Shown piece by piece: positions 1-50,426 of a stretch of DNA of 50,426 nucleotides. Location: positions 1-50,426 of the forward strand of contig JAENZQ010000026.1 of NCBI GenBank assembly GCA_016841185.1, read 5' to 3'. The DNA comes from Anaerovorax odorimutans (GTDB lineage Bacteria; Bacillota; Clostridia; Peptostreptococcales; JAAYPU01). Within the stretch, counting starts at the first letter, position 1. Every line of letters starts with the position of its first letter. Under the pieces are notes generated by a model. It was not told where the DNA came from. It worked only from the letters and a program-made list of their open reading frames with translations, and did no database searches. The translations under genes were made by a program, and so were the position numbers.

Positions 1-66
1 AGTACAACAAAATCAGCTGAACGCTAATCTTTTATATATTATCATTTATCTATCTGGCTTTTGACC

Positions 67-140
67 TTAACCTCTAACCTCTAACCTCTAACATCTAACC
101 TCTAACCTAGAACCTCAAACCACTAACCTCTAACCTCTAC
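67..140. repeat. CTAACCT heptamer tandem repeat
   Basis: About ten imperfect copies of a 7-base unit (C/T)TAACCT lie head to tail, with variants such as CTAACAT and CTAGAACC. It resembles a eukaryotic telomere repeat, but the flanks are ordinary bacterial genes. Similar low-complexity phrases recur in other gaps of this window, for example near 1200, 5050, 15700 and 23130. Confidence 0.75.
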
Positions 141-251
141 CCAATAAATGATGTTATCATTTTTTCTAATGCTTCACAATCAATAAGAGCTCTATCCGCT
201 TGAGCTTTTAGTTTCACCACATTAAAACAAAAAATTCTCCTGCAAGAATTT

Positions 252-276
252 GAGATTTTGCCGTAGCCAAAATCTC
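252..276 (-). terminator. Short hairpin, possible terminator
   Basis: Stem GAGATTTTG (252-260) pairs with CAAAATCTC (268-276) around a 7-base loop, 9 bases past the stop of the metallohydrolase. There is no clear T tract on the minus side, so termination is uncertain. GATTTTG/CAAAATC stems recur at about 11260, 33314, 33894 and 38438, so it may equally be a dispersed palindrome. Confidence 0.35.
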
Positions 277-284
277 CTCCTTAA

Positions 285-1127
285 TTATTCATTGAATTTT
301 ATTACCATTCCGGCTCCTACTTCAATAACGGGTATTTCGTTGCCAATGGCCATTTTGGATTTCAGGTCTGTACAGTGACATGCATGCAACACTTTAACAT
401 TAGAATCCTTCAGATACTGAATGGTTTTGTTTAACCTTTCGGAAGGCGGATTCTGCAGATGCAATCCTCCGATAATATCGATTATCCTGTCATCTCCACA
501 TACTTTCTTTGCATATGAACAAATGTTGCATATACCCGAATGAGAACAACCTGTAATAATAATCAATCCTTTATCCGATTTATATACCAATGCGGTATCA
601 TCTAAAAGAATATCATCCAGTTCCTTTCCGTCAATATTAATTCTCCTTGGATGCTCAACTTGCTCAAAATCGTTGTTCCTTTCTATCTCTCCTAAGAAAA
701 CCAACTGTTCCGTTATATAAACGGGTTTTTTAGATTTAAATACTTTAAAATGTGGTTCTAATTCTGCTTCAGAAATCATCATACCAATATTCCCTAATTT
801 AGAGTCTATCTTTGGAATCAGTGCATAAGGATGCATTCTTAAAATAGGTTTCTTTACGTTTAAATCTTCATCTTTTTTCTCCATAATGTATTTTATATAT
901 GGAATCAAACCCATCGTATGATCATTATGCCCATGTGAAATAACCAGTTCATCAATGTCTAATAAATTGATATTCATCCTTGCTGCATTCTTTAAAAACA
1001 CATCAGAATATCCCGTATCCAATAGAATTTTTTTGTTTTCTGTCTCTACCAAAAATGAGAGAGCCGGCTCTCCCAGATAATATCTATCCACCAATGTATT
1101 GTTATCTACTAAAATCGTCAGTTTCAT
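285..1127 (-). CDS. MBL-fold metallohydrolase, DHPPP-synthase-like
   Basis: A 280-residue metallo-beta-lactamase-fold protein. The zinc signature reads SHGHNDHTMG near residues 64-73, and later metal-binding parts include TGCSHSGICN (near 193-202), GGLHL and HACHC. This pattern fits the family that contains archaeal dihydropterin aminobenzene-phosphate synthase; the substrate here is unknown. I place the start at the ATG at 1127 because GGGGGTG lies six bases upstream, whereas an in-frame GTG at 1136 sits inside that ribosome binding site. It lies 163 bases downstream of the nucleoside ABC permease and may be read through from that operon. A paralogue of similar length lies at 38518-39360. 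Family assignment is firm, function open. Confidence 0.85.
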   Translation of the reverse strand: MKLTILVDNNTLVDRYYLGEPALSFLVETENKKILLDTGYSDVFLKNAARMNINLLDIDELVISHGHNDHTMGLIPYIKYIMEKKDEDLNVKKPILRMHPYALIPKIDSKLGNIGMMISEAELEPHFKVFKSKKPVYITEQLVFLGEIERNNDFEQVEHPRRINIDGKELDDILLDDTALVYKSDKGLIIITGCSHSGICNICSYAKKVCGDDRIIDIIGGLHLQNPPSERLNKTIQYLKDSNVKVLHACHCTDLKSKMAIGNEIPVIEVGAGMVIKFNE

Positions 1128-1136
1128 CTTTTCCAC

Positions 1137-1290
1137 CCCCGTAATAGGACCGCTCTTTTATGTATTTTCTGACCATCACTAATCACAAATCTCCAACCTC
1201 CAACCTCTATCAATCCATACTCTATAATCCATACTCCATACTCCATCACCTAAACTAATATCTCTTAACTGTTATCTTTTATCTAAATAA
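1137..1290. other. Intergenic gap with short phrase repeats
   Basis: A non-coding gap carrying repeated phrases of the CCATACTC and CCAACCTC type between 1190 and 1260. No convincing hairpin terminator is seen after the permease stop. Confidence 0.5.
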
Positions 1291-2229
1291 TTAATTTTCT
1301 CCCTTTTCATAAGGTTCTCCGTCTGCAGCAGGAGCCACCGCCTTGCCTACAACGCCGATCAAAGCCAGAATAGTAGCAACGTAGGGCAGCATATGCATGA
1401 ATTCGGTAGGAATCTTGATACCTAACATAGAACCTTGAATAGACAAAGCTTCTGCCAGTCCGAAGAAAAGACACGCCAACAACGCCCCTACAGGATGCCA
1501 TTTTCCAAAGACCATTGCAGCAAGAGCAATAAACCCTTTCCCCGACACCATATGCTCCCTGAATATGGCAGTATACCCGACTGTCAGACTTGCTCCGGCT
1601 ATCCCTGCAAGGGCTCCTGAAATAAGCACACATATGTATCTGATTTTATAAACATTCACTCCTACCGTATCAGCTGCTTTCGGATGCTCGCCGACCGCTC
1701 TTACTCTTAATCCAAAGGGGGTTCTAAAAAGAACATAATAGGATAGCCCCACTGCAAAAAAAGCCAGATATACAAAAGGTGTTAAACCTGAGAAAAAAGC
1801 TTTTCCTACAACCGGAAGCTTCTCCAAAAAAGCAAGTATAGTAGGATTATTGGTCAATGCATTTGTAATGGCATCCGTTTGTCCAAATCTTTTATATATT
1901 ATCTGAAGGAGATACGAAGTCAGACCAACTGCCAATATATTGATAGCTGTACCCATAACCACTTGATTTCCTTGCAAATGAATGGATACAACCCCAAGCA
2001 ATAATGCAGTCAGCATTCCTGCCAGAATAGCTGCCATGACACCTATCCAGGGGCTTCCGGTAAAATCTGCGAAAAGAATTGAAAAAAAGGCGCCCATAAC
2101 CATAATACCTTCCAGAGCAATGTTTACAACGCCCGATCTTTCGGAAAAAGTTCCTCCGAGAGCCGAAAAAATCAAAGGGGTTGCCAATCTTAAAGCAGAG
2201 GCCAGAATTGGCAAAATAACAATCCACAT
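1291..2229 (-). CDS. Nucleoside ABC transporter permease (second subunit)
   Basis: A 312-residue hydrophobic membrane protein of the BPD_transp_2 permease family (branched-chain amino acid / ribose / BMP-type importers), similar in architecture to B. subtilis NupP/NupQ (YufP/YufQ). Around eight to ten membrane segments can be read, and the cytoplasmic region includes GEHPKAADTVGVNVYKIRY, the typical EAA-like loop that docks on the ATPase. Its ATG directly follows the stop of the upstream permease, with the GAGGTG ribosome site inside that gene's end, so translation is probably coupled. It should form a heterodimer with the 2230-3375 product. Substrate by context: purine nucleosides delivered by the BMP lipoprotein. 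Confidence 0.9.
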   Translation of the reverse strand: MWIVILPILASALRLATPLIFSALGGTFSERSGVVNIALEGIMVMGAFFSILFADFTGSPWIGVMAAILAGMLTALLLGVVSIHLQGNQVVMGTAINILAVGLTSYLLQIIYKRFGQTDAITNALTNNPTILAFLEKLPVVGKAFFSGLTPFVYLAFFAVGLSYYVLFRTPFGLRVRAVGEHPKAADTVGVNVYKIRYICVLISGALAGIAGASLTVGYTAIFREHMVSGKGFIALAAMVFGKWHPVGALLACLFFGLAEALSIQGSMLGIKIPTEFMHMLPYVATILALIGVVGKAVAPAADGEPYEKGEN

Positions 2230-3375
2230 TTACCGCACCTCCTCTTCTTTACTTTTCTCTGGTATTATTTTTTCTTTTTTTATCTCATTCTCTTTTCTCT
2301 TTTTATATATAATCTTTATAATATACTGACTGGCAATGAAAACTATAATAACTCCCTGGATAATGGCAATGACTTCCTTAGGTATGCCCTCCAGCTGCAT
2401 TTTCCGCGCACCGTTAGATAATATTCCAAATAGAAAAGAACTGGCAATAATCCCTATAGGATGCAATCCCCCTACCAATCCTACTGCGATACCATCAAAT
2501 CCATATCCCGGAGTTGTTGAAGACTGAGCCACATAATATGTAATTCCCATTACATTTACTGCTCCTGCCAAACCTGCGACAGCACCGGAAATGCCCATAG
2601 CCATAATAATATTTCTGGATTTTTTAACACCTCCGTATTCTGCGGCATCGGGACTTAGGCCCCCAGACCGTAATTCATATCCCAGAGTTGTCCTGAATAA
2701 AAGGATATACATGAAAACTGCACATCCGACAGCAATGAAAATACCTGTATGGACACTTGATCTTCCAAATATTTCAAATACGTCTTTTAATTTTGTCAGT
2801 CTTGCCGCATCAGGCAAAGAAACAGTATGGGCCTCGGCCTTGGTTCCCAACAAAATCTGCGGATTCATCACCGCCCTGACAATATAGTTTACAAGATACA
2901 GGGCCGTATAATTTAACATAATGGTTGTAATAACTTCATGAATACCCATTTTTGCCTTTAGGACTCCTGCTATGGAAGCCCATGCGGCACCTGCAAGAAT
3001 AGCCAGAATAAACATAATAATAACTAACAATAAATGCGGCAGGCTTTGAAAATACCAACCTGCAATAATAGCAGTGATCGCACCTGCTAAAAACTGACCT
3101 TCGCCTCCGATATTAAACAGGCCGGTTCGAAATGCAATGGAAAAGGATAGGCCCGTCATTAAAATAGGCGTCATTTTAAATAATGTTTCCCCTATTTTAT
3201 CAACACCGCCAAAGCTGCCCTGAAACAAAGCAATATAAGCAATTAAGGGATTCTTTCCTGCAATCAGAATCAGTACTGCTCCAATAAAAAAACCCGCAGC
3301 AATTGAAATAAGTGGGAACCTGAGTATCAGCCAAAGATCCTTTGTGATTTTCTTGAGTTTATTGCCGTCATTCAT
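2230..3375 (-). CDS. Nucleoside ABC transporter permease (first subunit)
   Basis: A 381-residue BPD_transp_2 family permease, longer than its neighbour because of a charged, Lys/Glu-rich C-terminal tail of about 35 residues. Hydrophobic segments fill residues 20-345, and an FNIGGEGQF motif near 87-95 is typical of the BMP-type subfamily. The start overlaps the end of the ATPase gene by 8 bases, which indicates translational coupling. Together with 1291-2229 it should form the membrane channel for nucleoside uptake. The tail is low-complexity and probably cytoplasmic. Confidence 0.9.
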   Translation of the reverse strand: MNDGNKLKKITKDLWLILRFPLISIAAGFFIGAVLILIAGKNPLIAYIALFQGSFGGVDKIGETLFKMTPILMTGLSFSIAFRTGLFNIGGEGQFLAGAITAIIAGWYFQSLPHLLLVIIMFILAILAGAAWASIAGVLKAKMGIHEVITTIMLNYTALYLVNYIVRAVMNPQILLGTKAEAHTVSLPDAARLTKLKDVFEIFGRSSVHTGIFIAVGCAVFMYILLFRTTLGYELRSGGLSPDAAEYGGVKKSRNIIMAMGISGAVAGLAGAVNVMGITYYVAQSSTTPGYGFDGIAVGLVGGLHPIGIIASSFLFGILSNGARKMQLEGIPKEVIAIIQGVIIVFIASQYIIKIIYKKRKENEIKKEKIIPEKSKEEEVR

Positions 3376-4924
3376 GACCCATCACCTCACTGTTCATGTC
3401 TCGAGTTTCTTTATGTTTGCCTCCTGCCATTAAGATCCCCAATTGCTTTTCCGTTGCTTTTTTTGCATCTATGGTATCCACGATCCTCCCGTCATAAATA
3501 ACGGCAATACGGTCTGCCAGACTCATGACTTCATCCAACTCCAGCGAAACTAATAATACGGCTTGATTATTGTCCCTGGATTCAATAATCTTTTTATGCA
3601 CAAATTCTATGGCTCCGACATCCAGCCCTCGGGTAGGCTGAGCCGCAATCAGCAATCTCGGATTTTTATACATTTCACGGGCAATGATGGCCTTTTGTTG
3701 ATTCCCGCCGGATAAGGAACCTGCCTTTACATTTTCATCCGGCGTTCTGACATCATATTCCTTGATCAATACCTGAGCATGTTCATGAATCTTATCATAT
3801 TTCATAAAGCCATTTTTGCTAAAGGGCTCTGTATAGTGGTACCCTAAAATCATATTTTCAGCTAAGCTGTTTCCCAGAACCAGACCTCTTCTATGCCTAT
3901 CCTCCGGTATATGTCCCACACCGCTTTCTATTATTTCTTTAGTTGACAGTTTTGACAGATCCAGTCCATCCAATTGGACCTGACCGCTTTCAATATCTCT
4001 CAAACCGGTAATTGCCTCTACCAATTCTGTCTGTCCGTTTCCGTCAACCCCTGCCACAGCAAGCACCTCACCCGCACGGACATTAAAGCTGACATCCTTA
4101 ACGGCTTCTAAGCCTCTGTTATCTCTTACTTTTAGTTTCTCTACAGAAAAAATAACTTCTCCGGGAGTTTTTTCCTGTTTGTCGACTTCCATCTTTACCT
4201 TTCTTCCAACCATCATCTCTGCAAGATCATCCGTTTTTATTGCCTTTGTGTCAATCGTATCTATAATTTTTCCTCTTCTAATGACTGTAACTCTATCACT
4301 CATTGACATAACTTCTTTTAATTTATGTGTAATAAGAATAATAGATTTCCCTTCATCTGCAAGCTTTCTTATAATGATACCCAGTTCCTCTATTTCCTGA
4401 GGTGTCAAAACAGCTGTAGGCTCGTCTAAAATCAAAATATCAGCACCTCTATAAAGTGCTTTAAGAATTTCTACACGCTGTTGGATTCCTACGGATAAAT
4501 CCTGAATCTTAGCCATGGGATCCACCTTTAGCCCGAAATCATTAGAAATGTTTTCAACGTTTTTAATCGCCTTTTTCATATCTAATTTCATACCATTATG
4601 CATAACGGGTTCATTGCCTAAAATGATATTTTCAGCAACAGTAAAAGGTTTAATCAACATAAAATGCTGATGCACCATGCCAATACCATGTTGGATCGCT
4701 ACATTAGGGTCTTTGATGATGACCTCTTTACCTCCTATATAAATTTCACCGGAAGTAGGCTGATAAAGTCCATATAATATATTCATCAATGTGGTCTTCC
4801 CTGCACCGTTTTCTCCAAGCAATACATGGATTTCACCTTTTTTTAATTGAAAATTCACCTTATCATTGGCAATAATACCGGGAAATACTTTTGAAATATT
4901 ATTCATTTCTACCACACAAGGCAA
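3368..4924 (-). CDS. Nucleoside ABC transporter ATP-binding protein
   Basis: A 518-residue fused double ATPase of the RbsA/NupO (YufO) type. The first nucleotide-binding domain (about 5-240) has Walker A GENGAGKTT, signature LSVGIQQR and Walker B ILILDEPT. The second (about 260-500) has a degenerate Walker A, GVDGNGQTE, in place of GxxGxGKT, plus LSGGNQQK and a Walker B-like LLIAAQPTRG. A degenerate second P-loop is normal for this family. The start appears to be TTG at 4924, nine bases after AAAGGAG; an ATG seven codons in lacks a good site. It energises the two downstream permeases. Confidence 0.92.
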   Translation of the reverse strand: MPCVVEMNNISKVFPGIIANDKVNFQLKKGEIHVLLGENGAGKTTLMNILYGLYQPTSGEIYIGGKEVIIKDPNVAIQHGIGMVHQHFMLIKPFTVAENIILGNEPVMHNGMKLDMKKAIKNVENISNDFGLKVDPMAKIQDLSVGIQQRVEILKALYRGADILILDEPTAVLTPQEIEELGIIIRKLADEGKSIILITHKLKEVMSMSDRVTVIRRGKIIDTIDTKAIKTDDLAEMMVGRKVKMEVDKQEKTPGEVIFSVEKLKVRDNRGLEAVKDVSFNVRAGEVLAVAGVDGNGQTELVEAITGLRDIESGQVQLDGLDLSKLSTKEIIESGVGHIPEDRHRRGLVLGNSLAENMILGYHYTEPFSKNGFMKYDKIHEHAQVLIKEYDVRTPDENVKAGSLSGGNQQKAIIAREMYKNPRLLIAAQPTRGLDVGAIEFVHKKIIESRDNNQAVLLVSLELDEVMSLADRIAVIYDGRIVDTIDAKKATEKQLGILMAGGKHKETRDMNSEVMGHE

Positions 4925-4996
4925 GGTCGCTCACTCCTTTACAAGTTGTTGAAAGTTCAAAGACATCTTTTTTTAATTATAAGCTATTTCACAATA

Positions 4997-5076
4997 ATAT
5001 GCCATCACAAAGAGGCATATGCTTTAAGAGTTAAGAGTTAAGATTTATAACAATAAACCCTAACTCTTAACTCTTA
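4997..5076. repeat. Intergenic inverted repeats
   Basis: Two nested signals lie between the lipoprotein and ATPase genes. ATATGCC (4997-5003) pairs with GGCATAT (5014-5020). A perfect 16-base arm TAAGAGTTAAGAGTTA (5025-5040) pairs with TAACTCTTAACTCTTA (5061-5076) around a 20-base loop. The arms are built from TTAAGAG phrases like those in other gaps here. A stem of this size would form in the transcript and could affect downstream ABC expression. Confidence 0.7.
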
Positions 5077-5078
5077 CT

Positions 5079-5109
5079 AAAAGACCGGATGCTTCTCACA
5101 TCCGGTCTT
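5079..5109 (-). terminator. Intrinsic terminator after BMP lipoprotein gene
   Basis: Stem AAGACCGGATG (5081-5091) pairs with CATCCGGTCTT (5099-5109) around a 7-base loop. On the minus strand the stem runs into TTTT. It sits 13 bases past the lipoprotein stop, so it probably makes the binding protein more abundant than the ABC subunits transcribed by read-through. Confidence 0.8.
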
Positions 5110-5122
5110 GAAAAGAACGCTT

Positions 5123-6208
5123 TTAGATTTCAGGCACTTCGAAAGCTTCAACTTCTTCACGAGTTGCCGGCACGGTAAACTGTCCTTCTATGATAGCAGC
5201 TTTCCATTTTTCGATTTCTCCATTCAATTCTTCAGTTAAATTCTCTCCACCGTCACCAACACCAATACCGTCTTCTGCCAAACCGAAAGTTTGAACCTGT
5301 CCTTCAAAAGTTCCTTCAACGGCGCTCCTGGCTGCAGTATAAGTTGCAGTATCAACACGTTTCAACATAGAGCAGAGAATATTATCTGCATTTTCTGGAG
5401 ATGTCAATGCTTGATCAGCATCTACGCCAATGGCCCAGAAATCATTTTCCGTAGCTGCCTGGAACAACCCAAGTCCAACACCGCCTGCCGCATGATATAT
5501 AACGTCTGCACCTTTATTATACTGGGCAGTTGCAATTTCTTTACCTTTTGCAATATCTCCAAATGAATCGGCATATTCAACATAAACCTCTGCATCCGGA
5601 TTAACAGATTTTACTCCGGCAATAAATCCACTTTCAAACACAATGATGGTCGGAAATTCCATTCCGCCTATGTAACCTATTTTATCTGTTTCTGTTGTTA
5701 ATCCGGCAGCAACACCTACCAGGAAAGATCCCTCATTTTCCTTAAACTTAAGGCCTAACAAATTATCTACATCCTGCTGGCCGTCACCATCCATATCCCC
5801 TACACCATCTACAATGGCAAAGTTAATATCAGGATTCTCTGCAGCAGCATCTACTGTAGCCTGCTCCATCATAAATCCAACACATACAATCAATGCAGGA
5901 TTATCTTCTAAAGCAGTTTGAATATTGGGAGCATAGTCATCTTCAGTTGCAGACTGTAAAATTTTCAACTCGAATCCCAGTTCTTCAGAAGCCTTCTCAA
6001 GTCCTGCATAAGCCAAATCATTGAAAGATTTGTCTCCTAATCCGCCGGTATCGGTAATCATGGTTACAACCTTACCTTCACCCGGAAGCGCTTCTCCTTC
6101 TGCTTGTCCTTCTTCACCTTCAGTGGCAGGAGTTTCTCCTCCTCCGCAGCCAATCAAAGCGAAAACCAATACCAACGCAAGTAATACCGTTAAAGCTTTT
6201 TTTAACAT
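5123..6208 (-). CDS. BMP-family nucleoside-binding lipoprotein
   Basis: A 361-residue substrate-binding lipoprotein of the basic membrane protein (Bmp/PnrA/NupN) family. It has a lipoprotein signal peptide (KK charge, hydrophobic core, lipobox LIGC with Cys at about residue 21), an acidic low-complexity linker, then the periplasmic-binding-protein-like fold. Family motifs include TDTGGLGDKSFND, where the Asp and Phe normally stack on the nucleoside base, and a later GADVIYHAAGG. The ribosome site GGGGAG precedes the ATG. It probably captures purine nucleosides and hands them to the ABC genes downstream; the phosphorylase upstream supports this. Confidence 0.93.
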   Translation of the reverse strand: MLKKALTVLLALVLVFALIGCGGGETPATEGEEGQAEGEALPGEGKVVTMITDTGGLGDKSFNDLAYAGLEKASEELGFELKILQSATEDDYAPNIQTALEDNPALIVCVGFMMEQATVDAAAENPDINFAIVDGVGDMDGDGQQDVDNLLGLKFKENEGSFLVGVAAGLTTETDKIGYIGGMEFPTIIVFESGFIAGVKSVNPDAEVYVEYADSFGDIAKGKEIATAQYNKGADVIYHAAGGVGLGLFQAATENDFWAIGVDADQALTSPENADNILCSMLKRVDTATYTAARSAVEGTFEGQVQTFGLAEDGIGVGDGGENLTEELNGEIEKWKAAIIEGQFTVPATREEVEAFEVPEI

Positions 6209-6307
6209 TTTTTTCTCCCCTCATCTTTTTCTTAAGATTTTTCCATATTATTATATCTCAATCTTTTAAAAAATGAAAGTATTTTCCATGTAGTTTAAAA
6301 AGCATAT

Positions 6308-7057
6308 TTATATTTTTTCTATCATTTTATATATTAAAGATTTTACATTTTCAATATTGTCTTCAAATACTTTCAGTACTTCTTCCATCGTGACAGGCAT
6401 TATATTTTCCTCTGCTACTAAACCTGCATCATAATCTGTTACCAAAGCTACATTAACCGCGGGGATTTCTTGCTCGAGAGCCAGATATCCTTCAGGAAAC
6501 TGAGTCATATTCACCACATCCCAGCCCATATCCGTAAACCATTTGCTTTCTGCTTTGGTAGAAAAACGAGGCCCCTGAATCACCACTATGGTTCCTTTGT
6601 CATGAACCGGAATCTCAAGTTCTTCTGCAGATTCAATTGCTATTTTCCTTAAATGATCATTATAAGGATCTGCCGAACTGATATGCTTTACCTCCGGTCC
6701 GTCGAAAAAAGTAACTTCTCTACCATAGGTTCTGTCAACAAATTGATCCGTGATGACAAAGTCGCCGGGCTTTATTTCTTTTTGAAGACTTCCACATGAA
6801 CAAGGTAATATTAACGCTTTTATACCCAATTGTTTCATAGCATAAATATTAGCTTTATAAGGAATCTTATGCGGCGGGTATCTGTGATCCTTTCCATGCC
6901 TTGGCAGGAAAGCAACATCTTTGCCGTGAATATTAGCTATGGCAATTGCATCACTTGGCTTTCCATATGGCGTATCCACTTGGAATTCCTTTACACCTTT
7001 AATCAAAGAATAAAACCCGGACCCCCCAAAAACACCTATATCTGCTTTATACTCCAT
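6308..7057 (-). CDS. S-methyl-5'-thioadenosine / purine nucleoside phosphorylase
   Basis: A 249-residue member of the MTAP/PNP family (PNP_UDP_1), which cleaves MTA or purine nucleosides with phosphate to the base and a ribose-1-phosphate. Visible signatures are GVFGGSGFY near the start, FLPRHGKDHR with the phosphate-binding Arg-His, SCGSLQ, GPRFSTKAES, NMTQFPE in the ribose/base pocket and TDYDAG. The last, together with SCGSLQ, fits MTAP or MTI-phosphorylase types better than the hexameric DeoD type. ATG at 7057 is chosen because AAAGGAGG stands seven bases before it. It is the first gene of the unit that continues into the BMP lipoprotein 99 bases downstream. Exact substrate is not determinable here. 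Confidence 0.88.
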   Translation of the reverse strand: MEYKADIGVFGGSGFYSLIKGVKEFQVDTPYGKPSDAIAIANIHGKDVAFLPRHGKDHRYPPHKIPYKANIYAMKQLGIKALILPCSCGSLQKEIKPGDFVITDQFVDRTYGREVTFFDGPEVKHISSADPYNDHLRKIAIESAEELEIPVHDKGTIVVIQGPRFSTKAESKWFTDMGWDVVNMTQFPEGYLALEQEIPAVNVALVTDYDAGLVAEENIMPVTMEEVLKVFEDNIENVKSLIYKMIEKI

Positions 7058-7078
7058 TTTCACTCCTCCTTTATATTA

Positions 7079-7107
7079 GCAGGGACAGCCCTTGCGGCTG
7101 TCCCTGC
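7079..7107. repeat. Strong hairpin, dispersed GGGACAGCC repeat
   Basis: A 12-base stem GCAGGGACAGCC pairs with GGCTGTCCCTGC around loop CTTGC. It lies between the yitT stop and the phosphorylase start. A near-identical hairpin lies at 33135-33157 (stem GGGATAGCC/GGCTGTCCC, same loop). No T run follows on the minus strand, so it is a dispersed palindrome first, and only possibly a terminator for yitT. Confidence 0.7.
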
Positions 7108-7138
7108 AAGTGTATGGTTTATAGATTGCTTAGACCTT

Positions 7139-8014
7139 TTACTTATCCATCAAACTTTCAAATCCGGCTCCTTTTCCCCATACGGAATTAATGGGAAGAA
7201 CATTGACAAAAGCATCCGAATCCGTATGGGAAATATAATTTTTTATCAACATGCTTTCCCTTGGAGAGCAGATAGAAGAAATCATAATCTTTTTGCCTTT
7301 CGTATATCCCCCTGTTATTTCATACCTGCTCACTCCTCTGTTTATTGTACTTATAATATATTGTTCTATCTGTTCATATTTTTCACTAATGATTTCTATC
7401 TTTACTTTTTGAGAACCAAACCCGAATAAAATAGCCTCTATTGATTTAGTATATACTAATTGAGCCACCAGTGCATACATCGCCACATTTCTCCCGTAAA
7501 CAATTCCTGAAAAAATGATAATAACACCGTCAATAAACATAAGAAGCTGGCTCATACTTACAAATGGCAGTACTTTTTTGTTGATTATCTTAGATATGGT
7601 GTCAGTTCCTCCAAATGAATACCCTCTTCTGAAAAGCAGCCCCATTCCGACACCATTTAATACACCAAAATAAATAGCTGCTAAAAACATATCTTTCCGC
7701 TCCAAAAGATAAAAATCCATATGTTCAAAAATAACCAGAATAGCCGGATACATAACAGACATGACAATTATTTTTCTTGCCTCTTTCCATCCCAGAGTAA
7801 ACCAGCTAATAATAAGTACTGTGAGGGCAAGAAAATAAAAGAGAATAGAATAATTAAAGGGAATAAAATTTTGAAATATACGGGCAATTCCGGTAATTCC
7901 CCCTGCACTTAACCCATTGGGAATTAGTATTCCTGTTACGGAAAAAGCCATTATCGTGCAGCCTGCAGCCAGAAAAATCAGATCTATTATTGTTTTTTTG
8001 ATTTTTTCTTTCAC
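7139..8014 (-). CDS. YitT family membrane protein
   Basis: A 291-residue protein with a YitT membrane domain (about five or six hydrophobic segments, residues 8-180) followed by a soluble DUF2179 domain (about 205-280). Typical sequences are GGITGIARI near residue 37, FRRGYSFGGTDTISK near 125-140 and RGVSRYEITGGYT near 227-240. It starts with GTG at 8014, behind GGGAGGTG. Fifteen bases separate it from the methyltransferase upstream, so they are probably co-transcribed. The family's biochemical role is not established. Confidence 0.85.
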   Translation of the reverse strand: MKEKIKKTIIDLIFLAAGCTIMAFSVTGILIPNGLSAGGITGIARIFQNFIPFNYSILFYFLALTVLIISWFTLGWKEARKIIVMSVMYPAILVIFEHMDFYLLERKDMFLAAIYFGVLNGVGMGLLFRRGYSFGGTDTISKIINKKVLPFVSMSQLLMFIDGVIIIFSGIVYGRNVAMYALVAQLVYTKSIEAILFGFGSQKVKIEIISEKYEQIEQYIISTINRGVSRYEITGGYTKGKKIMISSICSPRESMLIKNYISHTDSDAFVNVLPINSVWGKGAGFESLMDK

Positions 8015-8028
8015 TTTTTCCCACCTCC

Positions 8029-9375
8029 CTAACCATCAGATCCTAAGTCTATTTTAACAAAAGTCTCAATGCCAAATATATCTAAAACTCGAATTGCAGC
8101 ATGCTTTTGACCTGAATAATCTAAAAAAATATTCGTTAATACTTCTTCCGATTCCCGACAGCTTATCCAGGAAGGGATGAATTCATCCCCGTTATAGTTC
8201 ATATCGATGCTCCAATATTCAATAAGTTTCAGAGAATCTTCATCTGTCAAAGACTTAAGTACAGAATGGTACCTTGACGATGCGGGTGTTTCTTCATAAT
8301 TCATATATCCATATTGATTAAAGGATATATGAAGCTTCCTGTCAGCGGTAATCTTAACATCCAATTTAATAAAGGTCTCTATTTCTTTATGGCTTCCAAT
8401 GGTACATACATCATAAGCAACATCTTTCTGAACCATTCTTTTATGTGTAATCATGCAAGCAATTTTTCCTGTATCACATACCAGCCATTTTCGGTTTAGT
8501 CTTGTTGCAACAGATGCAAGCGTCCCAGAACCTCCGAAAAAGTCTGCACATATATCTCCTTCTTTAGAACACGCTGATATAATTCTTTCCAATAAGGCTT
8601 CGGGCTTTTGCGTAGCATAACCTACTCTTTCTCCGGAAGTTCTCCCAACCATGTCCAGATGCCATACGTCTTTCATACCCACCAGTGTATACCAGCCATT
8701 TTCGTCCTGATATTCATTCACGCCTTTAAAGCGATAAGGCTTAAATCCTCTGTTATATGATTTTTCTTTAAGACAGTTAAAAAAATAATCTTTACTTTTT
8801 GAATAAAAAAGAATATTGTCATGTTTCCGGGCGAAAGATCTCTTGCTGACTCCACCGGACTTATAACTCCAGATTATTTCATTAATAAACCGGTCTCTTC
8901 CAAATATTTCGTCCATCAGCACCTTAATATAATGTACACAATGACGGTCCAAATGTACAAAAATGCTCCCTGTTTCGCTTAAAAGGTCCTTCATAAAAAA
9001 AAGCCTTGAACAAAGCATTTTCAGATAGTCTTCCATACCTTCCTTCCACGTGTCTTTATATACAAACTGTTCCATTACGGGTATGCTTTGAACTTTATCC
9101 GATTTCTTTTTGATGTTCACCTTATAATCATTTTTACTGAAAAAAGGCGGGTCTATGTAAATAAGATGGAGCTTGCCTTTCATGCCTGTTTCAAGCAGAT
9201 ATTTCATGTACTCTATATTATCCCCTTGAACCAGTTGATTCTCCGAACCGGCATCGCCTTTGAAACATATTCGCTCATTTACTTTTAAAGTCTGAGTGTT
9301 GTTATAATTACAATATGCTTCATAATCATTTTTGCTTTCTTTCAGTATTTTGGAAAGTTTTCCTAATATTTGCAT
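8029..9375 (-). CDS. Orphan beta-class DNA methyltransferase
   Basis: A 448-residue amino-methyltransferase that transfers a methyl group from SAM to adenine N6 or cytosine N4 in DNA. The catalytic motif IV reads DPPF near residue 96 and comes before the SAM-binding motif I, DFFGGSGT near residue 279; this order defines the beta class, as in type III Mod and CcrM-like enzymes. The region between (about 160-250) probably holds target recognition. Residues after about 320 do not match the core and may be a specificity or dimerisation domain. No restriction gene is adjacent. The start overlaps the end of the YgiQ-type gene by 50 bases, with GGAGA seven bases before the ATG. Target sequence unknown. 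Confidence 0.85.
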   Translation of the reverse strand: MQILGKLSKILKESKNDYEAYCNYNNTQTLKVNERICFKGDAGSENQLVQGDNIEYMKYLLETGMKGKLHLIYIDPPFFSKNDYKVNIKKKSDKVQSIPVMEQFVYKDTWKEGMEDYLKMLCSRLFFMKDLLSETGSIFVHLDRHCVHYIKVLMDEIFGRDRFINEIIWSYKSGGVSKRSFARKHDNILFYSKSKDYFFNCLKEKSYNRGFKPYRFKGVNEYQDENGWYTLVGMKDVWHLDMVGRTSGERVGYATQKPEALLERIISACSKEGDICADFFGGSGTLASVATRLNRKWLVCDTGKIACMITHKRMVQKDVAYDVCTIGSHKEIETFIKLDVKITADRKLHISFNQYGYMNYEETPASSRYHSVLKSLTDEDSLKLIEYWSIDMNYNGDEFIPSWISCRESEEVLTNIFLDYSGQKHAAIRVLDIFGIETFVKIDLGSDG

Positions 9376-11185
9376 GGTGCTTTCTCCTGCTTCTGTTTCT
9401 TGGTTTTATGAGACAATACCTGTCAAATCCGATCAAATCTTTTCTTCCGGCTTTGATCAAAGCTTTATAGACCGTGTCATAATTTTCCGGCCTGTTAAAT
9501 TGAATCAGTGCCCTTTGCATTTGCTTCTCTTCCAAACTCTTTGGAATATAAACGGTCTCCATGGTGCGGGGATCCAGCTCCGTATAATACATACAAGTAG
9601 ACAGTGTTCCCGGTGTCGGATAAAAATCCTGTACCTGTTCTGGAATGAATCCTGTTTTCTTAAGATATACCGCCAGTTCTATAGCCTCATTTAATGTGGA
9701 TCCGGGATGAGAAGAAATAAAATAAGGAATGATATACTGCTCTTTTCCGATTTTTTTATTGATTCTCTGATATTCTTTAATAAATTTTTCATATACTTTT
9801 TTTGAAGGCTTCCCCATTTTGGATAAAACAACATCAGAAATATGCTCAGGGGCGATTTTAAGATATCCACTTATATGATGCTTCGCCAATTCTTCAAGAA
9901 AAGCCCGATTCTTATCATAAATCACATAATCATATCGAACCCCTGACCGAACAAAAACTTTCTTAACGCCTTCAATATTTCTCAATTCACGGAGAATACC
10001 CATGTAATCCTCATGATCGATGATTAGCATCTCACATGGTTCCGGGAACAGACAATCTTTATCCATACAGACACCATGCTTAATCTGCTTTTCACATGCA
10101 GTCCGTCGAAAATTAGCTGTGGGGCCTCCTACATCATGAATATATCCTTTGAAATCTTTATTTCTACTTATTTTTTTACCTTCGGCAATAATCGATTTAC
10201 TGCTTCTTGGCTGAACTACTTTCCCCTGGTGATAAGCCAGAGCGCAGAAACTGCACCCTCCAAAGCATCCTCTCGTACTGGTAATACTGAATTTTACTTC
10301 CTCCAATGCCGGAACACCGCCCTGGTTATTATATACAGGATGACTGTCACGCATATATGGCAGCTCATAAACTCTATCCATTTCTTCCATTGTCAATGGT
10401 TCAGGTGGTGGATTCTGAACAATATAATTATTTGTATCATACTGCTCTACAAGAGTTTTCCCGCTATAATGGTTATTATTGCGATACTGGGTCATAAAGC
10501 TTTCTGCATAAGCCTTTTTAGACTCGGATATTTCATTAAATGAAGGCAGCACCTTGTAATCCCTGATGTCTTCCAATCCTTTGCTTTTAAACACAGTCCC
10601 TTTGATCCATTTAATATCACTTATGGGTATTTGCGCATCCAGTGCATCTGCAAGTTCAACGACAGGCGTTTCTCCCATTCCGTAAATCAACATATCGGCT
10701 TTGGCATCCATCAAAATCGAACGTCTCACCTTATCATCCCAGTAGTCATAATGCCCGAACCTCCGAAGGCTTCCTTCAACTCCTCCAAGAATCACGGGAA
10801 CGTCTTTAAAGGCTTCCCTTGCTTTACCGGCGTATACAATGGTAGCCCGGTCGGGCCTTAATCCTGCCTTTCCACCAGGAGAATAAGCATCTTTTTTTCT
10901 TCGCTTTTTAAAAACAGTATAATGGTTGACCATTGAATCCACATTGCCTGAAGAAATCAAAAACGCCAGCCTGGGTTTTCCCAGTCGGGTAAAATGATCT
11001 AACTGTCTCCAATCCGGCTGAGATATTAGGCCAATTTTGTATCCGCTACTTTCCAACACCCTGCTGATAATGGCATGCCCAAAAGAGGGATGATCAACAT
11101 ATGCATCTCCTGTAATAAGAACAAAATCCGGCTGTTCCCAATTTCTGCTTTTCATGTCCTCTCTTGTCATCGGCAAAAATGCCAT
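9326..11185 (-). CDS. YgiQ family radical SAM protein
   Basis: A 619-residue radical SAM protein of the YgiQ/UPF0313 type. The N-terminal third (1-290) carries a B12-binding-like fold typical of the family (for example DYWDDKVRR, GMGET). The iron-sulfur motif CFGGCSFC is near residues 310-317, followed by GGPTANF, a Cys-rich insert (CEKQIKHGVC, CLFPEPC) and the C-terminal YgiQ domain with FYPTPGT and RKDLIG. The last 25 residues are basic and their DNA doubles as the start of the methyltransferase. The reaction is unknown for the family. The ATG at 11185 has only a weak GGTG site. Confidence 0.88.
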   Translation of the reverse strand: MAFLPMTREDMKSRNWEQPDFVLITGDAYVDHPSFGHAIISRVLESSGYKIGLISQPDWRQLDHFTRLGKPRLAFLISSGNVDSMVNHYTVFKKRRKKDAYSPGGKAGLRPDRATIVYAGKAREAFKDVPVILGGVEGSLRRFGHYDYWDDKVRRSILMDAKADMLIYGMGETPVVELADALDAQIPISDIKWIKGTVFKSKGLEDIRDYKVLPSFNEISESKKAYAESFMTQYRNNNHYSGKTLVEQYDTNNYIVQNPPPEPLTMEEMDRVYELPYMRDSHPVYNNQGGVPALEEVKFSITSTRGCFGGCSFCALAYHQGKVVQPRSSKSIIAEGKKISRNKDFKGYIHDVGGPTANFRRTACEKQIKHGVCMDKDCLFPEPCEMLIIDHEDYMGILRELRNIEGVKKVFVRSGVRYDYVIYDKNRAFLEELAKHHISGYLKIAPEHISDVVLSKMGKPSKKVYEKFIKEYQRINKKIGKEQYIIPYFISSHPGSTLNEAIELAVYLKKTGFIPEQVQDFYPTPGTLSTCMYYTELDPRTMETVYIPKSLEEKQMQRALIQFNRPENYDTVYKALIKAGRKDLIGFDRYCLIKPRNRSRRKHHANIRKTFQNTERKQK

Positions 11186-11479
11186 AGTATCACCACTTTA
11201 TTATTTAAGAGTTAAGGTAAGAATTCACTATACAAATTCAATAAATGCTCTACTTGAAAGATTTTGTGAAACAAAATCCCCCTTCAATCCTGAAGCCCTA
11301 ACACAGAATCTCTGATTCTGATGTAGGGCTCATACAAGTGGAACTCTCCAATCTTTGATTGGCTAAGAGTTGCCATTTGCAACGAAACAGAAATTTTAAT
11401 TTCGCTGTTGAGACTGCTAAACTCTCCAATCTTTGATTGGTAAAAAGTTTTTCAGTTAAATCATAAATCTTAAATCTGT
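11186..11479. repeat. Intergenic array of short palindromes
   Basis: No gene is credible here. At least five palindromes follow each other: GATTTTG/CAAAATC (11260-11278), a double stem AGCCCTA/TAGGGCT enclosing CAGAATC/GATTCTG (11294-11330), CCAATC/GATTGG (11348-11362), GTTGC/GCAAC (11369-11383) and a second CCAATC/GATTGG (11426-11440). The 21-base phrase at 11342-11362 recurs exactly at 11420-11440. A 61-residue open frame across it simply follows the repeats. Confidence 0.6.
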
Positions 11480-12091
11480 TCAAAATCCCAATTCTTCATT
11501 GATTAGATATACATGTATATTGCCATTCAAAGGCTGTTTTTCCAAAACCGAGATTATTCTGCACATCTTTTGAGGAGAATTGCAATCTCCGCATTTTCCG
11601 GTATATCTGCAAGGCAAATCAAAATTCAACCTTTCTGCATTTTTAGGACATGCGATGGTTTTTATCCTATCCATGGCTTTATCATAATCCAATGCAATTT
11701 TATTGACGCCTGCAATAATAATAATCTTATCATGCCCCCAAACCATACTGGCTACTCTATTTCCTGTTCCATCTATATTGATAAGCCTGCCATCCTCTGT
11801 CAGGGCATTGGTTGAGGACAGGTAAATATCTGAAACGGCCGCTTTCTTTAATACCGCTTTTTTTTCATGGGGTTGGCATTTGTGATGCCAGTATACCTCA
11901 TTCCCTCTATTTATGAGTTTTTCATAAAGATCCAGCTGATTGATGGTAACGGATCCTCCAATACCTACAGATGATTCTGCCGGAATCTCCTCAAGAACCT
12001 TTTTTGTCGCTTCGCTTTTATCTTCAAAGTATTCGGCTACAAAACCATTCCTTTTTAAATTCTCCAATGTATTCTTTACAATCATATCCAT
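11480..12091 (-). CDS. LUD-domain protein (LutC/YkgG-like)
   Basis: A 203-residue LUD-fold protein, as in lactate utilisation proteins B and C. The GIGGSVTINQLDLYEKL stretch near residues 43-59 is the family signature. Later features are ALTEDGRLINIDGTGNRVA, a predicted IIIAGVNK strand and a Cys cluster near the end (CPKN, CRYTGKCGDC, MCRI). Such free-standing LUD proteins are common in Clostridia without lutAB partners, and none is adjacent. A GGAGG lies eight bases before the ATG at 12091. The cysteines suggest metal or redox chemistry, but that is inference. Confidence 0.8.
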   Translation of the reverse strand: MDMIVKNTLENLKRNGFVAEYFEDKSEATKKVLEEIPAESSVGIGGSVTINQLDLYEKLINRGNEVYWHHKCQPHEKKAVLKKAAVSDIYLSSTNALTEDGRLINIDGTGNRVASMVWGHDKIIIIAGVNKIALDYDKAMDRIKTIACPKNAERLNFDLPCRYTGKCGDCNSPQKMCRIISVLEKQPLNGNIHVYLINEELGF

Positions 12092-12262
12092 ACATGATAC
12101 CTCCTGTTTAAAAAAGTTTACTCCAATTATGATTTTACCTGAATCCCTTTGGCAATTACAACCATAATAACAAAAAGAAAAATTCTTTTTAAATCAAAAA
12201 TTGCAAATCTGCGAAAAAATATATTAAATATCTCTTTCAAACAAAGTTGAATGGTTAATTAA

Positions 12263-12296
12263 GGTAGAAACTATGACTGTGTCATAGTTTCAGACC
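12263..12296. repeat. Dispersed 34-bp hairpin (GAAACTAT family)
   Basis: A perfect 11-base stem GAAACTATGAC (12267-12277) pairs with GTCATAGTTTC (12281-12291) around TGT, flanked by GGT and ACC. It is the reverse-complement version of hairpins at 33264-33297 and 33845-33878, with a decayed copy at 23191-23224. It lies between bioY and the LUD gene. Confidence 0.7.
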
Positions 12297-12334
12297 ATAA
12301 CTGTTATCTATTATCTTATTACTACCTCTAACAA

Positions 12335-12889
12335 TTATATTATCCCACTTTTTGTTAAAGCGGGTTCCGCTTTCTTATATATTACAGCCGCAATAAAAGA
12401 TTTAACAAGATCCGGGATGATAAAGGGCAATAATCCTATTGAAAGGGCTCCGTTTAAAGAAATTGCCTGCCCCAGATAAAAACGAATGGTCATATAAAGA
12501 TAAGGAACTCCTACGATATATACAACCAGCATCCCCGAAATCATCCCTTTAAGAATATGGGCAAAGCCGCGTTTACCCTTTTCGACATGATATCCGATAA
12601 TATAAGCACAGGGTACAAGGCCTAATAAATAGCCAAAAGAAGGTTTTAAAACATACATAATCCCCCCTCCTTCTGCAAAAATAGGAATACCGGTCAATCC
12701 AACGGCCAGATATAATATTTGTGACAAAGCTCCTTTTTGGGGCCCTAAAAATGCACCTGCAAAAGCACAGAAAAAAAACTGTAATGTAATAGATGCATAA
12801 GGAAGCTGTATCTTCAACAGTCCTCCTACAGCAGTTAATGCAACAAACAATGCAATAAGAACCATATCTTTTACTCGAGAATTTCGCAT
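12335..12889 (-). CDS. bioY: Biotin transporter substrate-binding subunit BioY
   Basis: A 184-residue integral membrane protein of the BioY family, the S-component that binds biotin for ECF-type import. Six hydrophobic segments can be read. Family-typical parts are LPYASITLQ and FFCAFAGAFLGPQKGALSQILYLAVG, the latter near residues 38-65 with GLTGIPIFAEGGG following. The start at 12889 is preferred because GGGAGG lies eight bases upstream; an in-frame ATG two codons earlier is too close to it. No ecfA or ecfT genes are adjacent, so it probably uses a shared energising module. The upstream BirA-type operator agrees with biotin control. Confidence 0.92.
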   Translation of the reverse strand: MRNSRVKDMVLIALFVALTAVGGLLKIQLPYASITLQFFFCAFAGAFLGPQKGALSQILYLAVGLTGIPIFAEGGGIMYVLKPSFGYLLGLVPCAYIIGYHVEKGKRGFAHILKGMISGMLVVYIVGVPYLYMTIRFYLGQAISLNGALSIGLLPFIIPDLVKSFIAAVIYKKAEPALTKSGII

Positions 12890-12928
12890 AATCATAACCT
12901 CCCAAATATCTAAGTCTTCATAAAGAAT

Positions 12929-12956
12929 ATTTTAAACAATTCGGGCGTATTGTCAA
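12929..12956 (-). promoter_or_regulatory. Predicted sigma-A promoter of bioY
   Basis: On the minus strand, TTGACA (12956-12951) and TAAAAT (12934-12929) are separated by 16 bases. The -35 hexamer is inside the BirA-type operator, so bound repressor would block polymerase. The start codon of bioY lies about 40 bases downstream. Confidence 0.7.
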
Positions 12957-12981
12957 CTATATTTATTAAATGAGTTTACAA
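12950..12981 (-). promoter_or_regulatory. BirA operator for bioY
   Basis: Read on the minus strand, TTGTAAAC is followed by 16 bases and GTTGACAA. This matches the inverted-repeat operator of Firmicute BirA (TTGTTAAC, 15-16 bases, GTTAACAA) with one mismatch in each arm, and 7 of 8 bases are symmetric. It covers the -35 element. BirA is expected to repress bioY when biotin is plentiful. Confidence 0.82.
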
Positions 12982-12984
12982 TTT

Positions 12985-13173
12985 TCATGTTTTATTAATC
13001 TGTCTTACCATTTTTTCTTCTTTGGCTTTTTTTATTTCTCGTTGGTTCATTGATTTTTTAATATGTTCCTTTGGCACATTTCTATGTCGGAAGATATCTT
13101 GAATGGAGTATTCAGGCATGCTAAAATAAAGTGAACGATTAATTTTGATAATAAAAGCCTTTTTTCGACTCAT
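12985..13173 (-). CDS. Possible small basic protein, unknown
   Basis: An open frame of 62 codons, Lys/Arg-rich, between the bioY operator and the divergent GGDEF-EAL gene. It lacks a clear ribosome binding site (only a weak GGT upstream) and has no recognised domain, but its composition is not obviously a shadow of another gene. It would end four bases before the BirA-type operator. It may be a real small gene or a chance frame in AT-rich DNA. Confidence 0.25.
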   Translation of the reverse strand: MSRKKAFIIKINRSLYFSMPEYSIQDIFRHRNVPKEHIKKSMNQREIKKAKEEKMVRQINKT

Positions 13174-13220
13174 TTTGTTTTAACCGTATCATCCAAATCT
13201 AACAGAAATGGTGGTTTTAT

Positions 13221-14846
13221 ATGCCCAGATTAAGCCGTCTATTAAAAACAGGACTCTTAGGACTAATGATGACCGGTTTTTTTACTAGTGCTTTTCCTGC
13301 CTATGCAATAAGCCCTGATGAAGAAATACATAAAATGTGGAATGAGAATTTTATTTCTAACTTGGGCCATCTAACTACTTTTTTTGTTGTAGTACTTCTT
13401 ATCTTTATGTTTGTTATTATTAACAGAAAACTACAAAAAATAGTTCAGAAACGAACAAATGAGCTTCAAGTTTCTAAATCCCGGCTTCAGTCAACAAATT
13501 CAATGCTCCATGAACTTGCTTTTTATGATGTTCTGACCAATTTGCCCAACAGGACACTGTTTGACCAGAAGCTGAATGATGCCATTGTTGAATTCAAAAA
13601 AGATAATAAATACTTTTCCGTCATGTATATCGATTTGGATAACTTTAAATACACAAATAATACGTTCGGTCACAAATATGGGGACAAAATATTAAAAGAG
13701 GTTGCAGCACGTCTTAATGCCATTAATACATATCAATACTTTTTAGGACGGCTTGGCGGAGATGAATTCGCTATTCTTGTATACAATGATATTGATGAAA
13801 AACAGATCCGCAACAAAGCTGATGAGATTATTAGTATTATTAATAAACCTTTTCTAATCGGCAAATATGAAGTGAATCTATCCGCAAGCATCGGAATTGT
13901 CTTTTGTAAAGAAAAGAATGTCACCTGTGAAACCATTATGAAAGATGCAGATATTGCCATGTACAAAGCTAAGGAAAGCGGTAAAAACCGCTATATTCTT
14001 TTTGATAAGAAGATGAATAAGGAAATATCTGAAAGACTGATGATGTCCAATGCTCTTATCCATGCTATTGAAAACCATGAATTAACTGTTCATTACCAGC
14101 CTATCTATAATGTAACGGGACCAAGAATTATTGCTTTCGAAGCTCTGTTGAGATGGAATCACCCCTTTTTCTCTAAATTCCCTCCGGAAAGATTTATTAA
14201 ACTTTCTGAGGAAATAGGCATCATACATGATATTGGCCGGTGGGTCATAAAGGAAAGCTTTAAATTTGCTGAAAAAATAAACAGGAACCGAAATGAAAAA
14301 ATCATCGTTACCATCAACATCTCCCCGCTTCAAATGTCTTTGGATAATTTTATAGACACAATAGACCGCATCATAAAAGAAGCGAAAATAGATTACAGTT
14401 TAATCGGCCTGGAAATAACTGAAACAACATTAATCAATTCTTTTGATAAGTGCATGAATATCCTATCAGAGCTGAAAAAAAGAGGTATGAAAATATTACT
14501 TGATGATTTCGGTATGGGTTATTCTTCATTAAATTATCTGTGGCGGCTGCCCATTTCAACTGTAAAAATCGATAAGTCATTTATAAATAACATAACAGGA
14601 AACCACAAAGCGCGGCAGCTTACAGGCTCCATAATAGAATTGTCTCATAAACTGGATCTGACTACTGTTGCTGAAGGAGTAGAAACAGATGAACAATTAT
14701 CGTTGCTTACTCATTTAGGATGTACAGCCATTCAAGGTTTTCTTTTCAGCGAAGCAATCCCTGAAAAAAAAGCAATTAAGTTGATCAAAGATCCTGTTTC
14801 TCCAAATAGCAAAAATCATTCCAGCCCTTTTATTCTTTCTCAATAA
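13221..14846 (+). CDS. Membrane GGDEF-EAL cyclic-di-GMP protein
   Basis: A 541-residue protein with an N-terminal signal-like hydrophobic segment (about 8-28), a short outside stretch and a membrane helix (about 48-67), then GGDEF (about 97-260) and EAL (about 275-525) domains. The diguanylate cyclase motif GGDEF is intact at 179-183; the RxxD inhibitory site expected just upstream is absent. The EAL domain keeps EALLRW, NIS, ITETT, DDFGMGYS, KIDKSF and EGVET, the metal-binding and catalytic residues of an active c-di-GMP phosphodiesterase. There is room for only about 20 external residues, so no large sensor domain. Its 3' end overlaps the convergent amidase gene by 17 bases. Confidence 0.92.
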   Translation: MPRLSRLLKTGLLGLMMTGFFTSAFPAYAISPDEEIHKMWNENFISNLGHLTTFFVVVLLIFMFVIINRKLQKIVQKRTNELQVSKSRLQSTNSMLHELAFYDVLTNLPNRTLFDQKLNDAIVEFKKDNKYFSVMYIDLDNFKYTNNTFGHKYGDKILKEVAARLNAINTYQYFLGRLGGDEFAILVYNDIDEKQIRNKADEIISIINKPFLIGKYEVNLSASIGIVFCKEKNVTCETIMKDADIAMYKAKESGKNRYILFDKKMNKEISERLMMSNALIHAIENHELTVHYQPIYNVTGPRIIAFEALLRWNHPFFSKFPPERFIKLSEEIGIIHDIGRWVIKESFKFAEKINRNRNEKIIVTINISPLQMSLDNFIDTIDRIIKEAKIDYSLIGLEITETTLINSFDKCMNILSELKKRGMKILLDDFGMGYSSLNYLWRLPISTVKIDKSFINNITGNHKARQLTGSIIELSHKLDLTTVAEGVETDEQLSLLTHLGCTAIQGFLFSEAIPEKKAIKLIKDPVSPNSKNHSSPFILSQ

Positions 14847-15651
14847 TCTCGTATAAATCCGTTCTTCTGTGAAGCAGCAGCGGAAGCTGGGTTCGTATCT
14901 TCTTCAGGTAATCCATATCTATTTCTCCATAAAGGATGGTTTCTTTCTCATTCGCCTGTTCAAGGATTTCCCCCCACGGGCTTACCAGTGCAGAATGCCC
15001 ATAAGCCTGATATGAAGCATCATTATTCCTTGCTGGAGATACTGCTGCATAATAAACCTGATTATCTAAAGCCCTTGCTCTCAGAGTCAAATCCCAATGC
15101 GCCGGTCCTGTCGTCATATTGAATGCAGCCGGTACAATAATAATCCGGGCTCCTTTCATAACCATCAGGCGTATCAACTCAGGAAATCTCATATCATAGC
15201 ATATCGCTATTCCGATAGGTCCGTATCCCGTATCTACTACAGTAATTTTATCCCCTTTTCCCAAAGAGTCCGACTCTTTAAATCTGATGCCGTCTTCGAT
15301 ATCTATATCAAACAAATGGATCTTTCGATGCTTTCCGATTAATGCACCCTTTCTGTTAAATATATAAGAGGTATTGTAAATTGTTCCATTATTCAACTCC
15401 GGAATAGATCCGCCAAAAAGATAAATATCTAATTCCTTTGCTAACGAGGACAGCACTCGGGTTGTTTTTCCCGGATATTCTTCAGCATATTCAGGGAAAG
15501 CTGCATTCTCATATGGACAATTGAACATTTCCGGTAATGCTATAATCTGACTGTTTTTAGCAGCTTCACGTATCATTTTTTCTGCTTTTGCCAGGTTTTT
15601 TTCTTTATTATCCAATACATTCATCTGACATATGCCTATTTTAAATTTCAT
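14830..15651 (-). CDS. Carbon-nitrogen hydrolase (omega-amidase/Nit2-like)
   Basis: A 273-residue nitrilase-superfamily amidase. The Glu-Lys-Cys triad is visible: Glu in ALPEMFNCPY (near 41), Lys in GKHRKIHLFD (near 111) and Cys in GIAICYDMRFPE (near 151). The GDKITVVDTGYGPIG stretch and the RALDNQVYYA region fit the Nit2/omega-amidase branch, which deaminates omega-amides such as alpha-ketoglutaramate. ATG at 15651 follows GGAGGG at proper spacing; an in-frame GTG two codons upstream overlaps that site. The gene stands alone and overlaps the convergent GGDEF-EAL gene at its end. Substrate is inferred from the family only. Confidence 0.85.
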   Translation of the reverse strand: MKFKIGICQMNVLDNKEKNLAKAEKMIREAAKNSQIIALPEMFNCPYENAAFPEYAEEYPGKTTRVLSSLAKELDIYLFGGSIPELNNGTIYNTSYIFNRKGALIGKHRKIHLFDIDIEDGIRFKESDSLGKGDKITVVDTGYGPIGIAICYDMRFPELIRLMVMKGARIIIVPAAFNMTTGPAHWDLTLRARALDNQVYYAAVSPARNNDASYQAYGHSALVSPWGEILEQANEKETILYGEIDMDYLKKIRTQLPLLLHRRTDLYEIIEKE

Positions 15652-15899
15652 AAACACCCTCCAATTAGTTCTTTTTAAGATTTAAGAGTTATAATTTAAG
15701 ATTTAGGATTTAGGATTTAGGAAAGAAATAGAAATAATTAAACTAAATACTTAATTTCGGACCATAATTATTCTTTGTCCATTTTCAATATTTAATTAAC
15801 CTAAGCCTCTAATTCTATTATATACAATATATATAATAGTAGTAATATAATTTGTACTCCTGCTTAAGTAATGATCCTGGGTTGAAACTCGGAAATTAT
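15652..15899. other. Intergenic gap with ATTTAGG repeats
   Basis: No gene. Three tandem copies of GATTTAG lie near 15699-15722 after an AAGAGTTATAATTTAAG phrase. Around 15757 GGACCATAATTATTCTTTGTCC-like sequence may be a decayed copy of the dispersed hairpin described at 12263. Confidence 0.5.
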
Positions 15900-16514
15900 C
15901 TATTTCTTAGATACATATGGGTTTCCCCTGATGTAAAACCGCCACATAAAATCTCTGGCCTCTTCTGAATAATCAATGTTAATCCTCTTAGATGTCTCAA
16001 TTTCAAAATCGTTTTCATCCCTAAACCGGTAAATACTTATAACTTCTCCCAGAAAGCTTTCTCCATTGAAATTTTTGTCAATGCCCAGGGCCTTACATAG
16101 TTTTCCCGGTCCATTTGTTATATTATTCTTTTCCTTATCGCTCAATTGGTTCCATTGCTTATTATAACGATTAAAGGACATCAAATTTAAACCTTTCACG
16201 GGTTCCGCCGATCGGATAAGCACTGCTGTCCCTACTCCTTTTTTCTCAGTCACCACATTTAAACAGTAATGCATGCCATATATCTGATAGATATATGCAC
16301 AGCCTCCACAGCAATACATTACTTCTGTTCTTTTCGTCAGCCTGTTGTTATACGCATGGCAGGCTTTATCCCCAGGTCCTTTGTAGCCTTCCGTTTCAAC
16401 AATTCGAACAATCATCTCGCCGTTTATATTTCGCACAGCTAAATACTTACCTAATAGTTTTTTTGCAACTAAAATCGTATCTCTGGTATAAAAAGTTTTT
16501 TTTAGTTTCTCCAT
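15900..16514 (-). CDS. DNA-3-methyladenine glycosylase (AAG/MPG family)
   Basis: A 204-residue base-excision repair enzyme that removes alkylated purines. It has the MPG-family catalytic ETEGY (Glu near residue 41) and the surrounding ACHAYNNRLTKRTEVMY and YIYQIYGMHYCLNVVT, then a TNGPGKLCKALGI segment. Length is normal. The ribosome site is weak (GGTGAAG). It is a single gene, facing away from hsp20. Confidence 0.92.
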   Translation of the reverse strand: MEKLKKTFYTRDTILVAKKLLGKYLAVRNINGEMIVRIVETEGYKGPGDKACHAYNNRLTKRTEVMYCCGGCAYIYQIYGMHYCLNVVTEKKGVGTAVLIRSAEPVKGLNLMSFNRYNKQWNQLSDKEKNNITNGPGKLCKALGIDKNFNGESFLGEVISIYRFRDENDFEIETSKRINIDYSEEARDFMWRFYIRGNPYVSKK

Positions 16515-16726
16515 TACTCTTCACCATAATTTTTTATCTATATTTTATCCTCCCAAAATTCAATTATCAACTCACAAAAATATATGTTTCCATGAATAAT
16601 AATAATTAATGTGTTTAAAAATATTACTAAAAAGGTGAAAGGATTTGAAAATTCAAAATAAAACGAGAAAAATAAATATAATAGCCCATATTCAAGAATA
16701 ACGAGATAAATTTGTAAATATTTGAC

Positions 16727-16743
16727 TTTGACTTTCTTTGACC
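16727..16743 (-). promoter_or_regulatory. CtsR operator
   Basis: On the minus strand the 17 bases read GGTCAAAGAAAGTCAAA, a full match to the CtsR heptamer tandem RGTCAAA-NAN-RGTCAAA of Firmicutes. It overlaps the -35 element of the hsp20 promoter. A further TTTGAC lies six bases upstream. Repression of hsp20 by CtsR, relieved on heat or protein stress, is the natural reading; ctsR itself is not in this window. Confidence 0.85.
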
Positions 16744-16756
16744 TTAATTCTATAAT
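16728..16756 (+). promoter_or_regulatory. Predicted sigma-A promoter of hsp20
   Basis: TTGACT (16728-16733), 17-base spacer, TATAAT (16751-16756). It lies 40 bases before the hsp20 ATG. The -35 region is inside the CtsR box. Confidence 0.82.
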
Positions 16757-16796
16757 ATGAGTATCAAATGAAACATAATAAATGGAGGTGTTGTTC

Positions 16797-17219
16797 ATGT
16801 TTAACAGTTTAGTTCCTTTTTCAAGAAATCTTCATAACTTCGATTCTCTCGTAAGCAGACTTTTTGATGACAGTTTTAATTTACCAAACACCCTTCCTTC
16901 AGATTTAAAAGTAGATATTAAAGACAACGAGTCTGAATACATTCTTGAAGCAGAAGTACCGGGTGTTAACAAAGAACAAATCAAAGTGGATTATCAGAAT
17001 AACTATCTGACAATAGGTATCGAGAGTCGTAACGAAGTGAATGAAGAAAATGAAAATTACATCCGAAAAGAAAGATCAAGCAGAAGAATGAGCCGATCAT
17101 TCTATATTGAAGACATTAATCAGGAGAATATCAGGGCTTCTTATGAAAATGGCATACTTAAGATTCAATTACCAAAAGATAAGAAAGCACCAACAAGAAA
17201 ATCCATTGAAATCCAGTAA
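16797..17219 (+). CDS. Hsp20/alpha-crystallin small heat shock protein
   Basis: A 140-residue small heat shock protein that holds unfolding proteins. The alpha-crystallin domain (about 35-125) contains VDIKDNESEYILEAEVPGV and ENGILKIQLPK, the latter being the usual GxLxxxxPK signature; the C-terminal KSIEIQ is the I-x-I-type oligomerisation tail. The true start is the ATG at 16797, placed six bases after GGAGGTG; an upstream in-frame ATG at 16782 overlaps the ribosome site. Monocistronic, with its own promoter, CtsR-type operator and terminator. Confidence 0.93.
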   Translation: MFNSLVPFSRNLHNFDSLVSRLFDDSFNLPNTLPSDLKVDIKDNESEYILEAEVPGVNKEQIKVDYQNNYLTIGIESRNEVNEENENYIRKERSSRRMSRSFYIEDINQENIRASYENGILKIQLPKDKKAPTRKSIEIQ

Positions 17220-17229
17220 TAAGTCTTAA

Positions 17230-17268
17230 GGCTATGCCTAGAATCAATCAGGCATAGCCTTTTTTTTC
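17230..17268 (+). terminator. hsp20 terminator
   Basis: Perfect stem GGCTATGCCT (17230-17239) with AGGCATAGCC (17250-17259), 10-base loop, then a T run at 17260-17267. The convergent Nudix gene ends inside the loop (stop at 17246-17244), so its last codons are the antisense of the terminator. Confidence 0.92.
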
Positions 17269-17885
17269 TCCCGGTCTTTAATAATCCTTACCATGTTGGC
17301 TATGATTCTGGCAGTAAGCCCCCATATTACTTTATCCTTATAAGAATATAGATACACGGGAATCTTCCCTTTTCTCCAATTATAATCCTTACCGTTCTGG
17401 ATAAGATGATACGGGAATTCATCCGGTGTTTTAGGTAATATTTCTATATCGTGACGGATAGGGTCTGTATTCAAAAAGTATTCAAAAGGAACAAGAAAAC
17501 AATCTTTGACCTCATTCTCATTAAATTTCATTTCTTTAACATCAGAATACTTGATTTCGCCTAAAAAAGAGTATAATGTAAAATTACTGTATGTAATAAT
17601 ATAATCCAGTTCACTGATGATACTTATCTTCTTAGAAGAAATATTCAATTCTTCTGTTGTTTCTCTTAAAGCACATTCCTTTGGCGATTCCCCTTTTTCT
17701 ATTTTACCACCAGGAAAGCATATTTCATTAGGTTGCCTCCTGAGATTGTCGGACCTTATTTCAAAAAGAAGATGACTTGTATTATTAAAATAAACCAAAG
17801 GAACCAGTACTGAAAAAAAACGATAATCACTCAGAATTTCCACTTGCCTGTTTGCAAATATCTTACTGAAATAGGATATCTCCAT
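17244..17885 (-). CDS. Nudix hydrolase, CoA pyrophosphatase-like
   Basis: A 213-residue Nudix protein. The Nudix box GGKIEKGESPKECALRETTEEL lies near 78-99, and FEIRSDNLRRQPNEICFPGG just before it matches the UPF0035 signature of coenzyme A diphosphatases (NudL, YeaB), which hydrolyse CoA to phosphopantetheine and ADP. The final residues KKKAMPD are encoded by the antisense of the hsp20 terminator, so the natural end of the fold is probably a little earlier. A GGTGAGAG site precedes the ATG. Confidence 0.88.
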   Translation of the reverse strand: MEISYFSKIFANRQVEILSDYRFFSVLVPLVYFNNTSHLLFEIRSDNLRRQPNEICFPGGKIEKGESPKECALRETTEELNISSKKISIISELDYIITYSNFTLYSFLGEIKYSDVKEMKFNENEVKDCFLVPFEYFLNTDPIRHDIEILPKTPDEFPYHLIQNGKDYNWRKGKIPVYLYSYKDKVIWGLTARIIANMVRIIKDREKKKAMPD

Positions 17886-17966
17886 TCTCTCACCTGTCCT
17901 TTTATCCGATGATTAAGCATTACTAAATCTAAGGAACTCTGTTTATATCAGAGCTGCCTCCTCTTA

Positions 17967-18788
17967 CTATTCTCTGTTATAAATCTGTTCGTCTACTATC
18001 AGCCTTAATTCTTCAGCAATATTTTGTAATGCCAACTCTTTTAACCTTTCATTTTTTTCATCCGTAATATTCTCAACATCTTCAAATTTTTTTCTAAAAT
18101 TTATCGCTTTTTCATTTTCGCCCTTACTCTCCAGCATATTGATATAGGAGATGATTTTAGATACTATATTGGATCTCATTGTGAAAAGTTCCTGTGCATC
18201 CACGACTTCATCCCGTATGGATAACATCTCCTGATCCAGCTGATATGCTGCCTCAGCAGATTTTTTCAGTTTTTCTGCAATCATTTTCGGAATATTTCCT
18301 TTATATTTATAATTTAGAGAATGTTCAATGGTTGCCCAAAAATTCATAGCCAGCGTTCTTATTTGTATTTCGGATAAGACTACTGAAAGGCCTTTTACCG
18401 TAATGACCGGATATTTAATAATCATATGATAACTCCGATATCCGCTCTCTTTCTTATTTTCTATATAATTCTTTTCATATTCTATCTCTAAGTCGATTCC
18501 GTCTCTTTCCTTAATCAAATCGATAACCTTATAAATATCATCCTCAAATTGACACATGATCCGGATTCCAGCAATATCCTCCATCTTTTCAGTTATATCC
18601 ATTTCTGAATATCCCATCTTCTTAGCCTTTTCGATAATACTTGGAACCGCTTTAACCCGGCCGGTAACAAATTCAATTGGGGAATATTCGCTCTGTTTCC
18701 TGAATTCGTCTCGAAGTGATTTGAATTTTATCTTTAGCTCTTCGACTGCCTGTTCATATGGAATCAGAAATTCCTTCCAGTATATCAC
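17967..18788 (-). CDS. Small alarmone synthetase (RelA/SpoT synthetase domain)
   Basis: A 273-residue protein with only the (p)ppGpp synthetase domain, transferring pyrophosphate from ATP to GDP or GTP. Motifs: ITEKMEDIAGIRIMC, NKKESGYRSYHMII, and EIQIRTLAMNFWATIEH, which contains the catalytic Glu. There is no hydrolase, TGS or ACT domain, as in RelP/RelQ (YjbM/YwaC). The C-terminal 80 residues are helical. The start is best placed at GTG 18788: GGTGGTGA stands six bases before it, while the frame upstream has no site. Confidence 0.88.
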   Translation of the reverse strand: MIYWKEFLIPYEQAVEELKIKFKSLRDEFRKQSEYSPIEFVTGRVKAVPSIIEKAKKMGYSEMDITEKMEDIAGIRIMCQFEDDIYKVIDLIKERDGIDLEIEYEKNYIENKKESGYRSYHMIIKYPVITVKGLSVVLSEIQIRTLAMNFWATIEHSLNYKYKGNIPKMIAEKLKKSAEAAYQLDQEMLSIRDEVVDAQELFTMRSNIVSKIISYINMLESKGENEKAINFRKKFEDVENITDEKNERLKELALQNIAEELRLIVDEQIYNRE

Positions 18789-18831
18789 CGCTAAGTCACC
18801 ACCTTTAAAACAATACAAATTTCCTGATAAG

Positions 18832-19719
18832 TCAATCAGGATTTTTGAAAATATTTCCTGTCCCTAATGTTATATAGGACCCTATAAGTATCAATACGAT
18901 GCCTGTGATTACATTCCAGGTTATGAATTCTCCCAGAACCAAAACTGCTACTATTGGGGCCAGCGCAGGTTTAACAAAGAAAACCAAAGATGCAAATGAT
19001 GTATTGGAATACTCCATAGCCATAAAATAGGTCAGATACCCAAATCCAGTGACAAAAATACTGATATAAACCATTAAAATAAAATTATCCGAATGGATAC
19101 CGCTTATGATAGGTTTATCCATGATAATCAGAAAAATCAGAAGTATCATTGCACCAAGAATAAAACTGATGCTTGTCTGTACAACCCCGCCATACTCTTT
19201 AATTCTACGTTTCCCAAAGGCGCTGTATAGTCCAAAAGTCACAGAAGAAGCAAATGCCAATGTTATTCCTATCATGTCGTCGGGTTCATGTATATGCATA
19301 GGGTTCATTATAAATAGCAACCCTATGATACTGATAATCAAAGCCGCAATTTTCTTCCTGGTCATCTTTTCTTCTGTCAGGAAGTGTGCAAATAACATGG
19401 TGAACATTGGATTTGTGCAAAAAACAACTGCAGCAGAGGAAGCCTTTGTATACATAACGCTAAATTGAAAAAAAGTCATACTTACTACAATATTCATAAT
19501 ACCAAGAATCAAAAAATAAGATAAATCATTTTTCTTTAAAACAATAGAACGCTTCCTCAATTCCTTTACAGTAAACGGAAGAATAATCAATCCGCCCCAC
19601 AAAAACCTGACGAAAGTCATCTGAAAAGGATCTATGTCCGATGCAGCGATTTTAAGGGCAACTTCCATAGTGCTGAATAATGATGCAGAAATAATAATAA
19701 ATAAAAATACTATCTTCAT
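18832..19719 (-). CDS. EamA/DMT family transporter
   Basis: A 295-residue membrane protein with two EamA repeats, about ten membrane segments in all. The repeats start near residues 5 and 145; the second includes SSVTFGLYSAFGKRRIKE. Members export metabolites such as amino acids; the substrate is unknown. The ATG at 19719 follows GAGG at good spacing; a further upstream frame has no site. It ends 43 bases before the alarmone synthetase, so they may be co-transcribed. Confidence 0.88.
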   Translation of the reverse strand: MKIVFLFIIISASLFSTMEVALKIAASDIDPFQMTFVRFLWGGLIILPFTVKELRKRSIVLKKNDLSYFLILGIMNIVVSMTFFQFSVMYTKASSAAVVFCTNPMFTMLFAHFLTEEKMTRKKIAALIISIIGLLFIMNPMHIHEPDDMIGITLAFASSVTFGLYSAFGKRRIKEYGGVVQTSISFILGAMILLIFLIIMDKPIISGIHSDNFILMVYISIFVTGFGYLTYFMAMEYSNTSFASLVFFVKPALAPIVAVLVLGEFITWNVITGIVLILIGSYITLGTGNIFKNPD

Positions 19720-19784
19720 TTTATGCCTCAACAATTTGAAAAATATGATTTATATCAATATTGCGTTCTTTCTTTTTTATCACA

Positions 19785-20471
19785 TTACACATCGTTTAAT
19801 ATGGTACCCATTATGGAATTAAAATCACTTAAATCCCTGTAAATGAAATCCGGATGATAAGCAACTAATTCTTCGTAAGGTACCCAGCCCGTGGCAACTG
19901 CTATGGATTTAATTCCCAGCTTATTGGCACATTCTATATCATACCATGTATCTCCGATTATGTATATATCCTGCTTCCTGAAACTTATATGGAAGTGCTT
20001 CTCCGTTTGGTTGATAGCCTGCTCAACAGCATGCCATTTTTCTCTTTCAATGTCACCGAACCCTCCTGTTAGAAAATAGGAATTTAACCCATGTGAATCC
20101 AGCTTTATCCGTGCACCTATTTCAAAATTGCTGGTAGCAAGGGTATTATATATATGGTGATGACCCTTGGTATATTCCAGAATCTCTTTGATTCCCGGTA
20201 ATAATCTGTTCTGTTTATATTCTTTAAGCATCTTCATAAGCGTCTTCCCATATTTATCTATGATGCTTTCTTTATCCTCTTTGGAAATACCGCTTTTCTC
20301 AATAATATTGTTTAAAAGAACAGAATCCATTGCACCTCCGATCTTTGCATATTTAAAGGCATTATCAATACCATACAGGTCTTTAAAGGTTTCATTGAGA
20401 GCCTCTCTGCCGCAGCTCCCACAATGAATCAGTGTTCCGTCAATATCCCATACTAAAAGTATATTTCGCAT
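19785..20471 (-). CDS. HAD-superfamily phosphatase (phosphoglycolate-phosphatase-like)
   Basis: A 228-residue haloacid dehalogenase-like hydrolase. Motif I DIDGTL is near residues 9-14, with a cap after it; motif II is LATSNFE near residue 115; the Lys of motif III precedes IYIIGDTWYDIECANKLG (near 167-184), which is motif IV. The cap is the helical C1 type. Family members remove phosphate from phosphoglycolate or other small phosphoesters. A GAATTATG start has only a weak ribosome site. Confidence 0.85.
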   Translation of the reverse strand: MRNILLVWDIDGTLIHCGSCGREALNETFKDLYGIDNAFKYAKIGGAMDSVLLNNIIEKSGISKEDKESIIDKYGKTLMKMLKEYKQNRLLPGIKEILEYTKGHHHIYNTLATSNFEIGARIKLDSHGLNSYFLTGGFGDIEREKWHAVEQAINQTEKHFHISFRKQDIYIIGDTWYDIECANKLGIKSIAVATGWVPYEELVAYHPDFIYRDLSDFNSIMGTILNDV

Positions 20472-20795
20472 AATTCACCTCATGTATATATTTAAGGGTT
20501 ATGGTTTATAAAATTATCTCATCATTTTTAACTCAACTTCCGCACTTAAAAATCATATTCTATACATCGAAATTCGAATGAACAGGAGATGTTCAATATA
20601 TTTATTAGCAGTTTTGTAACTGTTTTTGAAGTAAACTTCATTTAATAAATAAGAATTTATTTTACTGCAAAAACCGGTCCCTACATTAATTTTTGATAGG
20701 ATTTAGCGCACCTGCGTCTTTGCAGAAACTAAACTTATTATAATGGTTCGTTTTACAAAACAAGAATAAATATATTGCATGTCTCCATTAGAATA
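20472..20795. other. Intergenic gap, nothing recognised
   Basis: AT-rich 324 bases with no credible gene, tRNA or riboswitch motif. A promoter for the HAD gene is expected at the left side but I could not pick one confidently. Confidence 0.45.
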
Positions 20796-21791
20796 TCAAC
20801 GTTTGTGGTAATTTTTAAGGTGCAAAATTTGAGTTGTGCAATTTTCAGTTGTAAATTTAGTTAATGCTTTTCCATTCAAATAATCACATTTTGCACCCTG
20901 ATATGTATCTAAATCTTCCATCTTCTTTTCTATCCTGTCTTTAATCTTCCACCAGCTGGTATTCCAATTACAAAAAACCGTATCTTCTTCAGGAGCCCTT
21001 CCGGCAATTCTTTGTATAATGATATCCGGTGAAAGATACTGTAAAAACAGAACAACCCGATCCACATACTCTTCGAGAGATATGATACTGATTTCACCCC
21101 GATCATATAATTCACACATCTTTGTACCCTTCTCGATATATAGTGCATGCAACTTGACATGTTCAACTGATAAGGCTGAAACTATTTTAGAATTCTCAAT
21201 CACATCTTCCTGATCATCCCATGGAAGGTTCAAGATAATATGTCCACAGATTTCAAATCCAAACTTCTTAATCCTGATTACCGCATCTATATACTCAGCC
21301 AACGTATGCCCCCTGTTTAATTTATTGAGAGTGTGATAATTAACTGTCTGCATACCTAATTCAATACTGATTTGCTTATTATATTTTTCAGATACTTCTT
21401 TCAGCCTTTCCAGATATTCCGTTGATATACAGTCAGGTCTTGTGGAAAAAGATATTTCAACGACACTTTCAATACAAGCTGCTTCTTCTGCAAATTGCAC
21501 CAGTTTTTCAATCGGAAGGTATGTATTGGAATAGTTTTGAAAATAAGCCACATATTTTTGAGCCTTATATTTTTTTCCGATATAAGCAATATTTTTCTCC
21601 ATTTGCTTCCGAACAGGTATCACATCCGGCAGATTTTCAAAGCCCGCTCCTTTTTCACCGCAAAAAATGCATCCCCCCACAGAAAGAAACCCGTCTCGGT
21701 TAGGACAGGATACCGGAATACTAATAGGTATTTTATAAACCTTCTCTCCATACTTTTGCTTCATATATTCAGAATAAGTACGATACCGCAT
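20796..21791 (-). CDS. TIGR01212-type radical SAM protein (YtqA/YhcC)
   Basis: A 331-residue radical SAM protein. The cluster motif is CPNRDGFLSVGGCIFC near residues 29-44, the spacing typical of the YhcC/YtqA family, close in sequence to Elp3-like proteins. VYFQNYSNTY-like text, STRPDCIS and GHIILNLPWD follow, ending with the AKCDYL segment. The family has been linked to tRNA modification, but the reaction here is inferred only by similarity. Confidence 0.88.
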   Translation of the reverse strand: MRYRTYSEYMKQKYGEKVYKIPISIPVSCPNRDGFLSVGGCIFCGEKGAGFENLPDVIPVRKQMEKNIAYIGKKYKAQKYVAYFQNYSNTYLPIEKLVQFAEEAACIESVVEISFSTRPDCISTEYLERLKEVSEKYNKQISIELGMQTVNYHTLNKLNRGHTLAEYIDAVIRIKKFGFEICGHIILNLPWDDQEDVIENSKIVSALSVEHVKLHALYIEKGTKMCELYDRGEISIISLEEYVDRVVLFLQYLSPDIIIQRIAGRAPEEDTVFCNWNTSWWKIKDRIEKKMEDLDTYQGAKCDYLNGKALTKFTTENCTTQILHLKNYHKR

Positions 21792-21880
21792 TTCTTCCTC
21801 CCTAATATCACAGCTATAGTGTAAGTAAAAGTGTGAGTATAAGTTTTAAAATTTGTCCTCTGTGTCCTTTTAATAAAATA

Positions 21881-21902
21881 AGTGCATCGTAATCCATGCA
21901 CT
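21881..21902 (-). terminator. Weak hairpin terminator after USP-like gene
   Basis: Stem AGTGCAT (21881-21887) and ATGCACT (21896-21902) around an 8-base loop; on the minus strand the stem runs into TTATTTTATT. It lies 33 bases past the USP-like stop. Confidence 0.5.
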
Positions 21903-21934
21903 CAAAAACAAAACAAAATTTATATTAAATTTCT

Positions 21935-22315
21935 TTATTCTGAAGGGATTACTTCAAGGGTAGCCTTTCTTTTTATCTTTTTCTTTAAATTTTTTACCAT
22001 ATCGTTTTTCTGATCAGCCTCACTGGATTCACCCAATACAATATGAGAAATATGGTTTTTTTCTGTCAAATCCATTAAAGTTTTAAGTACATCATTGGAT
22101 CGAATCACAGTAAGATTTGCCCCATATTCTTTTGCTTTTTCATATAAATATTCCAAAGCTTCACCTTCCTGTGAATTCCCAAGGAAATTGAATCCATATT
22201 TTGCAACATGTATAACAAAAAGTTCACCCTCTTCTGCTCCTAAAAAATCAGCTCCATGTTTGATTAATCGATCACAAGTCTTCTGCTGAGTCACACAAAC
22301 CATAACATTTTTCAT
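21935..22315 (-). CDS. Universal-stress-protein-like protein
   Basis: A 126-residue Rossmann-like USP-fold protein. The N-terminal VMVCVTQQKTCDRLI stretch resembles the USP part of KdpD sensor kinases, and the C-terminal SHIVLGES resembles the ATP-binding GxSG-type loop, although the glycines are partly lost. The start at 22315 follows AAGGGGTG; an upstream extension of 13 residues lacks a site. Function unknown. Confidence 0.75.
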   Translation of the reverse strand: MKNVMVCVTQQKTCDRLIKHGADFLGAEEGELFVIHVAKYGFNFLGNSQEGEALEYLYEKAKEYGANLTVIRSNDVLKTLMDLTEKNHISHIVLGESSEADQKNDMVKNLKKKIKRKATLEVIPSE

Positions 22316-22571
22316 CCTATTGCAACACCCCTTGGATAGTTTCTTTAGACACAACTAAATTATAATAACATAATTCAATTATACAATAGAGGCCCTTTAT
22401 TTACCACTATTTTTTCCGTTTGAAAAACGTTGATTAACTCTGATAAGTTGAAATATTGATGATCCGGCTGTAGTCAAAACCATCCCAAAAACCAAAGGAG
22501 GATTCTGACTGTTGGTCAAAATCCCCCAATTTAAACTAAAGCAACTTGAAATTGAAATGTATATTAAGGAT

Positions 22572-22988
22572 CTATTCAAGTATCGTATATTTTTTTACGG
22601 CTTCCGGCAAGTCTTTTACAGATGAACTTAAACTTACATTAAACTGAACATTTCGTTTCTTTCCAATCTGCATGAGCTTTTCCAGAAAGCAAGGAACATC
22701 TTCCATATGAATATTCGCATGTTTCAACAAACTGTCAATATAAATGACTTCAATATCATGATCTGAAGCAAGGATGCCATATATAAACCCGATGTAAGTT
22801 GATACATCCTCTATGTCATACTCCTCAAGACTGACAAATCTGATATTGTAATGCAAATCATACATTAACCTGCTGTCCTTATTAATAAATACGACACTGC
22901 CATCTCCATTATTATTACTGTCATTGGCCATATTGATCATTCTCTTGGTTTTTCCACTGCCTTTAATCCCTACAAATAGCTTCACCAT
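22572..22988 (-). CDS. P-loop NTPase, function unknown
   Basis: A 138-residue protein with Walker A GIKGSGKTK near residues 6-14 and a Walker B-like hydrophobic strand ending in YIDS near residue 85. Similar small clostridial proteins are often labelled PilT-like without evidence. The start at 22988 has GGGGAGG upstream; 17 further in-frame codons upstream lack a site. No domain beyond the P-loop is recognised and the neighbours give no clue. Confidence 0.75.
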   Translation of the reverse strand: MVKLFVGIKGSGKTKRMINMANDSNNNGDGSVVFINKDSRLMYDLHYNIRFVSLEEYDIEDVSTYIGFIYGILASDHDIEVIYIDSLLKHANIHMEDVPCFLEKLMQIGKKRNVQFNVSLSSSVKDLPEAVKKYTILE

Positions 22989-23097
22989 TGGAATCGCCTC
23001 CCCATCATTGTTTTCTTTTATTATACAATACCTCACCATGACATTTCAAAGCATTTAAAGGATTTATAACATTTATTTTCCATACATTTCATCTTTG

Positions 23098-23161
23098 AAG
23101 TGTAAGAATAAATATAAGTGTAAGTGTAAGTATAAGTATAAGTGAAAGTATAAGTGTAAGT
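23098..23161. repeat. TAAGTG hexamer tandem repeat
   Basis: About ten hexamers of the TAAGTG/TAAGTA type run between the rlmN stop and the P-loop gene. The same phrase appears at 21820-21850, 33175-33225 and 33740-33785. It continues into a decayed hairpin at 23191-23224. Confidence 0.7.
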
Positions 23162-23190
23162 TTAGAGGTTAGGGGTTAGTGATTAGTGGT

Positions 23191-23224
23191 GGTCAGAAAC
23201 TATGATACAGCCCTATTTTCTACC
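23191..23224. repeat. Decayed copy of the dispersed 34-bp hairpin
   Basis: Starts with GGTCAGAAACTAT and ends with TTTTCTACC, as do the copies at 33264 and 33845, but the inner stem is mutated and only partly pairs. It lies eight bases upstream (in sequence) of the rlmN stop region. Confidence 0.55.
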
Positions 23225-23231
23225 TTAATTA

Positions 23232-24308
23232 TTATTCATTTTTCATTGTTAATTGTTCATTTAATTTCTGCTTCATGTCCCCTGTCTTCTTGCTGTATCT
23301 TCTTCTAAGCTGACCGCACGCAGCTTCAATATCGCTGCCCAGTTCTCTTCTTATGGTTGCATTAATTCTGTATTTTTCCAGTATCTGTTTGAATCTTTCT
23401 GCTTTTATTCTGTCAGACCCATTTAGTTCATTTTCCTCTATTTTATTTAGCGGAATCAAATTTACATGGCAAAGCATATTCTTAAGCAAAGAGCCCAGTT
23501 CAGCGGCATTTTCTTCTGAATCATTGACTCCCTGTATCAGTGAATATTCAAAAGTGATTCTTCTGTTTGTCAGATCAATATATTCCTTACATGCTTTCAA
23601 AAGTTTATCCAAAGGATACTTTTTATTTACCGCCATTAAACTGTCCCGTATAGAATTATTCGGAGCATGCAGTGATATCGCCAAAGTTACTTGCGGCATC
23701 TGGTGTGCAAAGTCTATTATTTTAGGAATTATACCGCATGTTGAAACAGTTATATTTCTATAGCTTAAATGCAATCCTTCTTCGGTATGAATAATTCTCA
23801 AAAACTTCAACAGTGCATCATAATTCTCAAAAGGCTCTCCGCTTCCCATTATAACCACATGAGAAATTCTCTCGTTAATATCTTTCTGAATTTTTAATAA
23901 CTGCTCAATCATTTCGGCAGCCGATAGATTTCTTTTCAATCCCCCGATTGTAGATGCACAAAAGGAACATCCCATGCTGCACCCAACCTGAGATGAAATA
24001 CAAACAGAATTACCATAGTGATACCTCATGTAAACACTCTCTATTAAATGATGATCATATAGCTTAAAGAGATATTTTTTTGTTTCTCCCTCCGATGACG
24101 AAAAAACTGCTTCACAAATAATGTTTTCAATATATGCCGTATCTTTCAGTTTGGCTTTCAGATTCTTAGGAATGTTTGTCATTTCATCAAAACTGTAAAT
24201 GCCCTTTGAAAGCCAGCTAAAAATCTGAGCCCCTCTGAACTTCTTTTCTCCCAACTCAATAATAAAGCTTTCCAGCTCCGTAAGCGTCAGGTCTTTTATA
24301 TTTATCAT
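23232..24308 (-). CDS. rlmN: 23S rRNA/tRNA (adenine-C2) methyltransferase RlmN
   Basis: A 358-residue radical SAM enzyme that methylates A2503 of 23S rRNA, and A37 of tRNAs. The cluster motif is CSMGCSFCAS near residues 113-122, with GSGEPFENYD and the conserved Cys in the C-terminal AACGQLRRRY near 337-346, which resolves the methyl-protein intermediate. The start at 24308 follows GGGAAG; an ATG five codons upstream is possible. The final 13 residues run into a TTCATTTTTCATTGTTAATTG phrase that looks like intergenic repeat, so the C-terminus may be a recent extension. Confidence 0.93.
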   Translation of the reverse strand: MINIKDLTLTELESFIIELGEKKFRGAQIFSWLSKGIYSFDEMTNIPKNLKAKLKDTAYIENIICEAVFSSSEGETKKYLFKLYDHHLIESVYMRYHYGNSVCISSQVGCSMGCSFCASTIGGLKRNLSAAEMIEQLLKIQKDINERISHVVIMGSGEPFENYDALLKFLRIIHTEEGLHLSYRNITVSTCGIIPKIIDFAHQMPQVTLAISLHAPNNSIRDSLMAVNKKYPLDKLLKACKEYIDLTNRRITFEYSLIQGVNDSEENAAELGSLLKNMLCHVNLIPLNKIEENELNGSDRIKAERFKQILEKYRINATIRRELGSDIEAACGQLRRRYSKKTGDMKQKLNEQLTMKNE

Positions 24309-24390
24309 GAGCGTTCTTCCCATCTTAATCTTCTAATTAACAATATTTCCCTAAGGTATTGATATTATACCTTATCTATTCCTTAAGAGT

Positions 24391-25155
24391 TTAAATTTCA
24401 TCAAGTAAGTCCTCGTTTACCTGGATGGCATACTTTTCTCTGAGTTGTTCAGTTATCTTAGAGAACACAGCAGATTTTTCCTGTGCCAGTAAGTGTTCCT
24501 TTATCTTCTCTTTCATCTCATCAAAAGAAAGATCTCTGGGTTCATTTTTTTCTTCAAGTTTTATAACATGATAGCCAAACTGTGTTTGAATCACATCACT
24601 TATTTCGCCGATATCAAGTGCAAAGACAGCCTCGTCAAATTCAGGAACCATCCTCCCTTTTTCAAAGGTCCCCAAATCACCTCCATTTGCTTTGGATGGG
24701 CAGCTGGAATTTTCTGATGCTGTTTCAGCAAAATCTTTGCCGTTTTTTAATTTGAGGAGCAGTTCTTCTGCTTTTTCTTTATTGTCCACGAGAATATGTC
24801 TGGCCCGCACTGTTTCTCCTGTTTTAAAACTATCTTTATTACTTTCATAAAATGCTTCAATATCCTTTTGGCCGACTTGAACATCTCCAAGAATTTTATT
24901 AATGCCATATCCTTTAAGTCTCTCTACTTTAATGTTTTTCATATCTTCAAGAAATGCTTCTTCCTGATCCCATTTTTCTTCTAAAGCATGCAGATATATC
25001 ATTTCCTGGATAACCATTTTGTTAATAAATTCTTTTTTCCCATTTAGTGTATCCAACATTTGCAAATGCTCTTTCGGCATATATTCTTTTGTCCTCTTTA
25101 TGTCTTCAATGGTTATTTCCCTTTCTCCGATTTTAGCGATCACTGTTTTCTCCAT
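24391..25155 (-). CDS. Parvulin-type peptidyl-prolyl isomerase
   Basis: A 254-residue protein with an N-terminal SurA/PrsA-like helical region (about 1-115), a parvulin PpiC domain (about 118-210; VRARHILVDNKEKA, GGDLGTFEKGRMVPEF, TQFGYHVIK) and a short helical end. A GGAGGA site six bases before the ATG at 25155 gives a protein without signal peptide, so it probably acts in the cytoplasm, unlike PrsA. A longer upstream frame has no site. Confidence 0.88.
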   Translation of the reverse strand: MEKTVIAKIGEREITIEDIKRTKEYMPKEHLQMLDTLNGKKEFINKMVIQEMIYLHALEEKWDQEEAFLEDMKNIKVERLKGYGINKILGDVQVGQKDIEAFYESNKDSFKTGETVRARHILVDNKEKAEELLLKLKNGKDFAETASENSSCPSKANGGDLGTFEKGRMVPEFDEAVFALDIGEISDVIQTQFGYHVIKLEEKNEPRDLSFDEMKEKIKEHLLAQEKSAVFSKITEQLREKYAIQVNEDLLDEI

Positions 25156-25416
25156 TTTTATTCCTCCATAACATTTATTTGAGACTAAAGAGTTTGAATT
25201 CAATTTATCTAAATTGTTTTCCTTATCGAAAATCTCTTTTTCATTATACATGAAAAGTACCTCTTTCTAAACCCTTTATCTCATTAAACATCTTTAAGAA
25301 TAATAAATATGTTTAACAGGGCAAGCTATGGGTAAATAAAAGAAAAATAATAACGTTGAAATAAAGTATGAATTATAAGATAATAATATTAAATGAGATA
25401 AATTCCGGAGGTTACT

Positions 25417-25926
25417 ATGGATCTAAAAGCACTCAGGCAAATCGGTTACGGCATGTATATCGTCTCTTCCAGTAAGAAAGAAAAGTACAATGGACAAATA
25501 GCAAATACGGTTTTTCAAATTACTTCCGACCCGGTTTTGATAGGTATCAGTATAAATAAACAGAATTTAACCCATGACTATATCGTATCATCAAAGCTAT
25601 TTGTCATGTCTGTCATTAATACAAATGCGGATTTTAAATTTATTGGCAGATTCGGTTTCAGAAGCGGCAGGGATATTGATAAGTTTAAAGATATTCATAC
25701 CAAATCAACTCATTCAGGTCTGCCCGTTGTATTGGAAAATACCAGTTCATGGATAGAATGCAAAGTTGTCGATTCCGTGGATTGCGGAACACATACCCTA
25801 TTCCTCGGGAAAGTATTGGATTCCGAAGTATTAGATGATACAAAGCCCATGACTTATGATTATTATCATACAGTAATAAAAGGAAAATCCCCAAAAACTG
25901 CTCCTACTTACATCCCAGACATGTAA
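25417..25926 (+). CDS. Flavin reductase-like FMN protein
   Basis: A 169-residue flavin reductase-like domain protein that binds FMN. It starts with DLKALRQIGYGMYIVSS, continues NTVFQITSDPVLIGISINKQNLTHDYI and ends with the DYYHTVIKGKSPKTAPTY tail; these are also features of the flavin domain of clostridial high-molecular-weight rubredoxin (Hrb). In Hrb the rubredoxin is fused to this C-terminus; here it is a separate gene 88 bases downstream. A TCCGGAGG site precedes the ATG. It probably shuttles electrons to rubredoxin-linked oxygen or NO detoxification. Confidence 0.85.
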   Translation: MDLKALRQIGYGMYIVSSSKKEKYNGQIANTVFQITSDPVLIGISINKQNLTHDYIVSSKLFVMSVINTNADFKFIGRFGFRSGRDIDKFKDIHTKSTHSGLPVVLENTSSWIECKVVDSVDCGTHTLFLGKVLDSEVLDDTKPMTYDYYHTVIKGKSPKTAPTYIPDM

Positions 25927-26014
25927 ACGGTTCAATCTTTCCAAAGATATAAAACCCTGTTCTAAGGGTATTTAAATATTTAAAGTAATATATATGTTTG
26001 AAAGGAGATTTGAA

Positions 26015-26173
26015 ATGAAAAGATATGTTTGTACCATTTGCTCATACGTATATGATCCTGAGGCCGGTGATCCTGATAATGGAGTAGCTCCGGGAACTGC
26101 TTTTGAAGATATTGATGAAGAATGGGTTTGTCCCGTCTGCGGTGCAGGAAAAGACGCCTTTGAGGAGGAATAA
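26015..26173 (+). CDS. Rubredoxin
   Basis: A 52-residue rubredoxin with a single Fe(Cys)4 site: CTIC near residues 6-9 and CPVCG near 39-43. The [15 protein letters not shown] loop and the C-terminal FEEE are typical. GAAAGGAG precedes the ATG by seven bases. Too short to be seen by a 60-codon cutoff. It is very likely the redox partner of the flavoprotein encoded just upstream. Confidence 0.95.
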
Positions 26174-26238
26174 GATAAAACATTTAAAAGAATAAACTGT
26201 TTCCATCTTCATTCCGTAAATTTGAGCAAACTAAAATT

Positions 26239-26279
26239 AAAAGGTTTTCTCCTTTATAAAGGGGTATAACCTTTTTTTA
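26239..26279 (+). terminator. Terminator after rubredoxin gene
   Basis: Outer stem AAAAGGTT (26239-26246) and AACCTTTT (26268-26275) with an inner CCTTTATAAAGG palindrome, then a T run. It closes the flavin reductase-rubredoxin unit. Confidence 0.82.
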
Positions 26280-26524
26280 TACCAAATTTTTATACCAAAA
26301 ATATTTTATGCATATTTAACATTTGTGATAATCGCCGCATATTATAAAGCAGAAAAGAAAATATATTTCTATTTTCTATCATCTTAATAAATAATCCTCA
26401 TACAATTACTATCTTTATAAAATAAAAAAATATCCTGCAGGTTCAAACCCATTATACGATATATTGCCCACTATTCTAAATATCAATGATTTGCAAACTC
26501 AACAAAAATTTATGGGTTAAGTCA

Positions 26525-26557
26525 AAAGATAGCCGAGGAGATACCTCGGCTATCTTT
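26525..26557. terminator. Stable hairpin, probable terminator
   Basis: A perfect 14-base stem, AAAGATAGCCGAGG (26525-26538) with CCTCGGCTATCTTT (26544-26557), around 5 bases. It lies about 120 bases downstream of the minus-strand membrane protein gene. Because the stem ends in AAA/TTT it could act on either strand. Confidence 0.65.
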
Positions 26558-26594
26558 CTATCATGCCTCCAAAATAAAATTATCTTCTTGAACA

Positions 26595-26621
26595 TGTCAA
26601 TGGGGACGCTTCTTTTTGACA
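26595..26621. repeat. TGTCAA/TTGACA palindrome, possible REP relic
   Basis: TGTCAA (26595-26600), then TGGGGACGCTTCTTT, then TTGACA (26616-26621). Similar GGGGACG...TTTTGACA palindromes often lie beside REP-associated transposase genes in Clostridia, from memory; no transposase is present here. Confidence 0.35.
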
Positions 26622-26673
26622 CGATCATGAGCATATTTTCTCACAGTACCCGTTTAAATATATTATACAAGTG

Positions 26674-27201
26674 TTAAACATTCATCTCATAATACAGATC
26701 CTTTGACTTATTAAATGCAACCAGAAAACTGATAGCAACGATAAAAGACACTATAATGCAGACTATTGCAACTATTGGAATCAAGAGACATATATAAGTC
26801 ACGACATTGAAAACTGCAACAAGTGTCCATGTGGATCTAAGGCTGTCTCCATTCAAAAATATATTATATTTCTCTTCCATCTCTTTTACGCCCCTGACGA
26901 TGTTATAGGAAATATACAGAGAAATAATAGTAGACGCGATGGCAAGTATATAAGACAAAAAACCTAATGATGCGGAAATTCCGATCAAATCAATAAAATA
27001 CAAGATGCTGGTATAAACAGCCATTCCAGTTGCATATGGCTTTACCTCCATAAACATCCGGCTTTCATCAGTCATTTCACCCAGCCCGTTTATCATAACG
27101 ATATAGCCAACAAAATCTGGAATTAGGCCAATCTGTGAGTTGCCAAGATTCAGATTGAAGTCTATAAATATCAAAAGAAACCCTATAAAAATGTTTTTCA
27201 T
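26674..27201 (-). CDS. Membrane protein of unknown function
   Basis: A 175-residue hydrophobic protein with about five or six membrane segments (near 2-18, 24-42, 58-78, 80-100, 122-150, 150-168). The LGNSQIGLIPDFVGYIVM segment near residues 18-36 (LIPDFxGYI) is shared by a group of small clostridial membrane proteins. The ATG at 27201 has GGGGTG at proper spacing; an upstream 63-codon extension is hydrophobic noise without a site. Partner and function unknown. Confidence 0.75.
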   Translation of the reverse strand: MKNIFIGFLLIFIDFNLNLGNSQIGLIPDFVGYIVMINGLGEMTDESRMFMEVKPYATGMAVYTSILYFIDLIGISASLGFLSYILAIASTIISLYISYNIVRGVKEMEEKYNIFLNGDSLRSTWTLVAVFNVVTYICLLIPIVAIVCIIVSFIVAISFLVAFNKSKDLYYEMNV

Positions 27202-27369
27202 TTTATGCACCCCATTTCTTACTGTATTCTTTATCAATAGATTATTACTAATATATATTATACTAAAAGAACAATACTTTCTGATTGAATTTATTACTAT
27301 ACTCCAGTATATTTTAAAAACTATGGTTTTTATAATATCCTTTTTTTTAAAATATTTCTTATACCTATA

Positions 27370-27396
27370 ACCTTTTTTATTTTTAATCATAAATTA
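27370..27396 (+). promoter_or_regulatory. Candidate sigma-K/sigma-E promoter of cwlJ-gerQ
   Basis: AC (27370-27371), 16 bases, CATAAATTA (27388-27396). This fits the sigma-K form AC-N16/17-CATANNNTA; the -10 also fits sigma-E (CATANNNT). It lies 33 bases before the cwlJ start. The motif is short and AT-rich, so chance is possible, but mother-cell expression is what these genes need. Confidence 0.5.
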
Positions 27397-27428
27397 TAAT
27401 AAGAAGCTAAGATTTTGAGGTGACTAAA

Positions 27429-27872
27429 ATGCCTTATCCAGCAAGAGAATTACTGGCAAGAATAATAAAATGCGAAGCCGGCGGAGAAGGGGAAACCGGA
27501 ATGAAAGCGGTTGCCAATGTTGTAATGAACCGTGTTCATGTAGGCTATGGCGAATATCTTCGAACAGGGCAGGGTGATATTCATAAAGTAATATATCAAC
27601 CCGGCCAATTCGATTGTGTCAGAGGAGAAATACGAGGACTTCCAAATCCTCAAACCATTTGGGCAACTCCTCCCGAAGACGTTCATTATGAAATTGCCGA
27701 CTGGGCACTATCCGGAAACAAATTGAATACGACAGGTGAATCCCTATGGTATATGAACCCCTTTGTTCCCGAATGCCCGCCCTACTTCCCCTATAACCGC
27801 ACCGGCTATTATCAGGTGAGGATCCATGAGCATTGCTTTTTCAATCCCACCCAGCTTTATGCAGAAACTTAA
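27429..27872 (+). CDS. Spore cortex-lytic hydrolase, CwlJ/SleB-type
   Basis: A 147-residue cell wall hydrolase (Hydrolase_2 family). The catalytic-type Glu lies in KCEAGGEGETGMKAVANVVMNRV near residues 15-37. Later typical parts are QPGQFDCV and ESLWYMNP. No signal peptide or SPOR/LysM domain, as for CwlJ, which depolymerises spore cortex during germination. ATG at 27429 is chosen because GAGGTG lies six bases before it. A gene for a GerQ-type protein follows 28 bases downstream; in Bacillus, GerQ is needed to place CwlJ in the spore, which supports the call. Confidence 0.85.
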   Translation: MPYPARELLARIIKCEAGGEGETGMKAVANVVMNRVHVGYGEYLRTGQGDIHKVIYQPGQFDCVRGEIRGLPNPQTIWATPPEDVHYEIADWALSGNKLNTTGESLWYMNPFVPECPPYFPYNRTGYYQVRIHEHCFFNPTQLYAET

Positions 27873-27900
27873 CCCTATGATATTAAAGGAGGTGTTCTAT

Positions 27901-28269
27901 TTGCCCTCATATATGTATCCACAAAGACCCGGATGTGCCCAGGTGCAGCCTCCTGGCATGAAGCCTTATGCACCATATTCAGGAACGAGGCCGTCTGTAC
28001 CGTCTGCACCAACTACTCCAACCCCAAGAGAAGAACTGCAAAACATGAACAATGTATATACCAATACGCTTTACACCCAAGGGTACTTATCAGAAAATGT
28101 GGGAAGATACATTAAAGCAGAATTTCTGATTGGAACTAACATGTTAATGGATAGAGAAGGCATACTTAAAGAAGTCGGTATTAGTTACATCGTAATACAA
28201 GAACCGAGAACTGACGACTTGGTGCTTTGCGACCTCTACTCAATCAAATTCGTTACTTTCTTTTATTAA
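27901..28269 (+). CDS. GerQ-like spore coat protein
   Basis: A 122-residue protein with a Pro/Tyr/Gln-rich start (1-45) and a C-terminal GerQ domain (about 55-120: YLSENVGRYIKAEFLIG, ILKEVGISYIVIQEPRTDDLVLCDLYSIKFVTF). The start is TTG at 27901, six bases after AAAGGAGGTG; in-frame ATGs further up lie within cwlJ. In B. subtilis GerQ is cross-linked into the coat and positions CwlJ. Together with the hydrolase upstream it forms a two-gene germination unit. Confidence 0.82.
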   Translation: MPSYMYPQRPGCAQVQPPGMKPYAPYSGTRPSVPSAPTTPTPREELQNMNNVYTNTLYTQGYLSENVGRYIKAEFLIGTNMLMDREGILKEVGISYIVIQEPRTDDLVLCDLYSIKFVTFFY

Positions 28270-28271
28270 AA

Positions 28272-28306
28272 AGAAGAGGCCTCCAGCCTCTTCTCTATTT
28301 TTTTGA
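28272..28306 (+). terminator. Terminator of cwlJ-gerQ
   Basis: Stem AGAAGAGGC (28272-28280) and GCCTCTTCT (28286-28294), then CTATTTTTTT. The convergent ileS stop codon starts at the base just beyond the stem (28297-28295), so the T tract is the antisense of its last Lys codons. Confidence 0.88.
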
Positions 28307-31300
28307 TACTCTTTCCACATAAATCCCTGTCTCACGCCCGTTGAGATCCTGGATTTCCATTTCTACAGATGCTTCTTCAAGCTTCAGTGCGAGGGTTTCT
28401 TTCATAATATAATCCTTAAACATCTCCAAAGCCTTTTCTACTTCATTATCGGCCCGATAATAAATATGAATATTGTCAAGCACTTCATAATCTTTATTCT
28501 TTCTCATTTGCTGGACCTTGGATACAAATTCTCTTGCCAATCCTTCATAGACCAGTTCTTTGGAAAGGGTTGTGTCCAAAATGGTAAACAAATTATTTTC
28601 CATAGTGACGGTAAATCCTTCTTTTGCCGATATGTTGATATCCACCAGTGACCTATCAATTTCTGTTTCTTCACCATCCAAATTTAAAGCGATTTTGCCT
28701 TGCGCTTCAAGCTGTGAAACAACTTCCGCTGCATCCAGAGTTGATAACACCTTAGCCAGAGATTTAACCTTCTTTCCTAAAACAGGGCCTGCTGCTTTGA
28801 AGTCAGGCTTCAGGCTATAGTTCATATATTTTTCCAGGTTTTTTTCAAAAACAACCTCTTTTACATTTAATTCTTCTTTAATAAGCTGTGTCATGTCACC
28901 AATTAAAGATTCATATTTGCCGTCTACCAGAATTTTCTGCAATGGTTGTCTGACTTTGATTTTCTCCTTTTCACGTGCTGAACGGCCAAGACCGACTAAA
29001 TCCCTGACAAGATCCATTCTTTCTTCGACTACAGCATCTATCAATGTTTCGTTGATTTCTGGATAAAAAGCCAGATGAACCGATTCTTCTCCGGAAAGCT
29101 TTTTATAGATTTCATCGGAAAGGAAAGGTGCAAAAGGTGCCATGAGCCTGGAAACACCTGATAATACTTCATAGGTGGTATTATAAACCGATATTTTGTC
29201 CTCGCTGAGCTCAGTCGCCCAGAAACGTCTTCTCGCCCTTCGAATATACCAGTTGGACAAATCCTCATCTACAAATTCTTGTATACTTCGCACCGCCTTC
29301 ATCAAATCATATACTTCCATCTCATCTATAACATTTTTAACCAGCTTATTGTATTTTGATAAAATCCATCGGTCCAATTCAGGTCTATTGTTATATTCAA
29401 TAAAGTCAGCTTTAGGATTCATATTATCCGTATTGGAATAAAGCACAAAGAAATTATAAACATTTCTCAGTGTTCCAAAAAACTTGCTCTGGATCTCTTT
29501 CAAACCTTCTTCATCAAATTTTGTCGGTGTCCATGCAGGAGAAACATAAAGAAGATACCATCTGGTAGCATCCGCTCCGTATTTTTCAAAAAGATTAAAA
29601 GGATCAACCGTATTTCCTCTGGATTTGGACATTTTCTTTCCTTCTTTATCCAATATCAAGTCATTTACCAGAACATTTTTATAAGGAGAAACACCTTTAA
29701 CAAAAGTGGAAATTGCTAAAAGCGAATAAAACCAGCCTCTTGTCTGATCGATCCCTTCGCATATAAAATCTGCCGGGAACAGTTCTTCATCAAATTTTTC
29801 ACTGTTTTCAAAAGGATAATGATGCTGGGCAAAAGGCATTGCCCCGCTGTCAAACCAGCAATCAATTACTTCACTGACTCTGGTCATAGTTTCACCACAT
29901 AGATTACATTTAATATGCACTTCATCTACATAAGGTCTGTGCAATTCAATATCTTCAGAGATTTCCTCAATAGCCTTTTCAACTAATTCCTTTCTTGAAC
30001 CGATGGATTGAAGATGACCACACTGACATTTCCAGATATTTAACGGTGTTCCCCAATATCTGTTTCTTGATAATGCCCAATCATTCAGATTCTCCAACCA
30101 GTTGCCAAATCTCTTCTCACCAACATAATCCGGATACCAGTTGACTGAATTGTTATTGGAAATTAAAAGATCTTTCAGTTTTGTCATTTCAATATACCAG
30201 CTTGGCTTAGCATAGTAGAGCAAAGGTGTTGAACACCGCCAGCAATGCGGGTAATTATGATCCATCTTTTCTTTTGAAAATAGCTTTCCTTCGGAATGCA
30301 ACCATTTAATGATGTCTACATCACAATCCATGACAAATTTGCCCTTCCAGGGGGTCTCAGTATATTTACCATCTTCTCCTACAGGGTTAGGGACAGGAAG
30401 ATCATATTTTCGACCAGTCCTATAGTCATCTTCACCAAAAGCAGGAGCAGTGTGAACAATACCGGTACCATCATCTGTTGTAACATAATCATTACATGTT
30501 ACATAAAAAGCTTTTTTATCTACTTTTACAAAAGGCATTAGTTGCTCATATTCAACATACTCCAGATCTTTTCCTTTCATAGTGTCTAATACGGTATACC
30601 CTTCTCCCAAAACCTTATCTGCGAGATTCTCAGCAACATAATAAACATTTCCTCTTGATTCTGCCTTAATATAATCCACATCCGGATGAACAGTAAGAGA
30701 AACATTTGAAGCAAGTGTCCATGGTGTTGTGGTCCATGCAAGAAAATATTCATCTGCATCTTTTCTTTTAAAGGCAGCAATCACCGTATTTGTCTTAACT
30801 TCTTTATAACCTAATGCTACTTCGTGGGAAGCCAGTCCTGTTCCGCATCTCGGACAATATGGTAATATCTTATGTCCTTCATAAATCATATCTTCGTCAA
30901 AAAACTTTTTTAATATCCACCATTCTGATTCTATATAATCGTTTTCAAGGGTTATATATGGGTTGTCCAGATCAATCATATAGCCCATTTTGCGTGTCAT
31001 ATCCCGCCATTGTCTTTCATAAGTAAAAACAGACTCTTTACATTTTTCATTAAATTTATCCATTCCATAAGCTTCTATTTCCTGCTTATTGGATAAATTC
31101 AACTGTTTTTCCACTTCTATTTCTACTGGCAGTCCATGAGTGTCCCATCCTGCTTTTCTTTTTACTTTGTATCCCCTCATTGTTTTATAGCGGCATACAC
31201 TATCTTTTAAAGTCCTGGCAATTACATGGTGAATCCCCGGCTTTCCGTTTGCTGTAGGAGGACCTTCATAGAATACAAAAGAAGGCTTTCCTTCTCGGGT

Positions 31301-31396
31301 TATAACACATTTTTCCAACAATCTATTCTGATCCCATTGATCTGACTGCAAACCCTGTACCTCTGCTATGGGGTTGTCCGATAAATTTTCAAACAT
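28295..31396 (-). CDS. ileS: Isoleucyl-tRNA synthetase, type 2 (eukaryote-like)
   Basis: A 1033-residue class I synthetase charging tRNA-Ile. Length and sequence fit the type-2 (eukaryote-like) IleRS, about 100 residues longer than the common bacterial type. Domains: catalytic with editing insertion (1-640), KMSKS present as KKMSKSRG near residue 597, anticodon-binding (about 690-850) and a long C-terminal domain. In place of HIGH the protein has GIHH at residues 54-57 (31226-31237), that is, the first and third positions are swapped. Type-2 enzymes are generally insensitive to mupirocin, and an altered GxHH signature has been reported in some of them. A T-box leader and promoter lie upstream. 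Confidence 0.95.
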   Translation of the reverse strand: MFENLSDNPIAEVQGLQSDQWDQNRLLEKCVITREGKPSFVFYEGPPTANGKPGIHHVIARTLKDSVCRYKTMRGYKVKRKAGWDTHGLPVEIEVEKQLNLSNKQEIEAYGMDKFNEKCKESVFTYERQWRDMTRKMGYMIDLDNPYITLENDYIESEWWILKKFFDEDMIYEGHKILPYCPRCGTGLASHEVALGYKEVKTNTVIAAFKRKDADEYFLAWTTTPWTLASNVSLTVHPDVDYIKAESRGNVYYVAENLADKVLGEGYTVLDTMKGKDLEYVEYEQLMPFVKVDKKAFYVTCNDYVTTDDGTGIVHTAPAFGEDDYRTGRKYDLPVPNPVGEDGKYTETPWKGKFVMDCDVDIIKWLHSEGKLFSKEKMDHNYPHCWRCSTPLLYYAKPSWYIEMTKLKDLLISNNNSVNWYPDYVGEKRFGNWLENLNDWALSRNRYWGTPLNIWKCQCGHLQSIGSRKELVEKAIEEISEDIELHRPYVDEVHIKCNLCGETMTRVSEVIDCWFDSGAMPFAQHHYPFENSEKFDEELFPADFICEGIDQTRGWFYSLLAISTFVKGVSPYKNVLVNDLILDKEGKKMSKSRGNTVDPFNLFEKYGADATRWYLLYVSPAWTPTKFDEEGLKEIQSKFFGTLRNVYNFFVLYSNTDNMNPKADFIEYNNRPELDRWILSKYNKLVKNVIDEMEVYDLMKAVRSIQEFVDEDLSNWYIRRARRRFWATELSEDKISVYNTTYEVLSGVSRLMAPFAPFLSDEIYKKLSGEESVHLAFYPEINETLIDAVVEERMDLVRDLVGLGRSAREKEKIKVRQPLQKILVDGKYESLIGDMTQLIKEELNVKEVVFEKNLEKYMNYSLKPDFKAAGPVLGKKVKSLAKVLSTLDAAEVVSQLEAQGKIALNLDGEETEIDRSLVDINISAKEGFTVTMENNLFTILDTTLSKELVYEGLAREFVSKVQQMRKNKDYEVLDNIHIYYRADNEVEKALEMFKDYIMKETLALKLEEASVEMEIQDLNGRETGIYVERVSKK
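31226..31237 (-). other. Altered HIGH signature (GIHH) in ileS
   Basis: Codons for residues 54-57 of the synthetase. The surrounding GPPTANGK aligns exactly with the usual GPPxANG before HIGH, so the motif is truly GIHH and not a misalignment. Confidence 0.85.
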
Positions 31397-31534
31397 TTTT
31401 CTTCATCCTTTCAGTATAATCTTAAAACATAATGCTTTTTTAATTATTCTCAAATATGTTAATCCTTTGATCAACAGTATAATAAAATATTTATTTGGTG
31501 TTAGGTCATATCACAGTTTCGAAGACGAAATCAT

Positions 31535-31563
31535 AAAAAAATCCCTGGACAACTGTCCAGGGG
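31535..31563 (-). terminator. T-box attenuator terminator
   Basis: Stem CCCTGGAC (31543-31550) with GTCCAGGG (31555-31562), then on the minus strand ATTTTTTT. In the uncharged-tRNA state the T-box sequence would disrupt this stem. Confidence 0.9.
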
Positions 31564-31799
31564 CGATTAATCCGCGGTACCACCCTAGTTATAGGAAAAT
31601 AATCTAAACCTATATCTCTTTAATGCGTAACGTGTATAAAACGTGTATTCTTACTGTATATTTCAGAATACAAGCTCCAAGGTGATTTTCAGGTCCGCCT
31701 ATGTTAACAATCTCTCAGCTTTTCAATTGTCTCTCTTTAAACAGTACGGCCTTACTCTCCTCTTCTTCGCCTCTGCCATAATAAAGTTATACAATTCAT
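31535..31799 (-). promoter_or_regulatory. T-box riboswitch upstream of ileS
   Basis: On the minus strand: a stem I region beginning GAAGAAGAGGAGAGTAAG, then an AGAGAG run, GCTGAGAG, a candidate specifier in AAAATCACC (ATC at 31686-31684, an Ile codon), and the T-box core AGGGTGGTACCGCGG (31586-31572), followed by the terminator. It senses uncharged tRNA-Ile and allows read-through to ileS, which starts about 140 bases further on. Core motif certain; specifier is my reading. Confidence 0.93.
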
Positions 31800-31827
31800 T
31801 TTATACAACTATCCATTCAAATGTCAA
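31800..31827 (-). promoter_or_regulatory. Predicted sigma-A promoter of the T-box/ileS transcript
   Basis: TTGACA (31827-31822) and TATAAA (31805-31800) with a 16-base spacer, placed just before the T-box leader. Confidence 0.8.
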
Positions 31828-31884
31828 GCATTACGCTCAAGATTTATATAAATATAATAATAATGGAATATTAATGGTATCCAT

Positions 31885-33111
31885 TCACAATTTTTCAGCA
31901 ATCCTTGTAATCTTTTCTTCTGTTATGTGATCAGACAACTTTTTCTCTATCTCGTTTTTACTTACAATAACAGTCGGAACTTTTTCTATTCCTGACTTTG
32001 CCAGAAATCCTTTAGCTTTATAGATATCAATGGTATAGAAAAAATATCGGCCTTTTAGCTTTAGTTCCATTTTTTCTATAATTTTTAATAATTTTAATTG
32101 ATCTTCTTCAATTGAGTTATATATTAAAGTAATACTTGGCTTTTCTACTTTCATTCTTTTATTTTTAAAAGCTTTATTTCTGAGGAGATATTTTTCCGCA
32201 TGGATGCTTGCAATTGCACCATCTCCTGCACAGGTTACAACTTGTCTCAGGAATTTATTCCGTATATCACCAATTGCATATACCCCTTCGATATTTGTCT
32301 GCATGTTTTCATTGGTAATAATATAGCCATTTTCTGTCATGTCAACCATTCCCTTAAACAAATCCGCATTTGGTATATACCCGATAAATTCAAAGCAGGA
32401 CCTACAATCCACTTTTATCAGTTCATTTGTTTTCAAATTCTTTAGAACCACTTTTTCCAGTTGGTTATTTCCTTCAAAATGATTTACAGAAGTATTCCAA
32501 AGAATTTCAATTTTGGGATTATTCAGAGCAACATCTTTAAGCTCTTCACTGCAGTTCATTTTATCACTATCCACATTAACAGACAGAATCACTTTATCCG
32601 CGAATTTAGCCAAAAACAAACTTTCTTCTACAGCCATGTCCTCTGATCCTATTACCACTACTTTTTTTCCGGTATTCACAGCCGCATCACATACCGAACA
32701 GAAGGTAATGCCTTTTCCCAGATATTTATCTTCATTTTTTGCCCCGGTCACTTTGGGTTTTCCTCCTGAAGCAATTATAACCACTCTGGTTTCATATGTA
32801 TCCCGAAATGTCCATATTTTTTTAACATCGCCTTGGATATCCACTTTTCTCACATCTGTGAACCGGAAATGAACATTGAAACGTTTTGCCTGTTGATAAA
32901 ATAGATCCATCAAAGCTTTTCCCGTCATCCCTTCGGGAAAACCAGGATAATTTTCTATTTCATTCATATTTACGGCAAGTCCCCCCACCAGATTTTGTTC
33001 TATAATCAAAGTTTTCAGATTTGCACGCCCTGCATAAATTCCGGCACTTAAACCGGCAGGGCCTCCTCCGATGATTACTACATCATATTGTTCGATTTTT
33101 TTTTCTCTCAT
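31885..33111 (-). CDS. Thioredoxin-reductase-like flavoprotein 1, Trx-fold tail
   Basis: A 408-residue protein: FAD-binding GGGPAG near the start, a CSVC redox pair (usual CATC), a second Rossmann site and EGVYAIGD, as in TrxB, then a C-terminal thioredoxin-fold domain of about 80 residues. The second Rossmann glycine motif reads GSEDMA instead of GxGxxA, and the HRR-type NADPH-phosphate site is replaced by VNVDSDK. The Trx tail has NSIEED where CGPC should be, yet keeps the cis-Pro (KVPT). The start at 33111 follows AAGGGAG; the in-frame extension upstream is made of a palindromic repeat. Either NADH or a protein donor such as ferredoxin may feed it. Confidence 0.78.
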   Translation of the reverse strand: MREKKIEQYDVVIIGGGPAGLSAGIYAGRANLKTLIIEQNLVGGLAVNMNEIENYPGFPEGMTGKALMDLFYQQAKRFNVHFRFTDVRKVDIQGDVKKIWTFRDTYETRVVIIASGGKPKVTGAKNEDKYLGKGITFCSVCDAAVNTGKKVVVIGSEDMAVEESLFLAKFADKVILSVNVDSDKMNCSEELKDVALNNPKIEILWNTSVNHFEGNNQLEKVVLKNLKTNELIKVDCRSCFEFIGYIPNADLFKGMVDMTENGYIITNENMQTNIEGVYAIGDIRNKFLRQVVTCAGDGAIASIHAEKYLLRNKAFKNKRMKVEKPSITLIYNSIEEDQLKLLKIIEKMELKLKGRYFFYTIDIYKAKGFLAKSGIEKVPTVIVSKNEIEKKLSDHITEEKITRIAEKL

Positions 33112-33134
33112 AATATCTCCCTTATTCATATTTA

Positions 33135-33157
33135 GGGATAGCCCTTGCGGCTGTCCC
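33135..33157. repeat. Second GGGACAGCC-type hairpin
   Basis: Stem GGGATAGCC (33135-33143), loop CTTGC, stem GGCTGTCCC (33149-33157), matching the hairpin at 7079-7107 apart from one base and the outer three pairs. It lies just upstream of the flavoprotein 1 start. Confidence 0.7.
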
Positions 33158-33263
33158 ACAAGTAACTCCTTCGAAGTAGCATAAGCGTAAGTATAAGCAA
33201 CTCCTGCAGAGCAGCGTGTAAGTAGTTTAAAAGATTAGGGATTTAGAATCAGATAACAGTTGC

Positions 33264-33297
33264 GGTCAGAAACTATAGCAAAGCTATAGTTTCTACC
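33264..33297. repeat. Dispersed 34-bp hairpin, copy A
   Basis: Perfect 12-base stem AGAAACTATAGC (33268-33279) with GCTATAGTTTCT (33283-33294) around AAA, bounded by GGTC and ACC. Identical to 33845-33878. Confidence 0.8.
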
Positions 33298-33476
33298 TTT
33301 ATGCTATGATGAAGATTCTGTGTAACAAAATCCTCGTTAACTATTATTTGTTATTTATTATCTCTTATCTGGTCCTTTGATGATCCTCTGCCATCTGTCC
33401 TGTTACCTTAGATCTTTTTCTGTCCCCTGTCTCCTGTCACCTGTTGCCTGTTACCTTAGATCCTACATCATAGATC

Positions 33477-33704
33477 CTAATTAGTTTTCTCAATAATGAT
33501 CTCCCATTCTCCATCATCGATTTCTTCAATTTCAACATGATAACCTTTTTTCCTTGCCCAATCCGGTAAATTTTTCATGGCACACATATGATCAACCTGA
33601 ACAATCAAAACATCGCCTGCTTCCAATTCTTTCAAACGGTTTTCAGTATTTACCAGTGATTCAGGACATGATTCTCCTAAACAATCCAATACATATTCTT
33701 TCAA
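33477..33704 (-). CDS. TusA-like sulfur carrier 1
   Basis: A 75-residue TusA/SirA-fold protein. The functional Cys-Pro lies in CLGESCPESL near residues 7-16, as in TusA, which carries persulfide sulfur. The TTG at 33704 is preferred as start: AAAGGAG lies seven bases before it, and the resulting MKEYVLDCLG matches the start of TusA2. An alternative ATG seven codons upstream has GAGGGG. Set between flavoproteins 1 and 2, it may move sulfur (or selenium) in a reductive pathway; no sulfurtransferase is adjacent. Confidence 0.8.
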   Translation of the reverse strand: MKEYVLDCLGESCPESLVNTENRLKELEAGDVLIVQVDHMCAMKNLPDWARKKGYHVEIEEIDDGEWEIIIEKTN

Positions 33705-34011
33705 ATCAAAACTCCTTTCGCACATATCAATACCCCTCTATTATAAGTGTAAATAACTCCTGCGAATTAGCATGAGTGTAAGTAGTTTAAAAGATTAGAG
33801 ATTTAGAATCAGATAACAGATAACGGATAATAGATAACAGTTGCGGTCAGAAACTATAGCAAAGCTATAGTTTCTACCTTTATGCTATGATGAAGATTCT
33901 GTGTAACAAAATCCTCGTTAACTATTATTTGTTATTTATTATCTCTTATCTGGTCCTTTGATGATCCTCTGCCATCTGTCACCTGTAACCTTAGATCCTA
34001 CATCATAGATC
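33705..34011. repeat. Spacer B: near-identical copy of spacer A
   Basis: About 280 bases (33745-34020) that repeat 33161-33480 almost base for base, including the 34-bp hairpin and a GATTCTG...CAAAATC hairpin (33894-33912). Spacer B has an extra ATAACGGATAATAG-type insert, spacer A an extra CTGTCCCCTGTC-type insert. No gene. Confidence 0.85.
33845..33878. repeat. Dispersed 34-bp hairpin, copy B
   Basis: Same perfect 12-base stem as copy A: AGAAACTATAGC (33849-33860), AAA, GCTATAGTTTCT (33864-33875). Confidence 0.8.
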
Positions 34012-34242
34012 CTAATTAGTTTTCTCAATAATAACCTCCCATTCACCATCATTGATTTCCATAATTTCCACATGATGCCCTTTTTCTCTTGCCCAAGCCG
34101 GGACTTTTGTTCCTGCACAAATATGATTGATCTGAACAATCAAAAAATCGCCTGCATTCAATTGTTCCAATGCTTCTTCCGTCCTTTTCATGGATATTCG
34201 ACAGTCTTCTTCTCCAATACAATTCAATACAACTTCTTTCAT
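34012..34242 (-). CDS. TusA-like protein 2, Cys-Pro motif changed
   Basis: A 76-residue paralogue of the previous gene, with the same EWExIIEKTN end. The position of Cys-Pro reads DCRIS: the Cys is kept, the Pro is lost. Two Cys remain in the N-terminal CIGEEDC and one in HICAG. ATG at 34242 follows GGGAGGGG. Its leader contains competing hairpins (see 34281-34350). Loss of the Pro may change persulfide reactivity; function inferred only from family. Confidence 0.75.
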   Translation of the reverse strand: MKEVVLNCIGEEDCRISMKRTEEALEQLNAGDFLIVQINHICAGTKVPAWAREKGHHVEIMEINDGEWEVIIEKTN

Positions 34243-35031
34243 ATTACCCCTCCCTGTTGAACACCAACCGCTTATATATTCCACCTACTAAGTAGGTGCC
34301 TTCAAAAGCCTTAAAAAATTGCAGTTTTTTAAAGGCTTATTTAGGTGTGGGTTTTTTTGCCTTTTTGCACTAATATCTTTTCAATCATTTTAAAATTAAA
34401 TCTTGACTATTTACCGCTATACTCATTTATATATTTGTATGAATCAAAAATCTCTACAAATTGATGAAAATATATTAAGAAAGCCTTAAGCTTTCATAGG
34501 GCTTTAAAGTGAATTAAATTTTAATTACTGATTGAAAAAGTTGATAACATATCCTGATAATTTTACTAATCAAGAATAAACTGTGAAAAGCGTTAAGATT
34601 GATTCTTCAGAAATGCTGTTTAAATTGCAATAATACTTGATTGTATTCCTATTGCAAATAATAATACTAAATAGATTTTTGACTTTTGACAATATATATT
34701 TCGCAGGCGTGTAAAATAAGATGTATAAATATATTGTGCTATTATTATATCTTATTTGTAAGTTTTTTCAACATAAATGCCGTTAAAAAGATTTAACAAA
34801 AGTACATTTCTAACATCATAATTTGCCTAAGGTTTGCATATATAGACTTGGTTTTTTGTATGTGTTATTTTTTTAACATATTCATTAAAGCTATTATACC
34901 ATTAATGTTTTTACATTTGTACTATTATCTTCTAATTTATTTAAAAATTATAAAGCTTCTTATTATGGTCTCAGTGGTACATGCTAATCCTCTGACATAC
35001 AATATAAATGTAAGCCGGTTTAACCATTTAA
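34243..35031. other. 789-bp gap: tusA2 leader and AT-rich sequence
   Basis: The longest gap between two genes in the window. The left 110 bases hold the structured tusA2 leader; 34385-35031 is very AT-rich and I see no conserved gene, RNA family or clear terminator for flavoprotein 2. A plus-strand frame of 66 codons (34848-35048) has no ribosome site and is probably chance. Confidence 0.55.
34281..34350 (-). promoter_or_regulatory. Structured leader of tusA2 with competing hairpins
   Basis: A perfect palindrome CACCTACTAAGTAGGTG (34282-34298) sits 40 bases before the tusA2 start. Next to it (34306-34338) is a stem AAGCCTT/AAGGCTT extended by A/T pairs. CCACACCTA (minus strand, from 34350) can pair with TAGGTGG, which also belongs to the palindrome, so two folds are mutually exclusive. 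It may be an attenuator, riboswitch or operator. On the plus strand the same region ends in GTTTTTTT and could act as a terminator. Confidence 0.45.
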
Positions 35032-36255
35032 CTATTCAAGGGCTTTAAGAATTGAACCTCTGGAAATATCCTCTGTTATAATACAGCTCACCTTTCCATA
35101 CTTAATAATGGCAACAGCAGGAATTTTTTTTATTCCCAACCTATTTGCAAGGCCTTTTGATTTATAGATATCGATTTTATTGAAATAGAACTGTTTTTTA
35201 TATGTTTCTTCCATCTTTTCAATCTCAACAAGTAAATTCCTCTGTTCCGGTTCAATTGCGTTAAATACATAAGCAATACCCGGTCTATCTTTTTTTGTAA
35301 TCAGACTTTTAAAGGCTTCACTTTCTGCAATATATTTTTCTACTTCTACACCTGCTGTAGCCCCATCTCCTACGCAAGTTGCAACCTGCCGCAGATATTT
35401 TTCTCGGACATCTCCTATGGCGTAAACACCTTCTATATTTGTTTCCATCTTTTCATTCGTGACAATATAACCTTTCTCTGTTATGTTGATCACTCCTTTA
35501 AAAAGGTCGGTATTCGGAATATACCCAATGAATTCAAAACAGGTATGGCAATCAATTGTTATGAGTTCTCCTGTTTTAAGATTTTTAAGGACAACAGCCT
35601 TCAGCTGCTCACCCCCTTTAAAATGGTCAACTTCAGTATTCCATTTAAATTCTATTTTGCTATTCTTCAATGCAGCTTCTTTTGTTAGCTCATTACAGTC
35701 CATTTTCTCTTTATCGTGTATAACCGATACAACAACTTTGTCAGCAAATTTTGTAAGAAAAATACTTTCTTCTATTGCAGTATCACCGGAACCTATTACT
35801 ACAACTATTTTTCCCTTTTTGGCCGTTGCATCACAAGTAGCACAAAATGCAATCCCTTTTCCCAGATAATCCTGTTCTTTATCTGCTCCTGTCATTCTTG
35901 GCCGGCCGCCGGAAGCGATAATCACTGCTTTTGCTTCATAAATATTTCTAAATGTCTCGACTTTTTTTATTTCTCCTTTCAAATGTACCTTTCTGACATC
36001 CGTAAATTTAAATTTCACATTGAATTTTTTTGCCTGTTGGTAAAAAAGTTCCATCAGCCCTTTCCCAGTTACCCCCTCAGGAAACCCCGGATAATTTTGT
36101 ATTTCATTTGTGTTGGTAGCGAGTCCTCCCACCAATGCCTGTTCTATTATTAAAGTATTCAATCTTGCACGCCCTGCATATATAGCAGCCGTCATTCCTG
36201 CTGCGCCGCCGCCAATTATTACAACATCATACTCCTCGACTTTCTTTCCTCCCAT
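35032..36255 (-). CDS. Thioredoxin-reductase-like flavoprotein 2, Trx-fold tail
   Basis: A 407-residue paralogue of flavoprotein 1. FAD site GGGAAG near residues 15-20, redox pair CATC at 138-141, intact second Rossmann GSGDTA, EGVYAIGD near residue 284, then a thioredoxin-like domain (about 325-407) with NAIEPE in place of CGPC and the cis-Pro in KIPA. The HRR motif for NADPH is absent (VIHDKEKM). The redox-active disulfide makes a reductase role likely, possibly with NADH or reduced ferredoxin. AAAGGAG lies ten bases before the ATG. Confidence 0.82.
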   Translation of the reverse strand: MGGKKVEEYDVVIIGGGAAGMTAAIYAGRARLNTLIIEQALVGGLATNTNEIQNYPGFPEGVTGKGLMELFYQQAKKFNVKFKFTDVRKVHLKGEIKKVETFRNIYEAKAVIIASGGRPRMTGADKEQDYLGKGIAFCATCDATAKKGKIVVVIGSGDTAIEESIFLTKFADKVVVSVIHDKEKMDCNELTKEAALKNSKIEFKWNTEVDHFKGGEQLKAVVLKNLKTGELITIDCHTCFEFIGYIPNTDLFKGVINITEKGYIVTNEKMETNIEGVYAIGDVREKYLRQVATCVGDGATAGVEVEKYIAESEAFKSLITKKDRPGIAYVFNAIEPEQRNLLVEIEKMEETYKKQFYFNKIDIYKSKGLANRLGIKKIPAVAIIKYGKVSCIITEDISRGSILKALE

Positions 36256-36474
36256 AGAAAATCAACTCCTTTATAAGTGATTTATTTTTTCTGCTGATAA
36301 TCTAAAGAAAATGAATAGAATAAAAACCCAAGACCCACTTATTTTTCCTACTAATCATTCTATATTAACAACTCTATTTCTGTCCAATTATTGAGAGTTT
36401 AAAAATGAAAAAAATAGGCAAAAATTCACAACAAAGAATATCTGCCCATTTTCATCTTCTTAGATTTTATTTAT

Positions 36475-37272
36475 TTATTCAAGATTTAATTTTTTCTTCA
36501 GAATATATTGAGTTAATAAGAAATAAACTGCCGCAATAACTGTCACATAAATAAAAACAAGGAAAAAGGCAATTTGCGATTCAAAGAAAGTCCCAACATT
36601 TTCGATGTTTTCAAAATGACCAATTGAAAGTGCATAAACAGATAAGAAGATTTTACTGATGGTCCCCAGAACAATATACATACCAAATGATGCAAGAAGT
36701 TTATGCTTGTTGAACAAGTGCCCCAGTGCAATGGCGGCATAAATCATCAATATCCCGGATGCAAGAAACAAAAAACTTAGAAAGACCGTTTCCAAACCAA
36801 TAAGGTAAACTCCTACACCAAACTGATCCATCAGCTGAATTCCAAATAACCGTATCTGCCTTAAAAATTCCTTGAGGGATATGTCCAAAGGCACCAAGAT
36901 AAGAACGGACAGCAAGGCTACGATCCCACTTGAGGTAACCCAAATCATGGAGACGATGAGTTTATTCAGGATATGCTTCCATGAATGAACCGGCAGAGTA
37001 AACATCAGGTAACCCTCATCTCCCAAGAGGTTTTTATAAAACCTTTGTATCAAAACCACTAAGGTCATAACAAAAGTTCCTGCCATTAAAGTAATGTATA
37101 CGGTCATACTTATACCGGCTGTAATGCCTCCGAAGGCAGAATCATTAAAGGACTCGAAATGTATGATAGAAAACATTCGATTGATGCCCGCAAACACCAA
37201 TAAGACCAGATACAATGGCAAAAATAGCCGGGCAGTTGCCTTGATCTCATATTTCAATAATTTTCTTAGCAT
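36475..37272 (-). CDS. ABC transporter permease (YtrC/D-like)
   Basis: A 265-residue membrane protein with six hydrophobic segments (near 17-32, 50-72, 105-130, 150-175, 175-205, 235-258). It has no recognised substrate motif. The ATG at 37272 overlaps the end of the ATPase gene by 7 bases, with GGGAGG seven bases before it. It is the membrane partner of that ATPase. The GntR/ATPase/permease order is like the Bacillus ytr operons, which respond to cell-envelope stress; export of a drug or peptide is a guess. Confidence 0.85.
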   Translation of the reverse strand: MLRKLLKYEIKATARLFLPLYLVLLVFAGINRMFSIIHFESFNDSAFGGITAGISMTVYITLMAGTFVMTLVVLIQRFYKNLLGDEGYLMFTLPVHSWKHILNKLIVSMIWVTSSGIVALLSVLILVPLDISLKEFLRQIRLFGIQLMDQFGVGVYLIGLETVFLSFLFLASGILMIYAAIALGHLFNKHKLLASFGMYIVLGTISKIFLSVYALSIGHFENIENVGTFFESQIAFFLVFIYVTVIAAVYFLLTQYILKKKLNLE

Positions 37273-37964
37273 TTAAATACCTCCCTGAACAAAGCATCTA
37301 CAGATTTTCCTTCCTCATCTCTGATCTCATCCACTGTTTTTGTCAGAACGATTTGGCCTTCCTTTATAAAAATGATATCCTCCAGAATCCTTTCTATATC
37401 TGAAATAAGATGGGTAGAAAGAATGACTGTAGCGTTTTCATTGTAGTTACTGATAATGGTATCCAGAATATAATCTCTGGCAGCAGGATCCACACCTCCA
37501 ATAGGTTCATCCAGCAAATAAAGCTGTGCTTCCCGGCTCATAACAAGAATCAGTTGAACCTTCTCCTTAGTTCCTTTTGACATGGTTTTCAGCTTATCCT
37601 GTGGATCGATGTTAAGGCGCTTCAACATATCAAAAGCCTTTTCCGAATTAAAATCAGTATAAAAATCCTTAAAAAAGTTAATAATTTCCGACACTTTCAT
37701 CCAATCATTCAGATAAGTGTTTTCCGGAAGATAAGCAACGATTTTTTTCGTTTTAATACCGGGGTGATACCCTCCAATAAGAATTTCTCCACTGGTCGGT
37801 GTAAGAAGCTCATTGCAAAGCTTGATCAAAGTAGTTTTTCCACTGCCGTTTGGGCCTAACAGGCCTACGATTCTACCTCTTGATATATTAAGATCAACCG
37901 CTTCAAGGGCATTTTTTCCGCCAAATTTTTTTGTAAGGTTTTTACATTCAAGAATTGTGCTCAT
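37266..37964 (-). CDS. ABC transporter ATP-binding protein
   Basis: A 232-residue single ATPase domain: Walker A GPNGSGKTT near 37-45, a signature-like MSKGTKEK in place of LSGGQ, Walker B LYLLDEPIGG near 147-156 and the switch His in STHL. The start at 37964 (ATG) is nine bases after AAAGGAGG. It overlaps the end of the GntR gene by 17 bases and the permease start by 7, so the three are translationally coupled. Confidence 0.9.
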   Translation of the reverse strand: MSTILECKNLTKKFGGKNALEAVDLNISRGRIVGLLGPNGSGKTTLIKLCNELLTPTSGEILIGGYHPGIKTKKIVAYLPENTYLNDWMKVSEIINFFKDFYTDFNSEKAFDMLKRLNIDPQDKLKTMSKGTKEKVQLILVMSREAQLYLLDEPIGGVDPAARDYILDTIISNYNENATVILSTHLISDIERILEDIIFIKEGQIVLTKTVDEIRDEEGKSVDALFREVFKC

Positions 37965-38340
37965 GGTAATCATCCTCCTTTGACTCCAATAAATTTTCAA
38001 CCATTGATATGATTTCTTTATTTTGGAAACCAAGATTTTTCATCTTTTTAAGAAAATCATTGATCTGGCTTAGAGCCAATCTGCCTTTTACTTGTTTTAC
38101 TATATCGGCATCCTCTGTTACAAATCGTCCGCTTGTGCGATTGGTATATAATAACCCATCCTCTTCTAACTTCGCCAGGGCTTTTTGCATAGTGTTAGGA
38201 TTTACTGCAGCTTCCTGAGCCAGATCTCTAACAGACGGAAGTTTTGTACCAAGAGCATAAATCCCTGAACATATCATAAGCTCTATCTGCTCAATCAATT
38301 GGGTATAAATGGGGCGATCCGATTTTAAGTCCCATGGCAT
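37948..38340 (-). CDS. GntR-family regulator, YtrA type
   Basis: A 130-residue repressor with an N-terminal winged-helix domain (1-72; DRPIYTQLIEQIELMICSGIY, LPSVRDLA, VNPNTMQKAL) and a short helical C-terminal dimer domain, as in YtrA. First gene of its operon, with GAGGAG before the ATG. A perfect 42-bp palindrome lies 16 bases upstream and is the probable autoregulatory operator. Confidence 0.9.
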   Translation of the reverse strand: MPWDLKSDRPIYTQLIEQIELMICSGIYALGTKLPSVRDLAQEAAVNPNTMQKALAKLEEDGLLYTNRTSGRFVTEDADIVKQVKGRLALSQINDFLKKMKNLGFQNKEIISMVENLLESKEDDYHEHNS

Positions 38341-38355
38341 GATATCACTCCTCTA

Positions 38356-38397
38356 TTTTGTATTATTGTATTAATCAATTAATACAATAATACAAAA
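38356..38397. promoter_or_regulatory. 42-bp perfect palindrome, probable GntR operator
   Basis: Left arm TTTTGTATTATTGTATTAAT (38356-38375), two central bases CA, and the exact reverse complement as right arm (38378-38397). Each arm itself contains two GTATTA phrases, so two repressor dimers may bind. It lies 16 bases before the GntR start. Confidence 0.8.
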
Positions 38398-38437
38398 ATC
38401 AAGCTGTTGTCAATACTTTTTTATAATAAATTTAAAA

Positions 38438-38464
38438 GATTTTGCATCTTTTTGATACAAAATC
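38438..38464. repeat. GATTTTG/CAAAATC hairpin
   Basis: GATTTTG (38438-38444) pairs with CAAAATC (38458-38464) around 13 bases, between the palindrome and the metallohydrolase stop. It matches the hairpin arms at 252 and 11260. Confidence 0.4.
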
Positions 38465-38517
38465 TCTCAATTTATTATAAAATAACCAATTGTTACTTCA
38501 TTGCCATACGGAAAATC

Positions 38518-39360
38518 TTAAATATTAATCATCTTGATTATATTTCCGGTATTATTGTATATAAAGCGTTCCTTGAATTCCTTTTGTAATGCTATCATTG
38601 CTCTTTCACCTGTACAATGTGACAATCCTAAAAAGCAAATGTCTTCCTTTTTAAAATAATTAATGGTCTGACTAATTCTTGATTCACTGGCCTCAAGCAA
38701 ATGGGTACCTCCGATAACCCCATAAATTTTCATTCCGGTACTTTTCGTAATCGTGGTTAAAATATTAGTAACTCCTGGATGGGAGCATCCGAGAATTACG
38801 AATAGCCCTTTTTTCATTTTTATAATCAAAGCAATCTCATCATTAAAATCATCTATTTCAAAACGATTATTTTCTTTTTTGTAAAAATGGCTGTCGACTT
38901 TTTCATAACTTATTTCCCGATGAAAATTAGATACAACCATTATATGATCATTGATAGAATGCATATCACCATTTACAATAGTTAAATCAATACCTTCGGT
39001 ACTGATAAAAGTATGGGGCACCTGATTTTCCAGATGTATAAACTTCCCGTCTACTGATTTATATTTTTCATCAAAAAAACCGTTGCCAACTATCAGCTTG
39101 AAACTTTTTCCTATGGATTCCACAAGTTTTCGAAATCCACCGGTATGATCATAATGGCCATGGCTCAATATAACATAATCCAGTTGAGTTAAATCGGTTT
39201 TCAGTGTTTTGGCATTATATAATATTTTTTCGCTTTGCCCTGCATCAAAAAGTATTTTTATTCCGTCTACTTCAATATAAAAAGATATCCCATGTTCGCA
39301 ATATAAAGATGTATCTTTACCTGGTCCGTTTTCAATCAATGTGGTTATTTTTAAATCCAT
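38518..39360 (-). CDS. MBL-fold metallohydrolase, second copy
   Basis: A 280-residue metallo-beta-lactamase-fold protein with LSHGHYDHTGGF near residues 65-76, LGCSHPGVTNIL near 192-203, GGTHL and LSHCTGE. It is a diverged paralogue of the gene at 285-1127, of the same DHPPP-synthase-like group. The ATG at 39360 follows GGAGGG; an earlier ATG five codons up overlaps it. No obvious operon partner. Confidence 0.83.
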   Translation of the reverse strand: MDLKITTLIENGPGKDTSLYCEHGISFYIEVDGIKILFDAGQSEKILYNAKTLKTDLTQLDYVILSHGHYDHTGGFRKLVESIGKSFKLIVGNGFFDEKYKSVDGKFIHLENQVPHTFISTEGIDLTIVNGDMHSINDHIMVVSNFHREISYEKVDSHFYKKENNRFEIDDFNDEIALIIKMKKGLFVILGCSHPGVTNILTTITKSTGMKIYGVIGGTHLLEASESRISQTINYFKKEDICFLGLSHCTGERAMIALQKEFKERFIYNNTGNIIKMINI

Positions 39361-39509
39361 AATTCCCTCCATCAAATACTTATCTAAATCATTGTGAGTT
39401 ACTTGGTACTATTTGGGGTAAAGTAAATCCTGCAAAAGAAACGATTAATACTTGCGAGTTATTGCCCAACTTGGCAATGCTTTATCCAGTGTTTTTTGAA
39501 AGCAAATAG

Positions 39510-39557
39510 AGATACGCAGCTATGTTAAAAACCTTGCTTTCTAACATAGCTGCATCT
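39510..39557 (-). terminator. Terminator after YfcC-type transporter gene
   Basis: Long stem from AGATACGCAGCTATGTTA (39510-39527) with TAACATAGCTGCATCT (39542-39557), with a small bulge, 14-base loop. On the minus strand it follows the transporter stop by eight bases; the T tract (TCTCTATTT) is weak. Confidence 0.7.
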
Positions 39558-39564
39558 TTCAAAT

Positions 39565-40980
39565 TTAAAAAGGACCCCAATTAAGCAGTTGTGCAATGGT
39601 AAGTATGATACAGGAAACGATCACTTCGATGATAAACACCGGCATAAACCATTTTAACCATTTAGTGTAGGAAACCCCTGCCATAGAAATACTGGCCATC
39701 ATAATGCCTGCAGTAGGCACCACCAAATTACTGAGCGCATCTCCAAGCTTAAACGCTTCACATGCAACCTGTCTGGTAATATGACATAGATCTGCGATTG
39801 GTACCATAATGGGCATGACGGTAAGGGCTTGTCCCGAACCTGAAGTAATAACAAAGTTAAATACAAGATTCACTAAGAACATGACATTGGCGCCTACAAC
39901 CGGTCCAACATTATTTATAGGCAATGACAGATAATAGATCAAAGTATCAATGATTTTACCGTCAGTCAAGACTACAGAAATTGCTTTGGCCATTCCAATG
40001 ATCAATGCGGCATAACACATATTCTTGCAGCCTTCTACAAATGATTTTGCTGTACCGTTTATTCCAAGACCGCCTACAATGCCTCCGACGACACCCATTA
40101 TCAGAAAAACGGCCGACATCTGTGTAAAGCCGAAGCCATATTTCATCGATCCTATAATTAACGCTAAAAACCCGACACCCATCGTTGCCCCTGCAAGCTT
40201 TTGACTAATGGATAGTTTATGAGTAATTGTTTCATCCAATTTATCCGCTACAATAGCTGTACAAGTAGAAACACATAAAGATTGATCTCTCTTAATCTTT
40301 CTCGCATACCTTACAAGGAAAAATAAGAATATGAAAAGGAAAATCACATGCTCTCCCACACGAACAGGAAATCCTGACAGCTGGGGCAATTCTGCAATAC
40401 CTTGTGAAATCACAGTCGTAAAGACATTGGCCCATCCGGCTGCAAACCCGGTAAAGGTGGATGCATATGTAATCCCGAATCCTACCAGACCGTCATAGCC
40501 CAACCTTCTCGCAAACAAAATTCCTATGGGCACCACTGCGATAACTGCATTGGAAAATGCACCGGTTCCTCCCAACAATGAAAAAACAATTGATGTCAGG
40601 ATAATGGCAACTTCTTCTTTGCCTTTTACTTTCTGCATAACTCCATTAAGTGCATTCGTAATCAGTCCGGTATCTTCTAATATTTTAACTGCAGCACCAA
40701 CAAAGAATGTTAGAAAAATCATGCTGTTTGCTGAGGACCAGCCTTTCACAACGGCCTGAAATAGTCCCCATAGATTCACAGGTTGTCTTGGGATTTCTGC
40801 ATATGAATTAGCTATTACGGCAGTCCTTCCGTTTTCAAGCACCTCTCTCGCATATTCCCCTGCAGGGAGAATATAGGTAAGGACTGATGATATAGCTGTA
40901 ATGATAAATAAAAGTGCAAATACATGAATCATTTTAAATTCTTTTTTTGCTGTAGTATTTTTTGCCGCACTACCATTCAT
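39565..40980 (-). CDS. YfcC family integral membrane transporter
   Basis: A 471-residue membrane protein of the YfcC/DcuC-like (C4-dicarboxylate carrier-related) family, with about ten to twelve membrane segments. Typical parts are ILPAGEYAR near residues 37-45, LLGGTGAFSNAVIAVVPIGI near 138-157 and FVITSGSGQALTVMPIM near residue 388. It lies 93 bases after the M20 peptidase gene and probably imports that enzyme's substrate, for example an N-acyl or amide-linked glutamate or a small peptide. Substrate is inference. Confidence 0.85.
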   Translation of the reverse strand: MNGSAAKNTTAKKEFKMIHVFALLFIITAISSVLTYILPAGEYAREVLENGRTAVIANSYAEIPRQPVNLWGLFQAVVKGWSSANSMIFLTFFVGAAVKILEDTGLITNALNGVMQKVKGKEEVAIILTSIVFSLLGGTGAFSNAVIAVVPIGILFARRLGYDGLVGFGITYASTFTGFAAGWANVFTTVISQGIAELPQLSGFPVRVGEHVIFLFIFLFFLVRYARKIKRDQSLCVSTCTAIVADKLDETITHKLSISQKLAGATMGVGFLALIIGSMKYGFGFTQMSAVFLIMGVVGGIVGGLGINGTAKSFVEGCKNMCYAALIIGMAKAISVVLTDGKIIDTLIYYLSLPINNVGPVVGANVMFLVNLVFNFVITSGSGQALTVMPIMVPIADLCHITRQVACEAFKLGDALSNLVVPTAGIMMASISMAGVSYTKWLKWFMPVFIIEVIVSCIILTIAQLLNWGPF

Positions 40981-41073
40981 ATTATCAACTCCTTGAAATT
41001 AATTTAAAATAATGCTTAGAGTTCCAATAGCCCTCCTTCCTATAATCTTATTAGAAAAAATAATTAGGATAAA

Positions 41074-42234
41074 TCAAAGCAAGCTTAATATATTTGAAAA
41101 CAATTGAGTTCTTTCTGTTAAACTGGGGATAAAAATATGCTCTTCTTTCGTATGAATACCATACTGGTAAGCGCCTAACGCATCGATTGTAGGAATCCCC
41201 ATAGCAGCAATATGGTTGGCATCTGAGCCTGCAACCGTGTGTATCTCATCTAAATCCAATCCCATACTTTTTCCGGCTATTCTGGCTATTTCATACAAGG
41301 GTAAATTTTGTTCACGTTTCATAGGAAGGTATACAAATTCTCCGCTGACTTTTACTTTGCACCCATCAATCAGGATTTGATTCTCAAGGTCTCCTATTTC
41401 TTTCTGTATCTTCTTCATTTCATCGGCGTTTTTGATCCTGACACTGAATTTTGCTCTTGCATATCCCGGAATTGAGCTGGGAACCGTACAGCTGTTTCCG
41501 CCTTCAATAATCCCTACATTGAACAGTATATTGTCTTCCAATTTCGTCATTTTATGAATTTTCAGTACCTTATCTGCCAGCTCTACAATAGCATTTCTGC
41601 CCTTTTCATATTGTGCTCCCGCATGAGCCTCTTTTCCCCAAACTTCAACGGTATAGTAACCGATTCCGCCTCTGAGGGTTATGATTCCGTTATTCCCGCG
41701 AGCGGGCTCGAAAACAAAAGCATACTCCGCATTCCTTCCTTCTTCTTTAAATATTTTTCTCGAAGTATGTGATCCGATCTCCTCATCGCAATTAAAGATA
41801 ATAACGATCTCTTTATCCGGTAATCGATTTAGTTCCTTTATTATTTTCAACCCGTAACATGCTGTAATGATTCCACCTTTATCATCAGAAATGCCTAATC
41901 CGTATGCATAGTCATTTTCAATTCTAAAGAAATGTTCTTTTGCATCACCCTCTTTAAAGACAGTATCCAAATGGGCACTGACCAATATTTTTCCTTTAGA
42001 GTTCGTTTTATTCAATTTAGCTATGATATGATTACCGTACGACCCACATTCATATCGAATATCCGCTCCAATACCTTTTAGGATTTCACTAACGATATTA
42101 ACAACTTTTTCGTTTCCCTTTCTATTTCCCGTACCGGAATCAATATTTACAAGCCTTTCCAATAAATCCAACTGTTCTTTCAGATAGTATTTGGCCTTTT
42201 GATCAATCTGCTCTGTTAAACTGTCTTTTCTCAC
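41074..42234 (-). CDS. M20 family metallopeptidase (glutamate carboxypeptidase-like)
   Basis: A 386-residue zinc peptidase. Metal residues visible: AHLDTV near 90-95 (His), SDDKGG (bridging Asp), NCDEEIGSH (catalytic Glu and Zn Glu), FEPARG (Asp replaced by Glu-type ligand region) and the final His in GIHTKEEHI. The central dimerisation domain is about 185-300. Sequence fits the CPG2/PepT-like group that cleaves C-terminal glutamate or small peptides. It shares an operon with the YfcC-type transporter and is divergent from a LysR gene. Confidence 0.85.
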   Translation of the reverse strand: MRKDSLTEQIDQKAKYYLKEQLDLLERLVNIDSGTGNRKGNEKVVNIVSEILKGIGADIRYECGSYGNHIIAKLNKTNSKGKILVSAHLDTVFKEGDAKEHFFRIENDYAYGLGISDDKGGIITACYGLKIIKELNRLPDKEIVIIFNCDEEIGSHTSRKIFKEEGRNAEYAFVFEPARGNNGIITLRGGIGYYTVEVWGKEAHAGAQYEKGRNAIVELADKVLKIHKMTKLEDNILFNVGIIEGGNSCTVPSSIPGYARAKFSVRIKNADEMKKIQKEIGDLENQILIDGCKVKVSGEFVYLPMKREQNLPLYEIARIAGKSMGLDLDEIHTVAGSDANHIAAMGIPTIDALGAYQYGIHTKEEHIFIPSLTERTQLFSNILSLL

Positions 42235-42495
42235 ATTGCAACATCCTTTCTGTTATCAGGATAATTTTGTATCTTACTGTATTATATCGACGTATTTTTG
42301 TACTGTGAAATATCATTTTTTCATAAGGTCATACGTTAAAACTATCGATTGTAAAAATTGTTGAAAAATGGAGAATTATTCGATATTCTATTATTTATTT
42401 TTTAAGAAAGTATTTTTCTTTTCTTGACTGGGGTTAAAGGACTCGCTATGATTAAGGTAAATCCGGATTTAAAAAAGATGATAAGGGAAAAAGTC
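42235..42495. promoter_or_regulatory. Divergent control region, M20 peptidase / LysR
   Basis: About 260 AT-rich bases between divergent starts. LysR regulators usually bind such regions (T-N11-A type sites) to activate the neighbour and repress themselves. I could not fix a unique site or promoter. The first 72 bases of the longer possible LysR frame also fall here. Confidence 0.45.
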
Positions 42496-43371
42496 ATGAA
42501 CTTTAATCAATTAAAATATTTTCAAGCTGTATGTAAATACAGTAATATGACGAAAGCTGCAGAAAGTCTTAATATTTCACAGCCTTCCATCTCAAGAGCG
42601 ATTCAGGATCTTGAAAACGAGATCGGAACCAATTTATTTCATCGTGTTAATAAAAAAATCTTTCTGACGGAAGAAGGTACTTTCTTTTTAAAACGCATCA
42701 GCAACATTTTGGATGAACTGGAAATGACAGAAGACATCATGAAGGATTTTGGCAATAAAAAAAATATTGTTAAAGTTGGCGTCCCGCCTCTTCTGGGAAC
42801 CATCCTTTTTCCAATGTTTTTTCTGAATTTCAGAAAAATGCATTCAAATATTGAGCTGGAATTTTATGAAGGTGATTCCCTTGAAATAAGTCAGCTGCTT
42901 AATGATGATACCATCGATTTAGGTCTTATCGTTTCGGAAAATGATATTTGCGATAATTATAAATCCAAGGTTTTACATTCCAGCGAAATAGACTATTGTG
43001 TAAGCATTAACCATAAACACTCTAAACTCAGCTCTATCGATTTCAATGCCATAGCAAATGAACCATTAGTACTGGTAAAGGAGGGTTTTGCCCACAATAA
43101 AATAATCAATCAAGTATTTAAACAGCATAATATCAGTCCTACTATCATTCTTTATACCAATCAGCTTCATACCATAAAGGATTTTTTAAAAAGAGGTATT
43201 GCATCTTCTTTTCTCATAAAGGAAATTGCTCAATCCGATCCTCAAATCGTAGCAATCCCCTGTAACAACCCTCTCAAAATTAACGTATTGATGATTGTTC
43301 GAAAAGACAAATATTTATTTGATGCTGCAAAAAAATTTATAACCTATCTTAGAACAAACCCAATATTATAA
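42496..43371 (+). CDS. LysR family transcriptional regulator
   Basis: A 291-residue LysR regulator starting at the MNFNQLKYF codons (ATG 42496; AAGGGA nearby). Winged helix at residues 1-60 with KAAESLNISQPSISRAIQDLE, and a substrate-binding domain (about 88-290). An in-frame extension of 24 residues upstream is possible but lies outside the family's usual start. It probably controls the divergent M20/YfcC unit in response to its substrate. Confidence 0.88.
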   Translation: MNFNQLKYFQAVCKYSNMTKAAESLNISQPSISRAIQDLENEIGTNLFHRVNKKIFLTEEGTFFLKRISNILDELEMTEDIMKDFGNKKNIVKVGVPPLLGTILFPMFFLNFRKMHSNIELEFYEGDSLEISQLLNDDTIDLGLIVSENDICDNYKSKVLHSSEIDYCVSINHKHSKLSSIDFNAIANEPLVLVKEGFAHNKIINQVFKQHNISPTIILYTNQLHTIKDFLKRGIASSFLIKEIAQSDPQIVAIPCNNPLKINVLMIVRKDKYLFDAAKKFITYLRTNPIL

Positions 43372-43519
43372 AACTCACTTTAAAGTGCTCATCTGATGAT
43401 TAGTATTAAAAAGAAATGCATATGGGACGAGAGACTTTGATAGGTTTAGAAACAGAATATTACATGTTATGAGTAGCTAAAGCCTCAATTTAGCATGTTT
43501 TTGAGTGATTTGACAAACT

Positions 43520-43665
43520 TTCTATCCATCAGCCATTGAAAGCGATGAGGGTTCGAAGCAAAAATGACAGGACGTCATTTTTAGGTCAATTCGCAGCATG
43601 GACACTCTCGACAGCCTCATTTGGCTTTGTTTTTCAAGCCTCTACTCCAACATTTGACATAGAGC
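43520..43665. repeat. Probable intergenic repeat element
   Basis: A GC-richer island with stem AAAAATGAC (43560-43568) and GTCATTTTT (43574-43582) around AGGAC, preceded by GAGGGTTCGAAGC and followed by TTCGCAGCATGG. Its GC content differs from the rest of the gap, and I recall similar islands in Clostridia intergenic regions. Number of copies in this genome is unknown. Confidence 0.5.
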
Positions 43666-43667
43666 CT

Positions 43668-43706
43668 AAAAAAACTGTTTGGAAATTACATTCCAAACAG
43701 TTTTTT
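43668..43706. terminator. Bidirectional terminator
   Basis: Stem AAAAAAACTGTTTGGAA (43668-43684) with TTCCAAACAGTTTTTT (43691-43706) around 6 bases. A and T runs on both sides let it end both the LysR transcript and the minus-strand nuoG-like transcript, whose stop lies 27 bases away. Confidence 0.85.
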
Positions 43707-43732
43707 ATAGTTCTGATATCGTTTCGTTAAAT

Positions 43733-46700
43733 TTATTTTACTGCCGGTTTTGGAAGCTTGGCATTGATCATGTTCATCAGATTATCTGTGTTTTTCATTG
43801 GATTGAACATAATACCGTTTTCGGCTGTCTCAAGTTTAGCTTTTTTATCCGAGTGTCCAAATCCATCCTGATAAAGTACGCCTCCTATGATTTCTCCTAC
43901 TACTACATTATTATAGTAAGGAAGTTTGATCTTCATTTCACTTACAATATCTTCGACGGATTTATATGGCATCGGGCTTTCAAGGACTTTTGCAATTTCC
44001 GCAGCAATTTCCCAGTTTGTATATTCGATATCTTCTTTCAAAGCCTTCGATACTTTCTGAATCCTTCTTTCAGTATTGGTGAAAGTTCCGTCTACAGCAG
44101 CGGAACATGAGGCTGGGAATACCACATCTGCCTTTTGAGCTGTCTCAGTCAGATGAGTGTCCTGAACCATCAGAAAATCGAGTTGACTCAGGTCAGCGTC
44201 AGTGTCCTCTCCGAATATCAAGAGTGCTTTTAAACTTTCAGCCGTTTCCCCTCCATCGGAAATTCCAAGGTCTATCAGCCCCTGGCTGTTATTCTTGGAT
44301 TTCAACTGAAGAATACCATCTCTTGGAGATCCGATATGACCTGAAATCACTGCAATATTTGCAATCATCTTTGCAGCTTCCGTTGAAACAAAATTCTGAC
44401 CGAAAACAATCATTGCTTTTTTAGCCGCTGCATATTTCTCTGCAATTCCTTTAGCCGCATCACTCACCGAAACATCTTTCAAGCTTTCTTTTAATACATC
44501 AAACCCTTCAGAATTCACAGGTGTTTTCCCTGCATCTATCAGCGCCTTTGCGATCTCTTTCAAGAACAATATATTATTGTCAGGCGCTACAAATGTTTCT
44601 GCTCCATTTACAAGTATTTCCTCCGGATTCACAGCAATTAATTTTGCACCGTTTTTCACTGCCTGACGTATTTTAAGCATTACAACCGGATTATCATTTG
44701 GATCGAACCCAACCAATAAAAGAAGATTGGTTGATAAAAGCTCATCAATAGTATTCGGCGATGCATCAATTCCAAAGACACTTTGTAATCCGCTTTTTCT
44801 GTTATTGAAACTGAAAACATTGGCTCCCAGTGTATCTGCCAATCTCTTTAGGATATAGGCCTCTTCATTGGTATGCCGGTCTGAAATAGAAATCCCGACT
44901 TTATCCCGGCCTTCTTTAACAAAGATGCTTTGAACTTTTTTAGCTGTATAGACAAAGGCTTCATGCCAGCTTGTTTCAACTAAGTCTCCGTTCTTTCGGA
45001 TCAACGGTTTTGTAATTCGACCCTCTGTTTTAGAAACATCAAACCCAAACCTTCCTTTACCGCAAAGCAGCCCTTTATTAACAGCACCTTCCCTGTCCGG
45101 AAGGGATCTCAGCAACATATTGCCCATATAAGTCAATTTGGTGCTGCACCCTACGGAACAAAATGCGCAAGTGGTATCCACCACATCGGCATCTACAGGA
45201 ACCGGTTTATCAATATTGAGTTTTTCGCCCAAAGCACCTGTAGGACATACGCTGATACATTGTCCGCAGGAAATACAACCGGACTCAAGCAAAGGTTCTT
45301 CCAAAGCCGGTTTTGCTACCGTATCAAAGCCTCTGTTGACTAAGCCTAAGGCTGTTACACCCATGACTTCATCACAGACTCTCACACACAAACCACATAG
45401 AATACATTTATTAGGATCTCTCGTAATAAACGGATGATCATCTTCAAATTCCACCCGATTGATATCACCGGAAAATCTTGAAGGTTCAACATTATATTCA
45501 TTGGCATATTTCACAAGCTTACATTCGAAATAGTCATGACATCCACACTCCAGGCATCTGGATGCATCTTCTTTTGCCTGCTCCTCAGTGTATCCCTTCA
45601 CGATTTCTTCAAAGTTTCTGTTTCTTTCATCAGGATTCAGATGATTCATATTCGGCCGGAATCTTCTTTCTCTTTCTTCATAATCATCCGGAGTCAAATC
45701 TGTTCTTTCCACAAAATAGGGTTCTATAAATCTTACTCTATGTCCTTGCAAATAAGACGTAATAACTTCTGAAGCTTTTTTTGCATCTGCAATGGCTTCT
45801 ACTGCAATGGATATTTTATCATTGGAGCAGTCTCCCCCTGCAAAAACACCGTCGATATTGGTCATGAATGTTTCTTCATCCCGTATAATACCTTTTCGTT
45901 TCGTCAGCATAAGCCCTTCAAAACCGGAAGGATTTACTGCCTGACCAATGGCAATAATAACATTGTCAACATCCATGGTCTCAACGGCTCCTTCTACAGG
46001 TACAGGTCTTCTTCTTCCGCTTTCATCCGGCTCGCCTAATTTCATTTTTTGCAATTTAATTTTATCGACTTTACCATTTTCATCTCCGACTATTTCTGTT
46101 GGGTTGGTTAGATATTTAAAAATTACGCCTTCTTCTTCTGCTTCAACGATTTCTATTTCTTCAGCAGGCATTTCTTCTCTGGTACGTCTGTAAATATTAT
46201 AGACTTCTTTTACGCCCAGTCTTACTGCTGTTCTGCAGGCATCCATGGCTGTATTTCCGCCGCCTACGATGGCTACTTTTTCGCCCAGTTTTACCTCTTG
46301 ATTACAAACGATTTTTTCCAGAAAATCGATACCACCCAAAACACCATCCAAGTCTTCACCTGCACAATTCATGGGTGCACTCTTCCATGCACCAAGGGCA
46401 ATATAAACGGCATCGGAAGTACTCCTTACTTTTTCAAAGGATACATCCTTACCGATCTTCGTACTGGTTCTGAATTCAACACCCATTTGACGAATCAGTT
46501 CGATTTCTTCATCCAAAACTTCTTTCGGCAGTCTGTATTCGGGTATACCGTATCTCAGCATACCGCCAAGTTTAGGCATTGCTTCATAAATCGTAACTTC
46601 ATGTCCTTCCATCCTTAAGAAATAAGCCGCCGATAACCCGCTGGGACCGCCGCCGATAACAGCAACTTTTTTGCCTGTAGAAGGTTTGATATCCGGCAAA

Positions 46701-47251
46701 AATGGATTGTCGCTTCCCAGATCAAAATCACCTGCAAACCGTTTCAGCCATGCAATTGAAATCGGTTCATCCACCAATTTTCTCCTGCAGGCATCTTCAC
46801 AAGGATGGGGGCATACTCTTCCTATAGCTGACGGAAGAGGAATTTTATCTTTGATTAGTTTCAAAGCTTCTTTATATTCACCATTAGCGATAAGCCCCAC
46901 ATATCCCTGACAATCCGTTCCTGCAGGACATGCAAGCATACAGGGCGGTCTACAATCTCCGATATGCTGAGAAAGCAGTAATTCAAGATTAGTTTTTCTG
47001 GATTCTTTTACTCTCTCAGTGTCTGTTCGAATAACCATGCCATCTGATATTTCTGTTGCACAAGCCTTGAAAAGTTTAGGTATGCCTTCTATTTCCACCA
47101 TACACAAACCGCATGATCCATATATTTCAGTTCTTTCATCATAGCAAAGGGTTGGAATACTGATGCCATTTTCTTGTGCCACTTCTAATATGGTTTGGCC
47201 TCTGACACCAAATACTTCTTTACCATTAATATTCAATCTTAGCTTTTTCAC
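43733..47251 (-). CDS. NuoG/GltD-like multi-iron-sulfur oxidoreductase fusion
   Basis: A 1172-residue redox fusion. In order: [2Fe-2S] ferredoxin (1-80; CYDERTEIYGSCGLC), NuoG-type His/Cys cluster (SQHIGDCRPPC near 110), GltD/NfnB-like domain (about 125-525) with its CPAGTDC...GRVCPHPCEDAC cluster, FAD site GGGPSG, NAD(P) site GGGNTA and YRRTREEMPA, a Cys-rich linker, two [4Fe-4S] ferredoxin sites (about 610-690), a Mo-bis-MGD-type CAFCSVGC cluster (about 700) and a molybdopterin oxidoreductase fold (750-1140). The residue that holds Mo in formate dehydrogenases (Cys/Sec) appears replaced: the region reads FNNRKSG. GTG at 47251 is preferred because the upstream GTG lies in GAGGTG. Probably a NAD(P)H/ferredoxin complex with NuoE and NuoF. 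Confidence 0.88.
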   Translation of the reverse strand: MKKLRLNINGKEVFGVRGQTILEVAQENGISIPTLCYDERTEIYGSCGLCMVEIEGIPKLFKACATEISDGMVIRTDTERVKESRKTNLELLLSQHIGDCRPPCMLACPAGTDCQGYVGLIANGEYKEALKLIKDKIPLPSAIGRVCPHPCEDACRRKLVDEPISIAWLKRFAGDFDLGSDNPFLPDIKPSTGKKVAVIGGGPSGLSAAYFLRMEGHEVTIYEAMPKLGGMLRYGIPEYRLPKEVLDEEIELIRQMGVEFRTSTKIGKDVSFEKVRSTSDAVYIALGAWKSAPMNCAGEDLDGVLGGIDFLEKIVCNQEVKLGEKVAIVGGGNTAMDACRTAVRLGVKEVYNIYRRTREEMPAEEIEIVEAEEEGVIFKYLTNPTEIVGDENGKVDKIKLQKMKLGEPDESGRRRPVPVEGAVETMDVDNVIIAIGQAVNPSGFEGLMLTKRKGIIRDEETFMTNIDGVFAGGDCSNDKISIAVEAIADAKKASEVITSYLQGHRVRFIEPYFVERTDLTPDDYEERERRFRPNMNHLNPDERNRNFEEIVKGYTEEQAKEDASRCLECGCHDYFECKLVKYANEYNVEPSRFSGDINRVEFEDDHPFITRDPNKCILCGLCVRVCDEVMGVTALGLVNRGFDTVAKPALEEPLLESGCISCGQCISVCPTGALGEKLNIDKPVPVDADVVDTTCAFCSVGCSTKLTYMGNMLLRSLPDREGAVNKGLLCGKGRFGFDVSKTEGRITKPLIRKNGDLVETSWHEAFVYTAKKVQSIFVKEGRDKVGISISDRHTNEEAYILKRLADTLGANVFSFNNRKSGLQSVFGIDASPNTIDELLSTNLLLLVGFDPNDNPVVMLKIRQAVKNGAKLIAVNPEEILVNGAETFVAPDNNILFLKEIAKALIDAGKTPVNSEGFDVLKESLKDVSVSDAAKGIAEKYAAAKKAMIVFGQNFVSTEAAKMIANIAVISGHIGSPRDGILQLKSKNNSQGLIDLGISDGGETAESLKALLIFGEDTDADLSQLDFLMVQDTHLTETAQKADVVFPASCSAAVDGTFTNTERRIQKVSKALKEDIEYTNWEIAAEIAKVLESPMPYKSVEDIVSEMKIKLPYYNNVVVGEIIGGVLYQDGFGHSDKKAKLETAENGIMFNPMKNTDNLMNMINAKLPKPAVK

Positions 47252-47269
47252 ATTTCTCACCTCTTTCCA

Positions 47270-49021
47270 TCAGTCTATATTAATTGCATTAAATTTACAG
47301 GAACTTTCACACTTGCCGCATTTGATACAAATATCCTGATCGATTTTATGCACTTTTTTTACTTCACCAGTAATAGCATCAACAGGACAATTCCTCGCAC
47401 ATAAAGTACATCCTGTACATTTATCTTCATCAATTGTGAAGGTAAGAAGCGGCTTACAGGACTTTGCCGTACATTTCTTTTTATATATATGGTCTTCGTA
47501 TTCATTTCTAAAGTACTTAAGAGTTGTCAAAACAGGATTAGGTGCTGTCTGACCAAGAGCACACATGGAGCCGTCTTTTACTTTCAAGGCCAGTTCTTCG
47601 AGAAGCTCTATGTCTCCGTCCTCTCCTTTTCCTTCAGTAATTCTTTCAAGTATTTCAAGCATTCTTTTAGTTCCGATACGGCAGTAATTGCATTTCCCGC
47701 AGGATTCTTTCCTTGTGAAATCAAGGAAATATCTGGCCATATCCACCATGCATGTAGTTTCATCCATAACCACCATCCCGCCGGATCCCATAATAGCACC
47801 GGTTTTAGTAAGTGATTCATAATCTACTGTCGTATCCACAAGACTGGCAGGAATACATCCTCCGGATGGTCCTCCCATCTGAATAGCTTTGAATTCTTTA
47901 TCATCTTTAATCCCGCCGCCAATGTCATAAATAACATCACGCAAAGGCAATCCCATAGGAATTTCAACAAGGCCGCCTTTTCTGATCTTGCCGGTAATAG
48001 CAAAAACTTTTGTTCCTTTGCTTTTTTCTGTTCCCATAGCTGCATAAGCGGCACCGCCATTGCTCATGATCCATGTAACATTTGCAAAGGTTTCTACATT
48101 ATTTATATTACTTGGTTTTTGCCAATAGCCTTTTTGAGCAGGAAATGGCGGCTTAAGTCTCGGCATGCCTCTTTCCCCTTCAAGAGAAGCTATGAGGGCA
48201 GTTTCTTCTCCGCATACAAAAGCACCTGCTCCGGCTTTGATCCTTATATCAAAGCTGAAATCAGTCCCAAAAATATTTTTACCCAAATACCCTTTTTCTC
48301 TTGCCTGCTCTATGGCTTTTTCCAACCGCTTGATTGCCAATGGATATTCCGCTCTAACATAAATAATACCTTCAATAGCTCCTATGGCATATCCACCGAT
48401 GATCATACCTTCCAGAACGGAATGGGGATCACCTTCCAGAACACTTCTATCCATAAATGCACCCGGATCTCCTTCATCAGCGTTGCAAATCATATACTTT
48501 TCACTGCCTGGAGATTTTTTAGCCGCATCCCATTTAAACCAAGTGGGGAATCCGGCACCTCCTCTTCCTCGAAGACCGGATACTTTCATTTCATTAATGA
48601 CTTCATCCTGTGACATTTGAGTCAGGACTTTTTTAGTTGCCTCATATCCGCCGGTTCCGATGTATTCATCAATGCTTTCAGGGTTTATAAGACCACAATT
48701 CCTGAGAGCTATTCTTTTTTGCTTGTTTAATATATCTAAATCCTCGTCTGAAATCGTATATTCAGAAACAATACTGTTTCCTTCTAAGTGTTTTTCTACA
48801 AGTTCTGTCACCTGTTCGGGTCTAATACTTACATAGGTCGTCTTTTTCCCATTATCGTCCACGATATCTACCATTGGCTCCAAATAGCAAGTTCCAATGC
48901 AACCTGTCTTTTCTAAAGAAACATGAAGATTCTTTTCACCGATCAACTTTTCAAACTCACTAAACACTTTGTTGGCACCTGCAGCAATTCCGCAGCTTCC
49001 TTGACCTACAATAACTCTCAT
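47270..49021 (-). CDS. NuoF-like NADH-binding subunit with extra ferredoxin domains
   Basis: A 583-residue flavoprotein. N-terminal thioredoxin-like [2Fe-2S] domain (1-90; C10, CIGTCYLEP near 41-49), NuoF core (about 110-500) with FMN/NADH binding SGLRGRGGAGFPTW near 148-161 and GADEGDPGAF-like NADEGDPGAFMDRS, the [4Fe-4S] site ESCGKCNYCRIG near 446, then a C-terminal pair of ferredoxin clusters (CTGCTLCARNCP and CIKCGKCESSCK). This architecture is that of HydB/HndC of bifurcating hydrogenases and formate dehydrogenases. Starts one base after the NuoE stop. Confidence 0.92.
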   Translation of the reverse strand: MRVIVGQGSCGIAAGANKVFSEFEKLIGEKNLHVSLEKTGCIGTCYLEPMVDIVDDNGKKTTYVSIRPEQVTELVEKHLEGNSIVSEYTISDEDLDILNKQKRIALRNCGLINPESIDEYIGTGGYEATKKVLTQMSQDEVINEMKVSGLRGRGGAGFPTWFKWDAAKKSPGSEKYMICNADEGDPGAFMDRSVLEGDPHSVLEGMIIGGYAIGAIEGIIYVRAEYPLAIKRLEKAIEQAREKGYLGKNIFGTDFSFDIRIKAGAGAFVCGEETALIASLEGERGMPRLKPPFPAQKGYWQKPSNINNVETFANVTWIMSNGGAAYAAMGTEKSKGTKVFAITGKIRKGGLVEIPMGLPLRDVIYDIGGGIKDDKEFKAIQMGGPSGGCIPASLVDTTVDYESLTKTGAIMGSGGMVVMDETTCMVDMARYFLDFTRKESCGKCNYCRIGTKRMLEILERITEGKGEDGDIELLEELALKVKDGSMCALGQTAPNPVLTTLKYFRNEYEDHIYKKKCTAKSCKPLLTFTIDEDKCTGCTLCARNCPVDAITGEVKKVHKIDQDICIKCGKCESSCKFNAINID

Positions 49022-49549
49022 TTATTTCACCTCCCCTGAATTTTCTTTATCTCTGATATCTTTAAGAATTTTCTTTGTGCTGTCTTTTGTAAGCTTTCCA
49101 TATGTTTCTCCATTGATCATCATAACAGGCGAAAGGCTGCAACATCCGAGGCATGCAACATTATTCAATGTAAAAAGGCCATCTTTCGTTGTACCGCCTT
49201 CCTGAATTTCCAGTTCTTCGCAAATAGCCTCTTCTATCATCTTTGCACCATTGACATGACAGGCTGTTCCTTGGCAGAGCATGATCAGATATTTCCCAAT
49301 CGGTTCCAATCTGAATTGTGTATAAAATGTTACAACGCCATAAATCTTTGCAGGTTTTATGCCGGTCTCCTGAGAAATATAATTGATGGCTTCTTTGGGT
49401 AAATATCCGTAGATATCCTGCGCTTTCTGCAAGATTGTAATTAAACTTCCCGGAGTTTTTTTATATTTGCTTAAAACTGGTTCCAACTTGGAAAAATCAA
49501 ACACCGGTAAATCACTGCCATTACAAGCGCAATTATTTTTTTCACACAT
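49022..49549 (-). CDS. NuoE-like [2Fe-2S] subunit
   Basis: A 175-residue thioredoxin-fold [2Fe-2S] protein (HydC/HndA type). Cluster Cys are in CQGTACH near 92-98 and ACLGCC near 133-138. A Cys-rich N-terminus (MCEKNNCACNG) precedes the fold. Its stop abuts the NuoF-like start, so the three genes form one operon, nuoE-nuoF-nuoG/gltD order, as for Nuo-type soluble complexes. No hydrogenase or formate dehydrogenase catalytic subunit follows within the window. Confidence 0.92.
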   Translation of the reverse strand: MCEKNNCACNGSDLPVFDFSKLEPVLSKYKKTPGSLITILQKAQDIYGYLPKEAINYISQETGIKPAKIYGVVTFYTQFRLEPIGKYLIMLCQGTACHVNGAKMIEEAICEELEIQEGGTTKDGLFTLNNVACLGCCSLSPVMMINGETYGKLTKDSTKKILKDIRDKENSGEVK

Positions 49550-50288
49550 TTCTCTTCACTCCTTACATCCCATAGATTTCTTGATACAATTGTACTACAA
49601 AGTTAACAACTAAAATTAGTGTTATTTTTTGTATAAAAATGACATATCTGATATATATCATTTTAATGATAAGAATCTGATCATCTGTTCACTCCTTTTA
49701 AAATATTGTTTAATAATTAACATAGATCGTCTCTGGAAAGCTGAAAATATTTCAATATTATTTTACATGCAACTTACATGCCATTGATTTCACAGTTGTT
49801 ATATATTTCACGAAAATATGATTTTTTTGTTATTTTTTTATCAATATGTCAAAACTTTTGTTGATTTATTAACATTTTTCATCTTATAAAGTGCCGTCAA
49901 AAAAATAACAGATATAAATAAATACTGAATACATTTCAAAAAATGAGTCGTATTTGTTTTATTTTGAGAAAAAGTGTTCCGAAAAAGATACAAATTATAA
50001 ATTTTCTTTTATTTGAAAAAAGCTAAATAAATTATTTTTATTTAAAAAAGAAAAGATATTATCTGTATATACAAATATTTAACAAAATTAAATGAAATCG
50101 TTACTTTCATAACATAAATATCATATTATATCGAATGTTTTTCTTCAAGGAAAATTTTTCCTTAACTGGTTCATGCGGTTTTGAATATGGAACATAAAAA
50201 ATGACTAATTCTTCTACATTCTTCTACATTATAAGTGGAAAAGCATTATAATTGAAGAGTATACAACAAAATGTAATATAAACTTAAA

Positions 50289-50309
50289 AGAGGCTCCATA
50301 GGAGCCTCT
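50289..50309 (-). terminator. Perfect hairpin terminator
   Basis: AGAGGCTCC (50289-50297), ATA, GGAGCCTCT (50301-50309). On the minus strand TTTT follows. It would end a minus-strand transcript entering from beyond the window. Confidence 0.75.
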
Positions 50310-50426
50310 GAGATTGTTGAAAAAGCCTACAATCTCCAGGCTTTGAAAAATTCGAAGTTCAAGGCGCGCTGAAAGCGAGCAGCGGAGCTTACTTCAGGTA
50401 AGTGAGCATGTTCGCTTGAAAGCAGC
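50310..50426. repeat. Probable structured intergenic repeat
   Basis: GC-rich relative to its surroundings, with nested pairing: GAGATTGT / ACAATCTC, AAAGCCT / AGGCTTT, and GCTTAC...GTAAGTGAGC inside AAGCGA...TCGCTT. It contains TTCGAAGTTCAAGGCGCGC, a phrase I recall as common in Clostridia intergenic regions. It is cut by the window edge and may belong to the same class as 43520-43665. Confidence 0.5.

Follow-up and report, generated by a model that had tools for sequence, protein, structure and literature searches.

Genes and spacers of the locus

The stretch of DNA analysed here (the window, 50,426 nucleotides) carries two fused TrxB-type flavoproteins of 407-408 amino acids that bracket two TusA genes, all on the minus strand, so that the initial annotation's description of two TrxB-like flavoproteins flanking two TusA-like carriers on one strand is borne out by the open reading frames and by Pfam. 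The features are as follows.

35032-36255, minus strand: trxB4, a TrxB-type FAD/NAD(P) disulfide reductase with a C-terminal thioredoxin fold, orthologue of the cassette TrxB described below
34285-35031, minus strand: spacer from trxB4 to the tusA3 open reading frame, 747 nt (789 nt to the likely tusA3 ATG)
34012-34284, minus strand: tusA3 open reading frame (likely gene 34012-34242), TusA-family protein with a PF01206 match
33832-33980, no strand assigned: copy of a dispersed non-coding repeat in the tusA3-tusA2 gap, 149 nt identical to 33251-33399, with related matches elsewhere in the genome
33477-33725, minus strand: tusA2, TusA-family protein with a PF01206 match
33251-33399, no strand assigned: second repeat copy, in the tusA2-trxB1 gap; this spacer is homogenised with the tusA3-tusA2 gap, including the final tusA codons
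31885-33159, minus strand: trxB1 open reading frame (likely gene 31885-33111), the second fused TrxB and a paralogue of trxB4
31556-31776, minus strand: T-box leader of ileS, which bounds the cluster on its downstream side

Upstream sequence and homologues favour ATG 33111 as the start of trxB1 and ATG 34242 as that of tusA3. Both flavoproteins match Pyr_redox_2 in Pfam (149 and 160.6 bits, cut-off 26.1) and both small proteins match PF01206 (77.2 and 44.6 bits, gathering cut-off 28.6). The C-terminal thioredoxin domain scores above the 23.5 Pfam cut-off in trxB4 (27.4 bits) and below it in trxB1 (14.3 bits). A GntR/ABC set lies directly upstream of the cluster.

No cassette gene was found in the 747-nt spacer between trxB4 and tusA3; in G001, a genome from a related genus, rhodanese, ABC-transporter and membrane-glycosyltransferase genes take its place. 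Given the length of this gap and a promoter-like site within it, at 34771, a single transcript for trxB4 and the tusA genes is only putative. The 286-nt and 365-nt gaps in the cluster consist mostly of the repeat, and the region has 48 matches in the genome, the query itself included. The initial annotation was silent on these repeat-filled gaps and on the loss of the CPxP motif from both TusA proteins.

The fused TrxB proteins form a distinct clade

The redox motif reads CATC in trxB4 (82% to the G001 protein) and CSVC in trxB1, which also has a Glu at the second Gly of the NAD(P) motif GxGxxA. With 326.9 and 324.8 bits against TIGR01292 (TrxB), the two proteins do not reach the curated family cut-off of 343.45, and membership of TIGR03143 and AhpF (TIGR03140) was rejected, the scores being far below cut-off. 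In our tree the cassette TrxB proteins form a single clade of 27 rows (support 100/100), ignoring one outgroup row placed inside it (L014, a wrong-strand reading with a branch length of 10); two such rows, L028 and L104, were likewise disregarded in a companion tree. Alignment A1 omits four cassette loci (L065, L066, L079 and L086) that had unusual starts, were truncated by a contig end or gave no open frame among the ORFs picked. The redox CxxC of the NAD(P) domain is present in 27/27 rows, and the clade is marked by Cys239 (27/27) and Cys187 (25/27), as against 0/81 ordinary TrxB for these two cysteines. HRRxxxR is the NADPH motif of TrxB. No row of the cassette clade has it, an HDxGKMDCNE-like sequence standing there instead, and its absence makes the electron donor uncertain, although the motif is a weak test, its first two places being His in 32 and Arg in 35 of the 81 ordinary TrxB rows.

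The thioredoxin fold of the C-terminal domain is indicated by a profile that matches thioredoxins across 92 positions and by a model of the trxB4 domain (pLDDT 90.7) whose top PDB match is a thioredoxin. A CxxC at the active-site place of this domain occurs in 3/27 rows, from spirochaetes, and in neither window protein. Joining of a TrxB module to a Trx-fold domain is familiar from NTRC and AhpF-like fusions; the window proteins share the C-terminal thioredoxin fold with the NTRC type and differ from it by the lack of a CxxC there. The fusion and the retained reductase CxxC would be consistent with general thiol redox, in which an NTRC-like reductase serves thioredoxin or peroxiredoxin targets and its link to TusA is accidental or a matter of regulation, as would a second TrxB-Trx fusion type, present in 22 genomes, that lacked both TusA and YeeE in the 4/4 loci viewed (flanks of up to 1.5 kb). 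We regard such a role as improbable, because the window Trx domain lacks the CxxC, a separate ordinary TrxB (C71) is encoded elsewhere in the window's genome, and the cassette type is almost always found in the operon (see below).

Both TusA proteins have altered motifs

Neither TusA of the window has the CPxP motif. It is replaced by CPES in tusA2, as in the G001 tusA2 (84%), and by CRIS in tusA3, where the Cys is retained behind a one-residue insertion; the relatives of tusA3 read CRVS in G001 and CHLS in G002, in which ileS also adjoins the tusA3-type gene. The second Cys lies in DHMC in tusA2 and in NHIC in tusA3. In the relatives, CPxP is found in 58/58 operon TusA proteins (49 loci), which have their second Cys in a DHxC-like motif. 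It is thus less certain for the window than for its relatives that sulfur transfer follows the usual path. The TsuB/YeeD model NF041048 gave 39.3 and 29.8 bits against a cut-off of 147.5, and the YeeE partner is missing from the genome (no PF04143), so that neither protein qualifies as a member of that family.

Relatives carry a split transporter in the same operon

In 25/28 loci of relatives (the relatives being the best 80 of 227 listed), the fused TrxB is preceded by YeeE-N, TusA and YeeE-C; two of the exceptions are cut by a contig end and the third is a reduced relative. L129 and L154 denote one locus, and L157, the window itself, was excluded from the counts. Carriers of the cassette include Geosporobacter ferrireducens and Oceanirhabdus. 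None of the 81 ordinary TrxB loci that served as controls, 21 of which have flanks of only ~1.5 kb, shows the YeeE/TusA arrangement, and on this ground we reject chance proximity of TusA and TrxB. Since the YeeE and TusA models for the 28-locus count were built from those same loci, independent checks came from Pfam and from a phylum sample of 26 cassette genomes (27 matches) with 25 loci, independent of the search models except for one shared locus: the arrangement lies ahead of the fused TrxB in 24/25, the exception being at a contig end. We found no description of a YeeE-TusA-YeeE-TrxB arrangement in the accessible parts of the open-access literature.

The initial annotation had named a lack of conservation of the neighbourhood as one finding that would refute it; the neighbourhood is conserved, and the idea passes this check. 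Its proposal of a redox pair for sulfur or selenium transfer stands insofar as the pairing of TusA with a flavin disulfide reductase suits reductive sulfur chemistry. A design free of a transporter is not supported, since in the relatives the operon itself includes a split YeeE/YedE while the window's genome has none, and we reject an undescribed transporter-free system on this ground.

Transporter absence, duplication and selection

The observation that no transporter lies nearby holds for the YeeE type and extends further: there is no match to a YeeE-type half within the window and no PF04143 transporter across the whole genome (G000) in Pfam; the GntR/ABC set upstream was noted above. As the relatives carry the transporter inside the same operon, its absence is a trait of the lineage. 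The whole-genome search for other cassette genes covered PF04143, TusA and the ATP-grasp protein; the cassette ATP-grasp gene is represented only by a stop-containing fragment, and no cassette neighbours were recognised within the window except distant LysR and ABC-ATPase kin. What the genome retains is the cassette TrxB and a duplicated tusA-tusA-trxB unit. This unit occurs in G001 in the same order and with altered motifs, and unit B of G001 has no YeeE half of its own.

These transporter-less copies bear on the possibility that the fused TrxB serves the transporter, keeping YeeE cysteines (or selenocysteine) reduced, with TusA as a mere docking partner. In its favour, TrxB follows YeeE-C in 25 intact loci of relatives and 24 of the phylum sample, and in 10/25 sampled cassettes a likely Sec takes the place of a transporter Cys. 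We nevertheless consider it quite unlikely, since the window reductases persist without any YeeE yet with TusA, and the tusA-tusA-trxB of unit B has no YeeE half of its own. The transporter-less copies separate the link between reductase and TusA from that between reductase and transporter, and so help to tell the true partner.

The four genes show signs of purifying selection, with dN/dS of ~0.03 for trxB4 and ~0.07 for trxB1 (rough ratios, as dS is near saturation), and pN of 0.08 for tusA2 and 0.17 for tusA3 against a pS of ~0.78. We reject a pseudogene reading on the basis of this selection. The broader idea of a decaying remnant, its function gone after loss of the transporter, draws on the missing transporter, the broken ATP-grasp gene, the repeats in the gaps and the lost CPxP, and on a third genus (92% complete assembly) that has one TusA and a TrxB without the Trx domain. 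We nonetheless think it very improbable, the frames being open, the selection estimates low and the motif changes shared by two genera.

The cassette does not require selenium use

Could the cassette be a variant of the selenium YedE/YedF/LysR_Se cluster, carrying selenium in place of sulfur? The top NCBIfam match of the G001 YeeE halves is YedE/FdhT (102.5 and 108.4 bits), that of the G001 LysR is the selenium-associated LysR (179.5 bits), the window's genome has selD (440 bits), and an in-frame TGA stands at the conserved transporter Cys in the 10/25 cassettes mentioned above. However, the G001 matches all lie below their cut-offs (350 and 250, respectively), YedF is not among the recurrent cassette neighbours that were annotated, and selD is missing from 6/26 cassette genomes of the phylum sample (five 96-100% complete, one 95%) and not enriched in them (20/26 versus 240/372, Fisher p = 0.29). 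The cassette thus does not require selenium use, and on the selD counts we reject a role in selenium only. True YedE is exclusive to selenium users according to the accessible part of one report (PMC5322559); the window's genome has no PF04143, the G001 halves stay below 350 and selD is not universal, all at odds with a selenium YedE/YedF system. We consider selenium handling unlikely. RNAalifold gave a short consensus stem for the TGA region, but single-sequence folds disagreed and a hand-set structure did not fit, and because of these discordant folds we claim no SECIS element.

A probable transporter-less derivative of a sulfur-import cassette

We favour, with a probability of about 0.55, the view that the cluster descends from a conserved cassette for sulfur import but has lost the transporter, keeping the reductase/TusA pair without the importer. 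In the intact cassette, the CPxP cysteine of TusA would be loaded with thiosulfate or sulfane sulfur by the split YeeE/YedE, and the flavoprotein encoded immediately downstream, a TrxB joined to a thioredoxin fold, would spend NAD(P)H on the TusA persulfide or thiosulfonate. Judging from the sequences, such a reduction is most likely the role of the fused TrxB, with sulfide released and TusA set free again. In the family of the window, the tusA-tusA-trxB part would have been duplicated and then diverged; in the window's own genome the transporter halves would have been lost afterwards, with the remaining cassette genes gone from the locus, and the retained reductases and altered TusA proteins may now handle sulfane sulfur arising inside the cell. 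Of this reading, the domains, the operon conservation, the duplication, the genome-wide absence of the transporter and the purifying selection are observed; which way the electrons flow, what the substrate is, that TusA is the partner in the cell and what the pair does now that the transporter is gone are what we infer. The lost CPxP of both window TusA proteins, the missing HRRxxxR, the long spacer with its promoter-like site, the Glu in the NAD(P) motif of trxB1 and the lack of redox cysteines in the window Trx domains count against it. A bolder version, which we put forward only tentatively, is that the cassette is a complete reductive sulfur importer, made up of a split YeeE channel, a TusA acceptor and a dedicated NAD(P)H:TusA-persulfide reductase, with group translocation driven by reductive unloading; the window would then represent a duplicated transporter-free branch whose altered TusA proteins (C-R-x-S, CPES) and own reductase came to serve a source of sulfur inside the cell.

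Related systems offer partial parallels. The NSR of Thermotoga maritima is an enzyme of the CoA-disulfide-reductase type. In the available portion of its description it is a cytoplasmic NAD(P)H flavoprotein that reduces thiosulfate or polysulfide and is accompanied by a co-induced yeeE (in a yeeE/dsrE/tusA unit), from which its locus lies apart, whereas the cassette has its reductase, of the TrxB type, within the operon (PMC9431562). YeeE-YeeD (TsuA-TsuB) of E. coli and Spirochaeta thermophila likewise pairs a transporter of the YeeE family with a TusA-family protein that accepts the imported thiosulfate on its CPxP Cys, but in the cassette YeeE is split around TusA with the fused TrxB behind, and the window's genome has no YeeE and an altered CPxP (PMC11073785). 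In S. thermophila, the conserved Cys of YeeD is the site of thiosulfate decomposition, by an electron route called unknown in the accessible text (PMC11073785), and the fused TrxB, directly behind YeeE-TusA-YeeE in nearly all loci, is a candidate for the enzyme of the sulfur-releasing step. The selenium YedE/YedF/LysR_Se cluster has a related transporter, a SirA/TusA domain and a LysR; the cassette differs in its split transporter, its TrxB fusion and its occurrence beyond selD genomes (PMC5322559). The Cupriavidus split YedE1E2, as described in the part of the report available, imports zero-valent sulfur through two half-transporters that are both needed and Cys-dependent, features that the cassette halves may share; unlike the cassette with its TrxB-type reductase and TusA, it is tied to persulfide oxidation (PDO) (PMC10812762). 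YedE has also been reported to be split in archaea (PMC5322559).

A conserved cassette of split YeeE, TusA and fused TrxB

The TusA/TrxB cluster of the window belongs with the YeeE-TusA systems but departs from them in a new way: the TusA partner is common to both, but the cassette found in relatives adds a TrxB-type flavoprotein with a C-terminal thioredoxin fold (fused TrxB), and the window's genome lacks YeeE. In the cassette, the YeeE N-half is followed by one or two TusA, the YeeE C-half and the fused TrxB. The closer class of fused TrxB (>500 bits) is not confined to the window, being present in 9 of 60 genomes, including the window's own, and in 20 of the best 80 loci (L069-L087 and L129, the latter the same locus as L154) from a scan covering some 85,000 species genomes; these carriers are Clostridia, unplaced Bacillota, three spirochaetes and one member of the Calditrichales. 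All cassette parts occur in 25/28 loci, counted with profiles derived from those very loci. L064 and L066, both truncated by a contig end, still contain the YeeE C-half; at L068, from a third genus of the window's family (G002), neither a YeeE half nor TusA was found. None of 81 ordinary TrxB loci, 21 of them with only ~1.5 kb flanks, matched the cassette profiles. In a phylum sample, 26 of 398 genomes have the cassette TrxB class (scores of at least 613 bits, the next being 457 bits), and TusA plus the YeeE C-half lie upstream in 24 of the 25 carriers other than the window's genome, the sole exception (L179) starting at a contig end. A lower-scoring second class (22 genomes) had no TusA or YeeE C-half in the four loci examined, all with short flanks. 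The pairing of TusA with a flavin reductase, the core of what the initial annotation proposed, is conserved (25/28 and 24/25 loci vs 0/81); that idea is partly right, but a transporter belongs to the system.

The window as a derivative of the cassette

The cluster itself had been recognized correctly, with all four genes on the minus strand:

36255-35032, minus, trxB4: fused TrxB, first in transcription order
34242-34012, minus, tusA3, second
33725-33477, minus, tusA2, third
33111-31885, minus, trxB1: fused TrxB, fourth
33251-33399, 33832-33980 and 12258-12315, plus other contigs of the genome: copies of a dispersed non-coding repeat, MITE-like in appearance

Both flavoproteins are TrxB-like (in a fold comparison, trxB4 is 43% identical to the top-ranking thioredoxin reductase structure), each with an extra C-terminal domain of ~90 residues. 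Profile comparison and fold prediction both identify this domain as a thioredoxin (pLDDT 90.7 for that of trxB4; the full-length model is only fair, at 82.3, and weak at residues 40-63); its best structural match in trxB4 is the E. coli thioredoxin solved together with thioredoxin reductase. The CxxC pair is missing from it in both window proteins. Counted against the sulfur-reductase reading proposed below are the absence of CPxP from tusA2 and tusA3, a Glu within the NAD(P) motif of trxB1, the absence of the NADPH motif, which many ordinary TrxB also lack, and a promoter-like site at 34771, with which the cluster may form two transcription units. After trxB1 in the direction of transcription come a T-box and an isoleucyl-tRNA synthetase gene (28295-31396), whose product, of the type related to mupirocin resistance, gives high scores with MupA and MupB (985 and 926 bits, both models having a cut-off of 1900).

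G001, the nearest genus among those compared, has an intact cassette and, 7 kb further on, a second unit, tusA (CRVS)-tusA (CPES)-trxB (CSVC), to which tusA3-tusA2-trxB1 corresponds in order and motif changes; trxB4 is the cassette TrxB (82% to G001). On the evidence of the trees, the second unit arose by duplication inside the family, since trxB1 and the unit-B TrxB of G001 pair with 100/100 support and this pair joins the family's two cassette TrxB (95/92 in one tree, 93/93 in another). In G002 (92% complete), a single gene of the tusA3 type (CHLS) adjoins ileS, and the TrxB lacks the Trx domain.

No PF04143 transporter was found in the window's genome, whose listed completeness is 100%. The initial annotation had noted no transporter nearby; sequence comparison makes loss the best reading, because G001 has the full cassette plus the duplicated unit, PF04143 is missing here, and of the cassette ATP-grasp gene only a stop-containing fragment is left. 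Within the 50-kb window, the remaining cassette genes are represented only by distant LysR and ABC-ATPase kin. The genome holds just three TusA domains, two of them in this cluster; the third belongs to an 829-aa protein with weak matches to cassette TrxB and rhodanese sequences, which we take to be a CoA-disulfide-reductase-type fusion. Its gene (C68, L153:3726-6215) adjoins an ArsR-like gene. Without an importer, the TusA/TrxB pair would be supplied from inside the cell, and the fusion protein is, as a guess, one of the possible sources.

As judged from substitution patterns, the cluster genes are still in use: dN/dS is ~0.03 for trxB4 and ~0.07 for trxB1, similar to ileS (0.03 vs G002), these ratios being rough because dS is near saturation, and pN is 0.083 for tusA2 and 0.166 for tusA3 against saturated pS of 0.79 and 0.78. 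The wide gaps in the cluster stem from the dispersed repeat, which has no Rfam match at the gathering score; the region has 48 matches genome-wide (one being the query). Its two copies here are identical over 149 nt, and the last codons of tusA2 and tusA3 were homogenised along with them.

Proposed sulfur chemistry

The CPxP cysteine is kept in 58/58 operon TusA, where a DHxC-like motif supplies another cysteine. According to one study, thiosulfate decomposition by S. thermophila YeeD centres on this cysteine, E. coli YeeD requires it in vivo, and the electron source is stated to be unknown (PMC11073785). The neighbouring TrxB-type enzyme is a natural candidate for supplying electrons to TusA sulfur, and the cassette thus offers, for testing, a candidate for the reductase that YeeE-TusA sulfur uptake has so far lacked. 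Electrons would pass from NAD(P)H through FAD and CxxC to TusA-S-SH or TusA-S-SO3. The fused Trx domain would act as a relay or, in proteins like those of the window, serve for docking. Three spirochaete proteins retain the Trx-domain CxxC; six others (L064, L075, L076, L081, L083, L085) and three phylum-sample loci (L159-L161) instead show a CxxC close to the C-terminus, which looks like a relocation of the redox pair. Two cysteines of the NAD(P) domain are specific to the class, Cys239 (27/27 cassette TrxB vs 0/81 ordinary) and Cys187, at the NADPH motif position (25/27 vs 0/81), and may participate in the chemistry. By analogy, thiosulfate may be the substrate, or else zero-valent sulfur, because split YedE1E2 is described as moving the latter (PMC10812762).

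Selenium and neighbouring genes

The cassette system does not depend on selenium use, since six cassette genomes that are 95-100% complete lack selD and its frequency is 20/26 in cassette genomes vs 240/372 in others (p = 0.29). The gene is present in the window's genome and over the cut-off in 18 of the 29 genomes that the loci come from, a set with many draft bins whose completeness is not stated. In some carriers the cassette may still have a role with selenium. An in-frame TGA occurs at the conserved YeeE C-half Cys (GCNIG) in 10 of 25 sampled cassettes (L163-L169, L171-L173; two families), and all ten genomes have selD. This TGA likely encodes selenocysteine; a consistent SECIS fold was not found for these C-halves. 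Sec-containing YeeE/YedE with a GUxSG motif already figures in reviews (PMC13188914), where the motif seems to be the Cys of the other YeeE half; the GCNIG position may thus be new.

A recurrent gene set, partly of glycan type, adjoins the sulfur operon (L061:2570-17515, and the same genes at other cassette loci). It comprises an ATP-grasp enzyme (18/28 loci), an SsuA-like binding protein (17/28), a GT2 glycosyltransferase and a DegT aminotransferase (16/28 each) and an ABC permease (14/28), with rhodanese proteins (7/28) and a PMT-type membrane protein (6/28) as rarer neighbours.
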